A stretch of DNA of 64,000 nucleotides, taken from assembly GCF_014119005.1 (NCBI RefSeq), contig NZ_JACGYX010000001.1, positions 372,001-436,000 of the forward strand, in the 5' to 3' direction. The stretch's first letter is position 1, and the number at the start of each line of letters is the position of its first letter. This document shows positions 1 to 64,000 of this stretch, piece after piece. The notes under the pieces are model-generated. The model ran no database searches and was not told where the DNA came from. It was given only the letters and a program-made list of their open reading frames with translations. The DNA is from Psychrobacter sp. GP33 (GTDB lineage: Bacteria; Pseudomonadota; Gammaproteobacteria; Pseudomonadales; Moraxellaceae). The position numbers and the translations under genes are program-made.

Positions 1-263
1 TTGGTGTGAGTTTATTGGGCAAAGCAATCGCGCGTCAAGGTGGTCTGCAACAATCGTGGCCACGCTATGAGCGTCCGCTCTCTACCACGCAAGTGACCAA
101 TTTACAGCAACGGTTAACCCGTGCAGGCTATGATACACAAGGCACAGACGGAGTGATTGGTACCAATACCCGTAAAGCATTTCAGCGCTGGCAAGCAGAT
201 AATGGGCAAACGCCAGATGGATTTATCACTCAGCGTAGTGCTACATCTTTGACTGCCTGGTGA
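1..263 (+). CDS. Lytic murein transglycosylase, C-terminal end (partial)
   Basis: This is the 3' end of a gene that begins before the window; the reading frame is open from the first bases. The visible part of about 87 residues is a peptidoglycan-binding domain of the PG_binding_1 type: a helix with LQQRLTRAGYD, the typical turn GTDGVIGTNTRKAFQRWQ, and a closing segment TPDGFITQRSATSL. In this family the domain sits behind a soluble lytic transglycosylase domain (MltB type) that cleaves the MurNAc-GlcNAc bond in the periplasm. The start of the visible segment (LLGKAIARQGGL) fits the end of such a catalytic domain, but the catalytic Glu lies outside the window. The assignment to the MltB-like family is therefore an inference. 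A hairpin terminator follows at 341-370. Confidence 0.7.
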   Translation, partial: GVSLLGKAIARQGGLQQSWPRYERPLSTTQVTNLQQRLTRAGYDTQGTDGVIGTNTRKAFQRWQADNGQTPDGFITQRSATSLTAW

Positions 264-340
264 GCTGATTTAACTTTACCATTCTTTGCGAGTAACTATT
301 GGCAGCAGCTGGTCAAAGCGTAATTCTAAATATTATTAAT

Positions 341-370
341 AAAAAAGCATCCAATTTTGGATGCTTTTTT
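341..370. terminator. Bidirectional Rho-independent terminator
   Basis: A 12-bp perfect stem (AAAAAAGCATCC, loop AATTTT, GGATGCTTTTTT) has an A-run on one side and a T-run on the other. It can end the transglycosylase transcript on the plus strand and also stop transcripts from the minus-strand lipoprotein gene. Confidence 0.85.
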
Positions 371-493
371 ATGGAAGTAAAGACTGTCCAGACTGCTCTT
401 TAATTAATAATTTTTAGTTGATAGCTTTTATTTAAGTATTTTGAATAAAGATTTTCAAAGATTTTAATAATAGTAATACAGAAAGAGTTTAAC

Positions 494-1228
494 TTAACGT
501 ACTACGCTATCGAGTAACTGAAAAGGTAGAGTGACCACGTCAAAGGCGAGTGCAAAAGGTAATAATACTAATTTTTGAACGCCTGTTTTGCCATCATATG
601 ACACATCATTTCGTTGTGACTGAGTATAAAAACTGACCGTGTAAGGTTTGCTTAGTGGACGATATTTGGACTGAATGAGGGCTAAATTATTAACCTGCGG
701 ATAAATAGCGCCTTTAACGGGTACTTGAAAACAAAAGCGCTGGGCGGCAATGCGTGCATCACTAGCAGTCGTACAGTCCTGCCCGCCATTTTGTAGAAAA
801 AACTGATAATCGGCGCGTTTAAATTCATCTTTTAATTTGGCATAAGACAGCTGCATGTTCCCTTGAAAGTAACCGTCATTATTAGGTACATAAAAAGACA
901 TGTCATTTTGAACTTGGATATTCTTCGGGGTCAAATTGGTTAATAGAGTCACCATTTCTGTACCACCTTGGGTCAGAACGTAGCTGTTTTTATTGCCGAC
1001 AATAACCATAGTAGCGTTCGGCATATTTGGTAACGACTGGGCAGGACGACCAAAGGCAACGATTTGATCTTCAGATAATATTTGCTTGGTGCTTGTATTA
1101 GTGACATGGCTTGGGCTGTCCAATAACGAGCTGGTAGCACACCCCGTAATCATAAGTATCGTGGCTATCGATGCACCAAGTATTGCCGACTTATATTGGA
1201 TAAAATGAGAGGGAAAGATAGTCATCAT
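494..1228 (-). CDS. Predicted outer-membrane or periplasmic lipoprotein, unknown function
   Basis: A 244-residue protein starts with a signal peptide (hydrophobic AILGASIATILMITG) ending in a lipobox with Cys about residue 30 (ITGC). It should be lipidated and sent to the envelope. The mature part has no motif I can name. There are two Cys residues about 15 residues apart in the middle (GGQDCTTAS and QRFCFQVP), which could form a disulfide. The C-terminal block LLPFALAFDVVTLPFQLLD loosely resembles the end of small YceK/YidQ lipoproteins, but the protein is much longer, so this is only a hint. It is transcribed alone on the minus strand; an A/T-rich promoter region lies at 1229-1300. I treat it as a real gene because of the clean lipobox, good length and absence of competing frames. 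Confidence 0.75.
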   Translation of the reverse strand: MMTIFPSHFIQYKSAILGASIATILMITGCATSSLLDSPSHVTNTSTKQILSEDQIVAFGRPAQSLPNMPNATMVIVGNKNSYVLTQGGTEMVTLLTNLTPKNIQVQNDMSFYVPNNDGYFQGNMQLSYAKLKDEFKRADYQFFLQNGGQDCTTASDARIAAQRFCFQVPVKGAIYPQVNNLALIQSKYRPLSKPYTVSFYTQSQRNDVSYDGKTGVQKLVLLPFALAFDVVTLPFQLLDSVVR

Positions 1229-1430
1229 TAGGCATCCTTGTCTATAATATGAAAGCAGTTATATAAAAATAACTGTATACAGACATCGTACCTTTTTTAC
1301 CTCACCATTACTCTTTAAAGTTTGTATTGAATAGTGTGGAGAGAAGTAGATTTATTTCAGTGATGGTAGCTTTTCTAACAATGGCAAATCAAAGAACGCC
1401 GAATATAAGAACGGTAAAATATTCAGACAC

Positions 1431-1461
1431 AAAAAAACCCCAAGTAAATAAATACTTGGGG
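1431..1461 (-). terminator. Terminator downstream of the truncated tRNA-Asp copy
   Basis: Read on the minus strand, a stem CCCCAAG / CTTGGGG with a loop of about ten bases is followed by a run of seven T. It stands about 45 bp beyond the truncated tRNA-Asp copy. It corresponds in position, but not in exact sequence, to the terminator at 11547-11580 behind the intact tRNA-Asp. Confidence 0.8.
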
Positions 1462-1489
1462 CTGAAACTTTGCTTAAACTTAAAAAGTT

Positions 1490-1536
1490 AACTAAGTTTT
1501 AAATATGGCGCAGCGGACGGGACTCGAACCCGCGAC
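1490..1536. repeat. Left 47-bp direct repeat (att-like) of the island
   Basis: The 47 bases here are identical to 11597-11643. The repeat covers 16 bp of tRNA downstream flank, the CCA end, the acceptor 3' strand and the T arm of tRNA-Asp. Direct repeats that include the 3' end of a tRNA gene are the usual mark of integration by a tyrosine recombinase. Here no integrase gene survives, so unequal recombination between tandem tRNA-Asp copies is an alternative. Confidence 0.8.
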
Positions 1537-1545
1537 GTGACAGGC
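1506..1545 (-). pseudogene. Truncated tRNA-Asp 3' fragment
   Basis: On the minus strand this matches the 3' part of the intact tRNA-Asp at 11613-11689: the CCA end, acceptor strand and T arm are identical. Next to them a short stretch of the variable region and anticodon stem (CCCCCGG on the plus strand of the intact copy) is missing, and after GTGACAGGC the match ends. The anticodon arm, D arm and 5' acceptor strand are absent, so it cannot give a tRNA. It marks the left end of the island. Confidence 0.85.
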
Positions 1546-1696
1546 TAGACCCACCATATTTCATTAAATGATATTAAGTAACATTAACCTACAAAGCTTT
1601 ATAGCAAAAGAGTTGTAGGTGATTTTTTATTAGGACGTTTAGCGTATTTTAATATATCTTAATAAGGGTAATAAATATATTTTGGTCACTAAAATA

Positions 1697-1738
1697 GCCT
1701 AATTATTAGGCATTTATATGTCAAAAATGCCTAATAAT
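1697..1738. repeat. Nested inverted repeat (GCCTAAT / ATTAGGC), operator- or cruciform-like
   Basis: Two arms of 14 bp are exact reverse complements (ATTATTAGGCATTT at 1702-1715 and AAATGCCTAATAAT at 1725-1738), separated by 9 bp. A third copy of GCCTAAT at 1697-1703 forms a smaller palindrome GCCTAATTATTAGGC with the left arm. No T-run follows, so it is not an ordinary terminator. It could be a repressor operator or a recombination site. It is the only clear structure in the gene-free stretch 1546-1987, which is otherwise AT-rich with no convincing coding signal. Confidence 0.55.
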
Positions 1739-1987
1739 CGGGCTTAGTCATTCTGATTATATTGGTCATTTTGTCCATTCCTCCCCACTCACATCTGTGT
1801 TGTTACTATAAGCTAAGCAGCCGCAGGATACTCTCTCAGACTAGATATAGCTGCATTTTGCTCATCACTTTAAGAATCGATACTCCCAGACACCCTCCAA
1901 AATCATTTTCCAATTTCGTATTCTTGACACAACCTGTCATACCCCTACGCTACACTAGTGCTTTATCTTTATTTATGAGTGTTAGCA

Positions 1988-2396
1988 ATGATCTACCTAG
2001 AAAAATTCTTAGATATAAAAGACTTTCCTATTAAGCGATCTCTCTAGAATACGGCAACTGCCTCAAAATATTCCTATTTGGTTTGAATTTGATTCTGGTC
2101 AACGTATTAATTTGAGTAGCAATACAATTATTGAAGATACAACAGGCTTATACTAATTTTTACGGTGTCGTGGACAACGTCTTATTGCCAAACAAATACG
2201 TGTGAATTCTAAGTTCATATCAGTACCGCGTCTTTATACAACGATTATTTTTTACGAAAAAAATTATTATAATTGGCAACTTTAATATCACAACTTTTCT
2301 ACTAAATTACCTTTATTACATAAGTATATGAACATCAATAGCTTACTAGCAGATATGACCTACGAGCATCAAATATTGATTGTTAAATATATATAA
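1988..2396 (+). pseudogene. Decayed gene of unknown function (one frameshift, two in-frame stops)
   Basis: An ATG at 1988 opens a short protein-like frame (MIYLEKFLDIKDFPIKRSL) that stops at 2047. Shifting by one base in the CTCTCT tract near 2042 gives a frame that reads on through TAA codons at 2154 and 2283 to a final TAA at 2394. Its segments look like real protein: LPQNIPIWFEFDSGQRINL, AKQIRVNSKFISVPRLYTT, NINSLLADMTYEHQILIVKY. I do not recognise the family. The length, about 135 codons, suggests a small complete protein before decay. It precedes the WYL regulator remnant in the same direction. Confidence 0.5.
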
Positions 2397-2464
2397 AAGT
2401 GCATAATCACATTTCTGTATGGTTCATGTAATATCATTACAATTTTTTATACAGTGTGAAATGA

Positions 2465-3368
2465 GTAATAGTAATTGAATTAAAAAAGCATGAACGTCTT
2501 GCATATCGCTTATCTGATATTATCGTTAGACTCAACAACGGTGAACGGTTAGATATTTTTGAGCTAGCAGATACCTATAAGGTATCTATTCGTACCCTAA
2601 AAAGAGACTTTCAAGATCGTCTAACTGTCTTAGATTTTAGTGAAGCAGGTCCACAGTTTTATTGTCTCAATGCTAAAAAAATTGGATATTACTGATATCA
2701 AACGCTTCGCTAACTTTGCCAGCGTCCAAGATCTCCTACCAAAAATTGACCGCCAATTTTTTCAAGAACAACTCAATCAAAGCATACTCGTTAAAGGTTT
2801 TGCTTATGAAGACATTAGCGCGCGTACTAATGACTTTAAAGCCATTAATCAGGCGATTAGCAAGTGCCAATATATTGAGTTCGATTATCGCAAAGTGAGT
2901 CATAATGCGACTGATAACAGTAGCAAACATCATCGTTTGCAGCCTTATCGTCTACTCAATAAAAATGGGGTTTGGTACGTGGTTGGGCAACGTGATGGAC
3001 GGACGCAGGCGTTTTGCTTTACGCAAATAACCCATCTACAAGTCAATACCGACACCTTTGTGTGCTGTGAGGATGTCAAAGCGCAAATATTAAGCACCGA
3101 TAGTCTGTACTTTAGCAATCATATCAGCGAAATCATATTGCAAGTGGATGTTAAGGTCGCAGGATACTTCGAGCGCCGTGACCTATTGCCTAATCAGGAG
3201 CTGATACGTCGTCTTGATAGTGGCGATTTGCTGCTAGTCTGCAAAAATGTACACCCAAGAGAGGTCATTCCTATTGTGCAGTACTGGATACCGCATATTC
3301 GGGTAATCAGCCCAAGTGCGGTTCAGGCGGAGATGAAGGATGGTTTGAGAGGGTATTTATCTATATAA
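2465..3368 (+). pseudogene. WYL-domain transcriptional regulator, frameshifted
   Basis: Two overlapping frames together encode one WYL protein. The first frame (to about 2681) carries the N-terminal helix-turn-helix: ERLAYRLSDIIVRLNNGERL, then ELADTYKVSIRTLKRDFQDR. It runs into TGA shortly after a tract of seven A at 2675-2681. Removing one A joins it to the second frame (KKLDITDIKRFANFASVQDL onward), which holds the WYL domain (IEFDYRKVSH, YRLLNKNGVWYVVGQRDGRT, QAFCFTQI) and a C-terminal WCX-like part up to 3368. A clean ATG in the first frame is also missing; ATG at 2461 is out of frame. WYL proteins of this type bind DNA and ligands, and BrxR and CapW are known regulators of phage-defence operons. 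This one ends about 100 bp upstream of the GTPase operon and may once have controlled it. A translated C-terminal fragment is possible but unlikely to bind DNA. Confidence 0.75.
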
Positions 3369-3471
3369 ATTTAATACATATAATTGATTTTTTTATTGTT
3401 TGTAGGCTTAAACGTATATTTATTCAATGAGTAAGAACAATTTTTTGAACTGCAAAATGGAGCGTAAAAAA

Positions 3472-5571
3472 ATGAATGCTGAATATTTAAAATTATTAGA
3501 AAGCAACTTAAGACAGGTAATGAACATTGCTTGTGATCTTGATAGCTGTAGTAAAGAGACTTTGAAAAAAATTGTTGAAACTTATCGAAAAATTCGCTTG
3601 AGTCGTCTGTTAGCTAACGAATACTTCGTAGCCATTGGAGGTACACAAGGAGCAGGAAAAACCACTTTGCTAAGCACCATCTACAATGCTGAGGATTGGC
3701 TTACTTCTAATAGTGGTCGGGGGGAGCAAGTTCCTGTGTTTGTATATGAAAAGCAAGGCATTACAGAAATAATGGCTAGTAAGATTGTTTTTAACACAAA
3801 AACAAAAAAAGAATCTGAGATTCAGTGTGCCAAAGAAGAGTTTAAAAAGATTATCACTCAATGGGAATGCGATGGTAAAGATGATGAACGTGTCGTTTAC
3901 GTCAAATTATTTGTACCTGTAGTATTCGACATTCCCTTTGGTTGGGTATTATTACCAGGGTATGAGGTAGAAACTCATAAAAACTATGCTTGGCAGCAGC
4001 TTATGCGCTATGTCATGACTCATGCTTTAGGCGTTATCCTTGTGACTAGTGAAGAAAGACTGGCACATGTGCAAACTGATATTACTGATGACTTAGCAGA
4101 AAGCTTACAATCGCGTCAGCCAGTTATTGCTATCTCTCGTTCAGAAAACTATCGTGATAATGAAGAAAAAATAAGCCAACTCACTAAACGAGCAAAAGAA
4201 GTCTTCAAGGTTTCAGAGGATAAAGTTATTTTTACAGGAACAGATCTGAATAATTGGAAAGATAATTTTGAAAAAGCTGTAATACCTCTATTAGATAAAA
4301 ACTCTGCTGTAGAGAATAATAAAATCCATACTTTGCTAGAGGTCATTGATAATGATTTATCAGAAGTCATAAACGATCTTGAAGGACTAGCCCTAAATGC
4401 TGAGATTAGCGATAGTGCTCAAAATAGCTTAGTAGATAAGCTTATAAATAAGTTTGATAATTCTGCTAATAAGTACAAACAAGATTTATCAAAAGAGCTT
4501 AGTAGAAAGACTGCTACCTTGGTAGCAGACGCTATCCAGCAGGCTCAAAAAGAATACGGTGATGAAGAAGTAGGCCTAATAAATAATGTAAAACTAGGCT
4601 TGAAGCATATTACATTTAACGGCTCAAAGATTGATGATAAACGCAAAGAAAGAGTTAAAGGTAACTTTACCCCTACAGCCGTTATGACTTCAAACTTAAA
4701 TGCTATTAATGAAACCGCTCAAAATCAATTAAACTTAGAGTTAAGCAGTCATACATCTAATAACTTATTAGGTTATTCAGATACGAAAATGGACAATTAC
4801 GAAGACTCACCAGCAGACTATCATGAGTCAGTTAATGCGGGACTTAGAATATTATTAAGAAAAGAAGAGTTATCTGAAAGTGCTAGCAGCAAGAAAAATC
4901 ATAACGAAATAATTGAAAAAGCCATGGAGGTACTGCCTGCTGTAGCAATGGAGTACTCTCGCATTGTCCAAATTGCTTATTTACATTCAGATGGAGATAC
5001 CGTTGCTTTTAAAAATAAGCTCGAAAATAGCAACCTTGACACAACAGACCTACAAGGACTGATGGCAAATGTCGTTAGAGATACTGATACAACTTCTGAA
5101 GGTGTCAAGACAGTTATGGGTATAGTTGGGTCACTAACAGGCTTGGACATGATGGATGGTAAACTTGATGGGCAAATTGATTTTTCAGATAAACCATCGA
5201 ATAGCAATGATGGGTTACAAACAGCTGCATTACTAGCTACTAGAGTAGCAGGTTTAGCGGTTGCAGTTGGTGCTGTAGCATTTACTGCATACCAAATGTC
5301 TAACTCCGTTAATCTAACAGATAAATCAAACAAAACATTTATTGAGGCATATGCGCAAGATTTAGGACGTAAAAACAATGCGATGGTAATTAGTGAGTAT
5401 GATGAGCATATGCAAAAAATATCACAGTATTTACGTTCAAATTTAGAGCAAATGTATGGTATAGGTTCAACTGATACTCAACATCATCTTATGGTTGCAC
5501 TCAAATATTTAAAAAATGCTCATAAAGACGTACGGAGAGTATTGAACAATGAACAACTTAACATGGCCTGA
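3472..5571 (+). CDS. Dynamin-like GTPase with C-terminal hydrophobic segment (first gene of trio)
   Basis: A 699-residue protein if started at ATG 3472, which has GGAG nine bases upstream; in-frame ATGs at 3427 and 3457 are weaker. After a helical N-terminal part comes a G domain: P-loop GGTQGAGKTT (about 56-65), a switch-I-like GRGEQVPVFVYE (about 82-93) recalling the dynamin/GBP loop, a G3 position reading WVLLPGYE (about 158-165) that lacks the usual Asp of DxxG, and a G4-like ISRSENYRD. The long helical C-terminal half contains an Ala/Val-rich hydrophobic stretch (LATRVAGLAVAVGAVAFTAY, about 588-607), plausible as a membrane-inserting hairpin or paddle. The gene overlaps the next one by 23 bp, implying coupled translation. 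It is AT-rich and full length, with no lesion, unlike its island neighbours. Dynamin-like membrane remodelling is inferred from layout; the exact family is not recognised. Among defence systems, Eleos/LeoABC is the nearest idea I have, with a different architecture. Confidence 0.8.
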   Translation: MNAEYLKLLESNLRQVMNIACDLDSCSKETLKKIVETYRKIRLSRLLANEYFVAIGGTQGAGKTTLLSTIYNAEDWLTSNSGRGEQVPVFVYEKQGITEIMASKIVFNTKTKKESEIQCAKEEFKKIITQWECDGKDDERVVYVKLFVPVVFDIPFGWVLLPGYEVETHKNYAWQQLMRYVMTHALGVILVTSEERLAHVQTDITDDLAESLQSRQPVIAISRSENYRDNEEKISQLTKRAKEVFKVSEDKVIFTGTDLNNWKDNFEKAVIPLLDKNSAVENNKIHTLLEVIDNDLSEVINDLEGLALNAEISDSAQNSLVDKLINKFDNSANKYKQDLSKELSRKTATLVADAIQQAQKEYGDEEVGLINNVKLGLKHITFNGSKIDDKRKERVKGNFTPTAVMTSNLNAINETAQNQLNLELSSHTSNNLLGYSDTKMDNYEDSPADYHESVNAGLRILLRKEELSESASSKKNHNEIIEKAMEVLPAVAMEYSRIVQIAYLHSDGDTVAFKNKLENSNLDTTDLQGLMANVVRDTDTTSEGVKTVMGIVGSLTGLDMMDGKLDGQIDFSDKPSNSNDGLQTAALLATRVAGLAVAVGAVAFTAYQMSNSVNLTDKSNKTFIEAYAQDLGRKNNAMVISEYDEHMQKISQYLRSNLEQMYGIGSTDTQHHLMVALKYLKNAHKDVRRVLNNEQLNMA

Positions 5572-7462
5572 AGTTTATCAACATAGATTTGAGTGGGCTA
5601 AATCAGCTCATTCAAAGTTTATGCTAAAGTTTGACAACGACCTATATTCAACACGTGAAATCAAAGATCAAATATTTGTTGCCGTTTATGGCGCTTCACA
5701 AGTAGGCAAAACATCTTTAATCCTTGAGCTAATAGGCGTACTTCCAGAACACTATAGTACCGTTCAGAATGTTCTTAGAGCAGATAGAGACTATGGAAGA
5801 TCTGCTACATCAACTGTAGTTCGCTATCGTGCTTCTAGTGATAGCTATTGGCACATACATGATGTTGGCGAAAATAGCAACGATAGGATAAATCTAAATA
5901 ATAGCCAAGCCAAAAAAGTTTTAGCAAAAATTCGTTCTGATATGGAAGTTGTGGGAGGCCAATATAATGTCGAAGAAATTGATATCAGTATTCCTGAAGA
6001 ATATTTGAGTAAAAAAAGTAATCGATATAAAGATATTGTCATTCGCGATTTACCAGGAGTTAAAGCAGAAAACAATAATGAGCGCGAATTTGTTACTAAG
6101 GCGATTAAAGATAAGATTGAAAAAGCTGATTTGGTGCTATTAGTTACTACTATCGATAACATAGGTTTGGTAGTACAGCCTGAAAACTTAGAATTAGATG
6201 AGTTGCAAAAATGGAGAGTTAACCCACAAAGATTTAAGATTGTCTTTACTAGGTTTTATTCAGACGACTCAAGTCTAAGGCTCTGTAACCAGCTTCATGA
6301 GCAAGAAGGTTCTATAAATAAAGACGATATTCGTACTCATATTCAAAAGCAAATACATACTTTGGATAATGATTGGAAATGGGATGTCAAAAGCCAACTC
6401 TACGCATTAGAGGTAGGAGATAGTTGGTATAAGCTTGAAACAGGCCTCAGTGAAGAGACTCAGTCGCTAAAAAAGATTAGGAAAGATTTTTTTGATGAGC
6501 TAAACGATGTTATTTACTCTGCCAGCAATCCTATCATCAGACTTTGTCACGGATACCAAATTGGTAATATTTCTAAAAATTTTAAATCAGAAAAAAACCA
6601 AGAAGCTAATATTGATCTGTCTAGGATAGAAAAAGAGATCAAAGATATCGATAATGAAATAAAAGATAGTAATATTAATATCAATAAGCATCAAATATCT
6701 ATTAATGGCGAGAAAGAAGATTTAAATAACCACATAGTATATATCAGTAATTTTTACAATGACTGTAAAAATAAACTTTCGCATGTAAGACTCGAAAATT
6801 TAGAGAAAATCATAAAAGAGCCTAAACAAAAAAATACTAATATGCTAGATGACTATTTACGAAAGAATATTTCAAATATCCAGGATGAGTGGGAATTAAT
6901 AAAACGAGAAAGTATAGGTAGTATTAATTTGAGTGATTTTCCTCACTTAAGTGATATAGATGATATGCAAGCTCATCTAAACAACTATGCCTTTGAAACC
7001 TATTTCTTTCAAGACAATTATAATAGTGATTTAAATAAAATAAAATCTATTATAGATAAACAGTTAGCAGTTATAAACGATTCGCTAAAAAATTCTTATT
7101 TGAAGTATCTAGGATATATAGAATTAGAAAGCAAGAAAAAAATAAAAAAATCTGAAAATATTATTTCAAAGCTAAAAAATAGAGAAAGAGATTTAGTCAA
7201 AAAAAGATACCTTTTATACAAAGAAAAGTCGAACTTAGAAGAAAGCTTAATCAGGTTTAACTCTGACCGTGATTTAGAAATAGAAAATAGTAATAACTTC
7301 TCTGGGTTTGTCCAGAATGAATTTAAACTAGCCATATCTGATTTTTCAAATCTTGCTAAAGAAGAATCAGATAATATGAGAAAACTATATTGGATAATGT
7401 TAATTAGACAATTAAATATTGACTTTAAAGTTGTAGAGGGAAAAAATGAAGGAAAAAATTGA
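5549..7462 (+). CDS. GTPase with long coiled-coil domain (second gene of trio)
   Basis: A 637-residue protein. The G domain is at the N-terminus: P-loop VYGASQVGKTSL (about 46-57), a candidate G2 Thr in GRSATSTVVRY (about 83-93), a proper G3 motif IVIRDLPGVKAENN with the Asp of DLPG, and a G4-like IVFTRFYSDD. From about residue 355 to 570 the sequence is dominated by Lys, Glu, Asn and Ile in heptad-like spacing (for example EKEIKDIDNEIKDSN), indicating a long coiled coil. No membrane segment is evident, in contrast to both partners. The start lies inside the first gene (23-bp overlap) and the end overlaps the third gene by 17 bp, so the three products are probably made together in a fixed ratio. 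Strong A bias in codon use (AAA, AAT, ATA) sets it apart from core genes and suggests horizontal origin. The function is unknown; with its complete G motifs it may be the active GTPase of the trio. Confidence 0.8.
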   Translation: MNNLTWPEVYQHRFEWAKSAHSKFMLKFDNDLYSTREIKDQIFVAVYGASQVGKTSLILELIGVLPEHYSTVQNVLRADRDYGRSATSTVVRYRASSDSYWHIHDVGENSNDRINLNNSQAKKVLAKIRSDMEVVGGQYNVEEIDISIPEEYLSKKSNRYKDIVIRDLPGVKAENNNEREFVTKAIKDKIEKADLVLLVTTIDNIGLVVQPENLELDELQKWRVNPQRFKIVFTRFYSDDSSLRLCNQLHEQEGSINKDDIRTHIQKQIHTLDNDWKWDVKSQLYALEVGDSWYKLETGLSEETQSLKKIRKDFFDELNDVIYSASNPIIRLCHGYQIGNISKNFKSEKNQEANIDLSRIEKEIKDIDNEIKDSNININKHQISINGEKEDLNNHIVYISNFYNDCKNKLSHVRLENLEKIIKEPKQKNTNMLDDYLRKNISNIQDEWELIKRESIGSINLSDFPHLSDIDDMQAHLNNYAFETYFFQDNYNSDLNKIKSIIDKQLAVINDSLKNSYLKYLGYIELESKKKIKKSENIISKLKNRERDLVKKRYLLYKEKSNLEESLIRFNSDRDLEIENSNNFSGFVQNEFKLAISDFSNLAKEESDNMRKLYWIMLIRQLNIDFKVVEGKNEGKN

Positions 7463-8444
7463 TTACGAAGAGTCTTTTGATATATTAGTAGAAGATATAT
7501 TTGGCAAGATGATAGAAGAAAAAAACTCTAACCAAAAAGAGGAAATGCTTTACGACATCGAACTTCAAATAAACTATACTAAACAAGAGATCTCAAAAAA
7601 TAGTAGTAAATTAAGTGGGGAAATATGTAGACTTGAAGATTTTATCAAAAATGATATTGAGTTAGAAGATGTAGCAAAAAGGATAAAAAAAATTGATAAT
7701 AAGTCTCAGGACTTGTTAGAAGCTATCGACGAGTATAGTGTTAATACAAAAAATAATTTATCAGACTTAAAGTCATCATTAAAAGCCAGTAATAATGAAA
7801 ATACTAATAATATTGCTGAAACCCTAAAAAAATATAATCAAGAATTAATTAAGAGTGATGAACTATTAACTAGCTTACTAAAGTCTTCAGATCTGAGCCA
7901 TAAGAATTTAGCTGAAGAAACAATGCAGGCTATTTCCGATGTTAGCCAGTTACTAAACAATAATCTTAATACTTTATTGAGTAATATAGAGGATAACCGT
8001 CAGTTTACTGATGATACATATCAGAAATTTATAGAGGTTTTCCAGAGAGAGAAAGAAATATTACTAGAACACTCCTCTAATTTAGAAAAATTATTTTCTG
8101 AAAAAAATAGTCATAATTTTAGTAAGTTGTCAGAAGAAATTTCTATTATCAATAAATTGGTTTATAGTAAATACGACTCTTTACTACATCAAATAGATAA
8201 AAACAGTCAAATAATAGATGAAAAAACCACTTCAATTAACAAGACTATTGAAGCTAAATATGAACAACTAACCTTTAACCTAAAGTCTACCACGGATGAA
8301 GCACTTGTTAAGTCAAATAGTAATTATGACATTACACAGAATAAACTGGATAAAATATCCTTATCAAATAAAATTTTAATTACTTTAAACTGCCTTTGTT
8401 TAATAGCAGTTATAGTCGTTATCTTTTTAATGTATAGTTCTTAA
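7446..8444 (+). CDS. Tail-anchored coiled-coil protein (third gene of trio)
   Basis: A 332-residue protein almost wholly made of predicted helix and coiled coil (repeated Lys/Glu/Asn/Leu heptads; many segments such as LEDVAKRIKKIDNKSQDLLE). It ends in one hydrophobic stretch of about 20 residues (LNCLCLIAVIVVIFLMY, about 313-329) that leaves only two residues behind it: a classic C-terminal tail anchor placing the coiled coil in the cytoplasm. GAGGG lies six bases before the ATG at 7446, inside the end of the second GTPase gene. No enzyme motif is visible. By layout it resembles a scaffold or tether that could recruit the GTPases to the inner membrane; this is inference. The composition is extremely AT-rich. 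No clear terminator follows directly; the next coding remnant starts at 8534. Confidence 0.75.
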   Translation: MKEKIDYEESFDILVEDIFGKMIEEKNSNQKEEMLYDIELQINYTKQEISKNSSKLSGEICRLEDFIKNDIELEDVAKRIKKIDNKSQDLLEAIDEYSVNTKNNLSDLKSSLKASNNENTNNIAETLKKYNQELIKSDELLTSLLKSSDLSHKNLAEETMQAISDVSQLLNNNLNTLLSNIEDNRQFTDDTYQKFIEVFQREKEILLEHSSNLEKLFSEKNSHNFSKLSEEISIINKLVYSKYDSLLHQIDKNSQIIDEKTTSINKTIEAKYEQLTFNLKSTTDEALVKSNSNYDITQNKLDKISLSNKILITLNCLCLIAVIVVIFLMYSS

Positions 8445-8533
8445 AACGTAACTTTTAACTAAATATATTTTAATCGCTGCTTAACTGCTCTGAGCATACT
8501 TTATGAAGGTCTATGTAGACTTGGAACCTAATT

Positions 8534-9207
8534 ATGAAAAATACTGATATTTATGACAGTAATCTTAATACTGTTTTGGATAAAGCATCTAACGAAGATC
8601 TCGATCCATTAGTTGAATATCTCAGTAAGAAATTTTCTTGTGATCTAGTAGTAGATAAAGTCTATAAAGAGAGTTCCCCTAATCATTCATGAATATGTTT
8701 CGAGGCTTCGAAGGGCCGTCATACCATGAAGTTGTATGTGACGTAGCGTCTAAATTGAAAGCAAGTTATGACAAAAATGACAGTATAGAAAATATTGAAA
8801 ACTCGATATTAGAAGTTATTCTGACTAAAGCTTTAGAAAAGATGACAAATGAAGAAAAGCAACTACTACTAAAGGAGATGGGAGGGAAGTCTAATATTAA
8901 TATAGCACTTCTCTCTACGAAAAGTTTTCTTACTTTATTTAGAACTGGGGGTTTTGCTTCATATCAGATGACCCTGATTATTGCTAACCAAATGTCTAGA
9001 ATGTTACTAGGTAGAGGACTTATATTTGCAACTAATGCTGCTTTGATGAAGTCAGCATCATTACTTACGGGTCCTTTTGCATTGGCAGTAACTAGCGTAT
9101 GGATCGCTATAGATATGTCTGGACCTGCCTACAAGGTCACCATATCATGCGTCATACATGTTGCTATGCTCAGAAAGAAAGTTAATCGAAAACGATTTAA
9201 ATTTTAG
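8534..9207 (+). pseudogene. YaaW/DUF3944-family (UPF0174) gene, split into two frames
   Basis: Frame one (8534-8692, 52 residues, starting MKNTDIYDSNLNTVLDKASN) corresponds to the N-terminus of YaaW-like proteins. Frame two (8689-9207, 172 residues) carries the conserved remainder: the helical part NSILEVILTKALEKMTNEEK and the C-terminal Gly/Ala-rich block GPFALAVTSVWIAIDMSGPAYKVT-like, followed by IHVAMLRKK. Compared with E. coli YaaW, a piece between NHS and FEGPSYHEVV appears to be missing, so a deletion with frame change is likely. The two frames meet at ATGA (8689-8692), so coupled re-initiation could still give two half proteins. The family function is not established; an old annotation as a ubiquinol-cytochrome c chaperone is unreliable. 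It lies in the direction of the GTPase trio, 89 bp downstream. Confidence 0.7.
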
Positions 9208-9455
9208 TAATAAGAAAAGCAAAATATTTAACTTTTAATTGTTTACCACGGTATCTATCTAATAGTAGAGTTATTTTCAGAACGTCCAAATGACTAATGT
9301 TCTGGAGGGCTATTCCCGTCACTATTATTACTTTAGGTGAAGTACTTTTCAGTTCCTACAACTACACTACTGGTTCACACCATTAGACAAACTTATATTC
9401 AGGACTCATAACATGTTTTCAAAGAAATATTTACTACAAAATAAGTAAGCTAATC

Positions 9456-9492
9456 AAGCCGAGTTGTATAATCTTTATAATTTCGGTTTTTT
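9456..9492 (+). terminator. Possible Rho-independent terminator
   Basis: AAGCCGA (9456-9462) pairs with TCGGTTT (9483-9489), one G-T pair included, around an AU-rich loop, and six or seven T follow. It would end transcripts coming from the GTPase trio and YaaW remnant before the HEPN-type gene. Apart from this, 9208-9516 shows only an 11-codon open start (ATG 9413) that looks like a stray remnant. Confidence 0.4.
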
Positions 9493-9516
9493 TACATCGA
9501 AAAAGTATAAATCAAT

Positions 9517-10155
9517 ATGGAAAATATCTTAATTAATAGTTACTACCAAACTCAAAAATCTGAGTTTTCTGACCCATTTCGCTTGCGTATGCACCGGTCA
9601 TTAAGTTGGCTGTCTAAGGCAATGAGCGTCGATGATGACGACATACGTTTCATCACTCTATGGATTGCGTTCAATGCAGCTTATGCTCGTGAAGTGGTCT
9701 TGTTTACGACTAGTTCAGAGCGCAGTGAGTTTAGACGCTTTATACAGCTGATATGCCGTTTAGACATTGACCAGCAGGTCTATAAGCTAGTCTGGGAGAA
9801 ATATTCCGGTAGCATTCATATATTATTGGATAACTAATATACATTTCAGCCATTTTGGGATTATCAAAATGGTCTGATTAGTCAGCAAGCATGGGAAGAA
9901 GATTTTAAACGTGCAAAAGATAAAGCTCACCGTGCACTGAGTAATAAAGATACAGATACAGTATTTGATAGGTTATATACCCTACGTAATCAAATCATAC
10001 ATGGCAGTGCCACTCACAACAGCCAAGTCAATCGTTCACAAATTAAGGACAGTGGCGCTATCTTATCTGATATCTTGCCATTAATGTTAGGGATTATTAT
10101 GGTAAACCATAGCAAGATGGACTGGGGAAAGCCATTTTATCCGGTCGTAAACTAG
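9517..10155 (+). pseudogene. HEPN-type protein gene with premature stop
   Basis: The frame starts at ATG 9517 (MENILINSYYQTQKSEFSDP) and runs 106 codons to a TAA at 9835. It then continues in the same frame without further stops to TAG at 10153, giving a 212-residue product if the TAA is ignored. The second half holds YTLRNQIIHGSA, which fits the Rx4H motif (Arg-Asn-Gln-Ile-Ile-His) of HEPN RNases and HEPN-like proteins, and FWDYQNGLISQQAWEEDF before it. A single base change (for example AAA to TAA) would explain the break. HEPN proteins are common in toxin-antitoxin and defence modules. As it stands only the N-terminal half without the Rx4H motif would be made. Promoter and partner genes are not evident. 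Confidence 0.7.
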
Positions 10156-10230
10156 CAATTATTTTAGTATAAGCTTCTTACTATAAACAGTTCAGTACAG
10201 GACTAGTTTTTGCCGCCTCATTGCTAAAAA

Positions 10231-10377
10231 TTAGGCTCTGTCAGTGCTACAGTCGGGCATTAATACATGCCCTAAGATTTCAGCCAAAGTGTTATATTGC
10301 TCCTCAGAGCTGCCCACAAAATTGGAAGATCTGTTAACTTTTAACTTAGAGAATTTTAATACTTTAAGAAACCAACC
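10231..10377 (-). pseudogene. C-terminal gene fragment, unknown
   Basis: On the minus strand an open stretch of 48 codons without any ATG ends at TAA 10231-10233. It reads like the end of a soluble protein (VNRSSNFVGSSEEQYNTLAE, then ILGHVLMPDCSTDRA). It has no start and no upstream continuation because a stop lies immediately before it. I cannot assign a family. It may be the tail of a gene cut off by rearrangement of the island. Confidence 0.3.
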
Positions 10378-10425
10378 TTATATTTATATCGTAATTATTG
10401 ACCACTATAAAGGCTTATTGTGATT

Positions 10426-10978
10426 CTAAATTGTGTTGCGATCCATATCTAACAGTTCGGCGTAATCAGCTTGGCGCAAGTAGCTCCTGCTATTATCAAA
10501 CACCTTGTTCCAAATATTACTATTATAATCTTGAGTAATTTTTCTTAGTGCTGATTCTATAAAGCCAGGCCTTTTGAGTGAGATTAAAGACATAGATCTA
10601 ATAAAATCCATAAAAATAAAATATATCTTGATTGGAATCCTTCTCAATACGCTTTTTATGTTCAGGGTTAGTAGTATCTTTAGATGTCTTATAACTGAGA
10701 AAAAGCGTAGTACTTTCACTAAGCTCTCTAAGATTAAATAGAGGTGAAAAACAACCTCCAATCAACAGATATTTATTAGCACCTTTACTTATCAGTGATA
10801 CATTATGGATAGGTAGACTAGGGTAACAATCAAATCTATCGCTTATCAGCTTAAGATACTCTTCTTGCCCTCCTGCAACATATGCCTCGATCATCAACTC
10901 ATAGAGTTTTTTAGCCAATGGATGTAAGTCAATTTTAGTAATATTCTTAAATCTGATAGTTTTTGCGGATAAATTCAT
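10426..10978 (-). pseudogene. Unknown gene, frameshifted in a T5 tract
   Basis: The first frame starts at ATG 10976-10978 (MNLSAKTIRFKNITKIDLHP) and reads to about 10612, where it soon meets a stop. A second frame from there to 10426 continues with protein-like sequence (MDFIRSMSLISLKRPGFIES, then KITQDYNSNIWNKVFDNSRS). Removing one T from the T5 tract (plus strand A5, 10612-10616) joins them into a protein of about 183 residues. There is no signal peptide or membrane segment in the joined product, and I see no known motif. It is the only sizeable minus-strand gene in the island. Confidence 0.5.
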
Positions 10979-11125
10979 TTTATTGAAACCTCTAGATTTT
11001 ATCTAATTAAATTTTTCGCCTATCATGATGTATACATAATGACAGAATATTTGTAATGTCCGAACACTCCACTGACTAATAGGAATATTAGAATCCAGTC
11101 TGTTCTCAATTCTTATAGGCTGAGT

Positions 11126-11314
11126 TTAGCTCGTTAGTGAAAGCTCAGCTCGAATCTGTTTTTGATATGACCTACCTTTTTCGTAATCGACTTCAGTAAA
11201 TTCTATTTGTGATCGAGGTATAGTCTTTAATGCAAGATTCCAAGAGGTTTGATCTGCCTCTGAGGCCTGCTCAGATAAGTGCAAAAATCTACCAGACAGT
11301 TTAACCACTGGCAC
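11126..11314 (-). pseudogene. Short frame or C-terminal fragment, unknown
   Basis: A 62-residue frame begins with GTG 11312-11314 and stays open a few codons further upstream to TAG at 11339-11341. The sequence (KLSGRFLHLSEQASEADQTS, then IEFTEVDYEKGRSYQKQI) has a balanced composition suggesting real protein. There is no good start codon or Shine-Dalgarno site, and protein-like sequence also occurs just before the TAG. I read it as the tail of a longer decayed gene near the right end of the island. An integrase would be expected here, but no integrase motif is visible. Confidence 0.3.
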
Positions 11315-11546
11315 ATCGAGTAAGGGCTTTACTAAATTCTATAAGGTTCCAATTGCTGTACCAATTCTTGAAAAAAAGGCTACCTTATAAACGTTGTTAA
11401 AAAGGATCGTCTTCATTCCTGTCTTTTAACAATCTTGGTCACAAGTCACATTAATAGTATAGGAATAAGCAATCTGCTTTCGAGCTAATAGTAGAAGTAA
11501 AAATAGACAGCCTTTATAAAAAAGGCTTTAGAGAGAATTACAGACA

Positions 11547-11580
11547 CAAAAAAACCTCAAACAATCTAATGTTTGAGGTT
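11547..11580 (-). terminator. Terminator of the tRNA-Val/tRNA-Asp transcript
   Basis: On the minus strand AACCTCAAAC pairs with GTTTGAGGTT around an eight-base loop, and the T-run of TTTTTTTGTGTC follows. It lies 33 bp beyond the CCA end of tRNA-Asp. Confidence 0.85.
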
Positions 11581-11596
11581 GAAACTTTTGTATTAA

Positions 11597-11643
11597 AACT
11601 AAGTTTTAAATATGGCGCAGCGGACGGGACTCGAACCCGCGAC
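11597..11643. repeat. Right 47-bp direct repeat (att-like) of the island
   Basis: Identical to 1490-1536. Here the repeat is part of the intact tRNA-Asp gene (from the T arm to the CCA end) and its 3' flank. The island between the two copies is about 10.1 kb. Confidence 0.8.
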
Positions 11644-11689
11644 CCCCGGCGTGACAGGCCGGTATTCTAACCAACTGAACTACCGCTGC
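11613..11689 (-). tRNA. tRNA-Asp (GTC)
   Basis: A 77-nt cloverleaf on the minus strand: acceptor GCAGCGG paired with CCGCTGC, D arm GTTCAGTTGGTTAGAAT, anticodon loop CTGTCAC with anticodon GTC, T loop GGTTCGAGTCC, encoded CCA. It is the second gene of a two-tRNA transcript behind tRNA-Val. Its 3' half is the target of the duplicated repeat that borders the island. Confidence 0.95.
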
Positions 11690-11743
11690 TTAGGTCGTTT
11701 TTAGCGTCTTGCTCTTATTAAGGAGCCCACTTCGCTAAAAGAG

Positions 11744-11819
11744 TGGTGGGTGATGACGGGCTCGAACCGCCGACATTCTGCGTGTAAGGCAGACGCTCTA
11801 CCAACTGAGCTAATCACCC
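11744..11819 (-). tRNA. tRNA-Val (TAC)
   Basis: A 76-nt cloverleaf on the minus strand: acceptor GGGTGAT / ATCACCC, D arm AGCTCAGTTGGTAGAGC, anticodon loop CTTACAC with anticodon TAC, T loop GGTTCGAGCCC, encoded CCA. It is 54 bp upstream of tRNA-Asp and shares its promoter and terminator. Confidence 0.95.
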
Positions 11820-11993
11820 TGAGAAGCGTTTAAAAATTGCAGTGCAATTTTAGCTTCGCAAGAGAAAATACTTTAAATAATATTTTCTAAAGCTTTATTC
11901 ACTAAAGGAGTCATTCTTTAGTGAATATTCGAAATATCTTAACGATATATCTAACAGCATGGAACTCATTAAAGCCCGTTGCTGTGGGTGTGT

Positions 11994-12021
11994 AGTATAT
12001 AGATTTATAACAGACTGTCAA
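11994..12021 (-). promoter_or_regulatory. Strong sigma-70 promoter of the tRNA-Val/tRNA-Asp operon
   Basis: On the minus strand a perfect -35 TTGACA (12016-12021) and a -10 TATACT (11994-11999) are separated by 16 bp, about 175 bp upstream of tRNA-Val. The near-consensus boxes suit a stable RNA promoter. Confidence 0.75.
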
Positions 12022-12109
12022 ACATTATTTTTACTATTCTAGAAAATAATTAGCTATAGCAGAAAAGTACAGCATCTGCGCCGTCTAAAAGTGCTATCGT
12101 TCTGTCTAC

Positions 12110-12137
12110 TTGTATGCCTACTAAAAGCCACTATACT
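12110..12137 (+). promoter_or_regulatory. Candidate promoter of cls
   Basis: TTGTAT (12110-12115), a 16-bp spacer and TATACT (12132-12137) lie about 100 bp before the cardiolipin synthase start. The 414-bp gap between tRNA-Val and cls otherwise holds only this and the divergent tRNA promoter. Confidence 0.5.
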
Positions 12138-12233
12138 AGGTATATTTTTATCGTAGTATAAACATTATTGCCGTTTGACGCCTTTAATAAATAAACACAG
12201 TGGGGTAATTGGTTTGAGTCGAGTTATGTACTG

Positions 12234-13871
12234 ATGGAGATGCCTGTAGAGACTTTAGTGATCGACCCACAAGTTGCGAGTTGGACTTGGACAGACTTTG
12301 CAGGATTGGGTTTAATCTTGCATATTATTCTGATGGTGGTGCTCACGCTGCGCATTGTCTCCGTTCAGCGCAATATCGGTGTAGCAATTGCGTGGATAGC
12401 AGTGCTGTTTACTTTACCGATATTCGGTCTGATTGCCTATATTTTGGTTGGCGAGCCGATGATTGGTAGCCGTTATCGCAAGCGCGTCCAACAGGCAAGG
12501 CAGCTGATGAATGAAATGGCGCAGCGTGAGCGCTTGGTATTTAATAAAGGGCAAAGCTTACTGCCAATGCATTATCGCGGTGTGAGCCAAATGGGCACGC
12601 GTTGGACAGGTTTTGGGGTATTCCCTGAGCATCAAATGCAGCTGTTGACCACGCCCCATGCTATTTTTCAGCGTTTGATTGCGGATATTAATAACGCACG
12701 ACGTACTATTTTGATGGAGTTTTACATTTTATATCCAAAAGGTCAGATATTGGAGGTCATTGATGCGTTGATGGCAGCGGCTCAGCGCGGCGTAGAGTGT
12801 CATATTCTTATAGATAGTGTGGGAAGTTTTAGTTTTTTTAATAGTGATGCGCACAAATCATTAGAAAAGGCAGGCGTTTTTGTCCATCAATCGCTACCCG
12901 TAGGATTATTTAAGACCTTGTTTCAGCGTTCAGATTTACGCAATCATCGCAAGATTGTGGTAATTGATGAGCATGTCGGCTATATCGGCAGCTTTAATTT
13001 GGTCGATCCAAAGTTTTTTAAGCAAGATAAAGAGGTTGGGCAATGGATTGATGTGGCAATCCGCAGCGTTAGTGAACATGAGGTCAGTATCACAACAGCA
13101 ATGGCTAAGGTTGTCGTCACAGATATCAGTGCGGAGAGCAATGACAATCTAGACGCTTTGGATAAACGGGTTAATAGCTATACACGCAAATTATATGTGC
13201 GTAATCCGACCATTAATGAGATGAATAGCCGGATAAAGGTTCTCGATGAAATTATCAATTATCTTGATCCGCCTAGTATGGGTGCAAAGTCTATTGTCAT
13301 TCCGCAAATGCCGGTAGTAGAAGGTGTAGTGGCGCAGTTGATTCCGTCCGCACCACAGGTTACGGCTCATGTAATTTATCATACGCTGGTTACTGTTATT
13401 CACCGTGCCAATCATCGTATTCGTATTACGACGCCTTATTTTGTACCCGATGAAGCGTTATCAGGCGCATTGATGACGGCAGCAAAAAGGGGCGTTGAAG
13501 TTACCTTAATTATTCCTGAAAAGGTTGATTCATTCTTAGTACAGCATGCGTCACAAGCGTACTATCAAGATCTATTAGAGGCAGGCGTGACGATTGCGCT
13601 TTTTAAAGGCGGGTTGTTGCACGCCAAAACGGTGGTTATCGATGATGACTATTGTCTGTTTGGCACGGTTAATATTGATATGCGCAGTTTTTATCTAAAT
13701 ATGGAAGTCACGTTGGCAATTTATACGCCAGAGATGGTAGCGCAAGTGGCAGACTGCCAAGAAACATATTTACAAAACTGCCGGTTTTTGGGCTTAGAGG
13801 AGTGGCAGCAGCGTAGCAACCACGAGCGTTTATTTGATAATGTCGTGCGATTATTTAGTCCTTTATTGTAG
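12234..13871 (+). CDS. cls: Cardiolipin synthase (phospholipase D family)
   Basis: A 545-residue inner-membrane enzyme that joins two phosphatidylglycerol molecules into cardiolipin and glycerol. Two N-terminal membrane segments (about 22-43 and 48-72, with LHIILMVVLTLRI and GVAIAWIAVLFTLP) precede two phospholipase D domains. Each has a full HKD motif: NHRKIVVIDEHVGYIGSFN with His238, Lys240, Asp245, and HAKTVVIDDDYCLFGTVN with His463, Lys465, Asp470. The length is somewhat above the roughly 480 residues of ClsA-type enzymes because of an extra segment between the two domains (about 300-385). An alternative ATG six bases downstream is equally possible. It is the first core gene to the right of the tRNA/island junction, with a candidate promoter at 12110-12137. 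Confidence 0.9.
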   Translation: MEMPVETLVIDPQVASWTWTDFAGLGLILHIILMVVLTLRIVSVQRNIGVAIAWIAVLFTLPIFGLIAYILVGEPMIGSRYRKRVQQARQLMNEMAQRERLVFNKGQSLLPMHYRGVSQMGTRWTGFGVFPEHQMQLLTTPHAIFQRLIADINNARRTILMEFYILYPKGQILEVIDALMAAAQRGVECHILIDSVGSFSFFNSDAHKSLEKAGVFVHQSLPVGLFKTLFQRSDLRNHRKIVVIDEHVGYIGSFNLVDPKFFKQDKEVGQWIDVAIRSVSEHEVSITTAMAKVVVTDISAESNDNLDALDKRVNSYTRKLYVRNPTINEMNSRIKVLDEIINYLDPPSMGAKSIVIPQMPVVEGVVAQLIPSAPQVTAHVIYHTLVTVIHRANHRIRITTPYFVPDEALSGALMTAAKRGVEVTLIIPEKVDSFLVQHASQAYYQDLLEAGVTIALFKGGLLHAKTVVIDDDYCLFGTVNIDMRSFYLNMEVTLAIYTPEMVAQVADCQETYLQNCRFLGLEEWQQRSNHERLFDNVVRLFSPLL

Positions 13872-13970
13872 CGCCCTAGGTTTTAGGTTAAGGTAATGGG
13901 CATTATATTTCATGCTAATTACTTTTCATTTACTGTTTATGTGATATTTATATAAGGATAGGCTTGCCTT

Positions 13971-15407
13971 ATGCCGCTTCCCTCAGTTAAATCTGCGCTA
14001 ATAACTCCGCTTGATTATATGGCTGAAGGCTATTGGCAAGATTTTTTAGCCAAGCGACCTATTACAGGCGGTATCGCTTATGAGTCAGCATTACAAAATA
14101 GTAACCTTGATGAGTCTTTGCTGAGCTTACAACGGGTTGATACGTTATTGTCGCAGATACGCCGTGATTTGATTCAAGCGGATAGATGGAATGAGCAGGC
14201 AATACAAGCAGATGATAAATATCGTAAATTACTAATATTTTTGGCGTTTTATACTGGGCGCGTACTGGAAAAATATAGTCAAAAAACTGTTCATTGGTAC
14301 GGTCAATTGGAATTACGTACGCTTTATCTGCAGCTAAACACTATAAACGATGATTTTTATCGTCATATGGCATTGTTTGTTGAGGATGTTACCCCTGATA
14401 CACTCGTAGAAAATTCAGTATTGCCTGTGTTTTTTGCTTTAGAATCTATTGGTATGCGTTTATTTGGGCATATCGATCGCCAGTTCCGTACTATTTTTGG
14501 CGGGCAAGTTGCTGGTGGGTTATATCAAGCAGTGACTGATTTCTTGTCTACACTTTCTGCTAAAGCTCAGCCTAATGCTATTTCTAAACCACAATTAATA
14601 TTTAAGTCTGAACTTGAGCCAGTAGTAACCGCAACACCATTGCGATCCATTTCTTCTCAATCAAAAATTTCTCAACCGCAAGCTGTAATGCCTAAAAAGC
14701 AAATCATAGAGTCAGTCGTTCCAGTTATCTCAAATATTTCAGTCGCCCCAAAACTGCCAATTGATGAACCGTCAACCACTAAGAATTTAATAAAACCAGT
14801 TATCGTTACTCCAGAGATATTTACTCAGTTACTTATTGAGCTTAATGAAATAGAAGTTGTCCAAACCGCTGGCAATAGTGAATATCAGCAAGCGTGCAAG
14901 ATTCTTGATCAGTTTGAACGGCATATTGCCAAGCAAGATAAATCTCGTGCTCAAGTGATGTTTTCTGAGGCGCATCAAAGCGCTCGCCAACGCGCCCTGC
15001 AACTATTAGCAGAGGCAGCCACCGCCGGAAATACTGCAGCAATGGCACGGCTGGCAATGTATGAGCTACTGGGTGAAGGACTGAAAACGGATAAAAACAG
15101 CAGTCAATTAGCAGGAGTAGAGTGGATTAAGCAAGCGGCTAGTGCAAATGACAGCCGAGCCCAGCGCCTGCTTAGCAAACTGTATTATCAAGGCGTAGGT
15201 GTATCACAAGATATGGATGCGGGTAAACTTTGGCTTGAACAAGCCGCTAAAAATGGGCACCCTGAGGCAGCAACGGTGCTGGCGCAATGGCAGCAAGCGC
15301 AATCATTGATATCCGTGCAACAAAAGGAACAGGATAGTATAAAGCGATATCAGCTTTTGATAGCGGCTATTGCCATAGCCGCTTTATTATTGATTATCTT
15401 CGTATAA
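13971..15407 (+). CDS. Sel1-repeat protein with C-terminal membrane anchor
   Basis: A 478-residue protein. The N-terminal 200 residues are helical with no motif I recognise; a Pro/Ser/Lys-rich linker follows (about 205-275). The C-terminal part has at least two Sel1-like repeats (MARLAMYELLGEGLKTDKN, then AQRLLSKLYYQGVGVSQDMD with KLWLEQAAKNGHPEA). The protein ends in a single hydrophobic helix, LLIAAIAIAALLLIIF, at the extreme C-terminus, so the repeats probably face the cytoplasm as a tail-anchored scaffold. Sel1 repeats bind other proteins and often appear in envelope or signalling complexes. The partner is unknown. It stands 99 bp behind cls and 102 bp before waaA in the same direction, possibly in one transcript. 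Confidence 0.75.
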   Translation: MPLPSVKSALITPLDYMAEGYWQDFLAKRPITGGIAYESALQNSNLDESLLSLQRVDTLLSQIRRDLIQADRWNEQAIQADDKYRKLLIFLAFYTGRVLEKYSQKTVHWYGQLELRTLYLQLNTINDDFYRHMALFVEDVTPDTLVENSVLPVFFALESIGMRLFGHIDRQFRTIFGGQVAGGLYQAVTDFLSTLSAKAQPNAISKPQLIFKSELEPVVTATPLRSISSQSKISQPQAVMPKKQIIESVVPVISNISVAPKLPIDEPSTTKNLIKPVIVTPEIFTQLLIELNEIEVVQTAGNSEYQQACKILDQFERHIAKQDKSRAQVMFSEAHQSARQRALQLLAEAATAGNTAAMARLAMYELLGEGLKTDKNSSQLAGVEWIKQAASANDSRAQRLLSKLYYQGVGVSQDMDAGKLWLEQAAKNGHPEAATVLAQWQQAQSLISVQQKEQDSIKRYQLLIAAIAIAALLLIIFV

Positions 15408-15509
15408 TTTTTTTATAACGCATCGCTGTAAGTAATAACTGTTTATGTCTATTCATATCTATTTATTATTTAATTACTGTCTAACCAATTATTAATCTGA
15501 GTTTTTTAC

Positions 15510-17090
15510 ATGCCTTCTTCTTCACCACCTTTTTCATCTACTTCTAAGGATGCTGCGCCTCTACAATTGCGCGCGCGCGCGATCAGTCCGCCGCCTTGGT
15601 ATTACCGGCTGATTATTGGTCTATTAAAACCCTTGTATCGTCTCCAAGTCTGGCGGCGCTCGCATCAGCGTGATAACTATCAACAAGAAGTGGCACAGCG
15701 TTTTGGCAAATCCTATCCGTCGCACCCTATTAGCAATAATGCTGCTGATAATAACGTCATTTGGTGCCATGCCGTCTCGTTGGGTGAGACAAATACTGTC
15801 GCCCCATTATTGGATCAATTATTACAGCAGGGCTATCAAATTTGGCTGACCAACACCACACAAACTGGATTTGCGCGTGGTGCTAGCCGCTTTGCCGATG
15901 CGATTGCTCACGGAAAAATGAGTCACAGCTATGTGCCAGTAGACAGTCCAGCCGTGATTAAAACGTTCTTAGCGCATGTGCAGCCCGTTGCGGTATTATT
16001 TGTTGAAACGGAACTGTGGGCAAATATTTTATATATTCTTGCGCAGCGAAAAATCCCCAGTATCTTAGTAAACGGACGGCTATCGGCAGCGTCTTTTAGC
16101 CGCTATCAAAAAATTAGCGCAGTCAGTCGCAGCATGATGCAAAATCTTACGCTGATTATTGCGCAAGACGACGATTCAGCGCAGCGTTTTTGTCAATTGG
16201 GCGCTGAGACTTTGCAAGTACAAGTTGCAGGCTCGCTAAAATGGGTTATTAATGCCCCTAAGATAAATCATGGTAATGAAAAGCCATTAACAAAAAATGA
16301 TAACGAGAATAGCGCCCTACAAAAAGATATCGCTATCAAGCCATCTTTAAGGGATAAAAAAACATCATCAAATTCAAAAGCGCTAGAGCGTTTAAACCGT
16401 CCGTTATGGGTGGCTGCGAGCACTCATAGCGGTGAAGAAGAAATAGCTTTGTCATGGCAGCAGCAGTTACTCATGGGAACAAGTGGTCAGAATCCTTTAT
16501 TAATTCTAGTGCCCAGACATCCAGAGCGCTTCGATGAGGTCGCAACTTTAATTCAACAGTCAGGATTGACGATGGCGCGTCGCAGTATGAATGAGGTAGT
16601 CACGAGCGACACGCAAGTCTATTTGGCGGACAGTATGGGTGAGCTGATGACATGGTTTGCGCTGGCGGATGTGGCGCTGGTCGGCGGCTCATTGGTCGAT
16701 ATTGGCGGACATAATCCGGTCGAACCTGCCAGCGTGGGAACGCCCATCTTAATGGGACGCTACACCCAGTCGTGTCAAACGGTCGTGGATAAACTGGCTG
16801 GTGTGGGGGCATTATATCAACCCTATAATGATTTTTATCGACCTATAGTCGTTGATTCACTAACTGCTGAGCAAGGTGAAGCTAAACCTTTTGTCCAAAT
16901 TGCAGCTACTGACGATAATGCTTTTATTTATGAGCAACTGCAGTTTTGGCTAAGTGAGCCGACCCTTGCCAAGCAAGCAGGGCAGTCGGGTGCAGAATTG
17001 GCAGAACAAGAGCAATCAGTACTTCCTCGTCAGTTGCAATTAATAGAAGCCGTGATTGCCCAATTTTCGGATAAGGAGCCTGTACTGTGA
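15510..17090 (+). CDS. waaA: 3-deoxy-D-manno-octulosonic acid (Kdo) transferase
   Basis: WaaA/KdtA (GT30 family) adds Kdo from CMP-Kdo to the lipid IVA precursor on the cytoplasmic face of the inner membrane. Family blocks are present: WCHAVSLGETNTVAPLLDQL near residue 85, ETELWANILY, NGRLSAASFSRY, and C-terminal DSMGELMTWFALADVALVGG and NPVEPASVGTPILMG. At 526 residues it is about 100 longer than the E. coli enzyme. The excess is a hydrophilic Asn/Lys-rich insert (about 250-295, SLRDKKTSSNSKALERLNRP at its end) and N- and C-terminal additions. A GC dinucleotide tract lies near the 5' end (15569-15581). The stop codon overlaps the rsmE start by 4 bp (GTGA), indicating coupled translation. Confidence 0.9.
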   Translation: MPSSSPPFSSTSKDAAPLQLRARAISPPPWYYRLIIGLLKPLYRLQVWRRSHQRDNYQQEVAQRFGKSYPSHPISNNAADNNVIWCHAVSLGETNTVAPLLDQLLQQGYQIWLTNTTQTGFARGASRFADAIAHGKMSHSYVPVDSPAVIKTFLAHVQPVAVLFVETELWANILYILAQRKIPSILVNGRLSAASFSRYQKISAVSRSMMQNLTLIIAQDDDSAQRFCQLGAETLQVQVAGSLKWVINAPKINHGNEKPLTKNDNENSALQKDIAIKPSLRDKKTSSNSKALERLNRPLWVAASTHSGEEEIALSWQQQLLMGTSGQNPLLILVPRHPERFDEVATLIQQSGLTMARRSMNEVVTSDTQVYLADSMGELMTWFALADVALVGGSLVDIGGHNPVEPASVGTPILMGRYTQSCQTVVDKLAGVGALYQPYNDFYRPIVVDSLTAEQGEAKPFVQIAATDDNAFIYEQLQFWLSEPTLAKQAGQSGAELAEQEQSVLPRQLQLIEAVIAQFSDKEPVL

Positions 17091-17860
17091 ACTGTATTTT
17101 ATTACCTGCCGCTGACATTACTGCGCCTTTTGCTCAGATTCATGATGCTAGTCAAATTAAGCATATCAAGGATATATTGGGTGCTACAGTAGGCAATACG
17201 CTAAAAATCGGTCAACTTAGTGGTAATTTGGGTACAGCAATCATTGAGGAGATGACAGCCGAGAAGATTCAATTACGTGAAGTTAAGCTCACGATTGCCC
17301 CGCCAGAAAAACTTGATGTGACTGTTATTTTGGCATTGCCGCGTCCAAAAGTATTACGTCGTTTAATCATGGATATGACTGCTCTAGGAGTGCGCGATAT
17401 TATCTTAATTAACAGCTACCGCACTCAAAAAAGCTATTGGCAAAGTCCGCTACTTGCCCGCCTTGACGAGTTTGTTTTAGAAGGGTTGCAGCAAGGGGTT
17501 GATACCATTGCGCCGCGCATTAGGTTGCAAAAACGCTTTAAGCCATTTGTGGAAGATGAGCTGGAAAGCCTTATCACCCATTATGCTATCGTTGCTCACC
17601 CTTATAGCGAGCGCTCGCTTACTGAATATTTACAAGCGCTTGATTGTACGCAAAATAAGGATCTGGTTAGAATGGCGAATACATCTACCGCGCAGATGCC
17701 AAGTGTGGTCTGTATTGGTGCGGAAGGTGGCTGGATTGAGTATGAGATTGCGCTATTAGCGGCGCATGGGTGTCAGGCGGTCAATATTGGCAGTCGGGTA
17801 CTGCGAACGGAGGCGGCAGTCAATGTGATTCTGGGACAATGGTTACTGCATAGCGTTTAA
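17087..17860 (+). CDS. rsmE: 16S rRNA (uracil(1498)-N(3))-methyltransferase
   Basis: RsmE is a SPOUT-class enzyme that methylates U1498 in the decoding site of 16S rRNA using S-adenosylmethionine. The 257-residue protein has an N-terminal PUA-like part (KHIKDILGATVGNTLKIGQL) and the trefoil-knot methyltransferase domain: ILALPRPKVLRRLIMDMTAL, LINSYRTQKSYW, then the SAM-binding knot IGAEGGWIEYEI and SRVLRTEAAV. The length is close to the family norm of about 245. It starts at GTG 17087 inside the end of waaA; coupling supports this start. Downstream, 17861-18141 separates it from the iron transport genes. Confidence 0.93.
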   Translation: MNCILLPAADITAPFAQIHDASQIKHIKDILGATVGNTLKIGQLSGNLGTAIIEEMTAEKIQLREVKLTIAPPEKLDVTVILALPRPKVLRRLIMDMTALGVRDIILINSYRTQKSYWQSPLLARLDEFVLEGLQQGVDTIAPRIRLQKRFKPFVEDELESLITHYAIVAHPYSERSLTEYLQALDCTQNKDLVRMANTSTAQMPSVVCIGAEGGWIEYEIALLAAHGCQAVNIGSRVLRTEAAVNVILGQWLLHSV

Positions 17861-17997
17861 TATAATTTAAGTGGTCTGATAGATGAATCATATACAAGTA
17901 TCGCTTTCGTCTTTCTAATTTATACCGGAAAGCGCTATTCATTAATGAGGCTAAAGGTAAGTATTTATTCCTGTTATTGGCACAGCAGATAAATGTA

Positions 17998-18029
17998 TTG
18001 ATAATTACTATCATTTCTATTAGTATAAT
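17998..18029 (+). promoter_or_regulatory. Candidate Fur box overlapping the fbpA promoter
   Basis: GATAATTACTATCATTTCT (18000-18018) matches 13 of 19 positions of the Fur consensus, including both outer GATAAT and ATCATT blocks. A -10 box TATAAT lies at 18024-18029, a few bases downstream, so bound Fur would block RNA polymerase. This fits iron repression of the following ferric importer. The gap 17861-18141 holds nothing else that I can identify. Confidence 0.5.
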
Positions 18030-18141
18030 GCCTTGTGTTTTAACATTAATTTATCAGCATTTTTTCAGTTATTTTTAGCCGTTCGCAGTTAATTGTATAC
18101 CTTCCTCTTATTTATTCATTGTGTTATTTATGGAGAAAACC

Positions 18142-19284
18142 ATGTCGTTGAACGCGGTTGCAGCACCTCTATCTTTTACTAGCCCTATTAAAGCCACGTT
18201 ATCTGTGGCGGTATTTAGCTTAATGTTAGGACTGGTCGGTTGTAATAAAGCTGAAACGCCTGAGCAAGGCACCGAAACAGACGCAACAGCCGACACCACG
18301 GCTGCGGTGGGTGAAGCAGCGCCTGATAGCAAAGCAACGACAGGTAGCGATCAAGTCGTTACCATTTATTCTTCGCGTAATGAGCAATTGATTAAGCCAT
18401 TATTGGATAAATATACGGAAGAGACGGGCGTAAAAATTGAGCTAGTAACGGACAAAACCGGTCCACTGATGGCGCGTTTAGAAGCAGAAGGTAAAAATAC
18501 GCCTGCAGATATGCTTTTGACCGTTGATGCCGGTAACTTATGGCAAGCAGCAGAGCAAGGATTGTTGCAGCCAGTGGCTTCTACTGTGTTAGATACCAAC
18601 GTACCGGCTAAATATCGTGACCCGAAAGGCATGTGGACAGGACTGTCATTGCGTGCACGTACTATTTTTTATGACCCAAGCAAAGTCGACGCCGCGCAGT
18701 TGTCTACCTATGCCGATTTAGCCGATCCAAAATGGAAGGGTAAGCTATGCTTGCGTTCATCAAAAGCGGTCTATAACCAGTCATTGGTTGCCAGTATGAT
18801 GGAAAACTTGGGCGTAGAAAAAACTGAGCAAGTGGTTCGTGGTTGGGTGGCAAATTTAGCGACTGATACCTTTAGCGATGACACCAGCATGTTAGAAGCC
18901 ATTGCTGCTGGTCAGTGTGAAGTTGGTATTGCCAATAGCTATTACTATGGTCGCCTGCTTGATGAAAAGCCTGGTTTTCCAGTAAAAATATTCTGGGCGA
19001 ATCAAGACACCACTGGTACGCACGTGAATATCTCAGGCGCTGGCGTTATTGCTAACTCTGATAACCCAGATGGCGCACTTAAATTAATGGAATGGTTATC
19101 TTCTGATGAAGCGCAAGGTATCTATGCCAGCTCTGATAAAGAGTATCCAGTGAAAGAAGGTATTGATGAGTCAGAGATGCTTAGATCTTGGGGTCCATTC
19201 AAACAAGATAGTATCAGCGTCCAAAAATTCGGTGCTTTACAAACTCAAGCTATTCAGATGATGGATAAAGCGGGTTATAAATAA
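18142..19284 (+). CDS. fbpA: Ferric iron ABC transporter, substrate-binding lipoprotein
   Basis: A 380-residue periplasmic Fe(3+)-binding protein of the FbpA/FutA type. The start at ATG 18142 has GGAG eight bases upstream; a GTG 21 bases earlier is less likely. The signal sequence ends in a lipobox (LGLVGCN, Cys about 34), so the protein is probably a lipoprotein. A Thr/Ala/Glu-rich linker precedes the binding domain, which begins VVTIYSSRNEQLIKPLLDKY and contains GLSLRARTIFYDPSKV and NSYYYGRLLDE. The paired Tyr residues in NSYYYG correspond to the iron-ligand tyrosines of the family. The permease and ATPase genes follow in the same direction. A Fur-like site lies upstream. Confidence 0.88.
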   Translation: MSLNAVAAPLSFTSPIKATLSVAVFSLMLGLVGCNKAETPEQGTETDATADTTAAVGEAAPDSKATTGSDQVVTIYSSRNEQLIKPLLDKYTEETGVKIELVTDKTGPLMARLEAEGKNTPADMLLTVDAGNLWQAAEQGLLQPVASTVLDTNVPAKYRDPKGMWTGLSLRARTIFYDPSKVDAAQLSTYADLADPKWKGKLCLRSSKAVYNQSLVASMMENLGVEKTEQVVRGWVANLATDTFSDDTSMLEAIAAGQCEVGIANSYYYGRLLDEKPGFPVKIFWANQDTTGTHVNISGAGVIANSDNPDGALKLMEWLSSDEAQGIYASSDKEYPVKEGIDESEMLRSWGPFKQDSISVQKFGALQTQAIQMMDKAGYK

Positions 19285-19309
19285 GTAATTAGTCGATTGA
19301 CCAGTTAAT

Positions 19310-19345
19310 AAGCGTCTATCCATCCTACGTGGTTGATAGACGCTT
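19310..19345 (+). terminator. Hairpin between fbpA and fbpB (attenuator or transcript stabiliser)
   Basis: A perfect 10-bp stem AAGCGTCTAT / ATAGACGCTT with a 16-base loop starts 25 bp after fbpA. Only a weak T content follows (CTGCACTTACTTTT), so it is either a leaky terminator or a 3'-end stabilising structure that raises fbpA over fbpB. Confidence 0.55.
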
Positions 19346-19386
19346 CTGCACTTACTTTTAACGTACGTTATAACCTTTAACTCTAT

Positions 19387-19400
19387 TTGATAACTATCAA
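19387..19400. promoter_or_regulatory. Short palindrome upstream of fbpB
   Basis: TTGATA-AC-TATCAA is a perfect 6-bp inverted repeat about 95 bp before the permease gene. It shares GATAA/TATC elements with Fur half-sites and may be a second regulator site for the permease and ATPase genes. Confidence 0.35.
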
Positions 19401-19494
19401 TTGACCTAATAAATATACTCTCATACGCAAATACAATATAATACGGTTTTTTTTGCGCCTGATACGGTAAGAATTTTATGATGACACTAATTCA

Positions 19495-21159
19495 ATGATA
19501 ACAATGCCAAAAGTGTTTGTTCGTCGAGGCAATCGAGTTGAACAAGACCGTGTTGCTCCTCAAGACCATACGGTTGCCAAACGTATTTTCTCAAAATCAG
19601 TCTTAGGGCTGATTTCGTTGTTTATGCTGGTACCAATTGTTATCGTGCTGTTGTCATGGACGCAGCCAGTAGCCGATATTTGGACGCATATGCGCGAGTA
19701 TATCTTGCCGCAAGTGCTCAAAAATACAGCTATTTTATTATTAATGGTTACGGTTATTTCTGGAGTCATAGGTACAGCGCTGGCATGGGTAACGAGTATG
19801 TATCGTTTCCCCGGTCAGCGCTTTTTTGCGTGGGCATTAATGTTGCCATTAGCAATTCCAGCATATGTGATGGCATTTGTGACGGTGGGAATCGTTGATT
19901 TTAGTGGACCATTACAGACTGGATTACGTGATTTTGGTATCACGACGGCTATTCCTTCGGTTCGTAACGTTTGGGGTGCTGGCATTGTGCTATCGCTAGC
20001 ATTTTATCCTTATGTATATTTGCTTGCGCGTCAGGCTTTTTTATCTCAAGGTCGACGGGCAATTGAAGCGGGTCAAATGTTGGGCTTAAGTCGCAGTCGG
20101 GTATTTTTTCGCTTGGCACTACCGCAAGCGTTGCCTTGGGTTATTGGTGGTTTATTACTGGCGGCGATGGAAACGCTGGCGGATTTTGGTGCGGTGTCAG
20201 TATTTAACGTTGATACCTTTACCACGGCTATTTATAAAGCATGGTTTGGCTTTTTTAGTTTGACTACGGCGGCTCAGTTGGCGGCTCTACTGATAGGTGT
20301 GGTATTTATTGTCGTATTGTTTGAACAATATTGGCAAGCTAAGCGCGGCAATGGCATTACCCAAGGGAATAATCGCCGTTTTGAAACCAGTAAACCTGCT
20401 AAGCTTGGGATGACGCTACTATGCACAGTGATATTCTTACTAGCATTTTTAGTGCCATTTTTACAACTTATTTATTGGACAGCAGTAAATTTTCGTCAAG
20501 ATTTTGATGCGCGTTATATTGATTTTGTCATTAACAGTCTTTTGCTGGCGAGTATGACCACGCTATTTATTGCCGTGCTTGCGATTGTTATTGCGTGGGT
20601 AAAACGTCAATATCCAGATAAATCGACCAAATTAATGACCACGTTAGCCAATTTAGGTTATGTGGTTCCAGGTACGGTATTGGCAGTTGGCGTATTTATC
20701 CCGATTGCGTGGCTAGACAATCAGTTTATTGCCTTTGGATTAACCTCACATCAAGTGTTGTCCGGTAGTGTGGTAGTGATGCTGTTGGCATTATCAACGC
20801 GTTTTATGACCGTAAGTTTTCAGCCTGTTGACCGTCAATTACAGCGTTTGACTGCTAATCAAGAAGCGGCTGCAAAATTGCTTAGCGATAGCCCTTTTCA
20901 GCGATGGCGTCAAGTTGTGCTACCGGTGCTCAGCCCAGGCGTATTAACGGCCTTATTAATGGGATTTGTTGAAGTCATGAAAGAGATGCCTATTACTTTA
21001 ATGACGCGTCGACAAGGCTGGGATACGCTGGCAGTACGAGTGTTTGAGATGACCAGCGAAGGCATGTGGGCGCGGGCAGCCTTGCCAAGCTTACTTATTG
21101 TGCTGGTCGGTCTGCTTCCAGTTTGGATATTGCTGCGTCAAAGTGATAAAAATGGTTAG
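19495..21159 (+). CDS. fbpB: Ferric iron ABC transporter, fused permease
   Basis: A 554-residue inner-membrane permease with about 12 membrane segments, made of two tandem binding-protein-dependent transport domains as in FbpB/SfuB. Each half carries an EAA-type loop: GRRAIEAGQMLGLSRSRVFF with ALPQALPW in the first half, and NQEAAAKLLSDSPFQRWRQV with LPVLSPG in the second. These loops dock onto the ATPase. The start at ATG 19495 is followed by a second ATG nine bases later. It lies 210 bp behind fbpA with a hairpin and a palindrome in between, and 166 bp before the ATPase gene. Function: passage of Fe(3+) delivered by FbpA. Confidence 0.9.
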   Translation: MITMPKVFVRRGNRVEQDRVAPQDHTVAKRIFSKSVLGLISLFMLVPIVIVLLSWTQPVADIWTHMREYILPQVLKNTAILLLMVTVISGVIGTALAWVTSMYRFPGQRFFAWALMLPLAIPAYVMAFVTVGIVDFSGPLQTGLRDFGITTAIPSVRNVWGAGIVLSLAFYPYVYLLARQAFLSQGRRAIEAGQMLGLSRSRVFFRLALPQALPWVIGGLLLAAMETLADFGAVSVFNVDTFTTAIYKAWFGFFSLTTAAQLAALLIGVVFIVVLFEQYWQAKRGNGITQGNNRRFETSKPAKLGMTLLCTVIFLLAFLVPFLQLIYWTAVNFRQDFDARYIDFVINSLLLASMTTLFIAVLAIVIAWVKRQYPDKSTKLMTTLANLGYVVPGTVLAVGVFIPIAWLDNQFIAFGLTSHQVLSGSVVVMLLALSTRFMTVSFQPVDRQLQRLTANQEAAAKLLSDSPFQRWRQVVLPVLSPGVLTALLMGFVEVMKEMPITLMTRRQGWDTLAVRVFEMTSEGMWARAALPSLLIVLVGLLPVWILLRQSDKNG

Positions 21160-21325
21160 CCAAATCTGTTAAAATAAGTTCTGAGTAATGTATGTTAATT
21201 TGGTTAGTTTTTACCTATGTATATTATGGTTTTAAACCCTTTATTACCCAATAGCTAGATTATTCATAACTACTCCTTACAACTACTGTTTGCTTCATTC
21301 ACCGCCCATTTTATTGGTACCGTCT

Positions 21326-22585
21326 ATGTATACTAACCTTGTAAACGAAGCCGCAGACCAGCCAAACCATTCTTCAACTGATACTAAAGCGCAGCATAAT
21401 TTTCAGCATAATAAAGTAACGCCAGTATCAGCCGAATTAGGCGCTAGTATCATGGATACCTCTTATTTTAGTATCGCAGACTTGGTCGTTGGTTACGATG
21501 ACACCACGGTGGTAAATGGGCTGTCATTAACCTTACAACAAGGTGAAATTGGCTGTTTTTTAGGCTATAGTGGTTGCGGTAAAACCACGGCCCTACGAGC
21601 CATTGCTGGATTAGAACCAACGCGTGCTGGTATGATTAGCCTAAATAGTAAATGTTTAACAGAGCAGACGCCATCGCAGTCTTATGCGGTATCGCCGCCA
21701 AAGCGCGGTATGGGCATGGTATTCCAAGATTATGCGCTGTTTGGGCATCTAAGCGTGGCTAAAAATATCGCTTTTGGGCTGAATAAATGGTCGGCTGCCG
21801 ATAAAAAAGCACGGGTCGCAGAGATGCTTGAGCTTGTTGAATTAACAGCGCATGCGGACAAGCGTCCAGCCGAACTATCCGGTGGTCAACAACAGCGCGT
21901 TGCGTTAGCACGAGCATTAGCACCAAAGCCTAAACTATTACTACTCGATGAGCCGTTCTCTAACCTTGATGTGGTTTTGCGTGAATCGCTCGCTATGAGT
22001 GTGCGCGACATTCTTAAACGTACTAATACTACTGCGATTTTGGTGACGCATGATCAAAATGAAGCCTTTGCGTTAGCGGATAAAGTGGGCGTCATGCATG
22101 AAGGTAAGCTGGAACAATGGGCGACCCCCACTGAGTTGTATCATCAACCCGTTAGCCCGTTTGTAGCTGAATTCGTTGGTGAAGGCGCGATGATTGATGG
22201 CGTCATTAAAGAAGGTCACGTAGAAACCGCGCTTGGCGATATTTACCGCCGAATGGAATGCCATGATGAGCTGGGGCAGCCACAGTACTGCGATTATGAC
22301 TACCCTAATGGCACGCTGATTAAGGTGTTAGTCCGTCCTGACGATATCATTCATGATGATGACAGCACGCAAACGGCATTGGTGATTGGACAAGTCTTTC
22401 GCGGGGCGAACTATCTGTATCGCTTGCAACTAGATGATGGACAAACCGTATTAGCATTGGTATCCAGCCATCATAATCATGCGATTGGCACGCGTATTGG
22501 TATCTTTCCCATGCTTAAACATGTGGTGGTCTTTGATGAAAAAAATATCAATGCAACCACCTGGTCAGATTATGATCGTGCATAG
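21326..22585 (+). CDS. fbpC: Ferric iron ABC transporter, ATP-binding protein
   Basis: The ATPase of the iron importer, 419 residues from ATG 21326. An upstream TTG at 21290 and an internal ATG at 21452 are alternatives; the latter starts right at the conserved domain. The ABC domain has Walker A GYSGCGKTTALRAIAG, Q-loop MVFQDYALFGHL, signature ELSGGQQQRVALARAL, Walker B PKLLLLDEPFSNLD and switch His in ILVTHDQNEAF. A C-terminal TOBE-like regulatory part follows (VLVRPDDIIHDD, then VFRGANYLYRLQLDDGQTVL). The first 50 residues from 21326 are polar and unlike the family, which favours 21452 or a lineage-specific extension. Confidence 0.9.
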   Translation: MYTNLVNEAADQPNHSSTDTKAQHNFQHNKVTPVSAELGASIMDTSYFSIADLVVGYDDTTVVNGLSLTLQQGEIGCFLGYSGCGKTTALRAIAGLEPTRAGMISLNSKCLTEQTPSQSYAVSPPKRGMGMVFQDYALFGHLSVAKNIAFGLNKWSAADKKARVAEMLELVELTAHADKRPAELSGGQQQRVALARALAPKPKLLLLDEPFSNLDVVLRESLAMSVRDILKRTNTTAILVTHDQNEAFALADKVGVMHEGKLEQWATPTELYHQPVSPFVAEFVGEGAMIDGVIKEGHVETALGDIYRRMECHDELGQPQYCDYDYPNGTLIKVLVRPDDIIHDDDSTQTALVIGQVFRGANYLYRLQLDDGQTVLALVSSHHNHAIGTRIGIFPMLKHVVVFDEKNINATTWSDYDRA

Positions 22586-22612
22586 TTGATGATTAGAATG
22601 GATAAATAAATA

Positions 22613-23458
22613 TTAACGCGTTGCCAAAATATGTAAATAACGTCCCAACCATTTATACGGCTCTTGTTGTGAGTAACGCAGCTCCATACGAATCACCGCT
22701 TCTGGATCGTTATGACCACCACGTTTGAGAGGTGCATAATCATGAAAGACACGCAGACCGCTACTGACAATGGTCTCATAATGATGCTTCTCTAACCATG
22801 ACTCTACTTCTTGCTTGGCGACCGGATGATTCGGCGTCAGGCTTTTTTTATTGTCGGCTTTATAATCTGTCTTATCGAGTAGATTAAAATTGCCCATAAT
22901 AAGATTACGATAATCAAAGCTTGCCGGATTATAAAAGCATAATGATAGCGCTCCAGTGTTGGTCAGATGTCGATTAAAAAAGTCTATCACATCCGCAGGT
23001 TCGGCGAGCCACTCGAGCAGCGCATGGCAGAGAATTAAATCAAATTTTTCTACCTTGTCAGCAGTAAATTGTTGCTCTAATGCTTGGTACGGGCATACAT
23101 GCCAACTGATGTTGTCCAATACTTGAGCTTGTTCAGCACTGATTTTTGCTTTATCAAGCATATTGGCTGAAATATCATTGATGACCATGCTATGACCTTG
23201 TGCGGCAAGCTCAATAGCGATTTGTGCCAGTCCTGCGCCCACATCTAAGATACGTAAAGGACGTCCAAGCGTTTGGCTCATCTCATAAACATACTCAAAA
23301 ATATCGCGACGCAATACTGCCAGCCGTATTTCACCTTTTAAACCGCCATAAACTTTTTTTTCGAAATGATCGGCGATGGCATCAAAGCTACGGTCGGTAC
23401 GCTTGTCTTCTTGTTCTGTAAGTGCTAGGGCTTCGTTGTCTTTATTATCAATTTGCAT
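22613..23458 (-). CDS. cmoM: tRNA 5-carboxymethoxyuridine methyltransferase
   Basis: CmoM (formerly SmtA) methylates the carboxyl group of cmo5U34 to give mcmo5U in wobble positions of several tRNAs. The 281-residue protein has the class I SAM fold: motif I LRILDVGAGLAQIAIELA, acidic post-I VINDISANMLDKA, and motif IV region FDLILCHALLEWLAEP. It shares the family-specific tail features GNFNLL, SGLRVFHDY, ELRYSQQEPYKWLGRYLHI with E. coli CmoM. An N-terminal extension of about 20 residues precedes the conserved DRSFDAIADHFEKKVYG. It converges on fbpC (27-bp gap) and is followed upstream by a small membrane protein gene. Confidence 0.88.
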   Translation of the reverse strand: MQIDNKDNEALALTEQEDKRTDRSFDAIADHFEKKVYGGLKGEIRLAVLRRDIFEYVYEMSQTLGRPLRILDVGAGLAQIAIELAAQGHSMVINDISANMLDKAKISAEQAQVLDNISWHVCPYQALEQQFTADKVEKFDLILCHALLEWLAEPADVIDFFNRHLTNTGALSLCFYNPASFDYRNLIMGNFNLLDKTDYKADNKKSLTPNHPVAKQEVESWLEKHHYETIVSSGLRVFHDYAPLKRGGHNDPEAVIRMELRYSQQEPYKWLGRYLHILATR

Positions 23459-23517
23459 AAGCGTTTACATCGTCTTTACTAGTTTGATATCAATTAAGTT
23501 GTTTGCTTGCTATGACT

Positions 23518-23793
23518 TTAGCGTCGCCGTTTGATGACCCATTTAAATACCAGCTTGGATAAGGTAATAATCACAAACACCACTGCAATAAATACCCAGA
23601 TACCAGTTCCCTGCAAGTTCTTTTGATACACTTGCGCCAAATAAGCGGACAATGCCATAGCAACCAGTAGCGAGCCCCAGCGTATGAAAGGTAAGGCGCG
23701 GTTATTATGATTGGGAAAGCTGACCGCATAGTCGCTAGAGAAGCTATAAAGCACCATTGCCAACATCCAAACGATAGCTAAAACGATGTTCAT
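23518..23793 (-). CDS. Small membrane protein, unknown function
   Basis: A 91-residue protein with three predicted membrane segments (VLAIVWMLAMVLYSF, WGSLLVAMALSAYLAQV, WVFIAVVFVIITLSKLVFKW) and a basic C-terminal end KRRR, which would lie in the cytoplasm. I see no family motif. It lies 59 bp upstream of cmoM on the same strand and may share its transcript. Confidence 0.65.
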   Translation of the reverse strand: MNIVLAIVWMLAMVLYSFSSDYAVSFPNHNNRALPFIRWGSLLVAMALSAYLAQVYQKNLQGTGIWVFIAVVFVIITLSKLVFKWVIKRRR

Positions 23794-23960
23794 AAGAATA
23801 AAAGCCTTTATGTAAGTTGCCGATTTTAAAACAGTGCTTAGTGTAGCGGGTAGAAATATTTTGTCTACAATAATTGAAAATCCGCCTAAATTACAGTCAA
23901 AAAAACTTCCTTAGACCTCATGCTTAATCGCATGCAAATGCCCCTAAATAGGCAAATTTG

Positions 23961-23969
23961 TGCTAAAAT
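23961..23969 (+). promoter_or_regulatory. Extended -10 promoter candidate for gyrA
   Basis: TGCTAAAAT is an extended -10 element 220 bp upstream of gyrA. The same TGCTANAAT-like element recurs before pyrH, cdsA and lpxD in this window. The 395-bp gap 23794-24188 has no other feature I can support; a long 5' leader is implied. Confidence 0.4.
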
Positions 23970-24188
23970 AGCTTCTTTTATTCAACATTACTTTTAACAA
24001 AAACAGTATCGCCATTTCCCCTTTGTTTTGCACGCTTAGCAGTGCTTTTTTATAGTTTGTATATCGATAATTGCTGCATGTTTAAGCAGCTTTATTTTTG
24101 TATAACTATGAAAATTATGGTTAATAATCATATTAATACTAGCTAAGAAGTGAGACGGTAGGAGATGGAGGCGAGTGAAGGAAGGTAT

Positions 24189-26897
24189 ATGAGCGAATCA
24201 GTCAGTCCTATTGGCATCGTCGAAGAGTTAAAACAATCCTATTTGGATTATGCGATGAGCGTGATTGTCTCACGTGCGCTGCCTGATGTGCGTGATGGGT
24301 TCAAGCCTGTACACCGCCGTGTGATGTATGCGATGCATGTGTTGTCTAATGACTATAATAAGCCGTATAAGAAGTCGGCGCGTGTGGTCGGGGATGTCAT
24401 TGGTAAGTACCATCCACATGGTGACAGCGCAGTCTATGATGCCATTGTGCGCATGGCGCAGGATTTCAGCTTGCGTTATCCGATGGTCGATGGTCAAGGT
24501 AACTTTGGCTCGATTGACGATGATCCACCGGCGGCGATGCGTTATACCGAAGTGCGTATGACCAAGCTGACCCATCAAATGCTCGCGGACTTGGATAAAG
24601 ATACCGTCGATTGGGAAGACAACTACGATGGCTCTGAGCGCATGCCCAGCGTCATGCCTGCTCGTGTTCCTAATCTGTTGGTAAATGGTGCAACGGGTAT
24701 TGCCGTTGGTATGGCGACCAATATGGCACCGCATAACCTGACTGAAGTCATCAATGCCTGCCTCGCTTATGCCGCAAATCCGCAAATATCCGCTGAAGAA
24801 TTGATGGGTTATATCTCAGGTCCTGATTTCCCCACAGGCGGTATTATCTATGGTCGCGCCGGTATTCAAGATGCCTATCGTACCGGTAAAGGTCGTCTGC
24901 ATATCCGTGGTCGTTATCATATCGAGGCTATGGCAGATACCGGCGTCAACCGTGATCGTGAGCGTATTGTCTTTACTGAAGTGCCGTATCAAGCCAATAA
25001 AGCCAAGCTTATTGAGCGTATTGCCGAATTGGTTCGTGATAAAAAGATTGAAGGTATTAGCGAGATTCGTGACGAGTCTGATAAAGACGGCATGCGTATC
25101 GCTATTGACCTACGTCGCGGCGAAACGGCTGAAGTTATCGTTAATAACTTATTCTTGCAAACCCCGCTTGAGTCTAGCTTTAGTATTAATATGGTCGCGC
25201 TCGATAACGGTCAGCCAAAGCTACTGACTTTACGTCAACTGATTGCGGCTTTTGTCCGTCATCGTCAAGAAGTAGTGACACGCCGTACCATTTATGAGCT
25301 AAATAAAGCACGCGTGCGTGGTCATTTACTTGAAGGCTTAACGGTAGCATTGGCAAATATTGACGAGATAATCGCTGAGATTAAAGTGTCTGCTAACCGT
25401 GGTATGGCGCGTGAAAGCTTGCTAAATAACACATGGGGTTCAGGTAGCGTACAAGCGATGCTTAAAGCCGCTGGTAGCCAATCTGTACGTCCAGACTTTA
25501 TTGAAGGCGAAGATCCAAAAGCACCGTTTGGTCTGATTGAAGGCGCTGAGCGTTATCGCTTATCCCTTGAGCAGGTCAATGCTATTTTAGATATGCAATT
25601 GCACCGTTTAACTGGTCTTGAGCAAGATAAATTAACTGAAGAATATCAAGATTTGCTACGTGAGATTGCTAATTTAGAATCTATTCTTGGCGATTTTGAT
25701 AAGCTGATGACGATTATCTCGAACGAGATGATTGAGATTCGTGACAACTTTGGCGATGAACGTCGTACGGATATTGTTGATTCACGTACTGACTTTAGCC
25801 GTGAAGATTTGATTCCAGAGCAAACTGTAGTCATGACCGTATCGCGTACCGGCTATGCTAAAACTCAGCCAATCGATGACTATGTGGCGCAAAAACGTGG
25901 CGGTAAAGGCAAATCTGCTACTGCGATGAAAGAAGATGACGTGATTGATCATTTATTGGTCACTTCAACTCATTCAACGGTACTGTGCTTTACCGATACC
26001 GGCCGTGTGTTTAGCTTACGTGGCTTTGAGGTGCCAATTGCCAGTCGCGGTGCACGTGGTCGTCCATTAGTAAATCTAATCGGTCTGGTTGGTGATGAAT
26101 CAGTCACGACCATTCTACCGATTCCACAGACGACGGAAGAGGTTACTGGACATTTCGTATTCTTTGCGACTGCTAATGGTACGGTGAAGCGAGTTGAGCT
26201 TGAACAGTTCGCCACTATTCGTTCTAACGGTCTGATTGCGGTTGGTTTAGAAGAGGGTGATAAACTGGTCAGCGCGCGCATTACTGACGGAACCCAAGAC
26301 GTGATGTTATTTGCCTCTAGTGGTAAAGCCATTCGCTTTGATGAAAATGATGCACGCTCGATGGGGCGTACGGCAAAAGGCGTTCGTGGTATGCGTCTTG
26401 CTGCTGATGATGTTATCAAGTCATTGGTCGTGATTGAAGATGATGTACGTGAAATCCTCATTGCTTGTGAAAATGGCTTTGGAAAACGTACCTTTATCGA
26501 AGAATTTAATACCCAGCATCGTGGCGGTGGCGGTGTGATTGCCATTAAAACTAGCGCGCGTAATGGTGCATTAGTAAGAGCTACTGATGTTAACCCTGAA
26601 GATGATATTATCTTGATATCGGATAAAGGCACATTAGTACGTACACCGGTTGAGCATGTTGCCAGTGCTGGTCGTAATACTCAAGGTGTGACGCTAATTC
26701 GTCTATCAAAAGATGAAAAACTGGTCGCTATGGCATGCGTTGAGCATGAAGAAGACGATAATGAATTAATCGATGCGCTAAAAGAAGATGGTACCTTTAC
26801 TGTGGACGGTCAAGTACAAAGCGATATAAATGATGCGGTTGATAACGTCGCTAGTGGCGATATTGATGATAGCCTTGATGATTCGGACGCAGAATAA
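24189..26897 (+). CDS. gyrA: DNA gyrase subunit A
   Basis: GyrA breaks and rejoins DNA in the A2B2 gyrase that introduces negative supercoils. The start is set at ATG 24189 ([20 protein letters not shown]), preceded by GAAGGAAGG; an upstream ATG at 24165 would add eight unconserved residues. The protein has 902 residues: winged-helix and tower domains with the active Tyr in [10 protein letters not shown], a coiled-coil arm with [13 protein letters not shown], and the C-terminal beta-pinwheel starting with the gyrase-specific box QKRGGKGK. An acidic Asp-rich tail ends it. In the quinolone-resistance region [17 protein letters not shown], Ser and Asp at the positions equal to E. coli 83 and 87 are unaltered. 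A good terminator follows. Confidence 0.98.
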
Positions 26898-26983
26898 GTA
26901 TTTAATATCTAGGTATCTGTAAATAAGCTTATATCACTATAAGTTGATTTAGTTTTCATTGTTATTGAGCCATTATTGTTATA

Positions 26984-27016
26984 AAAAAGCCTCCGACGTT
27001 ATCGTCTGAGGCTTTT
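26984..27016 (+). terminator. Terminator of gyrA
   Basis: AAAAGCCTC-C-GACG, loop TTAT, CGTC-T-GAGGCTTTT: a stem of 13 pairs with one mismatch followed by T-rich sequence, about 90 bp after the gyrA stop. Confidence 0.85.
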
Positions 27017-27078
27017 GTTTTTATGATAAATAATTACTAATGCTTGTTATTTTAATAATGTTTTTAAAGGCTACTGTC

Positions 27079-28149
27079 ATGTTGACTACTAACCAAACCG
27101 TGCAAGGCGCTCTAGCATCGATATCCTCTAGTGTGCTTTTTTCACTAATGTTTTTATTCGGGCTGTTTATGCAGCCGTTATCAGGGACGCAGGTAGCCTC
27201 ATGGCGCATTTTGATGATGCTATTGAGCTTGGTGTTATTGGTCAGCGTTACCAAGCAATGGCAACATGTTTTTGACTATCTAAAAACGTTAAAAACCCTA
27301 AAAGAATGGCTGTTGTTTGTGTTGCCAACTCCAATTTTAGGTGGGCAAATCTGGCTGTTTATGTGGGGACCGGTTAATGGTTTTGGACTTGATGTCACGC
27401 TAGGATACTTTTTATTGCCATTGGTCATGATATTAATTGGGCGGTTTTTTTATCGTGAAAGTATGAGTCGATTACAGTGGGTGGCGGCGGTATGTGCAGC
27501 AATAGGTATTTGCTATGATATATTTCAATACGGGTCAATATCTTGGGTGACTTTATTTGCGTGCTTTGGCTATCCACCTTACTATTTATTAAGGCGCAAG
27601 CTTGCCGTACCGCCGATTACTGGTTTATTGTCTGATTTAACGTTACTAACGCCAGTCGTGTTAATTATGCTTTATGTTAATAGTGGCTATAGTATGGTAG
27701 CAGAGTCTCATAAATTTTGGTATTTACTGCCGCTGTTAGGAGCGTTTAGCGCGCTTGCAATGTCACTAACGATGGTTGCTAGTAGTAAGTTGCCAGTCTC
27801 ATTGTTTGGCGCGTTAAGCTACCTTGAGCCTATGCTGTTGTTCGTCTTTTCAATTACTGTGCTCCATCAAAGTTTAGACGAGGGCGGCTCCTTATTTATG
27901 TATGCCATGATTACCCTCGCATTACTGTTCATGATCATGGAAAGTATCATTGCCTATATAACGCGCAAACGTGATAATCAGCTGCGCGGTTATATCGAGC
28001 CGCAAATTGATAGTTTCCCGCCACAGCATCGTATTAACAATCGTCGCATTAAAGGCATATTGGCAGCATATCGTTTTCGTAAAATTAAACGCTACCAGCA
28101 AAAAATCAACAGGATTAATCGGAAAAATGATCAGTTGCAGATTAAATGA
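27079..28149 (+). CDS. RarD-like DMT/EamA-family permease
   Basis: A 356-residue inner-membrane protein with about ten hydrophobic segments, of the drug/metabolite transporter superfamily, closest in layout to RarD. The start at ATG 27079 has AAGG eight bases upstream; an in-frame ATG at 27040 lacks a ribosome site. Typical features are the early block QVASWRILMMLLSLVLLV, the motif WGPVNGFGLDVTLGYFLLPL with Leu/Pro-rich membrane helix, RESMSRLQWVAAVCAAIG, and the late YLEPMLLFVFSI. The C-terminal 50 residues are hydrophilic and basic (FRKIKRYQQKINRINRKNDQ), a cytoplasmic tail absent from usual RarD. The substrate is not known for the family; export of a small metabolite is an inference. Confidence 0.8.
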   Translation: MLTTNQTVQGALASISSSVLFSLMFLFGLFMQPLSGTQVASWRILMMLLSLVLLVSVTKQWQHVFDYLKTLKTLKEWLLFVLPTPILGGQIWLFMWGPVNGFGLDVTLGYFLLPLVMILIGRFFYRESMSRLQWVAAVCAAIGICYDIFQYGSISWVTLFACFGYPPYYLLRRKLAVPPITGLLSDLTLLTPVVLIMLYVNSGYSMVAESHKFWYLLPLLGAFSALAMSLTMVASSKLPVSLFGALSYLEPMLLFVFSITVLHQSLDEGGSLFMYAMITLALLFMIMESIIAYITRKRDNQLRGYIEPQIDSFPPQHRINNRRIKGILAAYRFRKIKRYQQKINRINRKNDQLQIK

Positions 28150-28373
28150 AGTTTTATAGTGCTCAAAAGCAGTGAGGATTCTGAGTGAATGATTCAGGAT
28201 ATATGCTAAGCGTTTGTATTTGGTGAAACTGACCGTATAGGCATTATTTTTCGTAACCAGAACCAAGTGGGGCAGTATTAAAGGGTGATTAAGTGCGCTA
28301 TGATCCTTTTCAAAGACCACCTTTAGCGTTATTTTTGGACTGGTTTTACCCTCACGTTTTATTAGGATAATGT

Positions 28374-29042
28374 ATGTTACACCTGCATCATTTAGAAAAT
28401 TCACGCTCATTTCGCATTTTATGGTTGTTAGAAGAGCTAAATGCGGATTATAAGCTAACCTGTTATCAGCGTAATAAAGCCTATCTTGCCCCCAAAAGTC
28501 TGAAGAAAATTCACCCTTTAGGGCACGCGCCTATCTTAGAGGTTGATGAACGCGTGCTGGTAGAGTCAGGATTTATTATCGAATATTTGCTAAAACAGTA
28601 TGATAATGCGCATTTGTTTAAACCGACTGAAGACAATAACGCCGCTTGGGAAGATTATACGTTTTGGATGCACTTTGCTGAAGCATCAATCATGCCATTG
28701 TTGGTCATGCGTTTGGTGTTTACCAAGGTCGTTGAAAAATCTCCCATGCTGATAAAACCGATAAGCAAAGGCATTCGTAAGCAAGTGGAAAACAGTATGA
28801 TTCGTAATAGTCTGGCTACGATGCTTGATATGATGGAAGAGCAGCTGCAACACAATCATTGGTTTGCAGGGGCGGCATTTAGTGGCGCAGATATTCAAAT
28901 GTATATTCCAGTTGTTGCTGCCAACGCTGGAAATGGATTGGACACTACCAAATACGCTAATCTGCTCAATTGGCTAAAACGTTGCCAAGAGCGAGCAGCC
29001 TTTAAATTAGCTGTTACCAAAGGTGGACAAGTTCGATTTTAA
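28374..29042 (+). CDS. Glutathione S-transferase family protein
   Basis: A 222-residue cytosolic protein. The N-terminal thioredoxin-like domain begins HHLENSRSFRILWLLEELNA, where Ser in NSRS is the likely catalytic residue that activates glutathione. It continues with GHAPILEVDERVLVESGFII, the glutathione-binding VP/AP-type cis-Pro and ES pair. The C-terminal helical domain includes FWMHFAEASIMPLLVMRLVF and WFAGAAFSGADIQMYIPV, whose Asp belongs to the folding motif of the family. It resembles the bacterial GSTs related to YfcF/YliJ and fungal GTT1. The substrate is unknown. The gap 28150-28373 shows no clear feature. A terminator follows at 29121. Confidence 0.88.
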   Translation: MLHLHHLENSRSFRILWLLEELNADYKLTCYQRNKAYLAPKSLKKIHPLGHAPILEVDERVLVESGFIIEYLLKQYDNAHLFKPTEDNNAAWEDYTFWMHFAEASIMPLLVMRLVFTKVVEKSPMLIKPISKGIRKQVENSMIRNSLATMLDMMEEQLQHNHWFAGAAFSGADIQMYIPVVAANAGNGLDTTKYANLLNWLKRCQERAAFKLAVTKGGQVRF

Positions 29043-29120
29043 GAGCAAATAGTATTATAAAATTGACATGAAAAAAACGATTAAAAATTGCTGTTTGTCC
29101 GTCAAATAAATCACTAAAAT

Positions 29121-29155
29121 AAAACCGCCCTTATTCAATAATTGGGGCGGTTTTT
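29121..29155 (+). terminator. Terminator after the GST gene
   Basis: AAAACCGCCC pairs with GGGCGGTTTT around a 14-base loop and ends in a T-run (TTTTTG). It lies about 80 bp after the GST stop. Confidence 0.8.
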
Positions 29156-29200
29156 GTTATCATGTTGCATCATCCGTTAAGTTATCCATAAGGCAGCATC

Positions 29201-29437
29201 ATGAACAACCGCAATGAATCAGACCCTAAACCAACAGCACCTTTATCGGATACCGTAGTTTATCCCCAGCAATTGTCTATCAAAGCCTGGTCACAGAAGC
29301 TGCTGGTCGCTTTATTGTGTGTTGCCAGCTTTTATGGCGGCTGGAAGTCGTATGAATCGCGTATGGTCAATCAGTGCTTTGCCAATGGCGGGCAGATTAT
29401 AGAAGCTGAAAAGACGCTATTGTGTAAAGTATCATAA
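29201..29437 (+). CDS. Small single-span membrane protein, unknown function
   Basis: A 78-residue protein with a polar N-terminus of about 30 residues, one hydrophobic helix (KLLVALLCVASFYGGW, about 33-48) and a C-terminal part with two Cys (NQCFANG and LLCKVS), which may form a disulfide if it lies in the periplasm. AAGG stands upstream of the ATG. I do not recognise a family. It is 91 bp upstream of rnz in the same direction. Confidence 0.65.
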   Translation: MNNRNESDPKPTAPLSDTVVYPQQLSIKAWSQKLLVALLCVASFYGGWKSYESRMVNQCFANGGQIIEAEKTLLCKVS

Positions 29438-29528
29438 TCTCACTACAGTATCGAAGTGCAGAAAAAAGTGCGGTTAATAAATACTTATCGCATAGCAGTT
29501 TATTCATGAAAAAATTGGAATTTTTGCG

Positions 29529-30617
29529 ATGTTACAGCTGAATTTTTTAGGAACATCGGCAGGCGTACCGACCAAGCAGCGCAATGTCACAGCGCTGGCG
29601 ATTGAGTGTCTAAACCCTTATTTGTCAGGTGCCAATCAGCAACAGAAATCACGTCCATGGTTACTGATTGACTGCGGTGAGGGTACCCAGCAACAGCTAT
29701 TGCATACGTCATTATCTTTACATCAATTGACCGCTGTTTGTATTACTCATGTGCATGGCGATCATTGTTATGGCTTGCCTGGTTTGCTGGCGAGTGCCGC
29801 AATGTCCGGACGATGTCACAAGCTTACGATTATTGCTCCAAAAGCAATCGCTCAATTGCTGGAAGCAGTGACGATAACTACTGAACTTTACTTGCCGTTT
29901 AATATCGATTTTATGGCGATTGAAGATGTGTTAATAGAGCAAGAAGGCAAAATTACTATCGCCTTAGATAAGCAGCAGCAACTTGATATTGCTATCACGC
30001 CCTTATCGCACCGTGTCCCATCGCATGCCTTTAGTATCACGCAAACCATCAGTCAACGTACTTTAGATACGAGTAAGCTAATAGCAGATGGTATTCCAGC
30101 CAGTGCGCTATGGGGCAAGCTGCAACAAGGTCAAGACGTTGATACCGAAGAGGGTCAGCATGTACGTTGTGCTGATTATGTGCATGATAATCAACGGTGT
30201 ACCAAAATCGTCGTCGCTGGTGACAATGACAATCCTGACTTGCTTACTCAAGCGGTGATTGGGGTAGATGTCCTAGTACACGAAGCGACATATACGTCTG
30301 ACGTGTTAGCGCGTATTCAAGCCAAAAATCCTGAGTTTGACCCCATGCACAGTAGTGCGCAGGGGATTGGTCGATTTTCTCAAGACAATAATATTAAAAA
30401 TCTAATATTGACCCACTTTAGCGCCCGTTATCAGAGCTTTGATAATCCGCAAAGTGCAACCCCAAATATGGGACATATCCGCCAAGATGCGCAAAGTACT
30501 TATCAAGGCAATCTATGGCTAGCCGCTGATTTTGCTCAATATGTCATCAATAGCGCTAAAGAAGGTGAAGCGGATAACTGTGTACAGTATCTAGGTTTTG
30601 TACGAGACGATAAATAA
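29529..30617 (+). CDS. rnz: Ribonuclease Z
   Basis: A metallo-beta-lactamase-fold endonuclease of 362 residues, which cuts tRNA precursors at the 3' side of the discriminator. The zinc motif is THVHGDHCYGLPGLL with His74, His76, Asp78, His79. Further metal ligands are in HRVPSHAFS, AGDNDNPDLL and the late LTHFSARY. The start MLQLNFLGTSAGVPTKQRN is standard for the family. It is longer than the roughly 305 residues of E. coli RNase BN through insertions in the second half. All tRNAs here encode CCA, so its role may be turnover or processing of other RNAs, as discussed for gammaproteobacteria. It converges on the DUF815 gene with a 14-bp gap. Confidence 0.9.
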   Translation: MLQLNFLGTSAGVPTKQRNVTALAIECLNPYLSGANQQQKSRPWLLIDCGEGTQQQLLHTSLSLHQLTAVCITHVHGDHCYGLPGLLASAAMSGRCHKLTIIAPKAIAQLLEAVTITTELYLPFNIDFMAIEDVLIEQEGKITIALDKQQQLDIAITPLSHRVPSHAFSITQTISQRTLDTSKLIADGIPASALWGKLQQGQDVDTEEGQHVRCADYVHDNQRCTKIVVAGDNDNPDLLTQAVIGVDVLVHEATYTSDVLARIQAKNPEFDPMHSSAQGIGRFSQDNNIKNLILTHFSARYQSFDNPQSATPNMGHIRQDAQSTYQGNLWLAADFAQYVINSAKEGEADNCVQYLGFVRDDK

Positions 30618-30631
30618 TAGTCGTTTAGAAT

Positions 30632-31573
30632 TTACAATAGATTATCAGCAGCTTTCAATTGTGTTTGACCTACCCAATAGCGGCTAAATTGATATGCCAC
30701 ACGCCCTGAACGTCCGCCACGCTCTGATGCCCAGCGTAGCGCATTGGCTCTGATATCTTCAGCAAGCTCAGCATTTTTAATATTACTGGCTGGCATTTGT
30801 TTTTGTTGAATGGCTAAATAATGCTGCACGATTTGCAAATAGGTTTGCTGATTCATTGGATAAAATGACAGCCACAAACCAAAGCGGTCAGACAGCGACA
30901 CGGTTTCATCAATGGTCTCGTACGGGTTTACCTCATCAGTTTGCCCATTATAAATATTAACATTGTCTTTCATTAATTGTGGCAATAAATGACGACGATT
31001 ACTGGTCGCATAGACGAGTAGCTTGTCTTGTTCTGAATCGAGCGACCCATCCAGTACACTCTTTAACGTGCGATAGCTCTCATCTTGTCCATTAAATGCC
31101 AAATCATCACAGTACACCACATAGCGACAATTAGAATCCGCTGGAAGCGCATTAATCGCTGCGCGAATTTTATCCAGCACCAATAAATCATCACGGGCAA
31201 TCTCAATCACTCGCAGCCCTTCAGCGTGATAAGCTTGCAGTAAGGCACGAATCAAAGATGATTTACCCGCGCCACGCGTTCCCGTCATTAACACATGGTT
31301 TGCTGGATAACCTTTAAGAAATTGGCGAGTATTTTGTACCAGTTTTGCCTTTTGCGTATCAATACCATGTAAATCATCCAAGCTTAAAAATAAATTAACG
31401 GATAAAGGTTCTAGATGACCAGTATGTCCACCAACCCAGCGATACGCCAGCTGAGTGGGATCAATCTCAATAGTCGGTGTCACCTTTTGTTGTAAATACT
31501 GAGTTAGTAAATCAAGTAACGGTTTAGGTAAGATAGATATAGGATTTAATGAAGCATGATTTGATTCAGACAT
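30632..31573 (-). CDS. DUF815-family AAA ATPase
   Basis: A 313-residue cytosolic P-loop ATPase of the DUF815 family. Walker A is MTGTRGAGKSSLIRALLQAY (about 96-115). Next come VIEIARDDLLVLDKI and a Walker B region YVVYCDDLAFNGQDESYRTL, then YATSNRRHLLPQLM as sensor 1, and LSDRFGLWLSFYPMNQQTYL with the arginine of box VII. These blocks match the family along the whole length. The physiological role of DUF815 proteins is not established. It is divergent from the Ser/Thr kinase gene with 74 bp between the starts, suggesting a shared regulatory region. Confidence 0.85.
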   Translation of the reverse strand: MSESNHASLNPISILPKPLLDLLTQYLQQKVTPTIEIDPTQLAYRWVGGHTGHLEPLSVNLFLSLDDLHGIDTQKAKLVQNTRQFLKGYPANHVLMTGTRGAGKSSLIRALLQAYHAEGLRVIEIARDDLLVLDKIRAAINALPADSNCRYVVYCDDLAFNGQDESYRTLKSVLDGSLDSEQDKLLVYATSNRRHLLPQLMKDNVNIYNGQTDEVNPYETIDETVSLSDRFGLWLSFYPMNQQTYLQIVQHYLAIQQKQMPASNIKNAELAEDIRANALRWASERGGRSGRVAYQFSRYWVGQTQLKAADNLL

Positions 31574-31647
31574 AATGGCTCTATAATTAGTAAAGAAATG
31601 TAGTGTTTAATAAGACGGTAGCGACGTTATAAAGGTTTGACGGTATC

Positions 31648-32682
31648 ATGAAAAAAAGTAGTAGCAATATATCAGTAGCTCAAACAGGAACCCAAAAATT
31701 GCGTGCACAAGCCGCACAGCTATTACCAAGCGTGACGGCTGCACTAATAGGTTTGGGTTATTATGCATTGTCACATCAACGCATCAGTCAGCAGTTCCTT
31801 AATGGTAAAAATTCTTCTGAAAATACTATTTATGAGGGTATAACACGTGCTGAACATTCTCATTTTGGCTACGTGATGATTAAATGGACGCTCGTGTCTA
31901 TAAATAACAACATGTCTAATTTAAATGTCACATCTGCTAGATTACTTAATCATGAAGTTGCTGTCTTAAAAGCTTTGAGTACCACAAAACACTTTCAAGA
32001 TAGTTCTGTATCTATTGCACCAGCATTGTTAGACAGCCGCACATTACGCTGGCAAGTATTGGATAGCACTTACCAGCTTACTTTTATTGTCATGCCTTAT
32101 TATAAAAACGGTAGCTTAGTAAATTATTTACACCAACATAAAACACTATCCCATAAGCAAAAATATCAACTTATTTTGCAAAGTGCGTATCTTATTGCTG
32201 ATTTACATCAACATGGCTGGCTACATAACGATATCAAGCCAAGCAATATATTACTAGAGGATTTTGCACCCAATGATGCTGAGAATAGCAGAGTGACCCC
32301 AAGATTATTACTGACGGATTTTGCTTTGACGCAGCATTTTGATGATATTAAAAGCGATAAACCCGCAGGCACACCCGCTTATCTTGCGCCTGAACGCTGG
32401 CAAGGGCAGGGCGCAACGGTGCAAAGCGATATTTATGCCTTTGGAATAATGATGGTTGAGATATTAACAGGTAGTAGACCATTTAAAGTGCAGGTACAGA
32501 AAAATAATCAGGTGTTGCATGATTGGGCAATTGCACATTGTCAAAAGCCCATACCAAAGTTACTGGAAGCATATCAGCAGTATCAAGATATCATTAATAA
32601 AGCATTAGCAAAGCGAATTGAGAAGCGCTATAAAAGTATGAATGAGGTTGTAATCGACTTTAAAAAGGTAATAAGTAAGTAA
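31648..32682 (+). CDS. Serine/threonine protein kinase (eukaryotic-like)
   Basis: A 344-residue Hanks-type kinase without a membrane segment near the C-terminus; a short hydrophobic stretch (PSVTAALIGLGYYAL) is near the N-terminus. Kinase elements: candidate ATP-binding Lys79 in GYVMIKWT, helix-C Glu in NHEVAVLKAL, catalytic loop LHNDIKPSNILL with Asp195 (HND instead of HRD), metal-binding loop LTDFALTQ with Asp224 (DFA instead of DFG), APE motif TPAYLAPERWQG and subdomain IX DIYAFGIMMVEILTG. The loss of the DFG glycine is unusual, but all catalytic residues are there, so activity is plausible. The N-lobe glycine loop is poorly recognisable. There is no sensor domain. It faces the DUF815 ATPase gene; the substrate is unknown. 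Confidence 0.85.
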   Translation: MKKSSSNISVAQTGTQKLRAQAAQLLPSVTAALIGLGYYALSHQRISQQFLNGKNSSENTIYEGITRAEHSHFGYVMIKWTLVSINNNMSNLNVTSARLLNHEVAVLKALSTTKHFQDSSVSIAPALLDSRTLRWQVLDSTYQLTFIVMPYYKNGSLVNYLHQHKTLSHKQKYQLILQSAYLIADLHQHGWLHNDIKPSNILLEDFAPNDAENSRVTPRLLLTDFALTQHFDDIKSDKPAGTPAYLAPERWQGQGATVQSDIYAFGIMMVEILTGSRPFKVQVQKNNQVLHDWAIAHCQKPIPKLLEAYQQYQDIINKALAKRIEKRYKSMNEVVIDFKKVISK

Positions 32683-32722
32683 AGTAGCTATATTCAAATT
32701 TAAAATACTAAATTTTAGACAC

Positions 32723-32750
32723 AAAAAAACCTGCTAAAAAGCAGGTTTTG
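32723..32750 (-). terminator. Terminator of tRNA-Leu
   Basis: Read on the minus strand, AACCTGCT pairs with AGCAGGTT around four or five bases and is followed by seven T (TTTTTTTGT), about 30 bp beyond the tRNA-Leu 3' end. It may also end the kinase transcript from the other side. Confidence 0.85.
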
Positions 32751-32780
32751 ATATTCGGTCTAAGATGTACTATCCGAAAA

Positions 32781-32865
32781 TGGTGGGGCTGGAGAGACTC
32801 GAACTCTCACACCTTGCGGCGCCAGAACCTAAATCTGGTGCGTCTACCAATTCCGCCACAGCCCC
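32781..32865 (-). tRNA. tRNA-Leu (TAG)
   Basis: An 85-nt class II tRNA on the minus strand: acceptor GGGGCTG / CAGCCCC, anticodon loop ATTTAGG with anticodon TAG, long variable arm GCCGCAAGGTGTG, T loop AGTTCGAGTCT, encoded CCA. Confidence 0.95.
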
Positions 32866-32953
32866 ATTTTCGTTACCTTATCATCTTTGGTGTTCAACTT
32901 CAAACCCCATTGAGATAAATAACTGATTCGGTAGTGCGTCTCAGTGGTTGGCT

Positions 32954-32981
32954 ATTATATAGAGTTTGCAGAGTTTGGCAA
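32954..32981 (-). promoter_or_regulatory. Sigma-70 promoter of tRNA-Leu
   Basis: On the minus strand TTGCCA (32976-32981), a 16-bp spacer and TATAAT (32954-32959), about 90 bp upstream of the tRNA 5' end. The rest of the gap to rimO (32982-33243) is strongly AT-rich with no further identifiable feature. Confidence 0.75.
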
Positions 32982-33243
32982 GCCCTTTTTGCAATTAATT
33001 TTAATTATTTTACTGATTCTTATTATTATAATAATAACTAATTGATAATTAACTGTTTTTAAAATTATGTTTTATAAATAAAGTGAGGCAATAGAGCATA
33101 GTTAGACTATAGTAAGTGTCGCTTTTAGGTAGTACGATAATAATATATAACTAAAAATCAATACTATAGCCTGTCAAAACTGGTGATTATGGCAAAAAAA
33201 ACGTACAATGCGCTCAGCCAATTTATCTCTAGCAAGGTCAGCT

Positions 33244-34824
33244 ATGCTCAAAACGTCTACCGAATCCGCCACTATCATTCCGCTTTCATCGTCAGCAGCG
33301 CTAAAAGATACGGCGACTGTGTTTAATCCTGCCCAAGCACCAATGCAAAAACAGGACGCAAAACAGTCAGCCGTGACAGATACCAGTGAGCCTTATCATC
33401 ATAAAGCCAATCACAATGAAAACCGCAGTATTGCCCAAAGTGGCGATGCAATAGGGAAGGCAAGTGCCGCCAGTCCCGCAATAAGCGCGCCAAAGATTGG
33501 GTTTGTGTCACTGGGTTGCCCAAAAGCGTTGGTCGATAGTGAGCGCATTATCACTGAGCTCAGTCGCGATGGTTATCAGGTTGCCAGCGATTATGAAGGC
33601 GCAGATTTGGTAGTGGTCAATACCTGCGGCTTTATTGAATCTGCCGTACAAGAGTCGCTTGATGCCATTGGTGAAGCTATTAGTAAAAACGGTAAAGTCA
33701 TTGTCACCGGTTGTTTGGGTAAAGAGGCGGATAAAATCCGTGCCATGCATCCAGCCGTGTTGGCAGTGACTGGCGCGCATGCGTATGATGAAGTAATTAG
33801 AGCCGTGGCGCTGCACGTGCCAAAACCTGAGCGCAGCACTGATACAGAATATAATCCTAAAATAGATTTGATTAATGAGGCGGGTATTAAATTAACGCCC
33901 AGTCATTATGCTTATTTAAAGATTTCAGAAGGCTGTAATCATCGTTGTACGTTCTGCATTATTCCAAGCTTACGTGGCGACTTGGTATCGCGTCCGATTG
34001 ATAGCGTAATGAATGAAGCCATGGCGCTAAAAAAAGCGGGCGTAAAAGAGCTGTTAATCATCTCGCAAGACACCTCTGCGTATGGATTGGACTTAAAATA
34101 TAAGACCAGTTTTTGGAACGGCATGCCGCTGAAATCTAAGTTTTATGATTTATGCCAAGCATTGAATGACCTAGGTATTTGGGTGCGTTTGCATTACGTG
34201 TATCCGTATCCGCACGTCGATAAAGTCGTTGAATTGATGGGTGAGAAAAAGCTGCTGCCTTATCTTGATATCCCGTTTCAACATGCGAGTCACAGCATCT
34301 TAAAAGCAATGAAGCGTCCAGCGCATAGCGAAAATACCTTGGCGCGTATCCATGCATGGCGCGCTATTTGCCCAGACATCGTTATTCGCTCTACCTTTGT
34401 GGTTGGTTTTCCGGGTGAAACGGAAGAAGATTTTCAGTGTTTGCTAGATTGGTTAGTCGAGGCTCGCCTTGATCGTGTTGGCGCGTTTACTTATTCAGAA
34501 GTAGAAGGCGCGGTGGCGAATGACTTGCCCAACCACGTACCCGAAGATATTAAACAAGAACGTTACGAGCGTTTGATGACGTTACAACAAGATATCTCTG
34601 CGCAAAAACTGCAAGAAAAAATCGGCAAAACCTTAATGGTATTGGTCGATGAAATCGATGTTGAAGAAAATGTGGCGATTTGTCGTAGTTACGCTGATGC
34701 CCCTGAAATTGATGGTCACGTTTATGTCGATGACATTACTTCAGTGGTACAAGTTGGGCAATTCTTAACCGTTACCATTGATGATGCCAGCGAGTATGAC
34801 CTATTCGCCAGTTATCAAGGCTAA
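33244..34824 (+). CDS. rimO: Ribosomal protein uS12 methylthiotransferase
   Basis: RimO is a radical-SAM enzyme that adds a methylthio group to Asp89 of ribosomal protein S12. The start is set at ATG 33244, which has AAGG seven bases upstream; an ATG at 33208 adds 12 residues. Domains: N-terminal MTTase domain beginning [19 protein letters not shown] with the cluster cysteines in [16 protein letters not shown] and [10 protein letters not shown]; radical-SAM triad [20 protein letters not shown]-terminal TRAM domain ([13 protein letters not shown] onward). At 526 residues it is about 85 longer than E. coli RimO. The surplus is a low-complexity Ser/Ala/Gln/His-rich leader before KIGFVS, which does not look like a targeting signal. 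Confidence 0.93.
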
Positions 34825-34881
34825 TAGCTCAATTGATAATCTATGCTAAGAATAATTTGCGCTAAGGGTAATTTGTGTTGA

Positions 34882-34907
34882 AAATTGCCCAATAGGGGGC
34901 AGTTTTT
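34882..34907 (+). terminator. Candidate terminator of rimO
   Basis: AAATTGCCC, a short loop and GGGCAGTTTTT, with one G-T pair, followed by T5, about 60 bp after the rimO stop and just before the pyrH promoter element. Confidence 0.5.
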
Positions 34908-34915
34908 GCTACAAT
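34907..34915 (+). promoter_or_regulatory. Extended -10 promoter candidate for pyrH
   Basis: TGCTACAAT is an extended -10 element 105 bp before the pyrH start, directly behind the rimO hairpin. Confidence 0.4.
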
Positions 34916-35019
34916 TAGCGCAATTTAGCCAACGCTGGTCGATAGGCTATGTCTATCTGGATATTCACACGCATTTTAATGCTAATTTAATGGCAGTTTT
35001 ATAATAACAAGGTGTCTTC

Positions 35020-35745
35020 ATGTCTGATAAAAATCCCCGCTACGCTCGTATATTGCTAAAACTCTCTGGCGAAGCCTTAGCCGGTAGTAAAGATATGGGT
35101 ATTGATAGTGACGTACTCGATAAAATGAGCTTGTCTATCGCCCATTTGCGTGGTCTTGGGGTACAAGTCGGGATTGTTGTTGGTGGCGGAAATTTATATC
35201 GCGGCGCGCAGCTGCAAAAAGAAGGCTTGGTCGGTCGTGTGACTGGCGATCAAATGGGAATGCTTGCGACCGTGATGAACGGTTTGGCAATGCGTGATGC
35301 CTTAGAGCGTCGCAATATTAAAACGCGCTTGATGTCAGCACTGCCAATTGGCGAAGTTACCGAAAGTTATAGCAGCCGTAATGCCATTCGCTATCTTAAA
35401 AACGGCGAAGTCTGTATTTTTGTTGCCGGTACGGGCAATCCGTTCTTTACCACAGATACAGCTGCTTGCTTGCGTGGTATTGAGATTGAAGCTGGCTTGA
35501 TTTTAAAAGCGACCAAAGTAGATGGCGTGTACGATAAAGACCCAAGCTTACACAGCGATGCTGTGAAATATGATGGTCTAACCTTTGATGAAGTGTTAGA
35601 GCAAAAGCTTGGCGTAATGGACTTAACCGCCATTGCTTTATGCCGTGAGCACAATGTACCACTGCAAGTGTTTGATATGACGAAGCCTAATGCTTTATTA
35701 AACGTCATTATGGGTGAAAATGAAGGCACGCGCGTTTTTCACTAA
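35020..35745 (+). CDS. pyrH: Uridylate kinase
   Basis: UMP kinase of the amino-acid-kinase fold, a hexamer that converts UMP to UDP with ATP in the cytosol. The 241 residues equal the family length. Motifs: [13 protein letters not shown] at the N-terminus, [14 protein letters not shown] (phosphate loop), [40 protein letters not shown] with the TTDTAA motif, and [17 protein letters not shown] stands upstream of the ATG. It opens the conserved series pyrH-frr-uppS-cdsA-dxr-rseP-bamA. Confidence 0.97.
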
Positions 35746-35856
35746 GCGGCTATAACTTTATACATTTAGCATTGGTATCTGTTATAAAAAATAGTATGAA
35801 TAGTTAACAACGATGAATAAATAAGATCTATCGGTAGCGATAAATAAGGATTGATG

Positions 35857-36411
35857 ATGATTCAAGAGATTAAGCAAGACGGCGAAGCGCGCATGCACAA
35901 AACGCTAGAGGCGCTGGACAGTACCTTTAGTAAGGTACGTACTGGTCGTGCACACCCAGGTATGCTATCAGGGGTAATGGTCAGCTATTATGGTTCGGCT
36001 ACGCCGCTGAATCAAGTGGCGAGTGTCAATGTTGAAGACTCACGTACGCTATTGGTGCAGCCTTTTGAGCGCACCATGATTCAAGCCGTTGATAAAGCTA
36101 TTCGCGAAGCTGATTTGGGATTAAATCCTATGACCGCTGACGTCATTCGGGTGCCAATGCCAGCATTGACCGAAGAGACACGCCGCGATATGCAAAAAAT
36201 GGCGCGCGGTGAAGCTGAAAACAGTCGGGTGTCTATCCGTAATATTCGCCGCGATATGATGAATGATATCAAAGAGTTGGCAAAAGAAAAAGAAATATCA
36301 GAAGACGATGAGCGCCGCGCCAGCGATGATATTCAAAAAATAACGGATAAATTTATTGAAACCATTGATAGCCGTTTAAGTAAAAAAGAAGCTGATTTGA
36401 TGAACGTTTAG
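35857..36411 (+). CDS. frr: Ribosome recycling factor
   Basis: RRF splits post-termination ribosomes together with EF-G. The start at ATG 35857 ([20 protein letters not shown]) fits the family MI-x-I start and has AGGA six bases upstream; ATG 35854 and TTG 35851 are directly before it. The 184-residue protein has both signature regions: [17 protein letters not shown] with the conserved Arg-Thr-Gly-Arg-Ala loop, and [20 protein letters not shown] in the helical bundle. It lies 111 bp behind pyrH, which suggests one transcript, and a hairpin follows it. Confidence 0.97.
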
Positions 36412-36445
36412 GTTATCGTGTTTTCTATGTTATAGCGTCAAATTG

Positions 36446-36478
36446 GCAGCCAATGATGTGATATCATTGGCTGTTTGT
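36446..36478 (+). terminator. Hairpin after frr
   Basis: CAGCCAATGAT (36447-36457) pairs perfectly with ATCATTGGCTG (36463-36473), loop of five bases, followed by TTTGTCATT. The T-run is short, so termination may be partial. Confidence 0.6.
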
Positions 36479-36620
36479 CATTACTATTGTTGGTTTGATT
36501 TATTATTAAAAGTAACACCAGCAATGGTAATGAGTTAAGACTTTATTTTTGTGAAGCAACTTTTAATGTTTTCCCACTCAATACCACTCAAATTTTTCTC
36601 AATAATGAGCATTACAGTCC

Positions 36621-37373
36621 ATGTCAACTTCTACCACTTTAAAACCAAGCTCTCTTCCTCATCATATTGCTATCATTATGGATGGTAATAATCGATACGG
36701 CAAAGCGCAGGGTTTAGGGCGCGGGGCAGGTCATATTGCTGGTAAAGATGCGCTTGATCCTATCGTTGAGTATTGCCAAGAGGTAGGGGTTGAGGTGTTG
36801 ACTGTTTTTGCATTCTCAAGCGAAAACTGGCAACGTCCACCAGTTGAGGTAGCGTTATTGATGCAACTGCTGGCATTGACGATTAATGAGCAACTGCCAC
36901 GCATGCAAAAATATGGTATCAAGCTGCGCTTTATCGGCGACCGCAGTCTGTTAAGTGAAGAGTTGCGTGTGCTCATGGCAGATGCAGAAGCTCAGACCGC
37001 GCATCATCATGCCATGACGTTGGTAATTGCGATAAGCTATGGTGGACAGTGGGATATTGCTCATGCTGCTCAGCAATTAGCGCAGCAAGTGCAAGAGGGT
37101 CAGTTAAAGGTAAGTGATATCACTAAAGAGAGGCTCGGGCAGTATGTGCAATTGGCAGATGCGCCTGTTGTTGACATGTTGATTCGTACCGGTGGTGATT
37201 ACCGTTTGTCAAACTTTTTATTGTGGCAATCAGCATATGCCGAGCTATTTTTTACCGATACCTTATGGCCACAGTTTAGCGTTGCTGAACTGGCTACTAT
37301 GCTGACTGAGTTTGGTCAGCGCCAGCGTCGCTTTGGCAAAACCAGTGAGCAAGTAGAGATTCCCTCAGCGTAG
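36621..37373 (+). CDS. uppS: Undecaprenyl diphosphate synthase (cis-prenyltransferase)
   Basis: UppS elongates farnesyl diphosphate with eight isopentenyl units to make the C55 carrier lipid for peptidoglycan and LPS sugars. At 250 residues it has the usual length. The active-site P-loop is IIMDGNNRYGKAQGLGR with the essential Asp in MDGN. The usual Gly-Arg-Trp is Asn-Arg-Tyr here, as in Moraxellaceae sequences I know. Other blocks are LTVFAFSSENWQRPPVEV and RTGGDYRLSNFLLWQSAYAE with the Arg and Ser that bind the homoallylic substrate. It stands between frr and cdsA. Confidence 0.95.
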   Translation: MSTSTTLKPSSLPHHIAIIMDGNNRYGKAQGLGRGAGHIAGKDALDPIVEYCQEVGVEVLTVFAFSSENWQRPPVEVALLMQLLALTINEQLPRMQKYGIKLRFIGDRSLLSEELRVLMADAEAQTAHHHAMTLVIAISYGGQWDIAHAAQQLAQQVQEGQLKVSDITKERLGQYVQLADAPVVDMLIRTGGDYRLSNFLLWQSAYAELFFTDTLWPQFSVAELATMLTEFGQRQRRFGKTSEQVEIPSA

Positions 37374-37395
37374 TCATTAATGAATCGCCAATATT

Positions 37396-37404
37396 TGCTA
37401 TAAT
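37396..37404 (+). promoter_or_regulatory. Extended -10 promoter candidate for cdsA
   Basis: TGCTATAAT, a consensus extended -10, lies 40 bp upstream of cdsA and only 23 bp after uppS. It would let cdsA and following genes be expressed independently of the upstream series. Confidence 0.5.
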
Positions 37405-37443
37405 CGTTTTTTAAGTAAAAATATCTCGTCATCATAAGGTCTA

Positions 37444-38259
37444 ATGGATATGTGGCAACGGATTAAAACAGCAGTCATCCTGATTATTATTGTTGGGATT
37501 GCTCTATTTGCGAGCCAATCGCCCATTCTTTTTGCCCCTTTGTTAGCAGTCGGGGTTACGATTGCTGCACATGAATGGACAAAGCTGATGCCAAAATGGC
37601 GTCAGCCGGTGGTTTTTGTGCTGATGGTATTAGTTATAACGCTGCTTTCTTTATGGTTTAAAGTGACATGGATAGCATGGTGGATCGCGTCATTAATCAT
37701 CTGGCTCATGGCATTGTCGTGGGTAACCAAGTTTCCAACGCACACCAGCTGGTACGGTCGACAGTTGGCTTTAATGGGCGTAGTGATATTAACTTCGTCG
37801 ATTACTGCAATGTTCTATTTATGGCAGTTATCGCCATGGTGGCTGCTATACGTGTTTTTACTGGTGTGGTGTGCGGACAGTGGCGCGTATTTTGTTGGGC
37901 GCAAGCTGGGTCGACGCAAAATGGCACCAAATGTATCCCCTAATAAAAGTATGGAAGGCTTGGCAGGCGGTCTGGTAACAGGCTTAATGGTGGTCATTGG
38001 TATTAGTGTCTTCAAGTTGCAGCTAACGGGTACGGCACTGATAGCCATTGTATTACTGTCTGCGCTTACGATTTTGGCATCGGTATTGGGCGATTTGTTT
38101 GAATCAATGCTTAAACGCCGCGCAGGTGTAAAGGATTCTGGCACTATCTTACCGGGGCATGGTGGTATTTTAGACCGTATTGATTCTTTATTATCAGCAA
38201 CGCCCATATTTGCACTTGGCTTTTGGGGACTACAGCAGCTGGGTATTTTAGTCATCTAA
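37444..38259 (+). CDS. cdsA: Phosphatidate cytidylyltransferase
   Basis: CdsA makes CDP-diacylglycerol from phosphatidate and CTP in the inner membrane, the entry to all phospholipids, including the cardiolipin made by the cls product upstream. The 271 residues have about seven to eight membrane segments. The family signature is complete: SMLKRRAGVKDSGTILPGHG followed by GILDRIDSL. The Asp-rich DSGAYFVGRKLGRRKMAPNV and SPNKSMEGLAGG blocks lie before it. AAGG stands five bases before ATG 37444. Confidence 0.95.
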   Translation: MDMWQRIKTAVILIIIVGIALFASQSPILFAPLLAVGVTIAAHEWTKLMPKWRQPVVFVLMVLVITLLSLWFKVTWIAWWIASLIIWLMALSWVTKFPTHTSWYGRQLALMGVVILTSSITAMFYLWQLSPWWLLYVFLLVWCADSGAYFVGRKLGRRKMAPNVSPNKSMEGLAGGLVTGLMVVIGISVFKLQLTGTALIAIVLLSALTILASVLGDLFESMLKRRAGVKDSGTILPGHGGILDRIDSLLSATPIFALGFWGLQQLGILVI

Positions 38260-38352
38260 ATGATGATATTTTCTGGCTGAATAATATTTTTTATTATTAA
38301 CATCTTTTACTTTTTGTTTTCACTGTTAATGACATCATGGGCACAACTGGTT

Positions 38353-39558
38353 ATGACGCAACGCATCGCAGTACTTGGCGCAACTGGCTCTATTGGCGAC
38401 AGTACTTTGGCAATTTTAGTAACCCATTTACAAGATTATGAGGTTTATGCCTTATCCGGACATCATCGATTGGATAAATTATTGGCGCTATGTCAGCAGT
38501 TTATGCCAAAGCGCGTGTGCGTGCCGCTTGAGTCAGTTGATTTATTTGCTAAGCGCTTAGACGCTGTAGGTTTAAATATTGACGTAGTGGGTGGTGAAGC
38601 TGGATTGATTGATATTGCTACTGATACCCAAGTTGATACCGTCGTTGCTGCGATTGTTGGTGCTGCTGGTCTGCCCTCAACCTTAGCTGCTGCGCGTGCC
38701 GGTAAGCGTATTTTATTGGCAAATAAAGAAGCGTTGGTCATGGCAGGGCAGGTAATGATTGAGGCGGTCAAGACCCATAATGCCACCTTATTGCCGATTG
38801 ATTCTGAGCATAATGCTATTTTTCAATGTTTGCCATCGATTATTCAGCAGGATAATACCCAAATTCATGATCGTTGTCATGGGGTACGTCAGCTGTGGTT
38901 AACTGCGTCAGGCGGACCTTTTTTACAACAGTCGTTTAGCCAAATGCAACAAGCTGGCGTCGCAGAAGCGGTTAAGCATCCGAATTGGTCGATGGGTCAA
39001 AAGATATCTGTTGATTCAGCAACGATGATGAATAAAGGACTGGAGCTCATTGAAGCCTGCCATTTATTTGATTTACCAGAAGATAAAATAAAGGTGGTTA
39101 TTCATCCTCAAAGTATTATTCATTCAATGGTAGAATATAGTGACGGTAGTTTTTTGGCACAGCTTGGTAGCCCGGACATGAAAACCCCAATTGCCCATGC
39201 CTTAAGTTACCCTCTGCGGATTAATAGTGGTTCACAGCCGCTAGATTTATATACGCTCAGTGGATTAGAATTTATTAAGCCTGATTTGCAAAAGTTTGCT
39301 TGTTTGCGTCTTGCGCGAGAAGCAATGCAAGCAGGTACGCAAGCAACGATTGTACTAAATGCGGCTAATGAGTTGGCGGTTGCTGCATTTCTGGCAGGGC
39401 AAGTACGTTTAACAGATATTGCTGACATTAATGAGCAAGCACTCGGTCAGGTTCAGGTGTCGCAATTGGGTTTAGATGCTGATATAGAAGATATTTTAGC
39501 GATTGATACGTTAGCTCGTCGCCATACAGAGACGATTATCGCAAAAATGGCTGGCTAG
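38353..39558 (+). CDS. dxr: 1-deoxy-D-xylulose 5-phosphate reductoisomerase
   Basis: Dxr (IspC) converts DXP to MEP with NADPH and a divalent metal, the committed step of the MEP isoprenoid pathway that feeds UppS. The start at ATG 38353 gives the family N-terminus TQRIAVLGATGSIGDSTL; ATG 38329 and an earlier TTG add unconserved residues. NADPH site GATGSIG; metal and substrate sites LLPIDSEHNAIFQCL, TASGGPFLQ and HPNWSMGQKISVDSATMMNK, IHPQSIIHSMVEYSDGS. The 401 residues match the family length. Confidence 0.96.
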   Translation: MTQRIAVLGATGSIGDSTLAILVTHLQDYEVYALSGHHRLDKLLALCQQFMPKRVCVPLESVDLFAKRLDAVGLNIDVVGGEAGLIDIATDTQVDTVVAAIVGAAGLPSTLAAARAGKRILLANKEALVMAGQVMIEAVKTHNATLLPIDSEHNAIFQCLPSIIQQDNTQIHDRCHGVRQLWLTASGGPFLQQSFSQMQQAGVAEAVKHPNWSMGQKISVDSATMMNKGLELIEACHLFDLPEDKIKVVIHPQSIIHSMVEYSDGSFLAQLGSPDMKTPIAHALSYPLRINSGSQPLDLYTLSGLEFIKPDLQKFACLRLAREAMQAGTQATIVLNAANELAVAAFLAGQVRLTDIADINEQALGQVQVSQLGLDADIEDILAIDTLARRHTETIIAKMAG

Positions 39559-39681
39559 ATATAAAGCCGTTTATAATAATGAGTGTCGGTGTAATTTTGA
39601 AAAGTACAGATCTTAAAGTAAAGTTATTATAGTTAGTTTAGATACCTGTTTGACCATCCGTAAGCTGAGCGAGATAAGGTA

Positions 39682-41058
39682 ATGACGTTTTTATTAACGC
39701 TATTGGCGGCGATTTTTGTATTAGGACCTCTAGTTGCCTTACATGAGTGGGGTCACTTTATTGTTGCGCGCCTGTGCGGAGTGAAAGTGCTTACGTACTC
39801 TATTGGTTTTGGTCCTAAAATATTAGGTTGGACAAATAAAAAGAGCGGTATCAATTACCGCATCTCAGCGTTGCCTCTTGGCGGTTATGTCAAAATGCTT
39901 GATGAGCGCGAAGGTGAAGTTGCAGAGCATGAGAAGCATTTGGCGTTTAATCGTCAGCATCCGCTTAAGAAAATTGCAATTGTTGCAGCCGGTCCGTTGA
40001 TGAACTTTATCATTGCAATTGCGCTGTTCTGGGTGTTATTTATGACGCCCTCTGAGCAATTAGCAACTAAAATTGGCACTGTGTTGACAGATACGCCAGC
40101 GGCGATGGCGCAGCTACCGGTCGGCGATAAAATCGTTGCTATTGATGGGCATACTGTGCAAACGTGGGAGGCGATTAATTATCGTCTGGCTGGACGCATG
40201 GGTGAGACCGATAATATTAGTGTGACTTTACAATCGGCTAAGGCTCCTGCTGATAATTTAACCACTTATCAAGCCCCTGTAACGCAGTTTATGCAAGGCG
40301 ATGCAAGAGGTAAAGATGCATTAACCAGCTTCGGTATGCTACCGTGGCAACCAGAAATAGCCCCTGTGGTAGGTGGATTAGCTCCAGATGGTGCAGCGCA
40401 GCGTCAAGGTTTAAAAGTTAATGATCGCATCACCGCTATTGATGGGTTGCCGATAGCTGATTGGATTAGCGCCACCCGAATTATCCGTGATAATCCTGAA
40501 AAACTGCTAAATCTTACGGTAATACGAGCAGGTAAAACTATACAGCTACAAATCATGCCACAAGGTAAAAAAGACACTTTGGGCAATATTTATGGGCAGA
40601 TAGGGGCAATGGTGGCTCAATCTGATATCGTTATCCCTGATGCTTATAAAACTACTGTGCAATATGGTGCAGGGGAAGCTCTTGTTAAGTCCTTCGAGAA
40701 AACCGAACAATTAGCGGTCATGACGGTCAGTTCAATGGGCAAAATGCTATCAGGTATGATTGGTCTTGAGAATTTATCAGGTCCGATTACCATTGCTAAA
40801 GTTGCCAAGCAAAGCTTTGATATTAGCTGGCAGATGGTAATATCCACTGCTGCCCTCATTAGTTTAAGCCTAGCGGTACTTAATCTATTACCAATTCCCG
40901 TCCTTGATGGCGGTCATATCGTATACTATCTAATTGAGCTGATTCGTGGTAAACCTTTATCAGAAGGCGTGCAAATGGTCGGGTTAAATATTGGTCTACT
41001 CTTGCTGGTAGGTTTCATGGTGTTAGCAATTGGTAATGATATTAGTAGGCTGTTTTAA
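39682..41058 (+). CDS. rseP: Site-2 membrane metalloprotease RseP
   Basis: RseP cleaves the membrane segment of anti-sigma factor RseA in the envelope stress response and trims signal-peptide remnants. The 458-residue inner-membrane protein has the zinc motif LHEWGHF (His21, Glu22, His25) in the first helix, GYVKMLDERE, two PDZ domains (about 120-200 and 210-300, with APDGAAQRQGLKVNDRITAI) and the second zinc/active-site element NLLPIPVLDGGHIVYYLIEL. It lies between dxr and bamA, the usual place in gammaproteobacteria, next to the assembly factor whose stress it helps to sense. Confidence 0.95.
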   Translation: MTFLLTLLAAIFVLGPLVALHEWGHFIVARLCGVKVLTYSIGFGPKILGWTNKKSGINYRISALPLGGYVKMLDEREGEVAEHEKHLAFNRQHPLKKIAIVAAGPLMNFIIAIALFWVLFMTPSEQLATKIGTVLTDTPAAMAQLPVGDKIVAIDGHTVQTWEAINYRLAGRMGETDNISVTLQSAKAPADNLTTYQAPVTQFMQGDARGKDALTSFGMLPWQPEIAPVVGGLAPDGAAQRQGLKVNDRITAIDGLPIADWISATRIIRDNPEKLLNLTVIRAGKTIQLQIMPQGKKDTLGNIYGQIGAMVAQSDIVIPDAYKTTVQYGAGEALVKSFEKTEQLAVMTVSSMGKMLSGMIGLENLSGPITIAKVAKQSFDISWQMVISTAALISLSLAVLNLLPIPVLDGGHIVYYLIELIRGKPLSEGVQMVGLNIGLLLLVGFMVLAIGNDISRLF

Positions 41059-41321
41059 TGTTATATTTCTCATTGATTGCAGTAAGTAGCGCTATACTAA
41101 CGTTTTAGTCCTTATTGAATAGCAATTATGTATTCAACCCGCTAGCGTGGCTATGAGGTTACTACTATACTAATAGCAAGTTTTAGTTTATTTTATGATA
41201 CGTTTTATATAAAGTGTGTTGGGTCAGCTATGATTGAAGTAAAGTTTTCCTTGGAATTTGGCTAGACAAAGCACCTTTTTTACCTTAACTTAAGCAAGTT
41301 TTTTATTGACGGATAGTGTTT

Positions 41322-43748
41322 ATGCGTACGCCTTTATATATGAGCGCGGCTGTTTTGCCGTTAGTGGTCGCGATGATCAGTATGCCTGCACAAGCAGCGA
41401 ACTTTGTGGTAACAGACATCGGCTTTAATGGTCTACAACGTCTAACCGCTGATAGTCTCTATCCGGTTTTACCCATTTCGGTGGGCGATACGGTGACAGA
41501 CAGCAGTCTTGCTGCCAGTATCAAAGCACTGTATGCGACAGAGAACTTTGCTAACATTCAAAGTCGCGTTGACGGTGGTAAGCTGCGCTTCGATATGGTT
41601 GAGCGTCCAATTATTGCTGAAGTTAACTTTGACGGTAACAAACTGATTCCGAAGGAAGGTTTGCAACAAGGTCTTAAAAATGCCGGTCTCGCTACAGGTG
41701 ATGTGCTTAAACAAGCGACGCTACAAGGCGTGGCAAACGAATTACAGCAGCAATATATTAGCCAAGGTTATTACAATAGTAATATTGAAGTTGATCAGAC
41801 ATTATTAGATGGCAATCGCGTCAAACTAGACGTACGTTTTATTGAAGGCAAGCCTGCTAAAGTAGTCGATATCAATATTATCGGCAATAAACATTTTAGC
41901 GACTCACAAATTAAAGACGTGTTTGCGGTAAAAGAGTCGTCATGGACACGTCTGTTGTCAAAATCTGACCGTTATGCTCAGGAAAAGTTGGCAGCCAGTC
42001 TTGAAAACTTAAAAGCGCTTTATCTTAACGATGGTTATGTACGTTTTTCTGTAGATAATGCGGTACTTAATATCAGTGAAGACAAGCAAAGTGTGTTTAT
42101 TGAAGTGAGCTTAACAGAAGGCGAAAAATACCAGTTTGGTGATATTAACTTCTTAGGTCAGCCAAAATTTGATAAAGAAGAGCTGCGCAAGCTGGTGTCT
42201 TTTGATTCTAAAGAACAGTATTCACAAGCAAAATTAGACGCCACTACTGCTGCGCTAAAAGGCCGTTACGGTAATGAGGGTTACTATTTAGCTCAAGTGC
42301 GCCCTGTGCCACGTATTAACGATGCCACTAAAGTTGTTGATATCGATTATTATATTGATCCTGCGCGTCCCATTTATGTACGCCGTATCAACTTTAATGG
42401 CAACTTACGCACAGAAGATGAGGTATTACGTCGCGAAATGCGTCAGTTAGAAGGCACACTGTCGTCTAATGAGAAAATCCAATTGTCACGTACTCGTTTG
42501 ATGCGAACTGGTTTCTTTAAATCGGTCAACGTTGATGTTAAACCGGTTCCCAATCAGCCAGATCAAGTCGATGTGAATTATACCGTTGAAGAACAGCCTT
42601 CAGGCAGCTCAACGATTGCAGCAGGTTACTCGCAAAGTGGCGGTGTGACCTTTCAGTTAGATTTGACCCAGAATAACTTTATGGGCACGGGTAATAAGGT
42701 AAAAGCGGCGTTATCTCGCTCAGAGACTCGCGACTCTTACAGTTTAGGTTATACCAACCCTTATTTCACTGAAAATGGTGTATCACAAGGTGTCAGCGCT
42801 TATTATCGTGAGACAAAATATGACGACCGTAACGTTAATAACTATGTGACGGATTCGTACGGCGGTACATTGAACTATAGTTATCCTGTCGATGAAACCA
42901 AACGCGTAAGTGCTGGGTTTAACTATGACAATACTAGCGTACGTGGCGGAAATCGTTTAGGTGTATCCAGTGTCCAACAAATTATTGATGGTGGCGGTAC
43001 ATTTGAACAGTACAACAATGATGATAATGAGTTCTCAGGACGTACCGGCTTTAAAAACGATTATGACAGCTATAATCTGCTATTAGGCTGGGATTACAGC
43101 ACCTTAGATCGTCCGGTATTTCCAACCAAAGGCATGAGTCATACTGTTGATGCCACCGTTGGTCTAGGTGGTGATGCCAGTTATCAAAAGCTGACCTACC
43201 GCGGCAACGTGTACTATCCTTTCTATAAAGACTGGGTTGCACGAGGCTATACTAAGCTTGGCTATGGTAATGACTTACCTTTCTACGAAAACTTCTATGC
43301 GGGTGGCTATGGTTCGGTACGTGGCTATGAGTCGTCAACGCTTGGACCTAAATCGCAAAGCTACTCTGATGCGATAAATGATGATGTGCGTTTCAAAGAC
43401 GAAGAAGTCGGTGGTAATGCGCTCGTAAGCTTTGGTACTGAGCTAATTTTACCAATGCCATTCAAAGGGGATTGGGCAGATCAAGTGCGCCCTGTTATAT
43501 TTGCAGAAGGTGGTCAAGTATTTGATACTACTGATAAGGAAAATCGTACTTTCTTAGATCCTGTGTCGGGTAGAGATACAGGTGTGCCATTACTGACGCA
43601 AGATAATAAGTTGCGCTTTAGTGCTGGTGCCGGTGTTACTTGGTATACGCCTATCGGTCCAATTTCGCTCAGTTATGCGGTGCCAATTGGCGATAAAGAT
43701 GGTGATGAGACTGAAAACGTGCAGTTCCAAATCGGTAGCACGTTCTAA
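41322..43748 (+). CDS. bamA: Outer membrane protein assembly factor BamA
   Basis: BamA inserts beta-barrel proteins into the outer membrane. The start at ATG 41322 has GGA eight bases upstream; a GTG at 41316 is less likely. A signal peptide (LPLVVAMISMPAQA-A) is followed by five POTRA domains (about 25-425, with repeats such as VTDIGFNGLQRLTADSLYPV and INFNGNLRTEDEVLRREMRQ) and a 16-strand barrel. Conserved barrel loop 6 is GGYGSVRGYESSTLGPKS with the VRGY motif. The last residues FQIGSTF end in Phe as for barrel proteins. It has 808 residues. The chaperone gene skp, often next in related genomes, is absent; lpxD follows. Confidence 0.97.
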   Translation: MRTPLYMSAAVLPLVVAMISMPAQAANFVVTDIGFNGLQRLTADSLYPVLPISVGDTVTDSSLAASIKALYATENFANIQSRVDGGKLRFDMVERPIIAEVNFDGNKLIPKEGLQQGLKNAGLATGDVLKQATLQGVANELQQQYISQGYYNSNIEVDQTLLDGNRVKLDVRFIEGKPAKVVDINIIGNKHFSDSQIKDVFAVKESSWTRLLSKSDRYAQEKLAASLENLKALYLNDGYVRFSVDNAVLNISEDKQSVFIEVSLTEGEKYQFGDINFLGQPKFDKEELRKLVSFDSKEQYSQAKLDATTAALKGRYGNEGYYLAQVRPVPRINDATKVVDIDYYIDPARPIYVRRINFNGNLRTEDEVLRREMRQLEGTLSSNEKIQLSRTRLMRTGFFKSVNVDVKPVPNQPDQVDVNYTVEEQPSGSSTIAAGYSQSGGVTFQLDLTQNNFMGTGNKVKAALSRSETRDSYSLGYTNPYFTENGVSQGVSAYYRETKYDDRNVNNYVTDSYGGTLNYSYPVDETKRVSAGFNYDNTSVRGGNRLGVSSVQQIIDGGGTFEQYNNDDNEFSGRTGFKNDYDSYNLLLGWDYSTLDRPVFPTKGMSHTVDATVGLGGDASYQKLTYRGNVYYPFYKDWVARGYTKLGYGNDLPFYENFYAGGYGSVRGYESSTLGPKSQSYSDAINDDVRFKDEEVGGNALVSFGTELILPMPFKGDWADQVRPVIFAEGGQVFDTTDKENRTFLDPVSGRDTGVPLLTQDNKLRFSAGAGVTWYTPIGPISLSYAVPIGDKDGDETENVQFQIGSTF

Positions 43749-43794
43749 TAGGCTTTGGCTGTTAGTCTAAGCGTAAATTAGTGGAAATTAGTAC

Positions 43795-43803
43795 TGCTAT
43801 AAT
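43795..43803 (+). promoter_or_regulatory. Extended -10 promoter candidate for lpxD
   Basis: TGCTATAAT, 74 bp before the lpxD start and about 47 bp after bamA, suggests a separate promoter for the lipid A genes. Confidence 0.45.
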
Positions 43804-43876
43804 GGGTCGCTAAAGGTTGGATTTGGCGCATATTTTGTATTCATAAATCATGGTAATTTATTTAATAGTAACTTAA

Positions 43877-44896
43877 ATGATGATAACGATTGAGCAACTT
43901 ATTACTCAAATTGAACAGCGCCAGCCCGTACTGAATAAGTCTGAGCTAAGCGCTGCGCAGTTACAAATACCGCTAAAGGGCGTTGGCAGCTTAACCGATG
44001 CTGACCCTATGCAGCTGAGTTTTTTAGCAGATCCGCATTATATCTCGCGCCTGGCGACAAGTCAGTCAGGCGCGGTATTGGTTACTGCACCTTATCAAGA
44101 GCAGGTACCGCCTACCTCAGTGGCGCTAGTCGTTGCAACGCCTTACTTGGCTTATGCTAGCAGTAGCCAGTTATTTGTAGCGGCTAACTCTAATACTGGT
44201 ATTCATCCGACTGCTGTGATTGCAGACAGTGCCATTATAGGCAAAGATGTCAGCATTGGTCCTTACTGTGTTATTGGAGAACAGGTGCAGATTGGTATGC
44301 GTAGCCGAATTGGTGCGCATGTCGTTATCGATGCGCATACTTGTCTTGGTGCTGATGCAATAATTGAGTCTCAGGTAACCATTGCCCACAATTGTATAAT
44401 AGGTGACCATGTACGGTTGCATTCGGGAGCAAGCATTGGTGCGGAAGGTTTTGGCTTTGCGCCGACGCGTGATCCAAGTGTGAGCGGCTGGGAGCGTATC
44501 GCGCAGTTAGGTCGAGTGATTATTGGTAATCATGTACGTATTGGTAGTCACACTTGTGTTGATCGCGGCGCTATTGACGATACGGTTATTGGCAATCATG
44601 TGATTATTGATAATTTGGTACAAATCGCTCACAACGTACGTATCGGTGACGGTACAGCGATTGCGGCTAAAACAGGAATTGCAGGTAGCACAATAATCGG
44701 CAAACGCTGTATTATTGGCGGCGCTGTGGGAATCAACGGTCATGTTGAGATTACTGATGATGTTACTTTATCAGGAATGACAATGGTAACAAAGTCGATC
44801 AAGGTAGCTGGTTCTTATTCTTCAGGTACTGCCGCTATGCCAACGGCAAAATGGCGACGAGCCGCTGTACGCTTTCGCCAACTTGCTAATGATTAA
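43877..44896 (+). CDS. lpxD: UDP-3-O-acylglucosamine N-acyltransferase
   Basis: LpxD adds the N-linked hydroxyacyl chain in lipid A synthesis from acyl-ACP. The 339-residue protein has an N-terminal uridine-binding domain (DADPMQLSFLADPHYISRLA) and a left-handed beta helix of hexapeptide repeats (ADSAIIGKDVSIGPYCVIG and many more). The probable catalytic His is in LVQIAHNVRIGDG; the motif GFGFAPTRDP is also typical. Two adjacent ATGs (43877 and 43880) are possible starts. fabZ and lpxA follow, so fatty-acyl supply and both acyltransferases lie together. Confidence 0.96.
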   Translation: MMITIEQLITQIEQRQPVLNKSELSAAQLQIPLKGVGSLTDADPMQLSFLADPHYISRLATSQSGAVLVTAPYQEQVPPTSVALVVATPYLAYASSSQLFVAANSNTGIHPTAVIADSAIIGKDVSIGPYCVIGEQVQIGMRSRIGAHVVIDAHTCLGADAIIESQVTIAHNCIIGDHVRLHSGASIGAEGFGFAPTRDPSVSGWERIAQLGRVIIGNHVRIGSHTCVDRGAIDDTVIGNHVIIDNLVQIAHNVRIGDGTAIAAKTGIAGSTIIGKRCIIGGAVGINGHVEITDDVTLSGMTMVTKSIKVAGSYSSGTAAMPTAKWRRAAVRFRQLAND

Positions 44897-45068
44897 CATT
44901 ATTTAAAACAGTCGGAATATATAGGTCTTAAAATAATCTTTTATTTTGACGTTAGGATCTTTAGCTACTTTTAAGTAAAATTTTGATAAAGATTGAGTAG
45001 TCAAATATTCAAACGAGGATAACCAATAAGTTTAGGTTTTTTATCCTCAATATAACTTATTTTTTTAC

Positions 45069-45074
45069 TATAAT
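45069..45074 (+). promoter_or_regulatory. -10 box candidate for fabZ
   Basis: A consensus TATAAT lies 35 bp upstream of the fabZ ATG within an AT-rich 213-bp spacer. No clear -35 box was found. Confidence 0.3.
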
Positions 45075-45109
45075 TAATTAGTCTGCAATTGCAGCAAGGA
45101 AGCACCTTT

Positions 45110-45619
45110 ATGAGCGCCATTGATATTGATACGCTAACGGACGATGACATTAAAGCCCTATCTGATCAAGGTTTAACACTACCGCTAACCTACCATACTC
45201 TAAAGCATTATTTACCGCATCGTTATCCTTTTATGCTAGTAGATAAAATCACTGCCTGCAAGCCAGGTGAGTGTATTACCGGTATTAAGAACGTGACTAT
45301 TAATGAAGAGTTTTTTAATGGTCATTTCCCTGATGAACCGATTATGCCGGGTGTCTTGATGGTGGAATCAATGGCGCAAGTATCAGGCGTTTTAGGATTC
45401 ATCAGTGCAGGCTTAACCGCTGAAGATGGTTATTTATATCTGTTTGCAGGTGTAGATAAAGTACGCTTTAAGCGTCGTGTGATTCCAGGCGATCAGCTTA
45501 TTATCCGTGCTAAAACAGTGATGCAAAGACACGGTATTTATAAGTTTGATTGTACCGTTCACGTAGAAGATGAGCTGGCTGCCAGTGCGCAAGTAATGAT
45601 TGCCCGTCAAGAGCAATAG
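45110..45619 (+). CDS. fabZ: 3-hydroxyacyl-[acyl-carrier-protein] dehydratase FabZ
   Basis: FabZ dehydrates 3-hydroxyacyl-ACP in fatty acid elongation and competes with LpxA and LpxD for the same substrate. The start ATG 45110 has AAGGA about nine bases upstream; the frame stays open upstream to a TTG. The 169-residue hot-dog protein contains LPHRYPFMLVDKI and the active-site segment NGHFPDEPIMPGVLMVESMA with catalytic His and Glu. An N-terminal extension of about 25 acidic residues precedes the conserved part. Confidence 0.96.
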   Translation: MSAIDIDTLTDDDIKALSDQGLTLPLTYHTLKHYLPHRYPFMLVDKITACKPGECITGIKNVTINEEFFNGHFPDEPIMPGVLMVESMAQVSGVLGFISAGLTAEDGYLYLFAGVDKVRFKRRVIPGDQLIIRAKTVMQRHGIYKFDCTVHVEDELAASAQVMIARQEQ

Positions 45620-45636
45620 TCAGTAAATGATAGTAT

Positions 45637-45645
45637 TGTTATAAT
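45637..45645 (+). promoter_or_regulatory. Extended -10 promoter candidate for lpxA
   Basis: TGTTATAAT lies 18 bp after fabZ and 140 bp before lpxA, an extended -10 element in an AT-rich spacer. Confidence 0.35.
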
Positions 45646-45784
45646 AGCCCGTATAAATTATTGCCTTGTTTACAAATGATTCAGATAAGTGATTCGAAGA
45701 TAAGGCAATAAAAGTAGAAAGATGGCTGTAATGGACATCTTTTTTTATCGTTTACCTGTATTTTATGATACCAAGGCCTGCATT

Positions 45785-46564
45785 ATGAGTCAGATTCACC
45801 CTACAGCACTCATCTCATCGTCCGCTATAATTGATGATTCCGCGGTCGTTGGTCCGTATTGTATTATCGGTGATGAAGTGACGATTGGTGCTCATACTGT
45901 ACTTCATCGCCATGTTGTGGTATCAAAAAACACGCGAATCGGGCAACATAATGAGATTTATCAGTTTGCAAGTATTGGTGAAGACTCACAAGATTTGAAA
46001 TATGCAGGTGAGCTGACATGGCTAGAGATTGGCGATTATAATACCATTCGTGAAGCCTGTAGTTTTCACCGTGGTACAGCACAAGATAATGGTTTAACTA
46101 AGATTGGCAGTCATAATTTATTCATGGTGAATACTCATGTCGCCCATGACTGTGTCATTGGTGATAACAATGTATTTGCCAATAATGTCGGTATTGCTGG
46201 TCATGTGCATATTGGCAGTCATATTATCGTTGGTGGTAACTCAGGTATTCATCAGTTTTGCCGTGTTGATGACTACAGTTTAATCGGCGGTGCGAGTTTG
46301 ATTTTAAAAGATGTGGCAGCCTTTACGATGGTATCGGGGAATCCTGCTCGTGCGCATGGACTTAATATTGAAGGGATGCACCGAAGAGAGTGGTCGGCTA
46401 AGACTATTGAGATTCTGCGTAAAGGATATTTAACTGTATTTAGATCTGGAATGACCACCGCGCAAGCACTTATTATATTACAAGAAGATCTGCTGTTTAA
46501 AGAGCCTAAAATTCAGCTGCTTATTGACTCTTTGCAGCAGAGCAAACGCGGTGTGGTACGGTAA
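45785..46564 (+). CDS. lpxA: UDP-N-acetylglucosamine acyltransferase
   Basis: LpxA performs the first step of lipid A synthesis, transfer of a hydroxyacyl chain to UDP-GlcNAc. The start ATG 45785 gives SQIHPTALISSSAIIDDSAV, the family N-terminus, and 259 residues; a longer frame from 45722 is unconserved. The hexapeptide beta helix is followed by a C-terminal helical domain (IEGMHRREWSAKTIEILRKG). The catalytic His is in NTHVAHDCVIGDNN, and the Gly-rich GGNSGIHQFCRVD is diagnostic. lpxB, which usually follows, is not here. Confidence 0.96.
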   Translation: MSQIHPTALISSSAIIDDSAVVGPYCIIGDEVTIGAHTVLHRHVVVSKNTRIGQHNEIYQFASIGEDSQDLKYAGELTWLEIGDYNTIREACSFHRGTAQDNGLTKIGSHNLFMVNTHVAHDCVIGDNNVFANNVGIAGHVHIGSHIIVGGNSGIHQFCRVDDYSLIGGASLILKDVAAFTMVSGNPARAHGLNIEGMHRREWSAKTIEILRKGYLTVFRSGMTTAQALIILQEDLLFKEPKIQLLIDSLQQSKRGVVR

Positions 46565-46621
46565 CTTTATATGATATTTAACTTATGTTAAGTAATCTTG
46601 TCATATAAATAAAATCTTTAT

Positions 46622-46649
46622 AAGCCATAACTATTAGTTATGGCTTTTT
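46622..46649 (+). terminator. Terminator of lpxA
   Basis: AAGCCATAAC, loop TATTA, GTTATGGCTT, then TTTTG, about 58 bp after lpxA. The rest of the 312-bp gap to the symporter gene has TATAAT boxes at 46748 and 46813 that may serve it, without clear -35 boxes. Confidence 0.8.
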
Positions 46650-46876
46650 GCGTTTATGGTTGCTTGACTTTTTAGGTCGCTTAGCAGAAACTGAGCGCTT
46701 ATAAGATTGTAAACAATTCTTTCTTAATGTTACTTAATTTTTGCCATTATAATTTTTCTTAGATGGCGACATACTATTAATAGTCGTTTAAGGCTATCAC
46801 ATTGGATAGCGTTATAATATCAGACAAGAATTCACTATTAAATATTTCTTATTAAGAAAGGTAAGAGGACGGCGAA

Positions 46877-48229
46877 ATGGCTATTAATAAACAAGATCAT
46901 GCGCAGTGGAGCTCAAGCTTTGGCTTTACACTAGCAGCAGTAGGCTCAGCAGTTGGACTAGGCAATATTTGGAAGTTTCCTTATATGGTAGGAGAGAGCG
47001 GCGGTTCCGCTTTTGTTATTGCTTACTTATTCTGTATTGCGCTGGTCGGCTTTCCTATCTTGGTGGCTGAGTGGCTCATCGGTCGTCGTGGACAAAAAAA
47101 TCCTATTAATACCTTTAGTGATGTAGCAGCCAGTGAAGGACTGTCGCGCAGTTGGGGCATTGTTGGTTTCACAGGTATTCTTGGAGGGTTTTTAATCCTA
47201 TCGTTTTATAGTGTTATTGGTGGTTGGGCACTTAACTATATTACTAAGGCCGGCTCAGGTAGTTTTGCAGGGCAAGATAGTACAGCGGTTAGTGCAACAT
47301 TTGATGGCATGCTAGCTTCAGCAAGCACATTGTCTATTTGGCATACTGTCTTTATGGTTATTACGGCGTTGATTGTTGGTGTCGGTGTAACCCGTGGTAT
47401 TGAAATGACTGCTAAAGTATTAATGCCTTTATTAGGTGTTATTTTATTCGTCATTGTTGGTTATAACGTGGTAAATGGTGGCTTTATGGAAGCCGTCAAT
47501 TATCTATTTGCGCCTAATTTGAGCAAAATAACGGGTGATGTGATGTTAGCCGCATTGGGTCATGCTTTCTTTACGCTATCTATTGGTATGGGTATCATGG
47601 TGGCGTATGGTTCATATTTAGGTCGTGAAGTAAATCTATTAAAAACGGCACGGACGGTAGTAATTTTAGATACTGTTATTGCCTTAGCTGCTGGTTTAGC
47701 TATTTTCCCAATTATTTTTCATAATGGTCTTGATCCTGCTTCTGGTCCTGGGCTTATCTTTGTCAGTTTGCCGATTGCTTTTGGTAGTATGACGGGCGGT
47801 GCTATTATTGGTACACTGTTCTTTTTATTAATTACCTTTGCAGCAGTAACCTCATCAATCTCTTTACTTGAGCCATCAGTTGAGCTTTTACAAGAACGTA
47901 CGCCGATGAATCGCACGATGTCGACCATTGTAGCAGCTGTTGTTGTTTGGCTATTAGGAATTGCAGCGCTGTTATCCTTTAATCTATGGTCTGACTTCAC
48001 TATCATGGGTAATGGGATTTTTGATATACTTGATAAAATTACCAGTAAGTTCTTACTACCATTAACGGGTCTTGCAGGCATTATCTTTCTTGGCTGGAAG
48101 ATGGATCAGCGCAGTATTCAGCAAGAGCTTAATCTATCGAACGGTGCTTGGACAATATGGCAAATCATCTCTAAATTTGTCGCACCCATTGCCGTAGTTT
48201 TGGTGTTCGTGACTACCTTATTGGGTTAG
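46877..48229 (+). CDS. Sodium-dependent transporter of the NSS (SNF/SLC6) family
   Basis: A 450-residue inner-membrane symporter with about 11 segments, of the LeuT family, importing an amino acid or similar small molecule with Na+. The diagnostic first helix is FTLAAVGSAVGLGNIWKFPY, which lines the Na+ and substrate sites, followed by GESGGSAFVIAYL. Other conserved parts are SVIGGWALNYITKAG, ALGHAFFTLSIGMGIMVAYG and FAAVTSSISLLEPSVELLQE (third Na+-site region). AGAGGAC lies upstream of the ATG. The substrate cannot be told from sequence alone. It stands alone between two terminators. Confidence 0.9.
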   Translation: MAINKQDHAQWSSSFGFTLAAVGSAVGLGNIWKFPYMVGESGGSAFVIAYLFCIALVGFPILVAEWLIGRRGQKNPINTFSDVAASEGLSRSWGIVGFTGILGGFLILSFYSVIGGWALNYITKAGSGSFAGQDSTAVSATFDGMLASASTLSIWHTVFMVITALIVGVGVTRGIEMTAKVLMPLLGVILFVIVGYNVVNGGFMEAVNYLFAPNLSKITGDVMLAALGHAFFTLSIGMGIMVAYGSYLGREVNLLKTARTVVILDTVIALAAGLAIFPIIFHNGLDPASGPGLIFVSLPIAFGSMTGGAIIGTLFFLLITFAAVTSSISLLEPSVELLQERTPMNRTMSTIVAAVVVWLLGIAALLSFNLWSDFTIMGNGIFDILDKITSKFLLPLTGLAGIIFLGWKMDQRSIQQELNLSNGAWTIWQIISKFVAPIAVVLVFVTTLLG

Positions 48230-48265
48230 ACTTTATACTTAGAAAGTAGTGGAAAGTATAGTAAT

Positions 48266-48297
48266 AAAAAGGCTTAAGAATTTCTTAAGCCTTTTTT
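48266..48297. terminator. Bidirectional terminator between the symporter gene and tgt
   Basis: AAAAAGGCTTAAGAA / TTCTTAAGCCTTTTT forms a perfect stem with T-runs in both directions; it serves both converging genes. Confidence 0.9.
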
Positions 48298-48331
48298 TAT
48301 GTCACAAGCAATAAGTAAGAATTAATAAAAA

Positions 48332-49516
<1,185 letters not shown>

Positions 49517-49710
49517 TTAATTATATCATTGCTCAGCATTTTTAGGGCGACAGATATTGACATGATCTTTAGTTCGTATTGTCCTCCTTTAAAAGCAAAT
49601 ACTCACTAAAAGACACAGACACTACGACCATTTGATTGGTAAAGTGAATAAATGAGTTACCGAATATAAGTTAGCTATCAAACCGTACCATATGCCTGCG
49701 GAGACAACGT

Positions 49711-50370
49711 ATGAAAACCGCAATTTATCTATCACTCAGTTTTCTATTATTCATACCAGGAGTTGCTATGGCTACCGAAGAACCTAACTATACCATATTG
49801 GTGAAAACTGAAAACTTTGAACTGCGTCGTTATGATGCGCAAATTGTCGCGCAAACGTGGGTTACTGGTGATCAAGATGCTGCTAGTCGTCAGGGGTTCA
49901 AGACCTTAGCGGATTATATTTTTGGTAATAATAAGGCTGCAAGTGGTAACAGCAGTAAAATTAGCATGACCGCGCCTGTCATGATGCAGCCTCAAGTTGC
50001 TGATGCCAACGTTAAGAAAAGTGAGGCGTCTAAAATCGCCATGACCGCACCTGTTATGGTGAAGCAGGAGGATAATAAGTGGCGTGTTCAGTTTATTATG
50101 CCAAGTAACTACACGATGCAGACGTTACCTAAACCCAATAATCCTGATATTACTATCGCTGAATTACCAGTGAAAAATTATGCCGTGATAAAGTTCTCAG
50201 GGCTGGCTGGCATTCAAAAAGTAGAAGCTAAAACCAAAGAGCTGCAGATATGGATGCAAAGCCAAAAGTTAGTGGGAACAGCAGTTCCGGAGCTCGCACG
50301 TTATAATCCGCCATGGACGTTACCCTTTATGCGTCGTAATGAAATTATGATTGCCTATCAGAAAAAATAA
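49711..50370 (+). CDS. SOUL-family heme-binding protein, exported
   Basis: A 219-residue protein with a Sec signal peptide (YLSLSFLLFIPGVAMA, cleavage before TEEPN) followed by one SOUL domain: NYTILVKTENFELRRYDAQI at the start, GFKTLADYIFGNNKA, then twice the phrase KI-MTAPVM (KISMTAPVMM and KIAMTAPVMV), and the end NPPWTLPFMRRNEIMI. SOUL/HBP proteins bind heme or tetrapyrroles in other organisms. The bacterial role is not settled, and binding here is an inference. It probably acts in the periplasm. It is a single-gene unit between tgt (divergent) and asd (convergent). Confidence 0.88.
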   Translation: MKTAIYLSLSFLLFIPGVAMATEEPNYTILVKTENFELRRYDAQIVAQTWVTGDQDAASRQGFKTLADYIFGNNKAASGNSSKISMTAPVMMQPQVADANVKKSEASKIAMTAPVMVKQEDNKWRVQFIMPSNYTMQTLPKPNNPDITIAELPVKNYAVIKFSGLAGIQKVEAKTKELQIWMQSQKLVGTAVPELARYNPPWTLPFMRRNEIMIAYQKK

Positions 50371-50412
50371 ATACTTTTAGTATTAAAAATGGATTAATCA
50401 TAATACGACCAT

Positions 50413-50441
50413 AAAAAAAGACAGCATCTGCTGTCTTTTTT
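50413..50441. terminator. Bidirectional terminator between the SOUL gene and asd
   Basis: AAAAAGACAGCA, loop TC, TGCTGTCTTTTT: a perfect stem with A- and T-runs on both sides. Confidence 0.88.
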
Positions 50442-50467
50442 ATTGATCACTTAAAAGGTAAAATCGC

Positions 50468-51601
50468 TTAGCTTTTTTGCTCACGGATGATGTTTAGCAT
50501 CCGGCGTAATGGTTCAGCTGCACCCCATAATAGCTGGTCGCCAACGGTAAATGCGCCCAAATACTCACCGCCCATATTAAGCTTACGCAGACGTCCTAGG
50601 GCAACGGTCAATGTACCGGTGACGGCGACTGGCGTTAAACGATTCATGGTTGCTTCTTTATCGTCTTCGACCACATCTAACCACTGGTTACCGCTATTTT
50701 TTAGCGCCGCTTCGATTTCTTCCAAAGGAATATCTTTTTTAAGCTTGATAGTTAAGCCCTGAGCATGGCAGCGCATGGCACCGACACGAACACACATACC
50801 GTCGATAGCAATGTTATTTTCTGCATTATTACCAAGGATTTTATTGGTCTCAACACCGCCTTTCCATTCTTCACGTGACTGCTTGTTTTCCAGTTGTGAG
50901 TCGATATAAGGGATTAAGCTGCCCGCTAATGGCACACCGAAGTACTGTTTAGGGAAGTCAGCTGAACGTTGCGTTTCAGCGATTTTCTTATCAATCTCAA
51001 GTATGGCACTAGCGGGATCAGCAAGCTCATCTTTGACCGCATCACGCAACACACCCATACCATTGATCAGTTCGCGCATATTGTTTGCGCCTGAGCCACT
51101 AGCCGCTTGATACGTCATCGCGCTGACCCATTCTACCCAGCCTTTATTGAACAGCTCACCGATTGCCATGAGCATGAGAGAGACCGTACAGTTACCACCG
51201 ATGAAGTCTTTTTTACCATCGGCAAGTGCGCTATCAATCACGCTACGATTGACAGGGTCTAGGACGATAATACTCTCATCTTCCATACGTAGCGTACTTG
51301 CTGCATCAATCCAGTAGCCTGTCCAGCCACTATCACGTAAAGGTTGATGTACTTCTTTAGTATAGTCGCCACCTTGACATGTGATAATAGCGTCGCAAGT
51401 AGCTAGCGCTTCAATATCATGAGCATCTTTTAATTGGCTTGGACCAATGCCATCAAAACTTGGTGCAGCACCGCCGGCATTACTGGTTGAAAAAAATACG
51501 GGGGTAATGCCCGCAAAATCATTTTCTTCACGCATCCGTTGTATGAGTACTGACCCAACCATGCCGCGCCAGCCTACCAAGCCTACTGTTAAATTACTCA
51601 T
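50468..51601 (-). CDS. asd: Aspartate-semialdehyde dehydrogenase
   Basis: Asd reduces aspartyl phosphate to aspartate semialdehyde with NADPH, the branch point to lysine/diaminopimelate, threonine and methionine. The 377-residue enzyme is of the gram-negative type: NADP loop [18 protein letters not shown], catalytic Cys in [16 protein letters not shown], phosphate-binding [16 protein letters not shown], and the substrate region [20 protein letters not shown] with conserved Arg and His. The start [11 protein letters not shown] is standard. It is a single gene; diaminopimelate from this pathway feeds the same wall that MurU and AmgK recycle. Confidence 0.97.
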
Positions 51602-51961
51602 GAAGCCCTGTCCTTAATTTTGGTTATTTATTGTCATACCAACCGATAACAATGCCGGGAATAACGCTAAAAAGCAAGGCATTTTGCATTATTTAAGCAT
51701 GGAAATACTCAATAATTACTCATATTACCCCAACTTTAAGTTATAAAGTCAAATCTACTGACTGATGAAAACGACGTCTAACTATTAGGTAGAAAAAAGT
51801 AACGATAGTGAATAATAAAAGCAATCAGCATGGATTCACAAAACAGCTATCGTGAGTGCAAAAAAATACGCTTATAGTATTCAGATAATTACTGCTATTA
51901 TTGTACATCCACGCCTTCATTCAATCACCCGTTTTTACTTAACGACAGGTTAATAACATTT
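51602..51961. other. Intergenic region asd / EEP gene (divergent starts)
   Basis: A 360-bp gap between divergent genes. It is AT-rich and must hold both promoters, but no pair of boxes stands out. I see no open frame with protein-like sequence, no tRNA and no riboswitch-like structure. Confidence 0.4.
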
Positions 51962-53089
51962 ATGGATTCATCCCTTGTATATTATGGCGTACAGCTGCTT
52001 GCAGGACTGGTAGCTTTTTTGACGGCCTGGGGTTGGTTGCCACTTGATAATTGGTGGGTACGCGGCGTTGAATTCCCTCGTATCCAAATTTTAGTACTGG
52101 GGATTATTGCCTGGATAGGCATGCTGCTGTTTGGTGCCGAATGGCAGTTGACTCAATGGCTATTATTCATAGCACTTAGCATTACCTTACTCTTTCAGCT
52201 GCGCATGGTACTACCTTATACAATACTCTGGAAAAAGGAAGTAGAAAAAGCCCGTATCACCGCGACTAGCAGCGACGATCAACTTAAAATTATGGTCTCA
52301 AATGTTTTAGGCCCAAATAACCAGACCCAAAAGTTGGTTGATTTGGTCAATAAAGAGCAACCAGACATTCTAATTACCCTTGAAACAGATAAAAAATGGC
52401 AACATGCACTTAGCGTCATTGAACCTGATTATCCCTATATGGTTAAAGTACCACTCGATAATTTATATGGTATGCATCTCTACTCTAAGCTTGAACTTAT
52501 TGATCCCGAAGTTAAATATTTGATGATTGATGATATTCCCTCAATTCATACGCAACTGCGATTAAGAAATGACTCTGTTATCTGGTTATACTGCTTACAT
52601 CCGATGCCACCAAGCCCAACAGAAGCCGATAAATCGACTACGCGCGATGCTGAACTTTTAATGGTTGGTCGACATATTAAAGAGCACAATCAAAAAGCGA
52701 TACTAGCAGGTGATTTAAACGATGTGGCATGGTCAAAGACCACGCGCCGCTTTCAGCGTATCTCAGGATTACTCGATCCACGTATAGGTCGGCACTTCAT
52801 CAATACCTTTCATGTTGATTATCCTTTTTTGCGCTGGGCGCTTGATCATATTTTTCATAGCGCTTGTTTTACCCTTGTAGATATGAAGCGCTTGCCTTCT
52901 ATTGGCTCTGACCACTTTCCAGTGCTGACGACTTTACAATACGAGCCAGAAAAAACCAGTGAACAAAAACAGAATGCGCCCACCATGGAGGCGGGAGATA
53001 TTAAAGAGACAGAAAATAAGATAGCTGAAGGTAAAAAGGAAGGTTATAAAGTCTCAAAAGAACATCTGGAAGAAGAAAAAAGCTGCTAA
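51962..53089 (+). CDS. Membrane-anchored endonuclease/exonuclease/phosphatase-family protein
   Basis: A 375-residue protein with three N-terminal membrane segments (LLAGLVAFLTAWGWLPL, ILVLGIIAWIGMLLFG, WLLFIALSITLLFQL) and an EEP domain. Motifs of the fold: LKIMVSNVLGPNNQTQKLVD with the metal-binding Asn, DILITLETDKKW with the metal-binding Glu, ILAGDLNDVAWSKTTRRF with Asp and Asn, and the final pair LDHIFHS and IGSDHFPVLTT with catalytic Asp-His. All active-site positions are present, so hydrolysis of a phosphodiester or phosphomonoester is likely. The substrate, nucleic acid, lipid or other, is unknown. A charged Lys/Glu-rich tail of about 50 residues follows the domain. Confidence 0.85.
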   Translation: MDSSLVYYGVQLLAGLVAFLTAWGWLPLDNWWVRGVEFPRIQILVLGIIAWIGMLLFGAEWQLTQWLLFIALSITLLFQLRMVLPYTILWKKEVEKARITATSSDDQLKIMVSNVLGPNNQTQKLVDLVNKEQPDILITLETDKKWQHALSVIEPDYPYMVKVPLDNLYGMHLYSKLELIDPEVKYLMIDDIPSIHTQLRLRNDSVIWLYCLHPMPPSPTEADKSTTRDAELLMVGRHIKEHNQKAILAGDLNDVAWSKTTRRFQRISGLLDPRIGRHFINTFHVDYPFLRWALDHIFHSACFTLVDMKRLPSIGSDHFPVLTTLQYEPEKTSEQKQNAPTMEAGDIKETENKIAEGKKEGYKVSKEHLEEEKSC

Positions 53090-53218
53090 TAATAAATCGA
53101 TTGTACGTTATAGTTCATAATGAATAAAATAGCGTTCTAATATTTGTAAGCAAAAGCGTACAATAAATAGAGCTTTTAACCTCTATTACTGAACTTCGGT
53201 TTGTCCTATAATACCATC

Positions 53219-53410
53219 ATCAGCACAAGGATATACATGGAAGCAGTGTTGAGAATGTAGTCCTATGAGCAGAGATTAATCTAAGTTTATAGGAACACGT
53301 TTTATGACTTAAGATAAGTCATCATGGAAGATAGAAGAAGAACAACAACAATAATAATATGTAGCCTCAAAGCCCGAACCAATCGCCCTAGGTTCGGGCT
53401 TCTTATTTTG
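53219..53410 (+). ncRNA. Candidate small RNA with an AAN-repeat tract and terminator
   Basis: A TATAAT box at 53207-53212 precedes a 190-bp segment that ends in a perfect terminator (53371-53400 plus T-rich tail). In between are a hairpin TCCTAT/ATAGGA (53261-53294), a hairpin ATGACTT/AAGTCAT (53304-53322) and an unpaired tract of eight AAN triplets (53335-53358: AAG, AAG, three AAC, three AAT). AAN repeats are the known binding pattern of the Hfq distal face and of the Hfq/Crc complex in pseudomonads, whose CrcZ-type RNAs carry such motifs. No plus-strand gene follows, so the terminator would otherwise have nothing to end beyond the EEP gene 280 bp upstream. The tract could also be read as ATG 53324 plus Arg3-Thr3-Ile3, a leader-peptide-like string, but no operon follows. 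Confidence 0.45.
53369..53410 (+). terminator. Strong terminator, end of the candidate sRNA
   Basis: AGCCCGAACC and GGTTCGGGCT form a perfect 10-bp GC-rich stem with a 10-base loop, followed by TCTTATTTTG. Confidence 0.85.
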
Positions 53411-53510
53411 TATCTATTACTAATACAAAATTGTTAGTAAGAATAATAATGGTAATAAGTAAGGACTAACATTCTTTATAAAAACTGATTTTCCCAGATG
53501 ACATTAAATA

Positions 53511-53545
53511 AAAACTGGGCACATACTATGTATGTGCCCAGTTTT
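53511..53545. terminator. Terminator of surA (bidirectional)
   Basis: AAAACTGGGCACATA, loop CTATG, TATGTGCCCAGTTTT is a 15-bp perfect stem with T-runs on both sides, 40 bp beyond the surA stop. Confidence 0.9.
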
Positions 53546-53584
53546 TATTTAAGACTATATAACGCTATTTAGCTACTTTAGTTG

Positions 53585-55063
53585 TTACTCAAACACTTGA
53601 ATATAAGCGCCAGCACGCAATTCTTGCAGCCAGTCTTCTTGTGCTTGCGGAGCTAGGCGCTGATATAGAGCTTGTCTTGCCATAGTACGGCGAGCTTGCT
53701 CACTCACATCATGTTGACGCGTGCCCTCAACCTTAAGAATATGCCAGCCAAATTGAGTTTTAAAGGGCGCTGAGTAATCACCAACCGCAGTCTTTTTCAT
53801 CATCGCTTCAAACGGTCCTATCATGTCCGCTTCGCTGACCCAATCTAAATCGCCACCACGTCCTGCTGAGCCTGGATCATCTGAATACGTGGCTGCAAGC
53901 CCAGCAAAGTCAGCACCTTGGCGTAACTGACTGTACAAATCATTGATTTTTTGTTCAGCAAGGGCGTCAGTTTGTAGCTCATCGACTTTAATCAAAATAT
54001 GACGGGTATGCCACTGCGGTACAATGGTGGTATCGCTTGATTTTTTATTAGCAAGCTTGACGATATCAATACCTTCAGGCGTCACGAGTGGGGCGCTGAC
54101 GCCACCAACCGCAAGCTTAGTTATCTCACTGGCAAGCTCTGTCGGTAACGCTGAAGCTTTATGAAAGCCCATATCCCCACCTTGCAATTCGATAGGATAA
54201 CTACCTTGCACACTGGCAATCGCTGCGGCCACATCCACATTATCCGCTTGCAGTTTTGTACGTAGATTCTGGGCAACTTTTAATGCCGTCGCGCGCTGGG
54301 CATCAGACAGACGACTGTAATCATCAATGTACGGCACGCGCACGTGAATGGTTTGATATTCAGTTTGGTTCAGGCGTTTGGCTTCAGGTGAGGCTAAAAA
54401 GGCATCAATATCTTGCTCGCTGATACGTACACGATTGGAAATTTGACGCTGCTGCAAGGCCTGAATAGCAGCATCTTCGATCAGCTGAGCACGAAAGGTA
54501 GCATAACTACCGGCTTTATTGCTATCTAAACGTTGTTGTAGGGCAGTAATACTATTCAGCCCTTGCGCTTGTGCAATCTGTGCTAGACGCTGATTGATCG
54601 CCGCTTCATCAGGTTTTAGTCCCATGCGATTGATAAGTGATAACTGCAGCTCGCGTAAAATAAGTGAGTTCAATACTTCCGACTGCAACTGGGGCGAGTT
54701 GCTTAACGGTTGCCCAGCGGCTTGGGCACGTGCTTGAGTTTGGGAAATCGCATCCATCAAGTCACTTTTTAAAATCGCATTGTCATTGACTAACGCCAGA
54801 ATGCCGTCACTACTATTGACAGACGTTGGGCTGCTACTCGCACTTTGAGCATTTGTACTTTGCACATCTGTTTTACTTTGAGGGCTTGTGTTTTGAGTGA
54901 CGGTTTTTTGATTACTCTTTGTGGTACTAGGTTTTGCAACAGCAACCTTAGCAGGCTGTTTAACCGTGGCCGCATTGGCGCTAGCGCTAAAAACAAGACC
55001 TGTGCTCATGCCAATGGCAACAAGTACAGCACGATGGGTCTGGTGTAAAGAAAAAAATCTCAT
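53585..55063 (-). CDS. surA: Periplasmic chaperone and peptidyl-prolyl isomerase SurA
   Basis: SurA escorts outer membrane proteins to the Bam complex. The start is set at ATG 55061-55063 (MRFFSLHQTHRAVLVAIGMS), with GAGGAG just upstream; the frame stays open further to 55177 without conservation. A signal peptide ending near SASANA precedes a Thr/Gln/Ser-rich linker, the SurA N-domain (SDGILALVNDNAILKSDLMD, LNSLILRELQLSLINRMGLK) and two parvulin domains. The second is the clearer one (HTRHILIKVDELQTDALAEQ, YSDDPGSAGRGGDLDWVSEA, FGWHILKVEGTRQHD). The mature length of about 465 exceeds the 408 of E. coli through the linker. lptD lies upstream on the same strand, as usual. Confidence 0.94.
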   Translation of the reverse strand: MRFFSLHQTHRAVLVAIGMSTGLVFSASANAATVKQPAKVAVAKPSTTKSNQKTVTQNTSPQSKTDVQSTNAQSASSSPTSVNSSDGILALVNDNAILKSDLMDAISQTQARAQAAGQPLSNSPQLQSEVLNSLILRELQLSLINRMGLKPDEAAINQRLAQIAQAQGLNSITALQQRLDSNKAGSYATFRAQLIEDAAIQALQQRQISNRVRISEQDIDAFLASPEAKRLNQTEYQTIHVRVPYIDDYSRLSDAQRATALKVAQNLRTKLQADNVDVAAAIASVQGSYPIELQGGDMGFHKASALPTELASEITKLAVGGVSAPLVTPEGIDIVKLANKKSSDTTIVPQWHTRHILIKVDELQTDALAEQKINDLYSQLRQGADFAGLAATYSDDPGSAGRGGDLDWVSEADMIGPFEAMMKKTAVGDYSAPFKTQFGWHILKVEGTRQHDVSEQARRTMARQALYQRLAPQAQEDWLQELRAGAYIQVFE

Positions 55064-55294
55064 GATGCTCCTCATCAATATCATTGCTTCGGGTGTCGGG
55101 TAATCAACCAAACTCACCGAACTCAAAATAATATTGTGCATAATATGGTGATGTAAATGTTCATTAGCGCTATTCACGCAAAATGTTTGGAAAAAAGCTA
55201 TATATAATTTTAAAAGTAATCGAAGATTTTGCCAGTCATATGCATATGGTTTTTCTAATCGCGATATGTTTTAACAAAACCATCAATCTGCTTG

Positions 55295-58200
55295 TTAGTC
55301 TTTCCATGCGGTTTGTACCGGCTCAAAACCCAATACTTTATCTGACAGTAAACGCGTTAACCGACTGCTGCCACTGCCTAAGCCATTGAGTCTAATTTCT
55401 GCCATAATCGCTTGGGTCGGTTTGTCATTCACATTTAAGTCATTGTAATAACGGCGACCGTAAACCGCAAAGCCAAAGCAGCAATCTTCATAATCAATAC
55501 CGACCAATGAGTCGAGTACCTTGTTATCGCGGTAATCATATTGCCCTTGCGCCAGTACCCGCCAATTATTATTGACTGGGAAAATAGCGGATGCAGTCAG
55601 TGCGGATAGTGGCAACTGATTGGTATTATCATCCAGCTGGCGTTTGACAAAGCCCACGTTAAATAAACTGTTTTCTGAGGGCTGATAGCGCAGCTCAGTA
55701 GTAATAAAGTTTAAATCATAACTATTATTAAAGGCACCACTCACATCGACCCAGACGTTGTTATAAGGTTGTGCGCTGGCGTTCCATACCATGCCAGAAG
55801 AAGAGGAATTAAAGACTGGCTTTTGGTCTTCTAAGGTAACGCGTCCATCATTGATATAAAATTGCTCTGCAATGCTACCATCGAAACGTGTCACGCCCGT
55901 TGCGTCGATGTAACGATAGTTAATCCCTGGGGTAAAGGCATGCAAATCTTGCAGGCGATCATGACCTAAGAACCAGCTGTCCGAAAATAGCTGCTCATAG
56001 TTAATAGAAGCAATACGGGTGTTAAAGTTAGGGATATCGTTTTGGTCTTCGTAAGGTGAATAGGTATATTTTAAGCGCGGGCTAAGCAGCTGATAACCAC
56101 CCATTGTGTCATCAAACGCGCCAAACGGCGAGCCGGGACGGTAGAAGTACAAACCGGCATCAATACTGGCTTGTGGTACAAATACAGATTGATTGCCATC
56201 TTCTTTATTCAGCTCATTGTCCTCTAAGCTGTCTTGGTCATACGAGGTATATAAATGCTGGAGACTCAGAGTAGGTTTAACATAACCCCACGCTGATTCT
56301 ATAGGGTATGCGGCGCTTAGCTTATTATAAACTCGTATGCCACTTTTTTCATCTTCTGAGCCATCATCGATAGACTTTTTAAAGTAAGCTGAATCATGAA
56401 CACCCGTAATATCGAATTTCTCTGCCCACGGTAGACGATAATTTAAAGTTAGCTGCGGCAAACGTGAATAGGGCTTGTCTTTGTCTTGAAGGGCATCTCC
56501 TTCATTGGTAAAGGCATCAAGGGTCTGGAATGTTTCTACTTTTAGCTCACCATCGACATAGTCATTATAATAACTTAGACGGGCGCGACGAGGCAGGTTT
56601 AAAGTATTATCAGATAACCCCAACGTATCAAAATCATTTAGATAATCAGAGTCGGAGACATAGCTGTATTTTGCATCGCCACTCAGGCGCGGAATACTCT
56701 TAGAAGCCCAGTAATGATCATAAAAGAAGCTGCTACGATTTTCGCCATCATACTCTTTATCGCTTGGCAAATACGAGCCATTAAAAATGCCTTCACCGTA
56801 GTTTTCGGTTAAATAGCGGAACTCACCGGATAGCATCGGATTACGATTGGTATAAATGTGAGTGTTAATCGTCGCATCGTAGTTGGGCGCTAAATTTAGG
56901 TAATAGGGAATGTCGACTTCAAGCCCACTTTCACTACCGATACTGGCACTGGGTAACAAAAATCCGCTGCTGCGACGACTGTCGATCGGGAAGTTAAAAT
57001 AGGGCAGGTAAAAGACGGGAATATCGGCAATACGAAAGGTGGTATCGTAGGCTTTGCCACGGCCAGTATCGGTATCTAAGTCGATACTTTTGGCTTCTAA
57101 TTGCCATTTACGATCTGTGGGCGGACAAGTGCTAAACATCACATTGTCCAGCTCGTATTGGCTTTCGTTAGGGCGATTTAGACGTTTAGCATAGCCGTGC
57201 GCTTGTAATGGCACGCTCGCAAAAGCCACGCCATAAGCAGTCGATTGCCCCGTCTCTGTACTATAAGCTAGACTGTCGGCGACGCCAATTAAACCGCCTT
57301 GTGAGGTCTTTTCAGCGAGTGATGTATTGCGACTACCGCGTGCATCTTGGTTGGTATTTAATCTGCTATTTAAGTTGCCATTGGTATTATTATCAACCGC
57401 TTGATTGGTAAATAGGACTTTACCTTGCGCACCAGCAACGCCAGTTGTGAGATCTAAAACAATTTTCTCCGCTTCAATGTGCTGAGAGCCTTGGTCAATA
57501 ATTACGTTACCGGACAGCTCGGCATAATCAACATTATCATAATAGCCGTAATCTGACTCCGCAAATAGAGGTGCTTGATTATTAGGAATGCCGTTTAGAG
57601 TGGGGGCAGGTTGTCCGTTCTCGTTAATGGCACGCTGATAATTAGGATTACTGTTAGGATAAATCCATTGACCCTCACAGCGCTGGGCGCTATCTATCGA
57701 GCTGGCTGTAAATTTAGGTAGTAGGTTTAAAGTAGTACCTGTCTTTGGAATAGTCTGTGCATTATTTAAATTATTGTTAGTGTTGCTATTACTAGCCTCT
57801 TGTTGACCGTTACCAGTGTCATTTTTATTTGGTTTTAAATCATAAAATTCTGCTAAGCGCGTCAGGCTTTCTTGGATACTCTGATCGCTAACATCAATTC
57901 GGGTATTATCAATCGCAGGATCGGATGCTGCCCCTTGTGCCAATCGCGTTTTTCTACGCTTGGTTTGGTTGTCATTATTGGCAGATAGTAGTTTTGGAGT
58001 GACGTTGTCAACTATATTCTGGCGAGTCGCTATTTTATTATCAGGAGTTGAGTTAGCAGTATTATTCGTGTTTAAAAGCGGTTCAGCATTATCTTCATCT
58101 CGCTCATTAATAGCAGTAATATTCTCTGAAGTCATATCATTATCAATTTCAGAGCTAACGTTGGATTCAAAGTTAGTATCAAAATTAGCAGCACCACTAT

Positions 58201-58543
58201 TGTCCTCATTCTTAACGGCTGTTAAGGGGAGGCTGGCTTGAGACGTATTAGGCTGAACGGCAGCAGCTTTACTTTTTGCTACACCCTTACTGGGCGTTAT
58301 AACCGACTGGCTCGTTTTTATGTCGATGCTGGCTTGGGCACTGATTGCTGTGACGCCAGTCAAGCTTAAGGCACCAAATAAAATCAAACGGATGCTTTGG
58401 TAAAGCGGAGAATATAACAAGGGCACACCTATGATTGCAGAGCCTAATAAAATGCGTTGGGAGCTTGCTTCATGCACTATTATGACAATACATAAACGTG
58501 ATAATAGCAAAACAATGATACCAAACCGCAAGCGTACGAGCAT
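55295..58543 (-). CDS. lptD: LPS-assembly protein LptD
   Basis: LptD is the outer membrane barrel that, with LptE, inserts LPS. The frame gives 1082 residues; the true start may be a later GTG or TTG near 58426, as the best signal peptide lies about residues 45-70 (IRLILFGALSLTGVTAISAQ). Between the signal and residue 290 is a long low-complexity Asn/Ser/Asp-rich region. Then come CEGQWIYPNSNPN, the beta-jellyroll OstA domain (AELSGNVIIDQGSQHIEAEK), the plug-barrel link with FSTCPPTDRKWQLEAKSIDL and FYLPYFNFPIDSRRSSGF, and the barrel. Cys residues for the interdomain disulfides are visible: the N-terminal CEG, FSTCPP, and the CC pair in YEDCCFGFAVYGRRYYND. It is followed by surA. Confidence 0.94.
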   Translation of the reverse strand: MLVRLRFGIIVLLLSRLCIVIIVHEASSQRILLGSAIIGVPLLYSPLYQSIRLILFGALSLTGVTAISAQASIDIKTSQSVITPSKGVAKSKAAAVQPNTSQASLPLTAVKNEDNSGAANFDTNFESNVSSEIDNDMTSENITAINERDEDNAEPLLNTNNTANSTPDNKIATRQNIVDNVTPKLLSANNDNQTKRRKTRLAQGAASDPAIDNTRIDVSDQSIQESLTRLAEFYDLKPNKNDTGNGQQEASNSNTNNNLNNAQTIPKTGTTLNLLPKFTASSIDSAQRCEGQWIYPNSNPNYQRAINENGQPAPTLNGIPNNQAPLFAESDYGYYDNVDYAELSGNVIIDQGSQHIEAEKIVLDLTTGVAGAQGKVLFTNQAVDNNTNGNLNSRLNTNQDARGSRNTSLAEKTSQGGLIGVADSLAYSTETGQSTAYGVAFASVPLQAHGYAKRLNRPNESQYELDNVMFSTCPPTDRKWQLEAKSIDLDTDTGRGKAYDTTFRIADIPVFYLPYFNFPIDSRRSSGFLLPSASIGSESGLEVDIPYYLNLAPNYDATINTHIYTNRNPMLSGEFRYLTENYGEGIFNGSYLPSDKEYDGENRSSFFYDHYWASKSIPRLSGDAKYSYVSDSDYLNDFDTLGLSDNTLNLPRRARLSYYNDYVDGELKVETFQTLDAFTNEGDALQDKDKPYSRLPQLTLNYRLPWAEKFDITGVHDSAYFKKSIDDGSEDEKSGIRVYNKLSAAYPIESAWGYVKPTLSLQHLYTSYDQDSLEDNELNKEDGNQSVFVPQASIDAGLYFYRPGSPFGAFDDTMGGYQLLSPRLKYTYSPYEDQNDIPNFNTRIASINYEQLFSDSWFLGHDRLQDLHAFTPGINYRYIDATGVTRFDGSIAEQFYINDGRVTLEDQKPVFNSSSSGMVWNASAQPYNNVWVDVSGAFNNSYDLNFITTELRYQPSENSLFNVGFVKRQLDDNTNQLPLSALTASAIFPVNNNWRVLAQGQYDYRDNKVLDSLVGIDYEDCCFGFAVYGRRYYNDLNVNDKPTQAIMAEIRLNGLGSGSSRLTRLLSDKVLGFEPVQTAWKD

Positions 58544-58998
58544 AATCTGGAAAATAATAATAACTGACTATTACTTTTAAATGCTGGTTAATAACTTTGC
58601 GATGAAAAAGAACATTCATCTGCTTATCTTAATATAATACTGATATCTAACCTTATTAAGCACTATGTTTACATAGCTTAATAAGACATACTCACACAAA
58701 GCTGGCAAGATGTTAATCGATAATACATTGACTCTAAATAGGCATGAGCGCCTAAAAAGGGAGTTATCTGACCACTAGTAATGACTTATCATAGTCAAAA
58801 AAAGTCAAATCAGCTACACTATTCAATAAAATTTATCACTAAGCAGTGCGTTTGTATCCCTTTATCTCTATAAGCCAAGCTTTAATAGGGTATCAGATGA
58901 ATAAAAAATACCAAACTACTGGCATGATGGGCTATTTTACCAAGTATTTGTTCAATTTATTATCTTTTTAGTGATTGACCTTTCTTTTCTCTTTTGCG
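58544..58998. other. Intergenic region lptD / amgK (divergent starts)
   Basis: A 455-bp gap between divergent genes, AT-rich, without a protein-like frame. TTGACT near 58728 is a possible -35 box, but no matched -10 convinces me. The size leaves room for regulation of LPS assembly and wall recycling genes. Confidence 0.4.
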
Positions 58999-60141
58999 AT
59001 GCCTCCTATGACTGATCAAACCTTACCAGCGCCTGACGTAACTACCGACTTTACTGACCTGCGTGAGCAACAATTACAAAGTTGGTTAGCGCAAATTTTT
59101 GTGGATCAACCATTCACCCTTGAGAGTTTACCGGGCGACGCTAGTGCTCGTCGTTACCACCGTATTCAATTAGTAGGTAACCATACAGATGAGGTGACAA
59201 AAACAGCGCGTTATATTGTCATGGATTCAGCTGACGAGCAAGACGCGATGCAGCAGTTTATCACTGTGGCAAAGCTGATGTCGCAAGCGATAAATGTACC
59301 AGAACTTATCGCCCAAGATATTGAAAAAGGCTTTTTAGTATTGCAAGATTTTGGTGCAGTAGAGTTTGCTCATTTATTGGTTGGTGCTACTCCAGCGCAA
59401 GTAAATGAGTACTATCAATCAGCGATGGAGACCTTAGTTGCGCTACAACAAATACCGGTAGAGACAGCAAGATCTCAGTATCAACTGCCTGATTATGATG
59501 CCGCGATGCTCAACCGTGAAATGGACTTATTTAGCGAGTGGTTTATTCCGCATATTGGCGTGACACTTGATACAAGCTTGTGGGAAAATCTAAAATCAGC
59601 CTTGATAGAGGAAATTTTATTACAACCGCAAGTCATCGTTCATCGTGATTATCATAGCCGCAATCTTATGCAGGATCAGGCAGACAATGCGCGTTTAGGG
59701 GTGATTGATTTTCAAGATGCGGTGATTGGCGCGCACAGTTATGATTTGGTATCACTGCTGCGTGATGCTTATGTTGAATGGCCAGAGCCAAAAGTCATGC
59801 AGTGGATTCATGACTTTTGGCAGTTGCAAAAACAAGCTGGACTAATAACGACAGACAGTGCTAAGCAATTTGAAAGTCAGGTCAATATTATGGGCGTTCA
59901 GCGACATCTGAAAGTGCTCGGTATTTTTATCAGGCTTTATAAGCGCGATGGTAAAAACCGCTATCTAGCTGATATTCCTAAAGTCATGCGTGACTTTCTG
60001 TTTGAGTTAGATTGGCTAAGCAGTCAAATAAACACGCAAGGCAATGCGTGCCTGCAACAAGCTGTATTGCTATTTAATGAATGGGTAAGAGATAATGTAT
60101 TGCCTGCTTATCAAACCAAATTTGTGCAACAATATATTTAA
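58999..60141 (+). CDS. amgK: N-acetylmuramate/N-acetylglucosamine kinase AmgK
   Basis: AmgK phosphorylates MurNAc and GlcNAc at the anomeric carbon in the peptidoglycan recycling route known from Pseudomonas. The protein (380 residues from ATG 58999, 377 from ATG 59008) is of the aminoglycoside phosphotransferase fold: LPGDASARRYHRIQL near the N-terminus as nucleotide loop, IVMDSADEQDAMQQFI, LVLQDFGAVEFAHLL, catalytic Brenner motif VIVHRDYHSRNLM and metal-binding GVIDFQDAVIGAHSYDLVSL. It stands 54 bp before the murU gene and divergent from lptD, the same arrangement as in pseudomonads, which makes the assignment firm. Confidence 0.92.
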   Translation: MPPMTDQTLPAPDVTTDFTDLREQQLQSWLAQIFVDQPFTLESLPGDASARRYHRIQLVGNHTDEVTKTARYIVMDSADEQDAMQQFITVAKLMSQAINVPELIAQDIEKGFLVLQDFGAVEFAHLLVGATPAQVNEYYQSAMETLVALQQIPVETARSQYQLPDYDAAMLNREMDLFSEWFIPHIGVTLDTSLWENLKSALIEEILLQPQVIVHRDYHSRNLMQDQADNARLGVIDFQDAVIGAHSYDLVSLLRDAYVEWPEPKVMQWIHDFWQLQKQAGLITTDSAKQFESQVNIMGVQRHLKVLGIFIRLYKRDGKNRYLADIPKVMRDFLFELDWLSSQINTQGNACLQQAVLLFNEWVRDNVLPAYQTKFVQQYI

Positions 60142-60195
60142 TACTATTGATAAACATTAGCCTCGTATGAATGTCGTTAAAACTAAGGAATATCC

Positions 60196-60924
60196 ATGTC
60201 GGTAATAACACAAGCTATGATTTTGGCAGCAGGTAAGGGCACGCGACTGCGTCCATTGACCCTTGAAACGCCAAAACCATTGGTGGAAGTGGGTGGTCAG
60301 CCGCTTATCGTTTGGCATATTAAAGCGCTCGAAGCCGCTGGTATTACTGATATTACGATCAATGCCTCTTGGCTGGCTGATAAGTTAATAGATACGCTAG
60401 GCGATGGCTCACAGTTTGGCGTACAGTTGCATTGGTCGCTTGAAGAAGATGAGCCGTTAGAGACAGCTGGTGGTATTTTTCAAGCGCTACAAACCAGAAA
60501 ATTGCAAGATGCGCCATTTATTTTGGTCAACTCTGACGTGTGGACGATGTTTGATTTTACTAAGCTAACCACTTATAAGCTAGGCGCAGACCAGCGTGCA
60601 CATTTATTATTAATTGATAATCCCGAGCACAATAATAGTGGCGACTTTGCCGTTAATAATGGTTTGGCAGGCGAGCAAGCGATTGGTGATGCTGGTAAAT
60701 ATACCTTTGCTGGTATTAGTGTTATGTCGCCGCGGCTGGTTGATGGATTGGTAACAGGACAGGCTGCTGCTTTAGCGCCTTTACTCAAGCAGGCGATGTT
60801 AAAATTTCAAGTGACCGCAGAAGTCATAACGGATAATTGGATTGATGTAGGAACGCCTGAGCGTCTGGAACAAGTAAATAGCTTTATAAAAAATAAAGGT
60901 GTAGGTATTCATCGCGGTGCGTAA
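60196..60924 (+). CDS. murU: N-acetylmuramate alpha-1-phosphate uridylyltransferase MurU
   Basis: MurU converts MurNAc-1-phosphate made by AmgK to UDP-MurNAc, bypassing MurA and so lowering fosfomycin sensitivity in species that have it. The 242-residue nucleotidyltransferase has the signature QAMILAAGKGTRLRPLTLET, the substrate region ETAGGIFQAL, the metal-binding Asp in ILVNSDVWTMFDF and the late NWIDVGTPERLEQV. AAGGA stands upstream of the ATG. It forms a two-gene unit with amgK, closed by a terminator. Confidence 0.93.
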   Translation: MSVITQAMILAAGKGTRLRPLTLETPKPLVEVGGQPLIVWHIKALEAAGITDITINASWLADKLIDTLGDGSQFGVQLHWSLEEDEPLETAGGIFQALQTRKLQDAPFILVNSDVWTMFDFTKLTTYKLGADQRAHLLLIDNPEHNNSGDFAVNNGLAGEQAIGDAGKYTFAGISVMSPRLVDGLVTGQAAALAPLLKQAMLKFQVTAEVITDNWIDVGTPERLEQVNSFIKNKGVGIHRGA

Positions 60925-60990
60925 TTTATAATACTTGGTTCATAATAAGTTATGTCGTTATTTAAAAATATAGTAATAATAAACACCAAT

Positions 60991-61032
60991 AAAAAACCGC
61001 AGCGCTAATAAGATTAGGACTGCGGTTTTTTT
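60991..61032. terminator. Terminator between murU and the cydAB operon
   Basis: AAAAAACCGCAG (60991-61002) and CTGCGGTTTTTT (61020-61031) form a perfect stem with a 17-base loop and T-runs both ways; it serves both converging units. Confidence 0.88.
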
Positions 61033-61056
61033 AATAATAGCTAGCGAGATAAATAC

Positions 61057-61173
61057 TTATACGCCCATTGCCAATTTAATCAGCTGCGCAATGGTAAAGA
61101 TTGTCAAAAAACCCGCGATATATAAGCCAATAAACCATGCCCATTGCGATTGTTTTTTACTAAGGTTTCTCAT
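61057..61173 (-). CDS. DUF2474-family small subunit of cytochrome bd-type oxidase
   Basis: A 38-residue protein encoded right after cydB on the same strand (36-bp gap). It starts at ATG 61171-61173, with AGGAG about seven bases upstream. It has a basic N-terminus with Trp (MRNLSKKQSQWAWFIGLY) and one membrane helix (IAGFLTIFTIAQLIKLAM). Its size, layout and place fit DUF2474 proteins, the CydX-like single-span subunits found with cyanide-insensitive-type bd oxidases; CydX is needed for stability of the E. coli enzyme. It is too short for common gene finders and is easily missed. Confidence 0.75.
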   Translation of the reverse strand: MRNLSKKQSQWAWFIGLYIAGFLTIFTIAQLIKLAMGV

Positions 61174-61209
61174 ATCTTTCTCCTGAAAACTTAGGATTTA
61201 AAATACTTC

Positions 61210-62226
61210 TTAATACATATGCTCATGATCAGTTTTACCTTTAAACGTATAATAGGCAAATGCGGTATAGCTCAAAATAATTGGTAGCATAATGCCTGCG
61301 CCAATCAACATAAATGATAGCGAAGTATCCGCTGCTGCTGCTTCATAAATCGTCATTTGATACGGCACAATATACGGGAATAATGCAAAACACACACCAA
61401 TATAACCCATCAAGAATAACGCGACAGTCAACAAAAACGGACGATATTCACGCTCGCCACTTAAGTCTTTACGCATCAAGAAAAATAATGCCACGACAAT
61501 AATTGGCATCGGTGCAAGGTACAATAACCCTGGGAAACTAAACCAGCCTTCCAGCGCATTAATATCTGAGAAATACATAAAGGCAGTGACCACAATCATC
61601 GCTACTACCAGCGCTGACAGCATCCAACCAGAAACTTTACGTGCCCAAACTTGTAATTTATGCTCAGTCTTAATAATCAACCACGTTGAGCCAAGTAGTG
61701 CATAACCGATAATCAGGGCAATACCACAAACCACAGAGAATGGCGTGAGCCAGTCAAAAGGACCGCCACTGTATAAGCGATTGCTCGCCTCAAGTCCTTG
61801 TACCAAAGCGCCTAGCATAATGCCTTGGAAAAAAGTAGCGACCACCGAGCCGATAAAAAAGAAGGTATCCCAAACATAACGGCGCGATGATGATTTGAAA
61901 CGGAACTCAAATGCCACGCCGCGCATAATGAGACCAAACAGCATAAAGGTAACTGGCAGATACAGCCCAGTCATAATAATGCCATAAGCCACGGGGAAAG
62001 CGGCGAATAAGCCGCCACCGCCCAAGACCAGCCACGTCTCATTGCCATCCCAGAAAGGAGCGATAGAGTTCATCATGCGACTACGGTTTTTGTCCGAGCC
62101 TGCAAAGGGGAACAAAATACCGCATCCCAAATCAAAGCCATCAAGTAATACATAGACGAAGACGGATAAGGCGATTAAGCCACCCCAAATGAGGGGTAAA
62201 TCTAATATATGACCAAAGTTAAACAT
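61210..62226 (-). CDS. cydB: Cytochrome bd ubiquinol oxidase subunit II
   Basis: CydB is the partner subunit of the terminal oxidase that reduces O2 with quinol. The 338-residue protein has about eight membrane segments. The start MFNFGHILDLPLIWGGLIAL and the motif YVLLDGFDLGCGILFPF are typical. NSIAPFWDGNETWLVLGGGG contains the conserved Trp-Asp-Gly-Asn-Glu block near the quinol/heme side. The family end AYYTFKGKTDHEHMY is present. The ATG overlaps the cydA stop (TAATG), so both subunits are made from coupled translation. Confidence 0.95.
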   Translation of the reverse strand: MFNFGHILDLPLIWGGLIALSVFVYVLLDGFDLGCGILFPFAGSDKNRSRMMNSIAPFWDGNETWLVLGGGGLFAAFPVAYGIIMTGLYLPVTFMLFGLIMRGVAFEFRFKSSSRRYVWDTFFFIGSVVATFFQGIMLGALVQGLEASNRLYSGGPFDWLTPFSVVCGIALIIGYALLGSTWLIIKTEHKLQVWARKVSGWMLSALVVAMIVVTAFMYFSDINALEGWFSFPGLLYLAPMPIIVVALFFLMRKDLSGEREYRPFLLTVALFLMGYIGVCFALFPYIVPYQMTIYEAAAADTSLSFMLIGAGIMLPIILSYTAFAYYTFKGKTDHEHMY

Positions 62227-63749
62227 TAGCGCAAACCTCCATCTTCGACGTCATTGGCAGGTTTATCAAGATCTTGTGTTGAATTGTCTTCAGCTGAGTT
62301 TTGTTCCATATTCTCATTTGGATTGCTATCACCACTTAGCGTGCGACCTTGACCTTCAGTGATCGAGTGCTCATAGAAATTATCATCAGCAGGGTTTTCA
62401 TAGGGCTGTGGACCTTTAGCAATCAAGCTTAGGATATAAAAACTGCCTGCGCCAAATACAAAAACATATAATACGATAAAGCCAATCAGTGTCGTTGCGA
62501 CTTGTTGGGCGGCAACTGGAGACATGCTTTCAGCCGTTCGAATCACGCCATAAACCGTCCACGGCTGTCGTCCTGTTTCAGTGACGAACCAACCGGCAAG
62601 CAGGGCGATAAAACCCATAGGTGTCATCATCATCCACAAGCGGTGAAACCAAACACTATCAGAATTAAATTGCTGTTTTTTAAAGTATTTATACAGACTG
62701 AATAGTCCAACCAATACCATGAGCATACCAATAGCAACCATGATACGAAACGCCCAAAAGACAATGGGAACGAATGGTCGATCTTCTGGTGCCCAGTTTT
62801 TAAGCCCTTTCACTTCTTTATCAAATGAGTGGGTTAAAATTAAACCTGATACATAAGGTATTTTAATTTCAAAGTGGTTCTTTTCCGCTTTTTGGTCTGG
62901 AATGCCAAATAAGACTAATGGCGCACCGCGTTCGTTTTCCCAAAGCCCTTCCATCGCTGCGACTTTGACAGGCTGATGCTCTAGCGTATTAAGTCCATGC
63001 ATATCGCCAATCAGTACTTGTGCTGGCGCGACAAAAATTGCCATCACCATTGCCATACCTAACATAACGCGACCATGTTTGCGGTGTTCGACATGTTTTT
63101 TGGACTGAAGGTAATAAGCACCTATACCACCGATAACAAAGGCAGTCGTTAAAAATGCTGCTGTCATCATATGCGCATAGCGGTAAGGGAATGATGGGTT
63201 AAAGATAATTTCTAACCAATTGGTTGGATAAAGCAGACCATCAGCGCCAACCATAAAGCCCTGTGGCGTTTGCATAAAACTGTTAGCCGCTAGAATCCAA
63301 AAACCTGATATGAGCGTACCAACCGCAACAATCGCTGTCGCGGCAAGGTGCATACGCTTGCTAACGCGTCCCCAACCAAAGAGCATGATACCTAAAAATG
63401 ACGCTTCTAAGAAGAAGGCTGTCAATACTTCATAGGCGAGAAGTGGACCTAATACGTTCCCCGCTTTATCGGAGAATACTGCCCAGTTGGTGCCGAATTG
63501 GTAGGACATTACCACACCTGATACCACGCCCATTCCAAACACCACGGCAAATATTTTTACCCAATGTTTATACACTTCGGCATATATAGGCTCGCCGGTT
63601 TTAAGCCAGCGAAACTCTAATACGGTTAGAAAGCTGGCAAGTCCGATAGAAAAGGCGGGAAAGACAATATGCCATGAGATAACAAAAGCGAACTGGATAC
63701 GCGCAAGCATCAGCGCATCAAGCTGGTCAATCATAAACGTAGCGAACAT
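62226..63749 (-). CDS. cydA: Cytochrome bd ubiquinol oxidase subunit I (cyanide-insensitive-like type)
   Basis: CydA carries hemes b558, b595 and d. The 507-residue protein begins LARIQFAFVISWHIVFPAFS, with the heme ligand His in WHIVFP, and has the second ligand regions GVVMSYQFGTNW with EVLTAFFLEASFLGIMLFG, and GRQPWTVYGVIRTAESMSPV. The quinol loop (about residues 245-310, with ENERGAPLVLFGIP) is short compared with E. coli CydA. The N-terminus resembles Pseudomonas CioA, so a CIO-type oxidase is likely; this subtype is an inference. The C-terminal 50 residues are polar, rich in Asn, Glu and Asp. The promoter must lie in 63750-64000, where I found no firm boxes. Confidence 0.94.
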   Translation of the reverse strand: MFATFMIDQLDALMLARIQFAFVISWHIVFPAFSIGLASFLTVLEFRWLKTGEPIYAEVYKHWVKIFAVVFGMGVVSGVVMSYQFGTNWAVFSDKAGNVLGPLLAYEVLTAFFLEASFLGIMLFGWGRVSKRMHLAATAIVAVGTLISGFWILAANSFMQTPQGFMVGADGLLYPTNWLEIIFNPSFPYRYAHMMTAAFLTTAFVIGGIGAYYLQSKKHVEHRKHGRVMLGMAMVMAIFVAPAQVLIGDMHGLNTLEHQPVKVAAMEGLWENERGAPLVLFGIPDQKAEKNHFEIKIPYVSGLILTHSFDKEVKGLKNWAPEDRPFVPIVFWAFRIMVAIGMLMVLVGLFSLYKYFKKQQFNSDSVWFHRLWMMMTPMGFIALLAGWFVTETGRQPWTVYGVIRTAESMSPVAAQQVATTLIGFIVLYVFVFGAGSFYILSLIAKGPQPYENPADDNFYEHSITEGQGRTLSGDSNPNENMEQNSAEDNSTQDLDKPANDVEDGGLR

Positions 63750-64000
63750 AAGCGGTTACCCTTATCTGTTAGCTGACTGGCGCTATACTCCATGATACGC
63801 TCAGGTAACTGTCCGTAACTGCCAATCAATCAAGGCAATAGGCTACGGTCAATAGCCAGTTATTTAGCTGTAAATGTGGGTTAGCTAAAGGCAATTGGTT
63901 GAACGACTATTTAGCTAAATTGAATAATTTATATCCATATAAACCATCAAACATTTATTTATAAAATTAAAATAGGCTTCAATCAGAAGTCAATATATTA

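Follow-up and report, generated by a model that had tools for sequence, protein, structure and literature searches.

A mobile three-gene module with a dynamin-like pair and an anchored coiled coil, probably an undescribed membrane-acting phage defence

What is the function of three overlapping genes that have stayed intact in a decaying island of Psychrobacter sp. GP33, and do they belong to any of the membrane-acting systems already known? In the window, by which we mean the whole 64,000-nucleotide stretch of DNA that was analyzed, the open reading frame (ORF) list gives three intact genes of 714, 637 and 332 aa (genes 1, 2 and 3, together the trio; Table 1), and the ORF coordinates bear out the first-pass annotation in its account of full-length genes that overlap by 23 bp (genes 1 and 2) and 17 bp (genes 2 and 3). 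The conserved start of gene 1 is probably 3472, the second methionine, at which three Psychrobacter relatives begin. As detailed below, the gene order is conserved in distant bacteria and the genes often lie beside anti-virus genes, and on these grounds we consider the trio to be probably an undescribed membrane-acting phage defence.

Table 1. Positions of the trio, its motifs and the surrounding island features in the window
Feature	Position	Strand	Remarks
Left 47-bp direct repeat, att-like island end	1490..1536	.	3' end of tRNA-Asp and sequence beyond; exact copy of 11597-11643
WYL-domain regulator, broken	2457..3368	+	WYL PF13280, E 5e-9
Gene 1: dynamin-like, paddle-like hydrophobic segment, degenerate switch motifs	3427..5571	+	
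Gene 1 P-loop GGTQGAGKTT	3637..3666	+	
Gene 1 LLPGYE replacing DxxG	3949..3966	+	21/21 aligned members
Gene 1 hydrophobic (paddle-like) segment	5227..5283	+	95 residues from C terminus
Gene 2: dynamin-like GTPase, long helical stalk, no membrane segment	5549..7462	+	Dynamin_N 33.6 bits, cut-off 27
Gene 2 P-loop GASQVGKTS	5690..5716	+	
Gene 2 G3 motif DLPG	6047..6058	+	22/22 aligned members
Gene 3: coiled-coil protein, C-terminal membrane anchor	7446..8444	+	Sequence and coiled-coil-type profile matches
Gene 3 C-terminal hydrophobic anchor	8373..8429	+	
JukA, broken	8534..9207	+	PADLOC JukA, E 3e-45 for C-terminal part
HEPN-like gene, internal stop and 12-bp gap	9517..10155	+	HEPN_RiboL-PSP 0.0069, under its cut-off
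Right copy of 47-bp repeat	11597..11643	.	Inside and beyond tRNA-Asp
tRNA-Asp(gtc), probable integration site	11613..11689	-	

The island lies between the two repeat copies, and tRNA-Asp/tRNA-Val adjoin the same downstream gene in all four relatives examined. Its description as decaying holds, as the WYL, JukA and HEPN genes are broken and the trio is intact. Counted relative to Psychrobacter cibarius, the WYL gene is missing 8 bp near 2684, which puts its HTH and WYL parts in different frames (the gene is open, 306 aa, in P. cibarius); the YaaW-like gene, which is JukA, is missing 55 bp near 8682 (it is intact, 243 aa, in the related Psychrobacter L014); and the HEPN-like gene, which is missing 12 bp, has open relatives in two other genomes (G042, from an uncultured Psychrobacter, and G046). 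Genes 1 and 2, whose dN/dS is 0.14-0.28 in comparisons with P. cibarius and with one further Psychrobacter, look selectively maintained, while these neighbours are broken. As a separate observation on the G042 island, a gamma-mobile-trio reading meets an integrase domain in only one of three upstream ORFs.

Is the order of the three genes found elsewhere? The trio is rare: a pattern scan of a collection of 84,980 species genomes gave 24 loci, 22 of which keep the order gene 1, gene 2, anchored coiled coil. The same order occurs across distantly related bacteria and in plasmids, in five of 5,426 Escherichia coli genomes (strains S43 and USMARC-51408 are E. coli carriers), and the trio is present in 4 of 60 genomes of the genus Psychrobacter. 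Its recurrence in other genomes, for which the first-pass annotation had proposed a search, means that the order is not due to chance. One 6.7-kb contig (L042), on which gene 2 is absent and gene 1 is represented just by a similar start, is a counter-example or a remnant; another locus (L028) is cut by a contig end. A Sphingomonas ORF of 1250 aa was set aside, being a helicase-like N-terminal part joined to a gene-2 remnant that lacks the P-loop. Among viral contigs, one locus was found for A4, its genes 1 and 2 being 97-99% like those of Erwinia, and no relative was found for P0001 alone; a phage record gave one partial match to gene 1 (3e-12 over 32% of the gene).

What kinds of proteins are encoded? 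Predicted models of genes 1 and 2, each folded singly, both match dynamin-like proteins, with a G domain and a helical neck/trunk; for gene 1 the assignment comes only from the predicted fold and is of moderate confidence. On these models a dynamin-like fold is well supported for both large proteins. The best Foldseek matches of the two models are dynamin-like proteins of bacteria and mitochondria, namely BDLP, IniA, mitofusin, OPA1 (gene 1) and the Campylobacter DLP1/2 pair; mitofusin 1 is the top VIA-align row for each (gene 1, Z 21.0 over 327 residues, rmsd 8.8; gene 2, Z 15.3 over 318 residues, rmsd 9.2), with plain G proteins such as Era scoring nearly as high for gene 1 (Z 17.5). Whole-chain TM-scores to solved dynamins are low for both proteins (about 0.2-0.3 by model length), and the gene 1 model has a mean pLDDT of 66.6, falling below 50 at residues 572-633, which include the hydrophobic segment. 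In other words, given these values and the near-equal Z of Era, what is matched firmly is the G domain together with helices. When genes 1 and 2 were searched against PDB sequences, nothing came up at E up to 1.

In motifs and hydrophobic segments the two large proteins are asymmetric in every aligned member. In all 21 aligned members, gene 1 has degenerate G2, G3 and G4 motifs (GxGE..P, LLPGYE and [ST][KR][TS]E), with neither DxxG nor the switch-I Thr, and GTP hydrolysis by its product is therefore doubtful; its hydrophobic segment lies 83-106 residues from the C terminus in the same 21. Thus, of the earlier reading of gene 1 as a dynamin-like GTPase with a hydrophobic C-terminal segment, the predicted fold and the segment stand, whereas the protein looks like a degenerate GTPase. 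All 22 aligned members of gene 2 keep G1 (QVGKT), G3 (DLPG) and an S-x-T at switch I, but an NKxD-type G4 is seen in none of them, and the "complete G motifs" once ascribed to gene 2 were wrong on that point. No hydrophobic segment comparable to that of gene 1 was found in the aligned gene 2 members. Gene 3 had been described as a coiled coil with a C-terminal membrane anchor, and in all 20 aligned members the most hydrophobic 19-residue window indeed sits 2-14 residues from the C terminus. Neither gene 1 nor gene 3 has a convincing family in Pfam, NCBIfam, PHROGs or PADLOC. The best profile match of gene 1 is a phage terminase-type family at 1e-4, and NCBI names such as "sugar kinase" are unsupported by Pfam or NCBIfam scans; gene 3 matches to ZorA and tape-measure profiles look like coiled-coil noise.

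With which genes does the trio travel? A PADLOC match at E 1e-15 or better lies beside it in 8 of 16 loci (one of them WYL only, one a generic helicase), in a scan of 18 neighbours, chosen by eye from 109 and run singly. The named types are type I restriction, DISARM-like, viperin, Hachiman, AbiH and AbiTii; the neighbours found comprise PDC-S15 with AbiH, type I R-M, REase_II with McrBC, DrmD, viperin and WYL, and, further, HamA, AbiTii, a DruE-like protein and PDC-S26. As a control, 112 proteins were taken from unremarkable parts of these 16 genomes, and they gave matches to 14 families, with a single member for each; as the control regions are ordinary chromosome, the comparison tests "island" more than "defence". 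Additionally, the ORF caller is greedy, and some antisense ORFs in GC-rich loci dilute the neighbour set. The trio is thus located recurrently beside known defence genes, as the first-pass annotation had proposed to check, and a defence role is likely from genomic context. The main text of a paper on E. coli hotspots (PMC10121019) does not contain ydeT or ydeP.

The neighbourhood marks non-defence cargo too: a Klebsiella plasmid copy is near heat-resistance and tellurite-type genes, a P. luteola copy is near conjugation genes, with tra genes and mobI at a distance of a few kb, and one E. coli copy is amid sugar-use genes and insertion sequences. Could the trio instead serve membrane maintenance, as a DynA- or IniA-like envelope-stress module that seals or remodels the inner membrane under antibiotics, cold or osmotic stress, with phage protection as a by-product? 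The fold class shared with BDLP and IniA and the cargo of the Klebsiella plasmid speak for this reading, but the patchy distribution in Psychrobacter and E. coli and the repeated company of restriction, viperin and Abi genes are more in keeping with accessory defence than with a housekeeping role in repair, and we regard it as unlikely. A role in plasmid or ICE maintenance or transfer, for example in membrane handling during conjugation or in the exclusion of incoming elements, would suit the plasmids of Klebsiella, Enterobacter, Pseudomonas and Gluconobacter that carry the trio, as well as the P. luteola copy; with the trio also present on E. coli chromosomes and many chromosomal contigs, we consider such a role very unlikely.

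A further possibility comes from the gene immediately downstream. JukA, the jumbo-phage sensor, starts 89 bp 3' of gene 3 both in the window, where it is broken, and in G042, where it is intact, and no JukB-like gene was seen beside it in either among the ORFs, some of which were profile-scanned; three other Psychrobacter JukA loci do pair with a JukB-like gene (JukB by PADLOC in both of the two tested). In an Acidobacteriota MAG, a JukA relative (phmmer 7e-46) follows gene 3 by 1.4 kb. Is the trio then an effector arm of Juk, in which JukA senses the early infection vesicle of a jumbo phage and recruits the trio to break or pinch the vesicle in place of JukB? JukA is described as using diverse effectors and sometimes acting alone in the portion of PMC13282480 drawn on here. 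However, of 36 loci searched, the trio has JukA as a neighbour in no more than two from Psychrobacter (both entered twice) and in the MAG, where the contig stops right behind JukA and a JukB is therefore possible; in Psychrobacter G038 the trio is present and JukA absent; a JukA match occurs in 6 of 18 other trio genomes, in none of them in the trio flanks; and the gene 1 tree is compatible with a single origin of the pairing, whereas the gene 2 tree needs two. We find the effector-arm reading rather improbable, and we reject JukA dependence of the trio as a general rule, since most loci searched lack a flanking JukA and G038 has none. Similarly speculative, and one we would bet against, is a version in which the pseudo-GTPase/GTPase dynamin pair and anchored coiled coil are recruited by JukA in some lineages and pinch or break the early infection vesicle of a jumbo phage. 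If true, such a vesicle-breaking trio would be a bacterial counterpart of Mx or GBP proteins, whose targets in animals are the compartments of viruses or other pathogens.

The reading to which we lean, with modest confidence, is that the three genes form a mobile dynamin-like module of three parts that remodels membrane and is most likely anti-phage, probably working as a hetero-oligomeric dynamin machine during infection. The first-pass annotation had proposed a "membrane-acting defence or stress module"; its membrane-acting part is supported by fold and by the conserved hydrophobic and anchor segments, its defence part only by the neighbourhood. How might such a module work? Computation gives the identity of the genes, the predicted folds, the asymmetry of motifs, the hydrophobic segments, the conserved order, the mobility and the defence neighbourhood; from these we infer that complex formation, division of labour, membrane used, trigger and outcome are as follows. 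The gene 1 product would insert into the membrane, and its degenerate nucleotide site may bind nucleotide and probably hydrolyzes it poorly; the gene 2 product would be the soluble GTPase partner and the source of the hydrolytic site; and the gene 3 coiled coil, held by its tail in the inner membrane, would recruit or space the other two. When infection disturbs the membrane, through DNA entry, phage-made vesicles or holin damage, the three proteins would assemble, GTP hydrolysis by gene 2 would drive constriction, fusion or rupture at the disturbed site, and the phage would fail or its spread would be reduced. If the trio proves protective, dynamin-pair membrane remodelling would be an effector mechanism of mobile immunity, and the trio could be used to ask whether bacterial dynamins act on membrane compartments made by phages. 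The trio often lies close to defence genes, and its presence in E. coli makes it testable there.

How, then, does the trio compare with known systems? No PADLOC, NCBIfam or Pfam family covers all of it, and PADLOC models touch gene 2 weakly and gene 1 not at all; the earlier view that its architecture is not a named system is sustained. Neither of the two results that the first-pass annotation had named as refuting its reading came about: the gene order is conserved in other genomes, and the trio is not an established Eleos. Bacterial dynamin-like proteins (DLPs), whose roles are mostly unclear, occur mostly in operon pairs, according to parts of PMC6104087 and PMC4159319; the former adds that the two Campylobacter proteins assemble into a hetero-tetramer, by which GTPase activity and binding to lipid are triggered. 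Like the pairs Cj-DLP1/DLP2, BDLP1/2, IniA/IniC and DynA/DynB, the trio has two DLP genes side by side in one operon, models that match BDLP, IniA and the Campylobacter pair best, and a hydrophobic tip-like segment in one partner, gene 1, judged by its position and predicted to bind membrane. Unlike them, it does not have the full canonical G1-G4 set in both partners, with the standard switch residues missing from gene 1 (21/21) and NKxD from both; gene 2 is without a membrane segment; and in 22 of 24 loci the pair is followed by a third gene, which encodes a tail-anchored coiled coil. As the G motifs differ, we call the trio a variant of the bacterial dynamin pair rather than a standard one: it is compact, mobile and ordered, and its three proteins seem to divide membrane insertion, the hydrolytic site and anchoring among them. 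The Bacillus subtilis dynamin DynA, of the same protein class, remodels membrane and confers phage resistance (excerpts of PMC8844932) and consists of two DLPs fused in one protein (PMC6104087, in part); in the trio, which is carried by mobile islands and plasmids, the two DLPs are separate and come with an anchored coiled coil.

Eleos is an anti-phage system, and LeoABC/Eleos, like the trio, has dynamin-like proteins from one operon on an island. The LeoBC model matches gene 2 of the window at 1.4e-7 over residues 16-204 only (the G domain), and gene 2 of G042 matches LeoA at 5.7e-8 and LeoBC at 1.1e-5. These matches, with the weak Foldseek match of gene 2 to the LeoA structure 4aur (E 5e-4), are what a vesicle-secretion module, potentiating the release of periplasmic cargo as in LeoABC, would have in its favour; we think it highly improbable, as no Leo model hits gene 1 at E up to 1, the split LeoC/LeoB arrangement is absent, and LeoA is located in the periplasm in the available part of PMC4159319. 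We likewise set aside an Eleos/LeoABC identity: in that same portion of PMC4159319 the leo arrangement splits a DLP into LeoC (N-terminal, anchored) and LeoB, whereas both DLPs of the trio are single full-length genes, and gene 3 is not a GTPase. As for Juk, finally, JukA adjoins the trio in two Psychrobacter loci and one Acidobacteriota MAG, no JukB was seen there, most of the trio loci searched have no flanking JukA, and the JukA of the window is broken.

In the window, three genes on one strand overlap by 23 bp (genes 1 and 2) and 17 bp (genes 2 and 3), as the first-pass annotation had claimed, and all three frames are open; in Psychrobacter relatives, which include Psychrobacter cibarius DSM 16327 and an uncultured Psychrobacter with the same genes, gene 1 starts at the second methionine, 3472. 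The island is flanked by an exact 47-bp repeat of the tRNA-Asp 3' end, and the same downstream gene adjoins tRNA-Asp/tRNA-Val in all four relatives examined. The uninterrupted trio stands in contrast to the WYL regulator, JukA (the jumbo-phage vesicle sensor of Juk defence) and HEPN genes between the same repeats, all broken when compared with P. cibarius: 8 bp are missing from the first and 55 bp from the second, and the third has an internal stop and lacks 12 bp. Gene 1 has dN/dS values of 0.14 against P. cibarius and 0.15 against a second Psychrobacter; in the same order the values are 0.14 and 0.28 in gene 2, and 0.45 and 0.36 in gene 3, the 0.45 reflecting very few substitutions (dS 0.011). 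The 192-aa gene that survives as a remnant in the window is open in P. cibarius, where it and an adjoining further gene of 234 aa lie at L058 149-1456. HEPN-like genes recur a short way 3' of the trio (loci L019 and L020, 15696-16694; L012, 13669-14667; and the window), those of enterobacteria and Psychrobacter being of two differing sorts, with profile scores under the cut-off.

What kind of proteins are these? Among 21 aligned members, gene 1 retains the P-loop GGxQGAGKTTL, and in all 21 the switch-I site, where dynamins have a Thr, reads G[RQ]GE..P, LLPGYE replaces DxxG, [ST][KR][TS]E replaces G4, and a hydrophobic segment lies 83-106 residues before the C terminus. Gene 2 retains QVGKT, S[AS]T and DLPG in 22/22 aligned members, NKxD being absent from these, and its highest 19-residue hydrophobicity mean exceeds 1.6 in just one of the 22. 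Gene 3 has its most hydrophobic window 2-14 residues before the C terminus in 20/20; the window mean reaches 1.6 or more in 16 of them, and the four lower values are Pseudomonas members. AlphaFold models built on the alignments of 21 (gene 1) and 22 (gene 2) members had mean pLDDT values of 66.6 and 78.9, and the first Foldseek matches of both were dynamin-like proteins: BDLP (1.6e-10 for gene 1, 6.8e-8 for gene 2), IniA (4.2e-10, 2.4e-7) and the Campylobacter pair (2.2e-8, 8.1e-7). Whole-chain TM-scores were low, about 0.2-0.3 by model length, because stalk angles differ or the stalks are poorly modelled. In VIA-align, mitofusin 1 ranked first for both gene 1 (Z 21.0, 327 residues, rmsd 8.8) and gene 2 (Z 15.3, 318 residues, rmsd 9.2); for gene 1, ordinary G proteins, Era among them, came next (Z 17.5, 165 residues). 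The gene 1 stalk was less conserved than its own G domain in all eight compared pairs, and the gene 2 helical parts clearly so in six of eight.

The gene order is conserved well beyond Psychrobacter. Relatives of gene 1 occur in 11 plasmid records; among the plasmids examined, those of Klebsiella, P. luteola and Enterobacter carry the three-gene order, and the Gluconobacter copy is IS-interrupted and frame-broken. A scan of genome contigs gave 24 loci, 22 with the complete trio in order, 19 by profile and three (L035, L037, L041) where gene 3 was assigned on visual inspection from its coiled coil and C-terminal hydrophobic tail. Gene 1 is split across two frames in L035, a masked stretch crosses gene 3 in L033, from an Edaphobacter MAG, the contig stops within gene 1 in L028, and L042 has nothing of the trio but a gene-1-like start. 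Copies from Erwinia, Rouxiella, Klebsiella, Serratia and Citrobacter share 89-97% identity with the Klebsiella plasmid protein, in keeping with recent transfer. At least 80% of the Klebsiella trio DNA is present in 5 of 5,426 E. coli genomes, and some of it in 18; the trio lies beyond ydeT in L044 and L045, L047 holds only a remnant at that place (8001-8359), with an ABC-three-component system 4.5 kb further, and in L048 a cut gene 1 (8001-9635) lies shortly upstream of such a system. In a 1250-aa ORF on a Sphingomonas plasmid (L011 8000-11752), a helicase-like portion is continuous with a remnant of gene 2 that has no P-loop; this is perhaps a deletion fusion of two defence-type genes.

JukA occurs in 6/100 Psychrobacter genomes, three of which also hold the trio: it is broken in the window genome, split over two contig ends in P. 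cibarius, and intact, 89 bp 3' of gene 3, in the uncultured G042. In G038, the fourth trio genome of the genus, JukA was not found. The other three JukA genomes have a JukB-like neighbour (PADLOC JukB in the two scanned, the third by eye) and no trio gene in the JukA-flanking stretch; these three JukA loci are L055 7085-8733, L056 7669-9404 and L057 6703-8393, two of them set between identical neighbours. Of 36 loci searched, those with JukA close to the trio are confined to Psychrobacter (two loci, each represented twice) and L033, where it lies 1.4 kb 3' of gene 3 and just short of the contig end. Two origins of the pairing are required by the gene 2 tree, not by the gene 1 tree. JukA matches elsewhere in the genome were found in 6/18 trio genomes.

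Defence genes often lie nearby. The 109 neighbours at 16 loci (at each, the closest ORFs of 150 aa or more, seven at most) matched 212 PADLOC families at E 1e-15, a figure inflated because the models are redundant (a single type I specificity protein matches 97 at 1e-8), against 14, with one member each, for 112 ORFs drawn at random within a fixed 20-kb stretch of these 16 genomes. Of 18 neighbours picked by eye and scanned singly, 12 matched at 1e-15 or better and six had no match at 1e-8; the matches spread over 8/16 loci. Since the controls are ordinary chromosome, this test shows that trio islands are rich in defence genes, not that trio and defence are specifically bound. Among ten further proteins scanned outside the set, two had no match. 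The G042 island (L014) opens with three ORFs of 183, 744 and 1064 aa (892-6858), one with a phage-integrase domain, and has a viperin-like gene at 18756-19664, and might represent a multi-integrase defence island.

Features of the window and neighbours of the trio elsewhere
Place	Feature	Position	Strand	Remark
Window	tRNA-Asp repeat	1490-1536
Window	gene 1	3427-5571	+	open reading frame
Window	gene 2	5549-7462	+	open reading frame
Window	gene 3	7446-8444	+	open reading frame
Window	HEPN-like gene	9517-10155
Window	remnant of 192-aa gene	10426-10978	-
Window	tRNA-Asp repeat	11597-11643
L020	PDC-S15, AbiH			PADLOC
L025	type I specificity			PADLOC
L026	WYL only			PADLOC
L029	REase_II, WYL; also McrBC-family gene			PADLOC (first two)
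L034	generic helicase			PADLOC
L036	DrmD			PADLOC
L037	viperin, WYL			PADLOC
L038	type I R-M			PADLOC
G042 (intact island)	viperin			outside 16-locus set
G038	adjoining DruE- and GajB-like helicases			outside 16-locus set
E. coli L044	HamA, AbiTii			outside 16-locus set
Gluconobacter	E1/JAB-type protein			outside 16-locus set
Klebsiella	PDC-S26			outside 16-locus set
P. luteola	IetA-like ATPase			outside 16-locus set

From these surroundings and the patchy, mobile distribution, we infer a defensive role as the best reading. PADLOC v2.0.0 has no named system spanning the trio; titles and abstract openings of the best-ranked open-licence PMC papers on dynamin-type defence do not describe it, and a word search of the DefensePredictor main text returned neither 'dynamin' nor 'GTPase'. 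There is an apparent division of tasks among the three proteins: gene 1 would insert into the membrane without a normal switch, gene 2 would provide the hydrolytic site without a membrane segment, and gene 3 would serve as an anchored coiled coil. The trio family is a variant form of bacterial dynamin pair.
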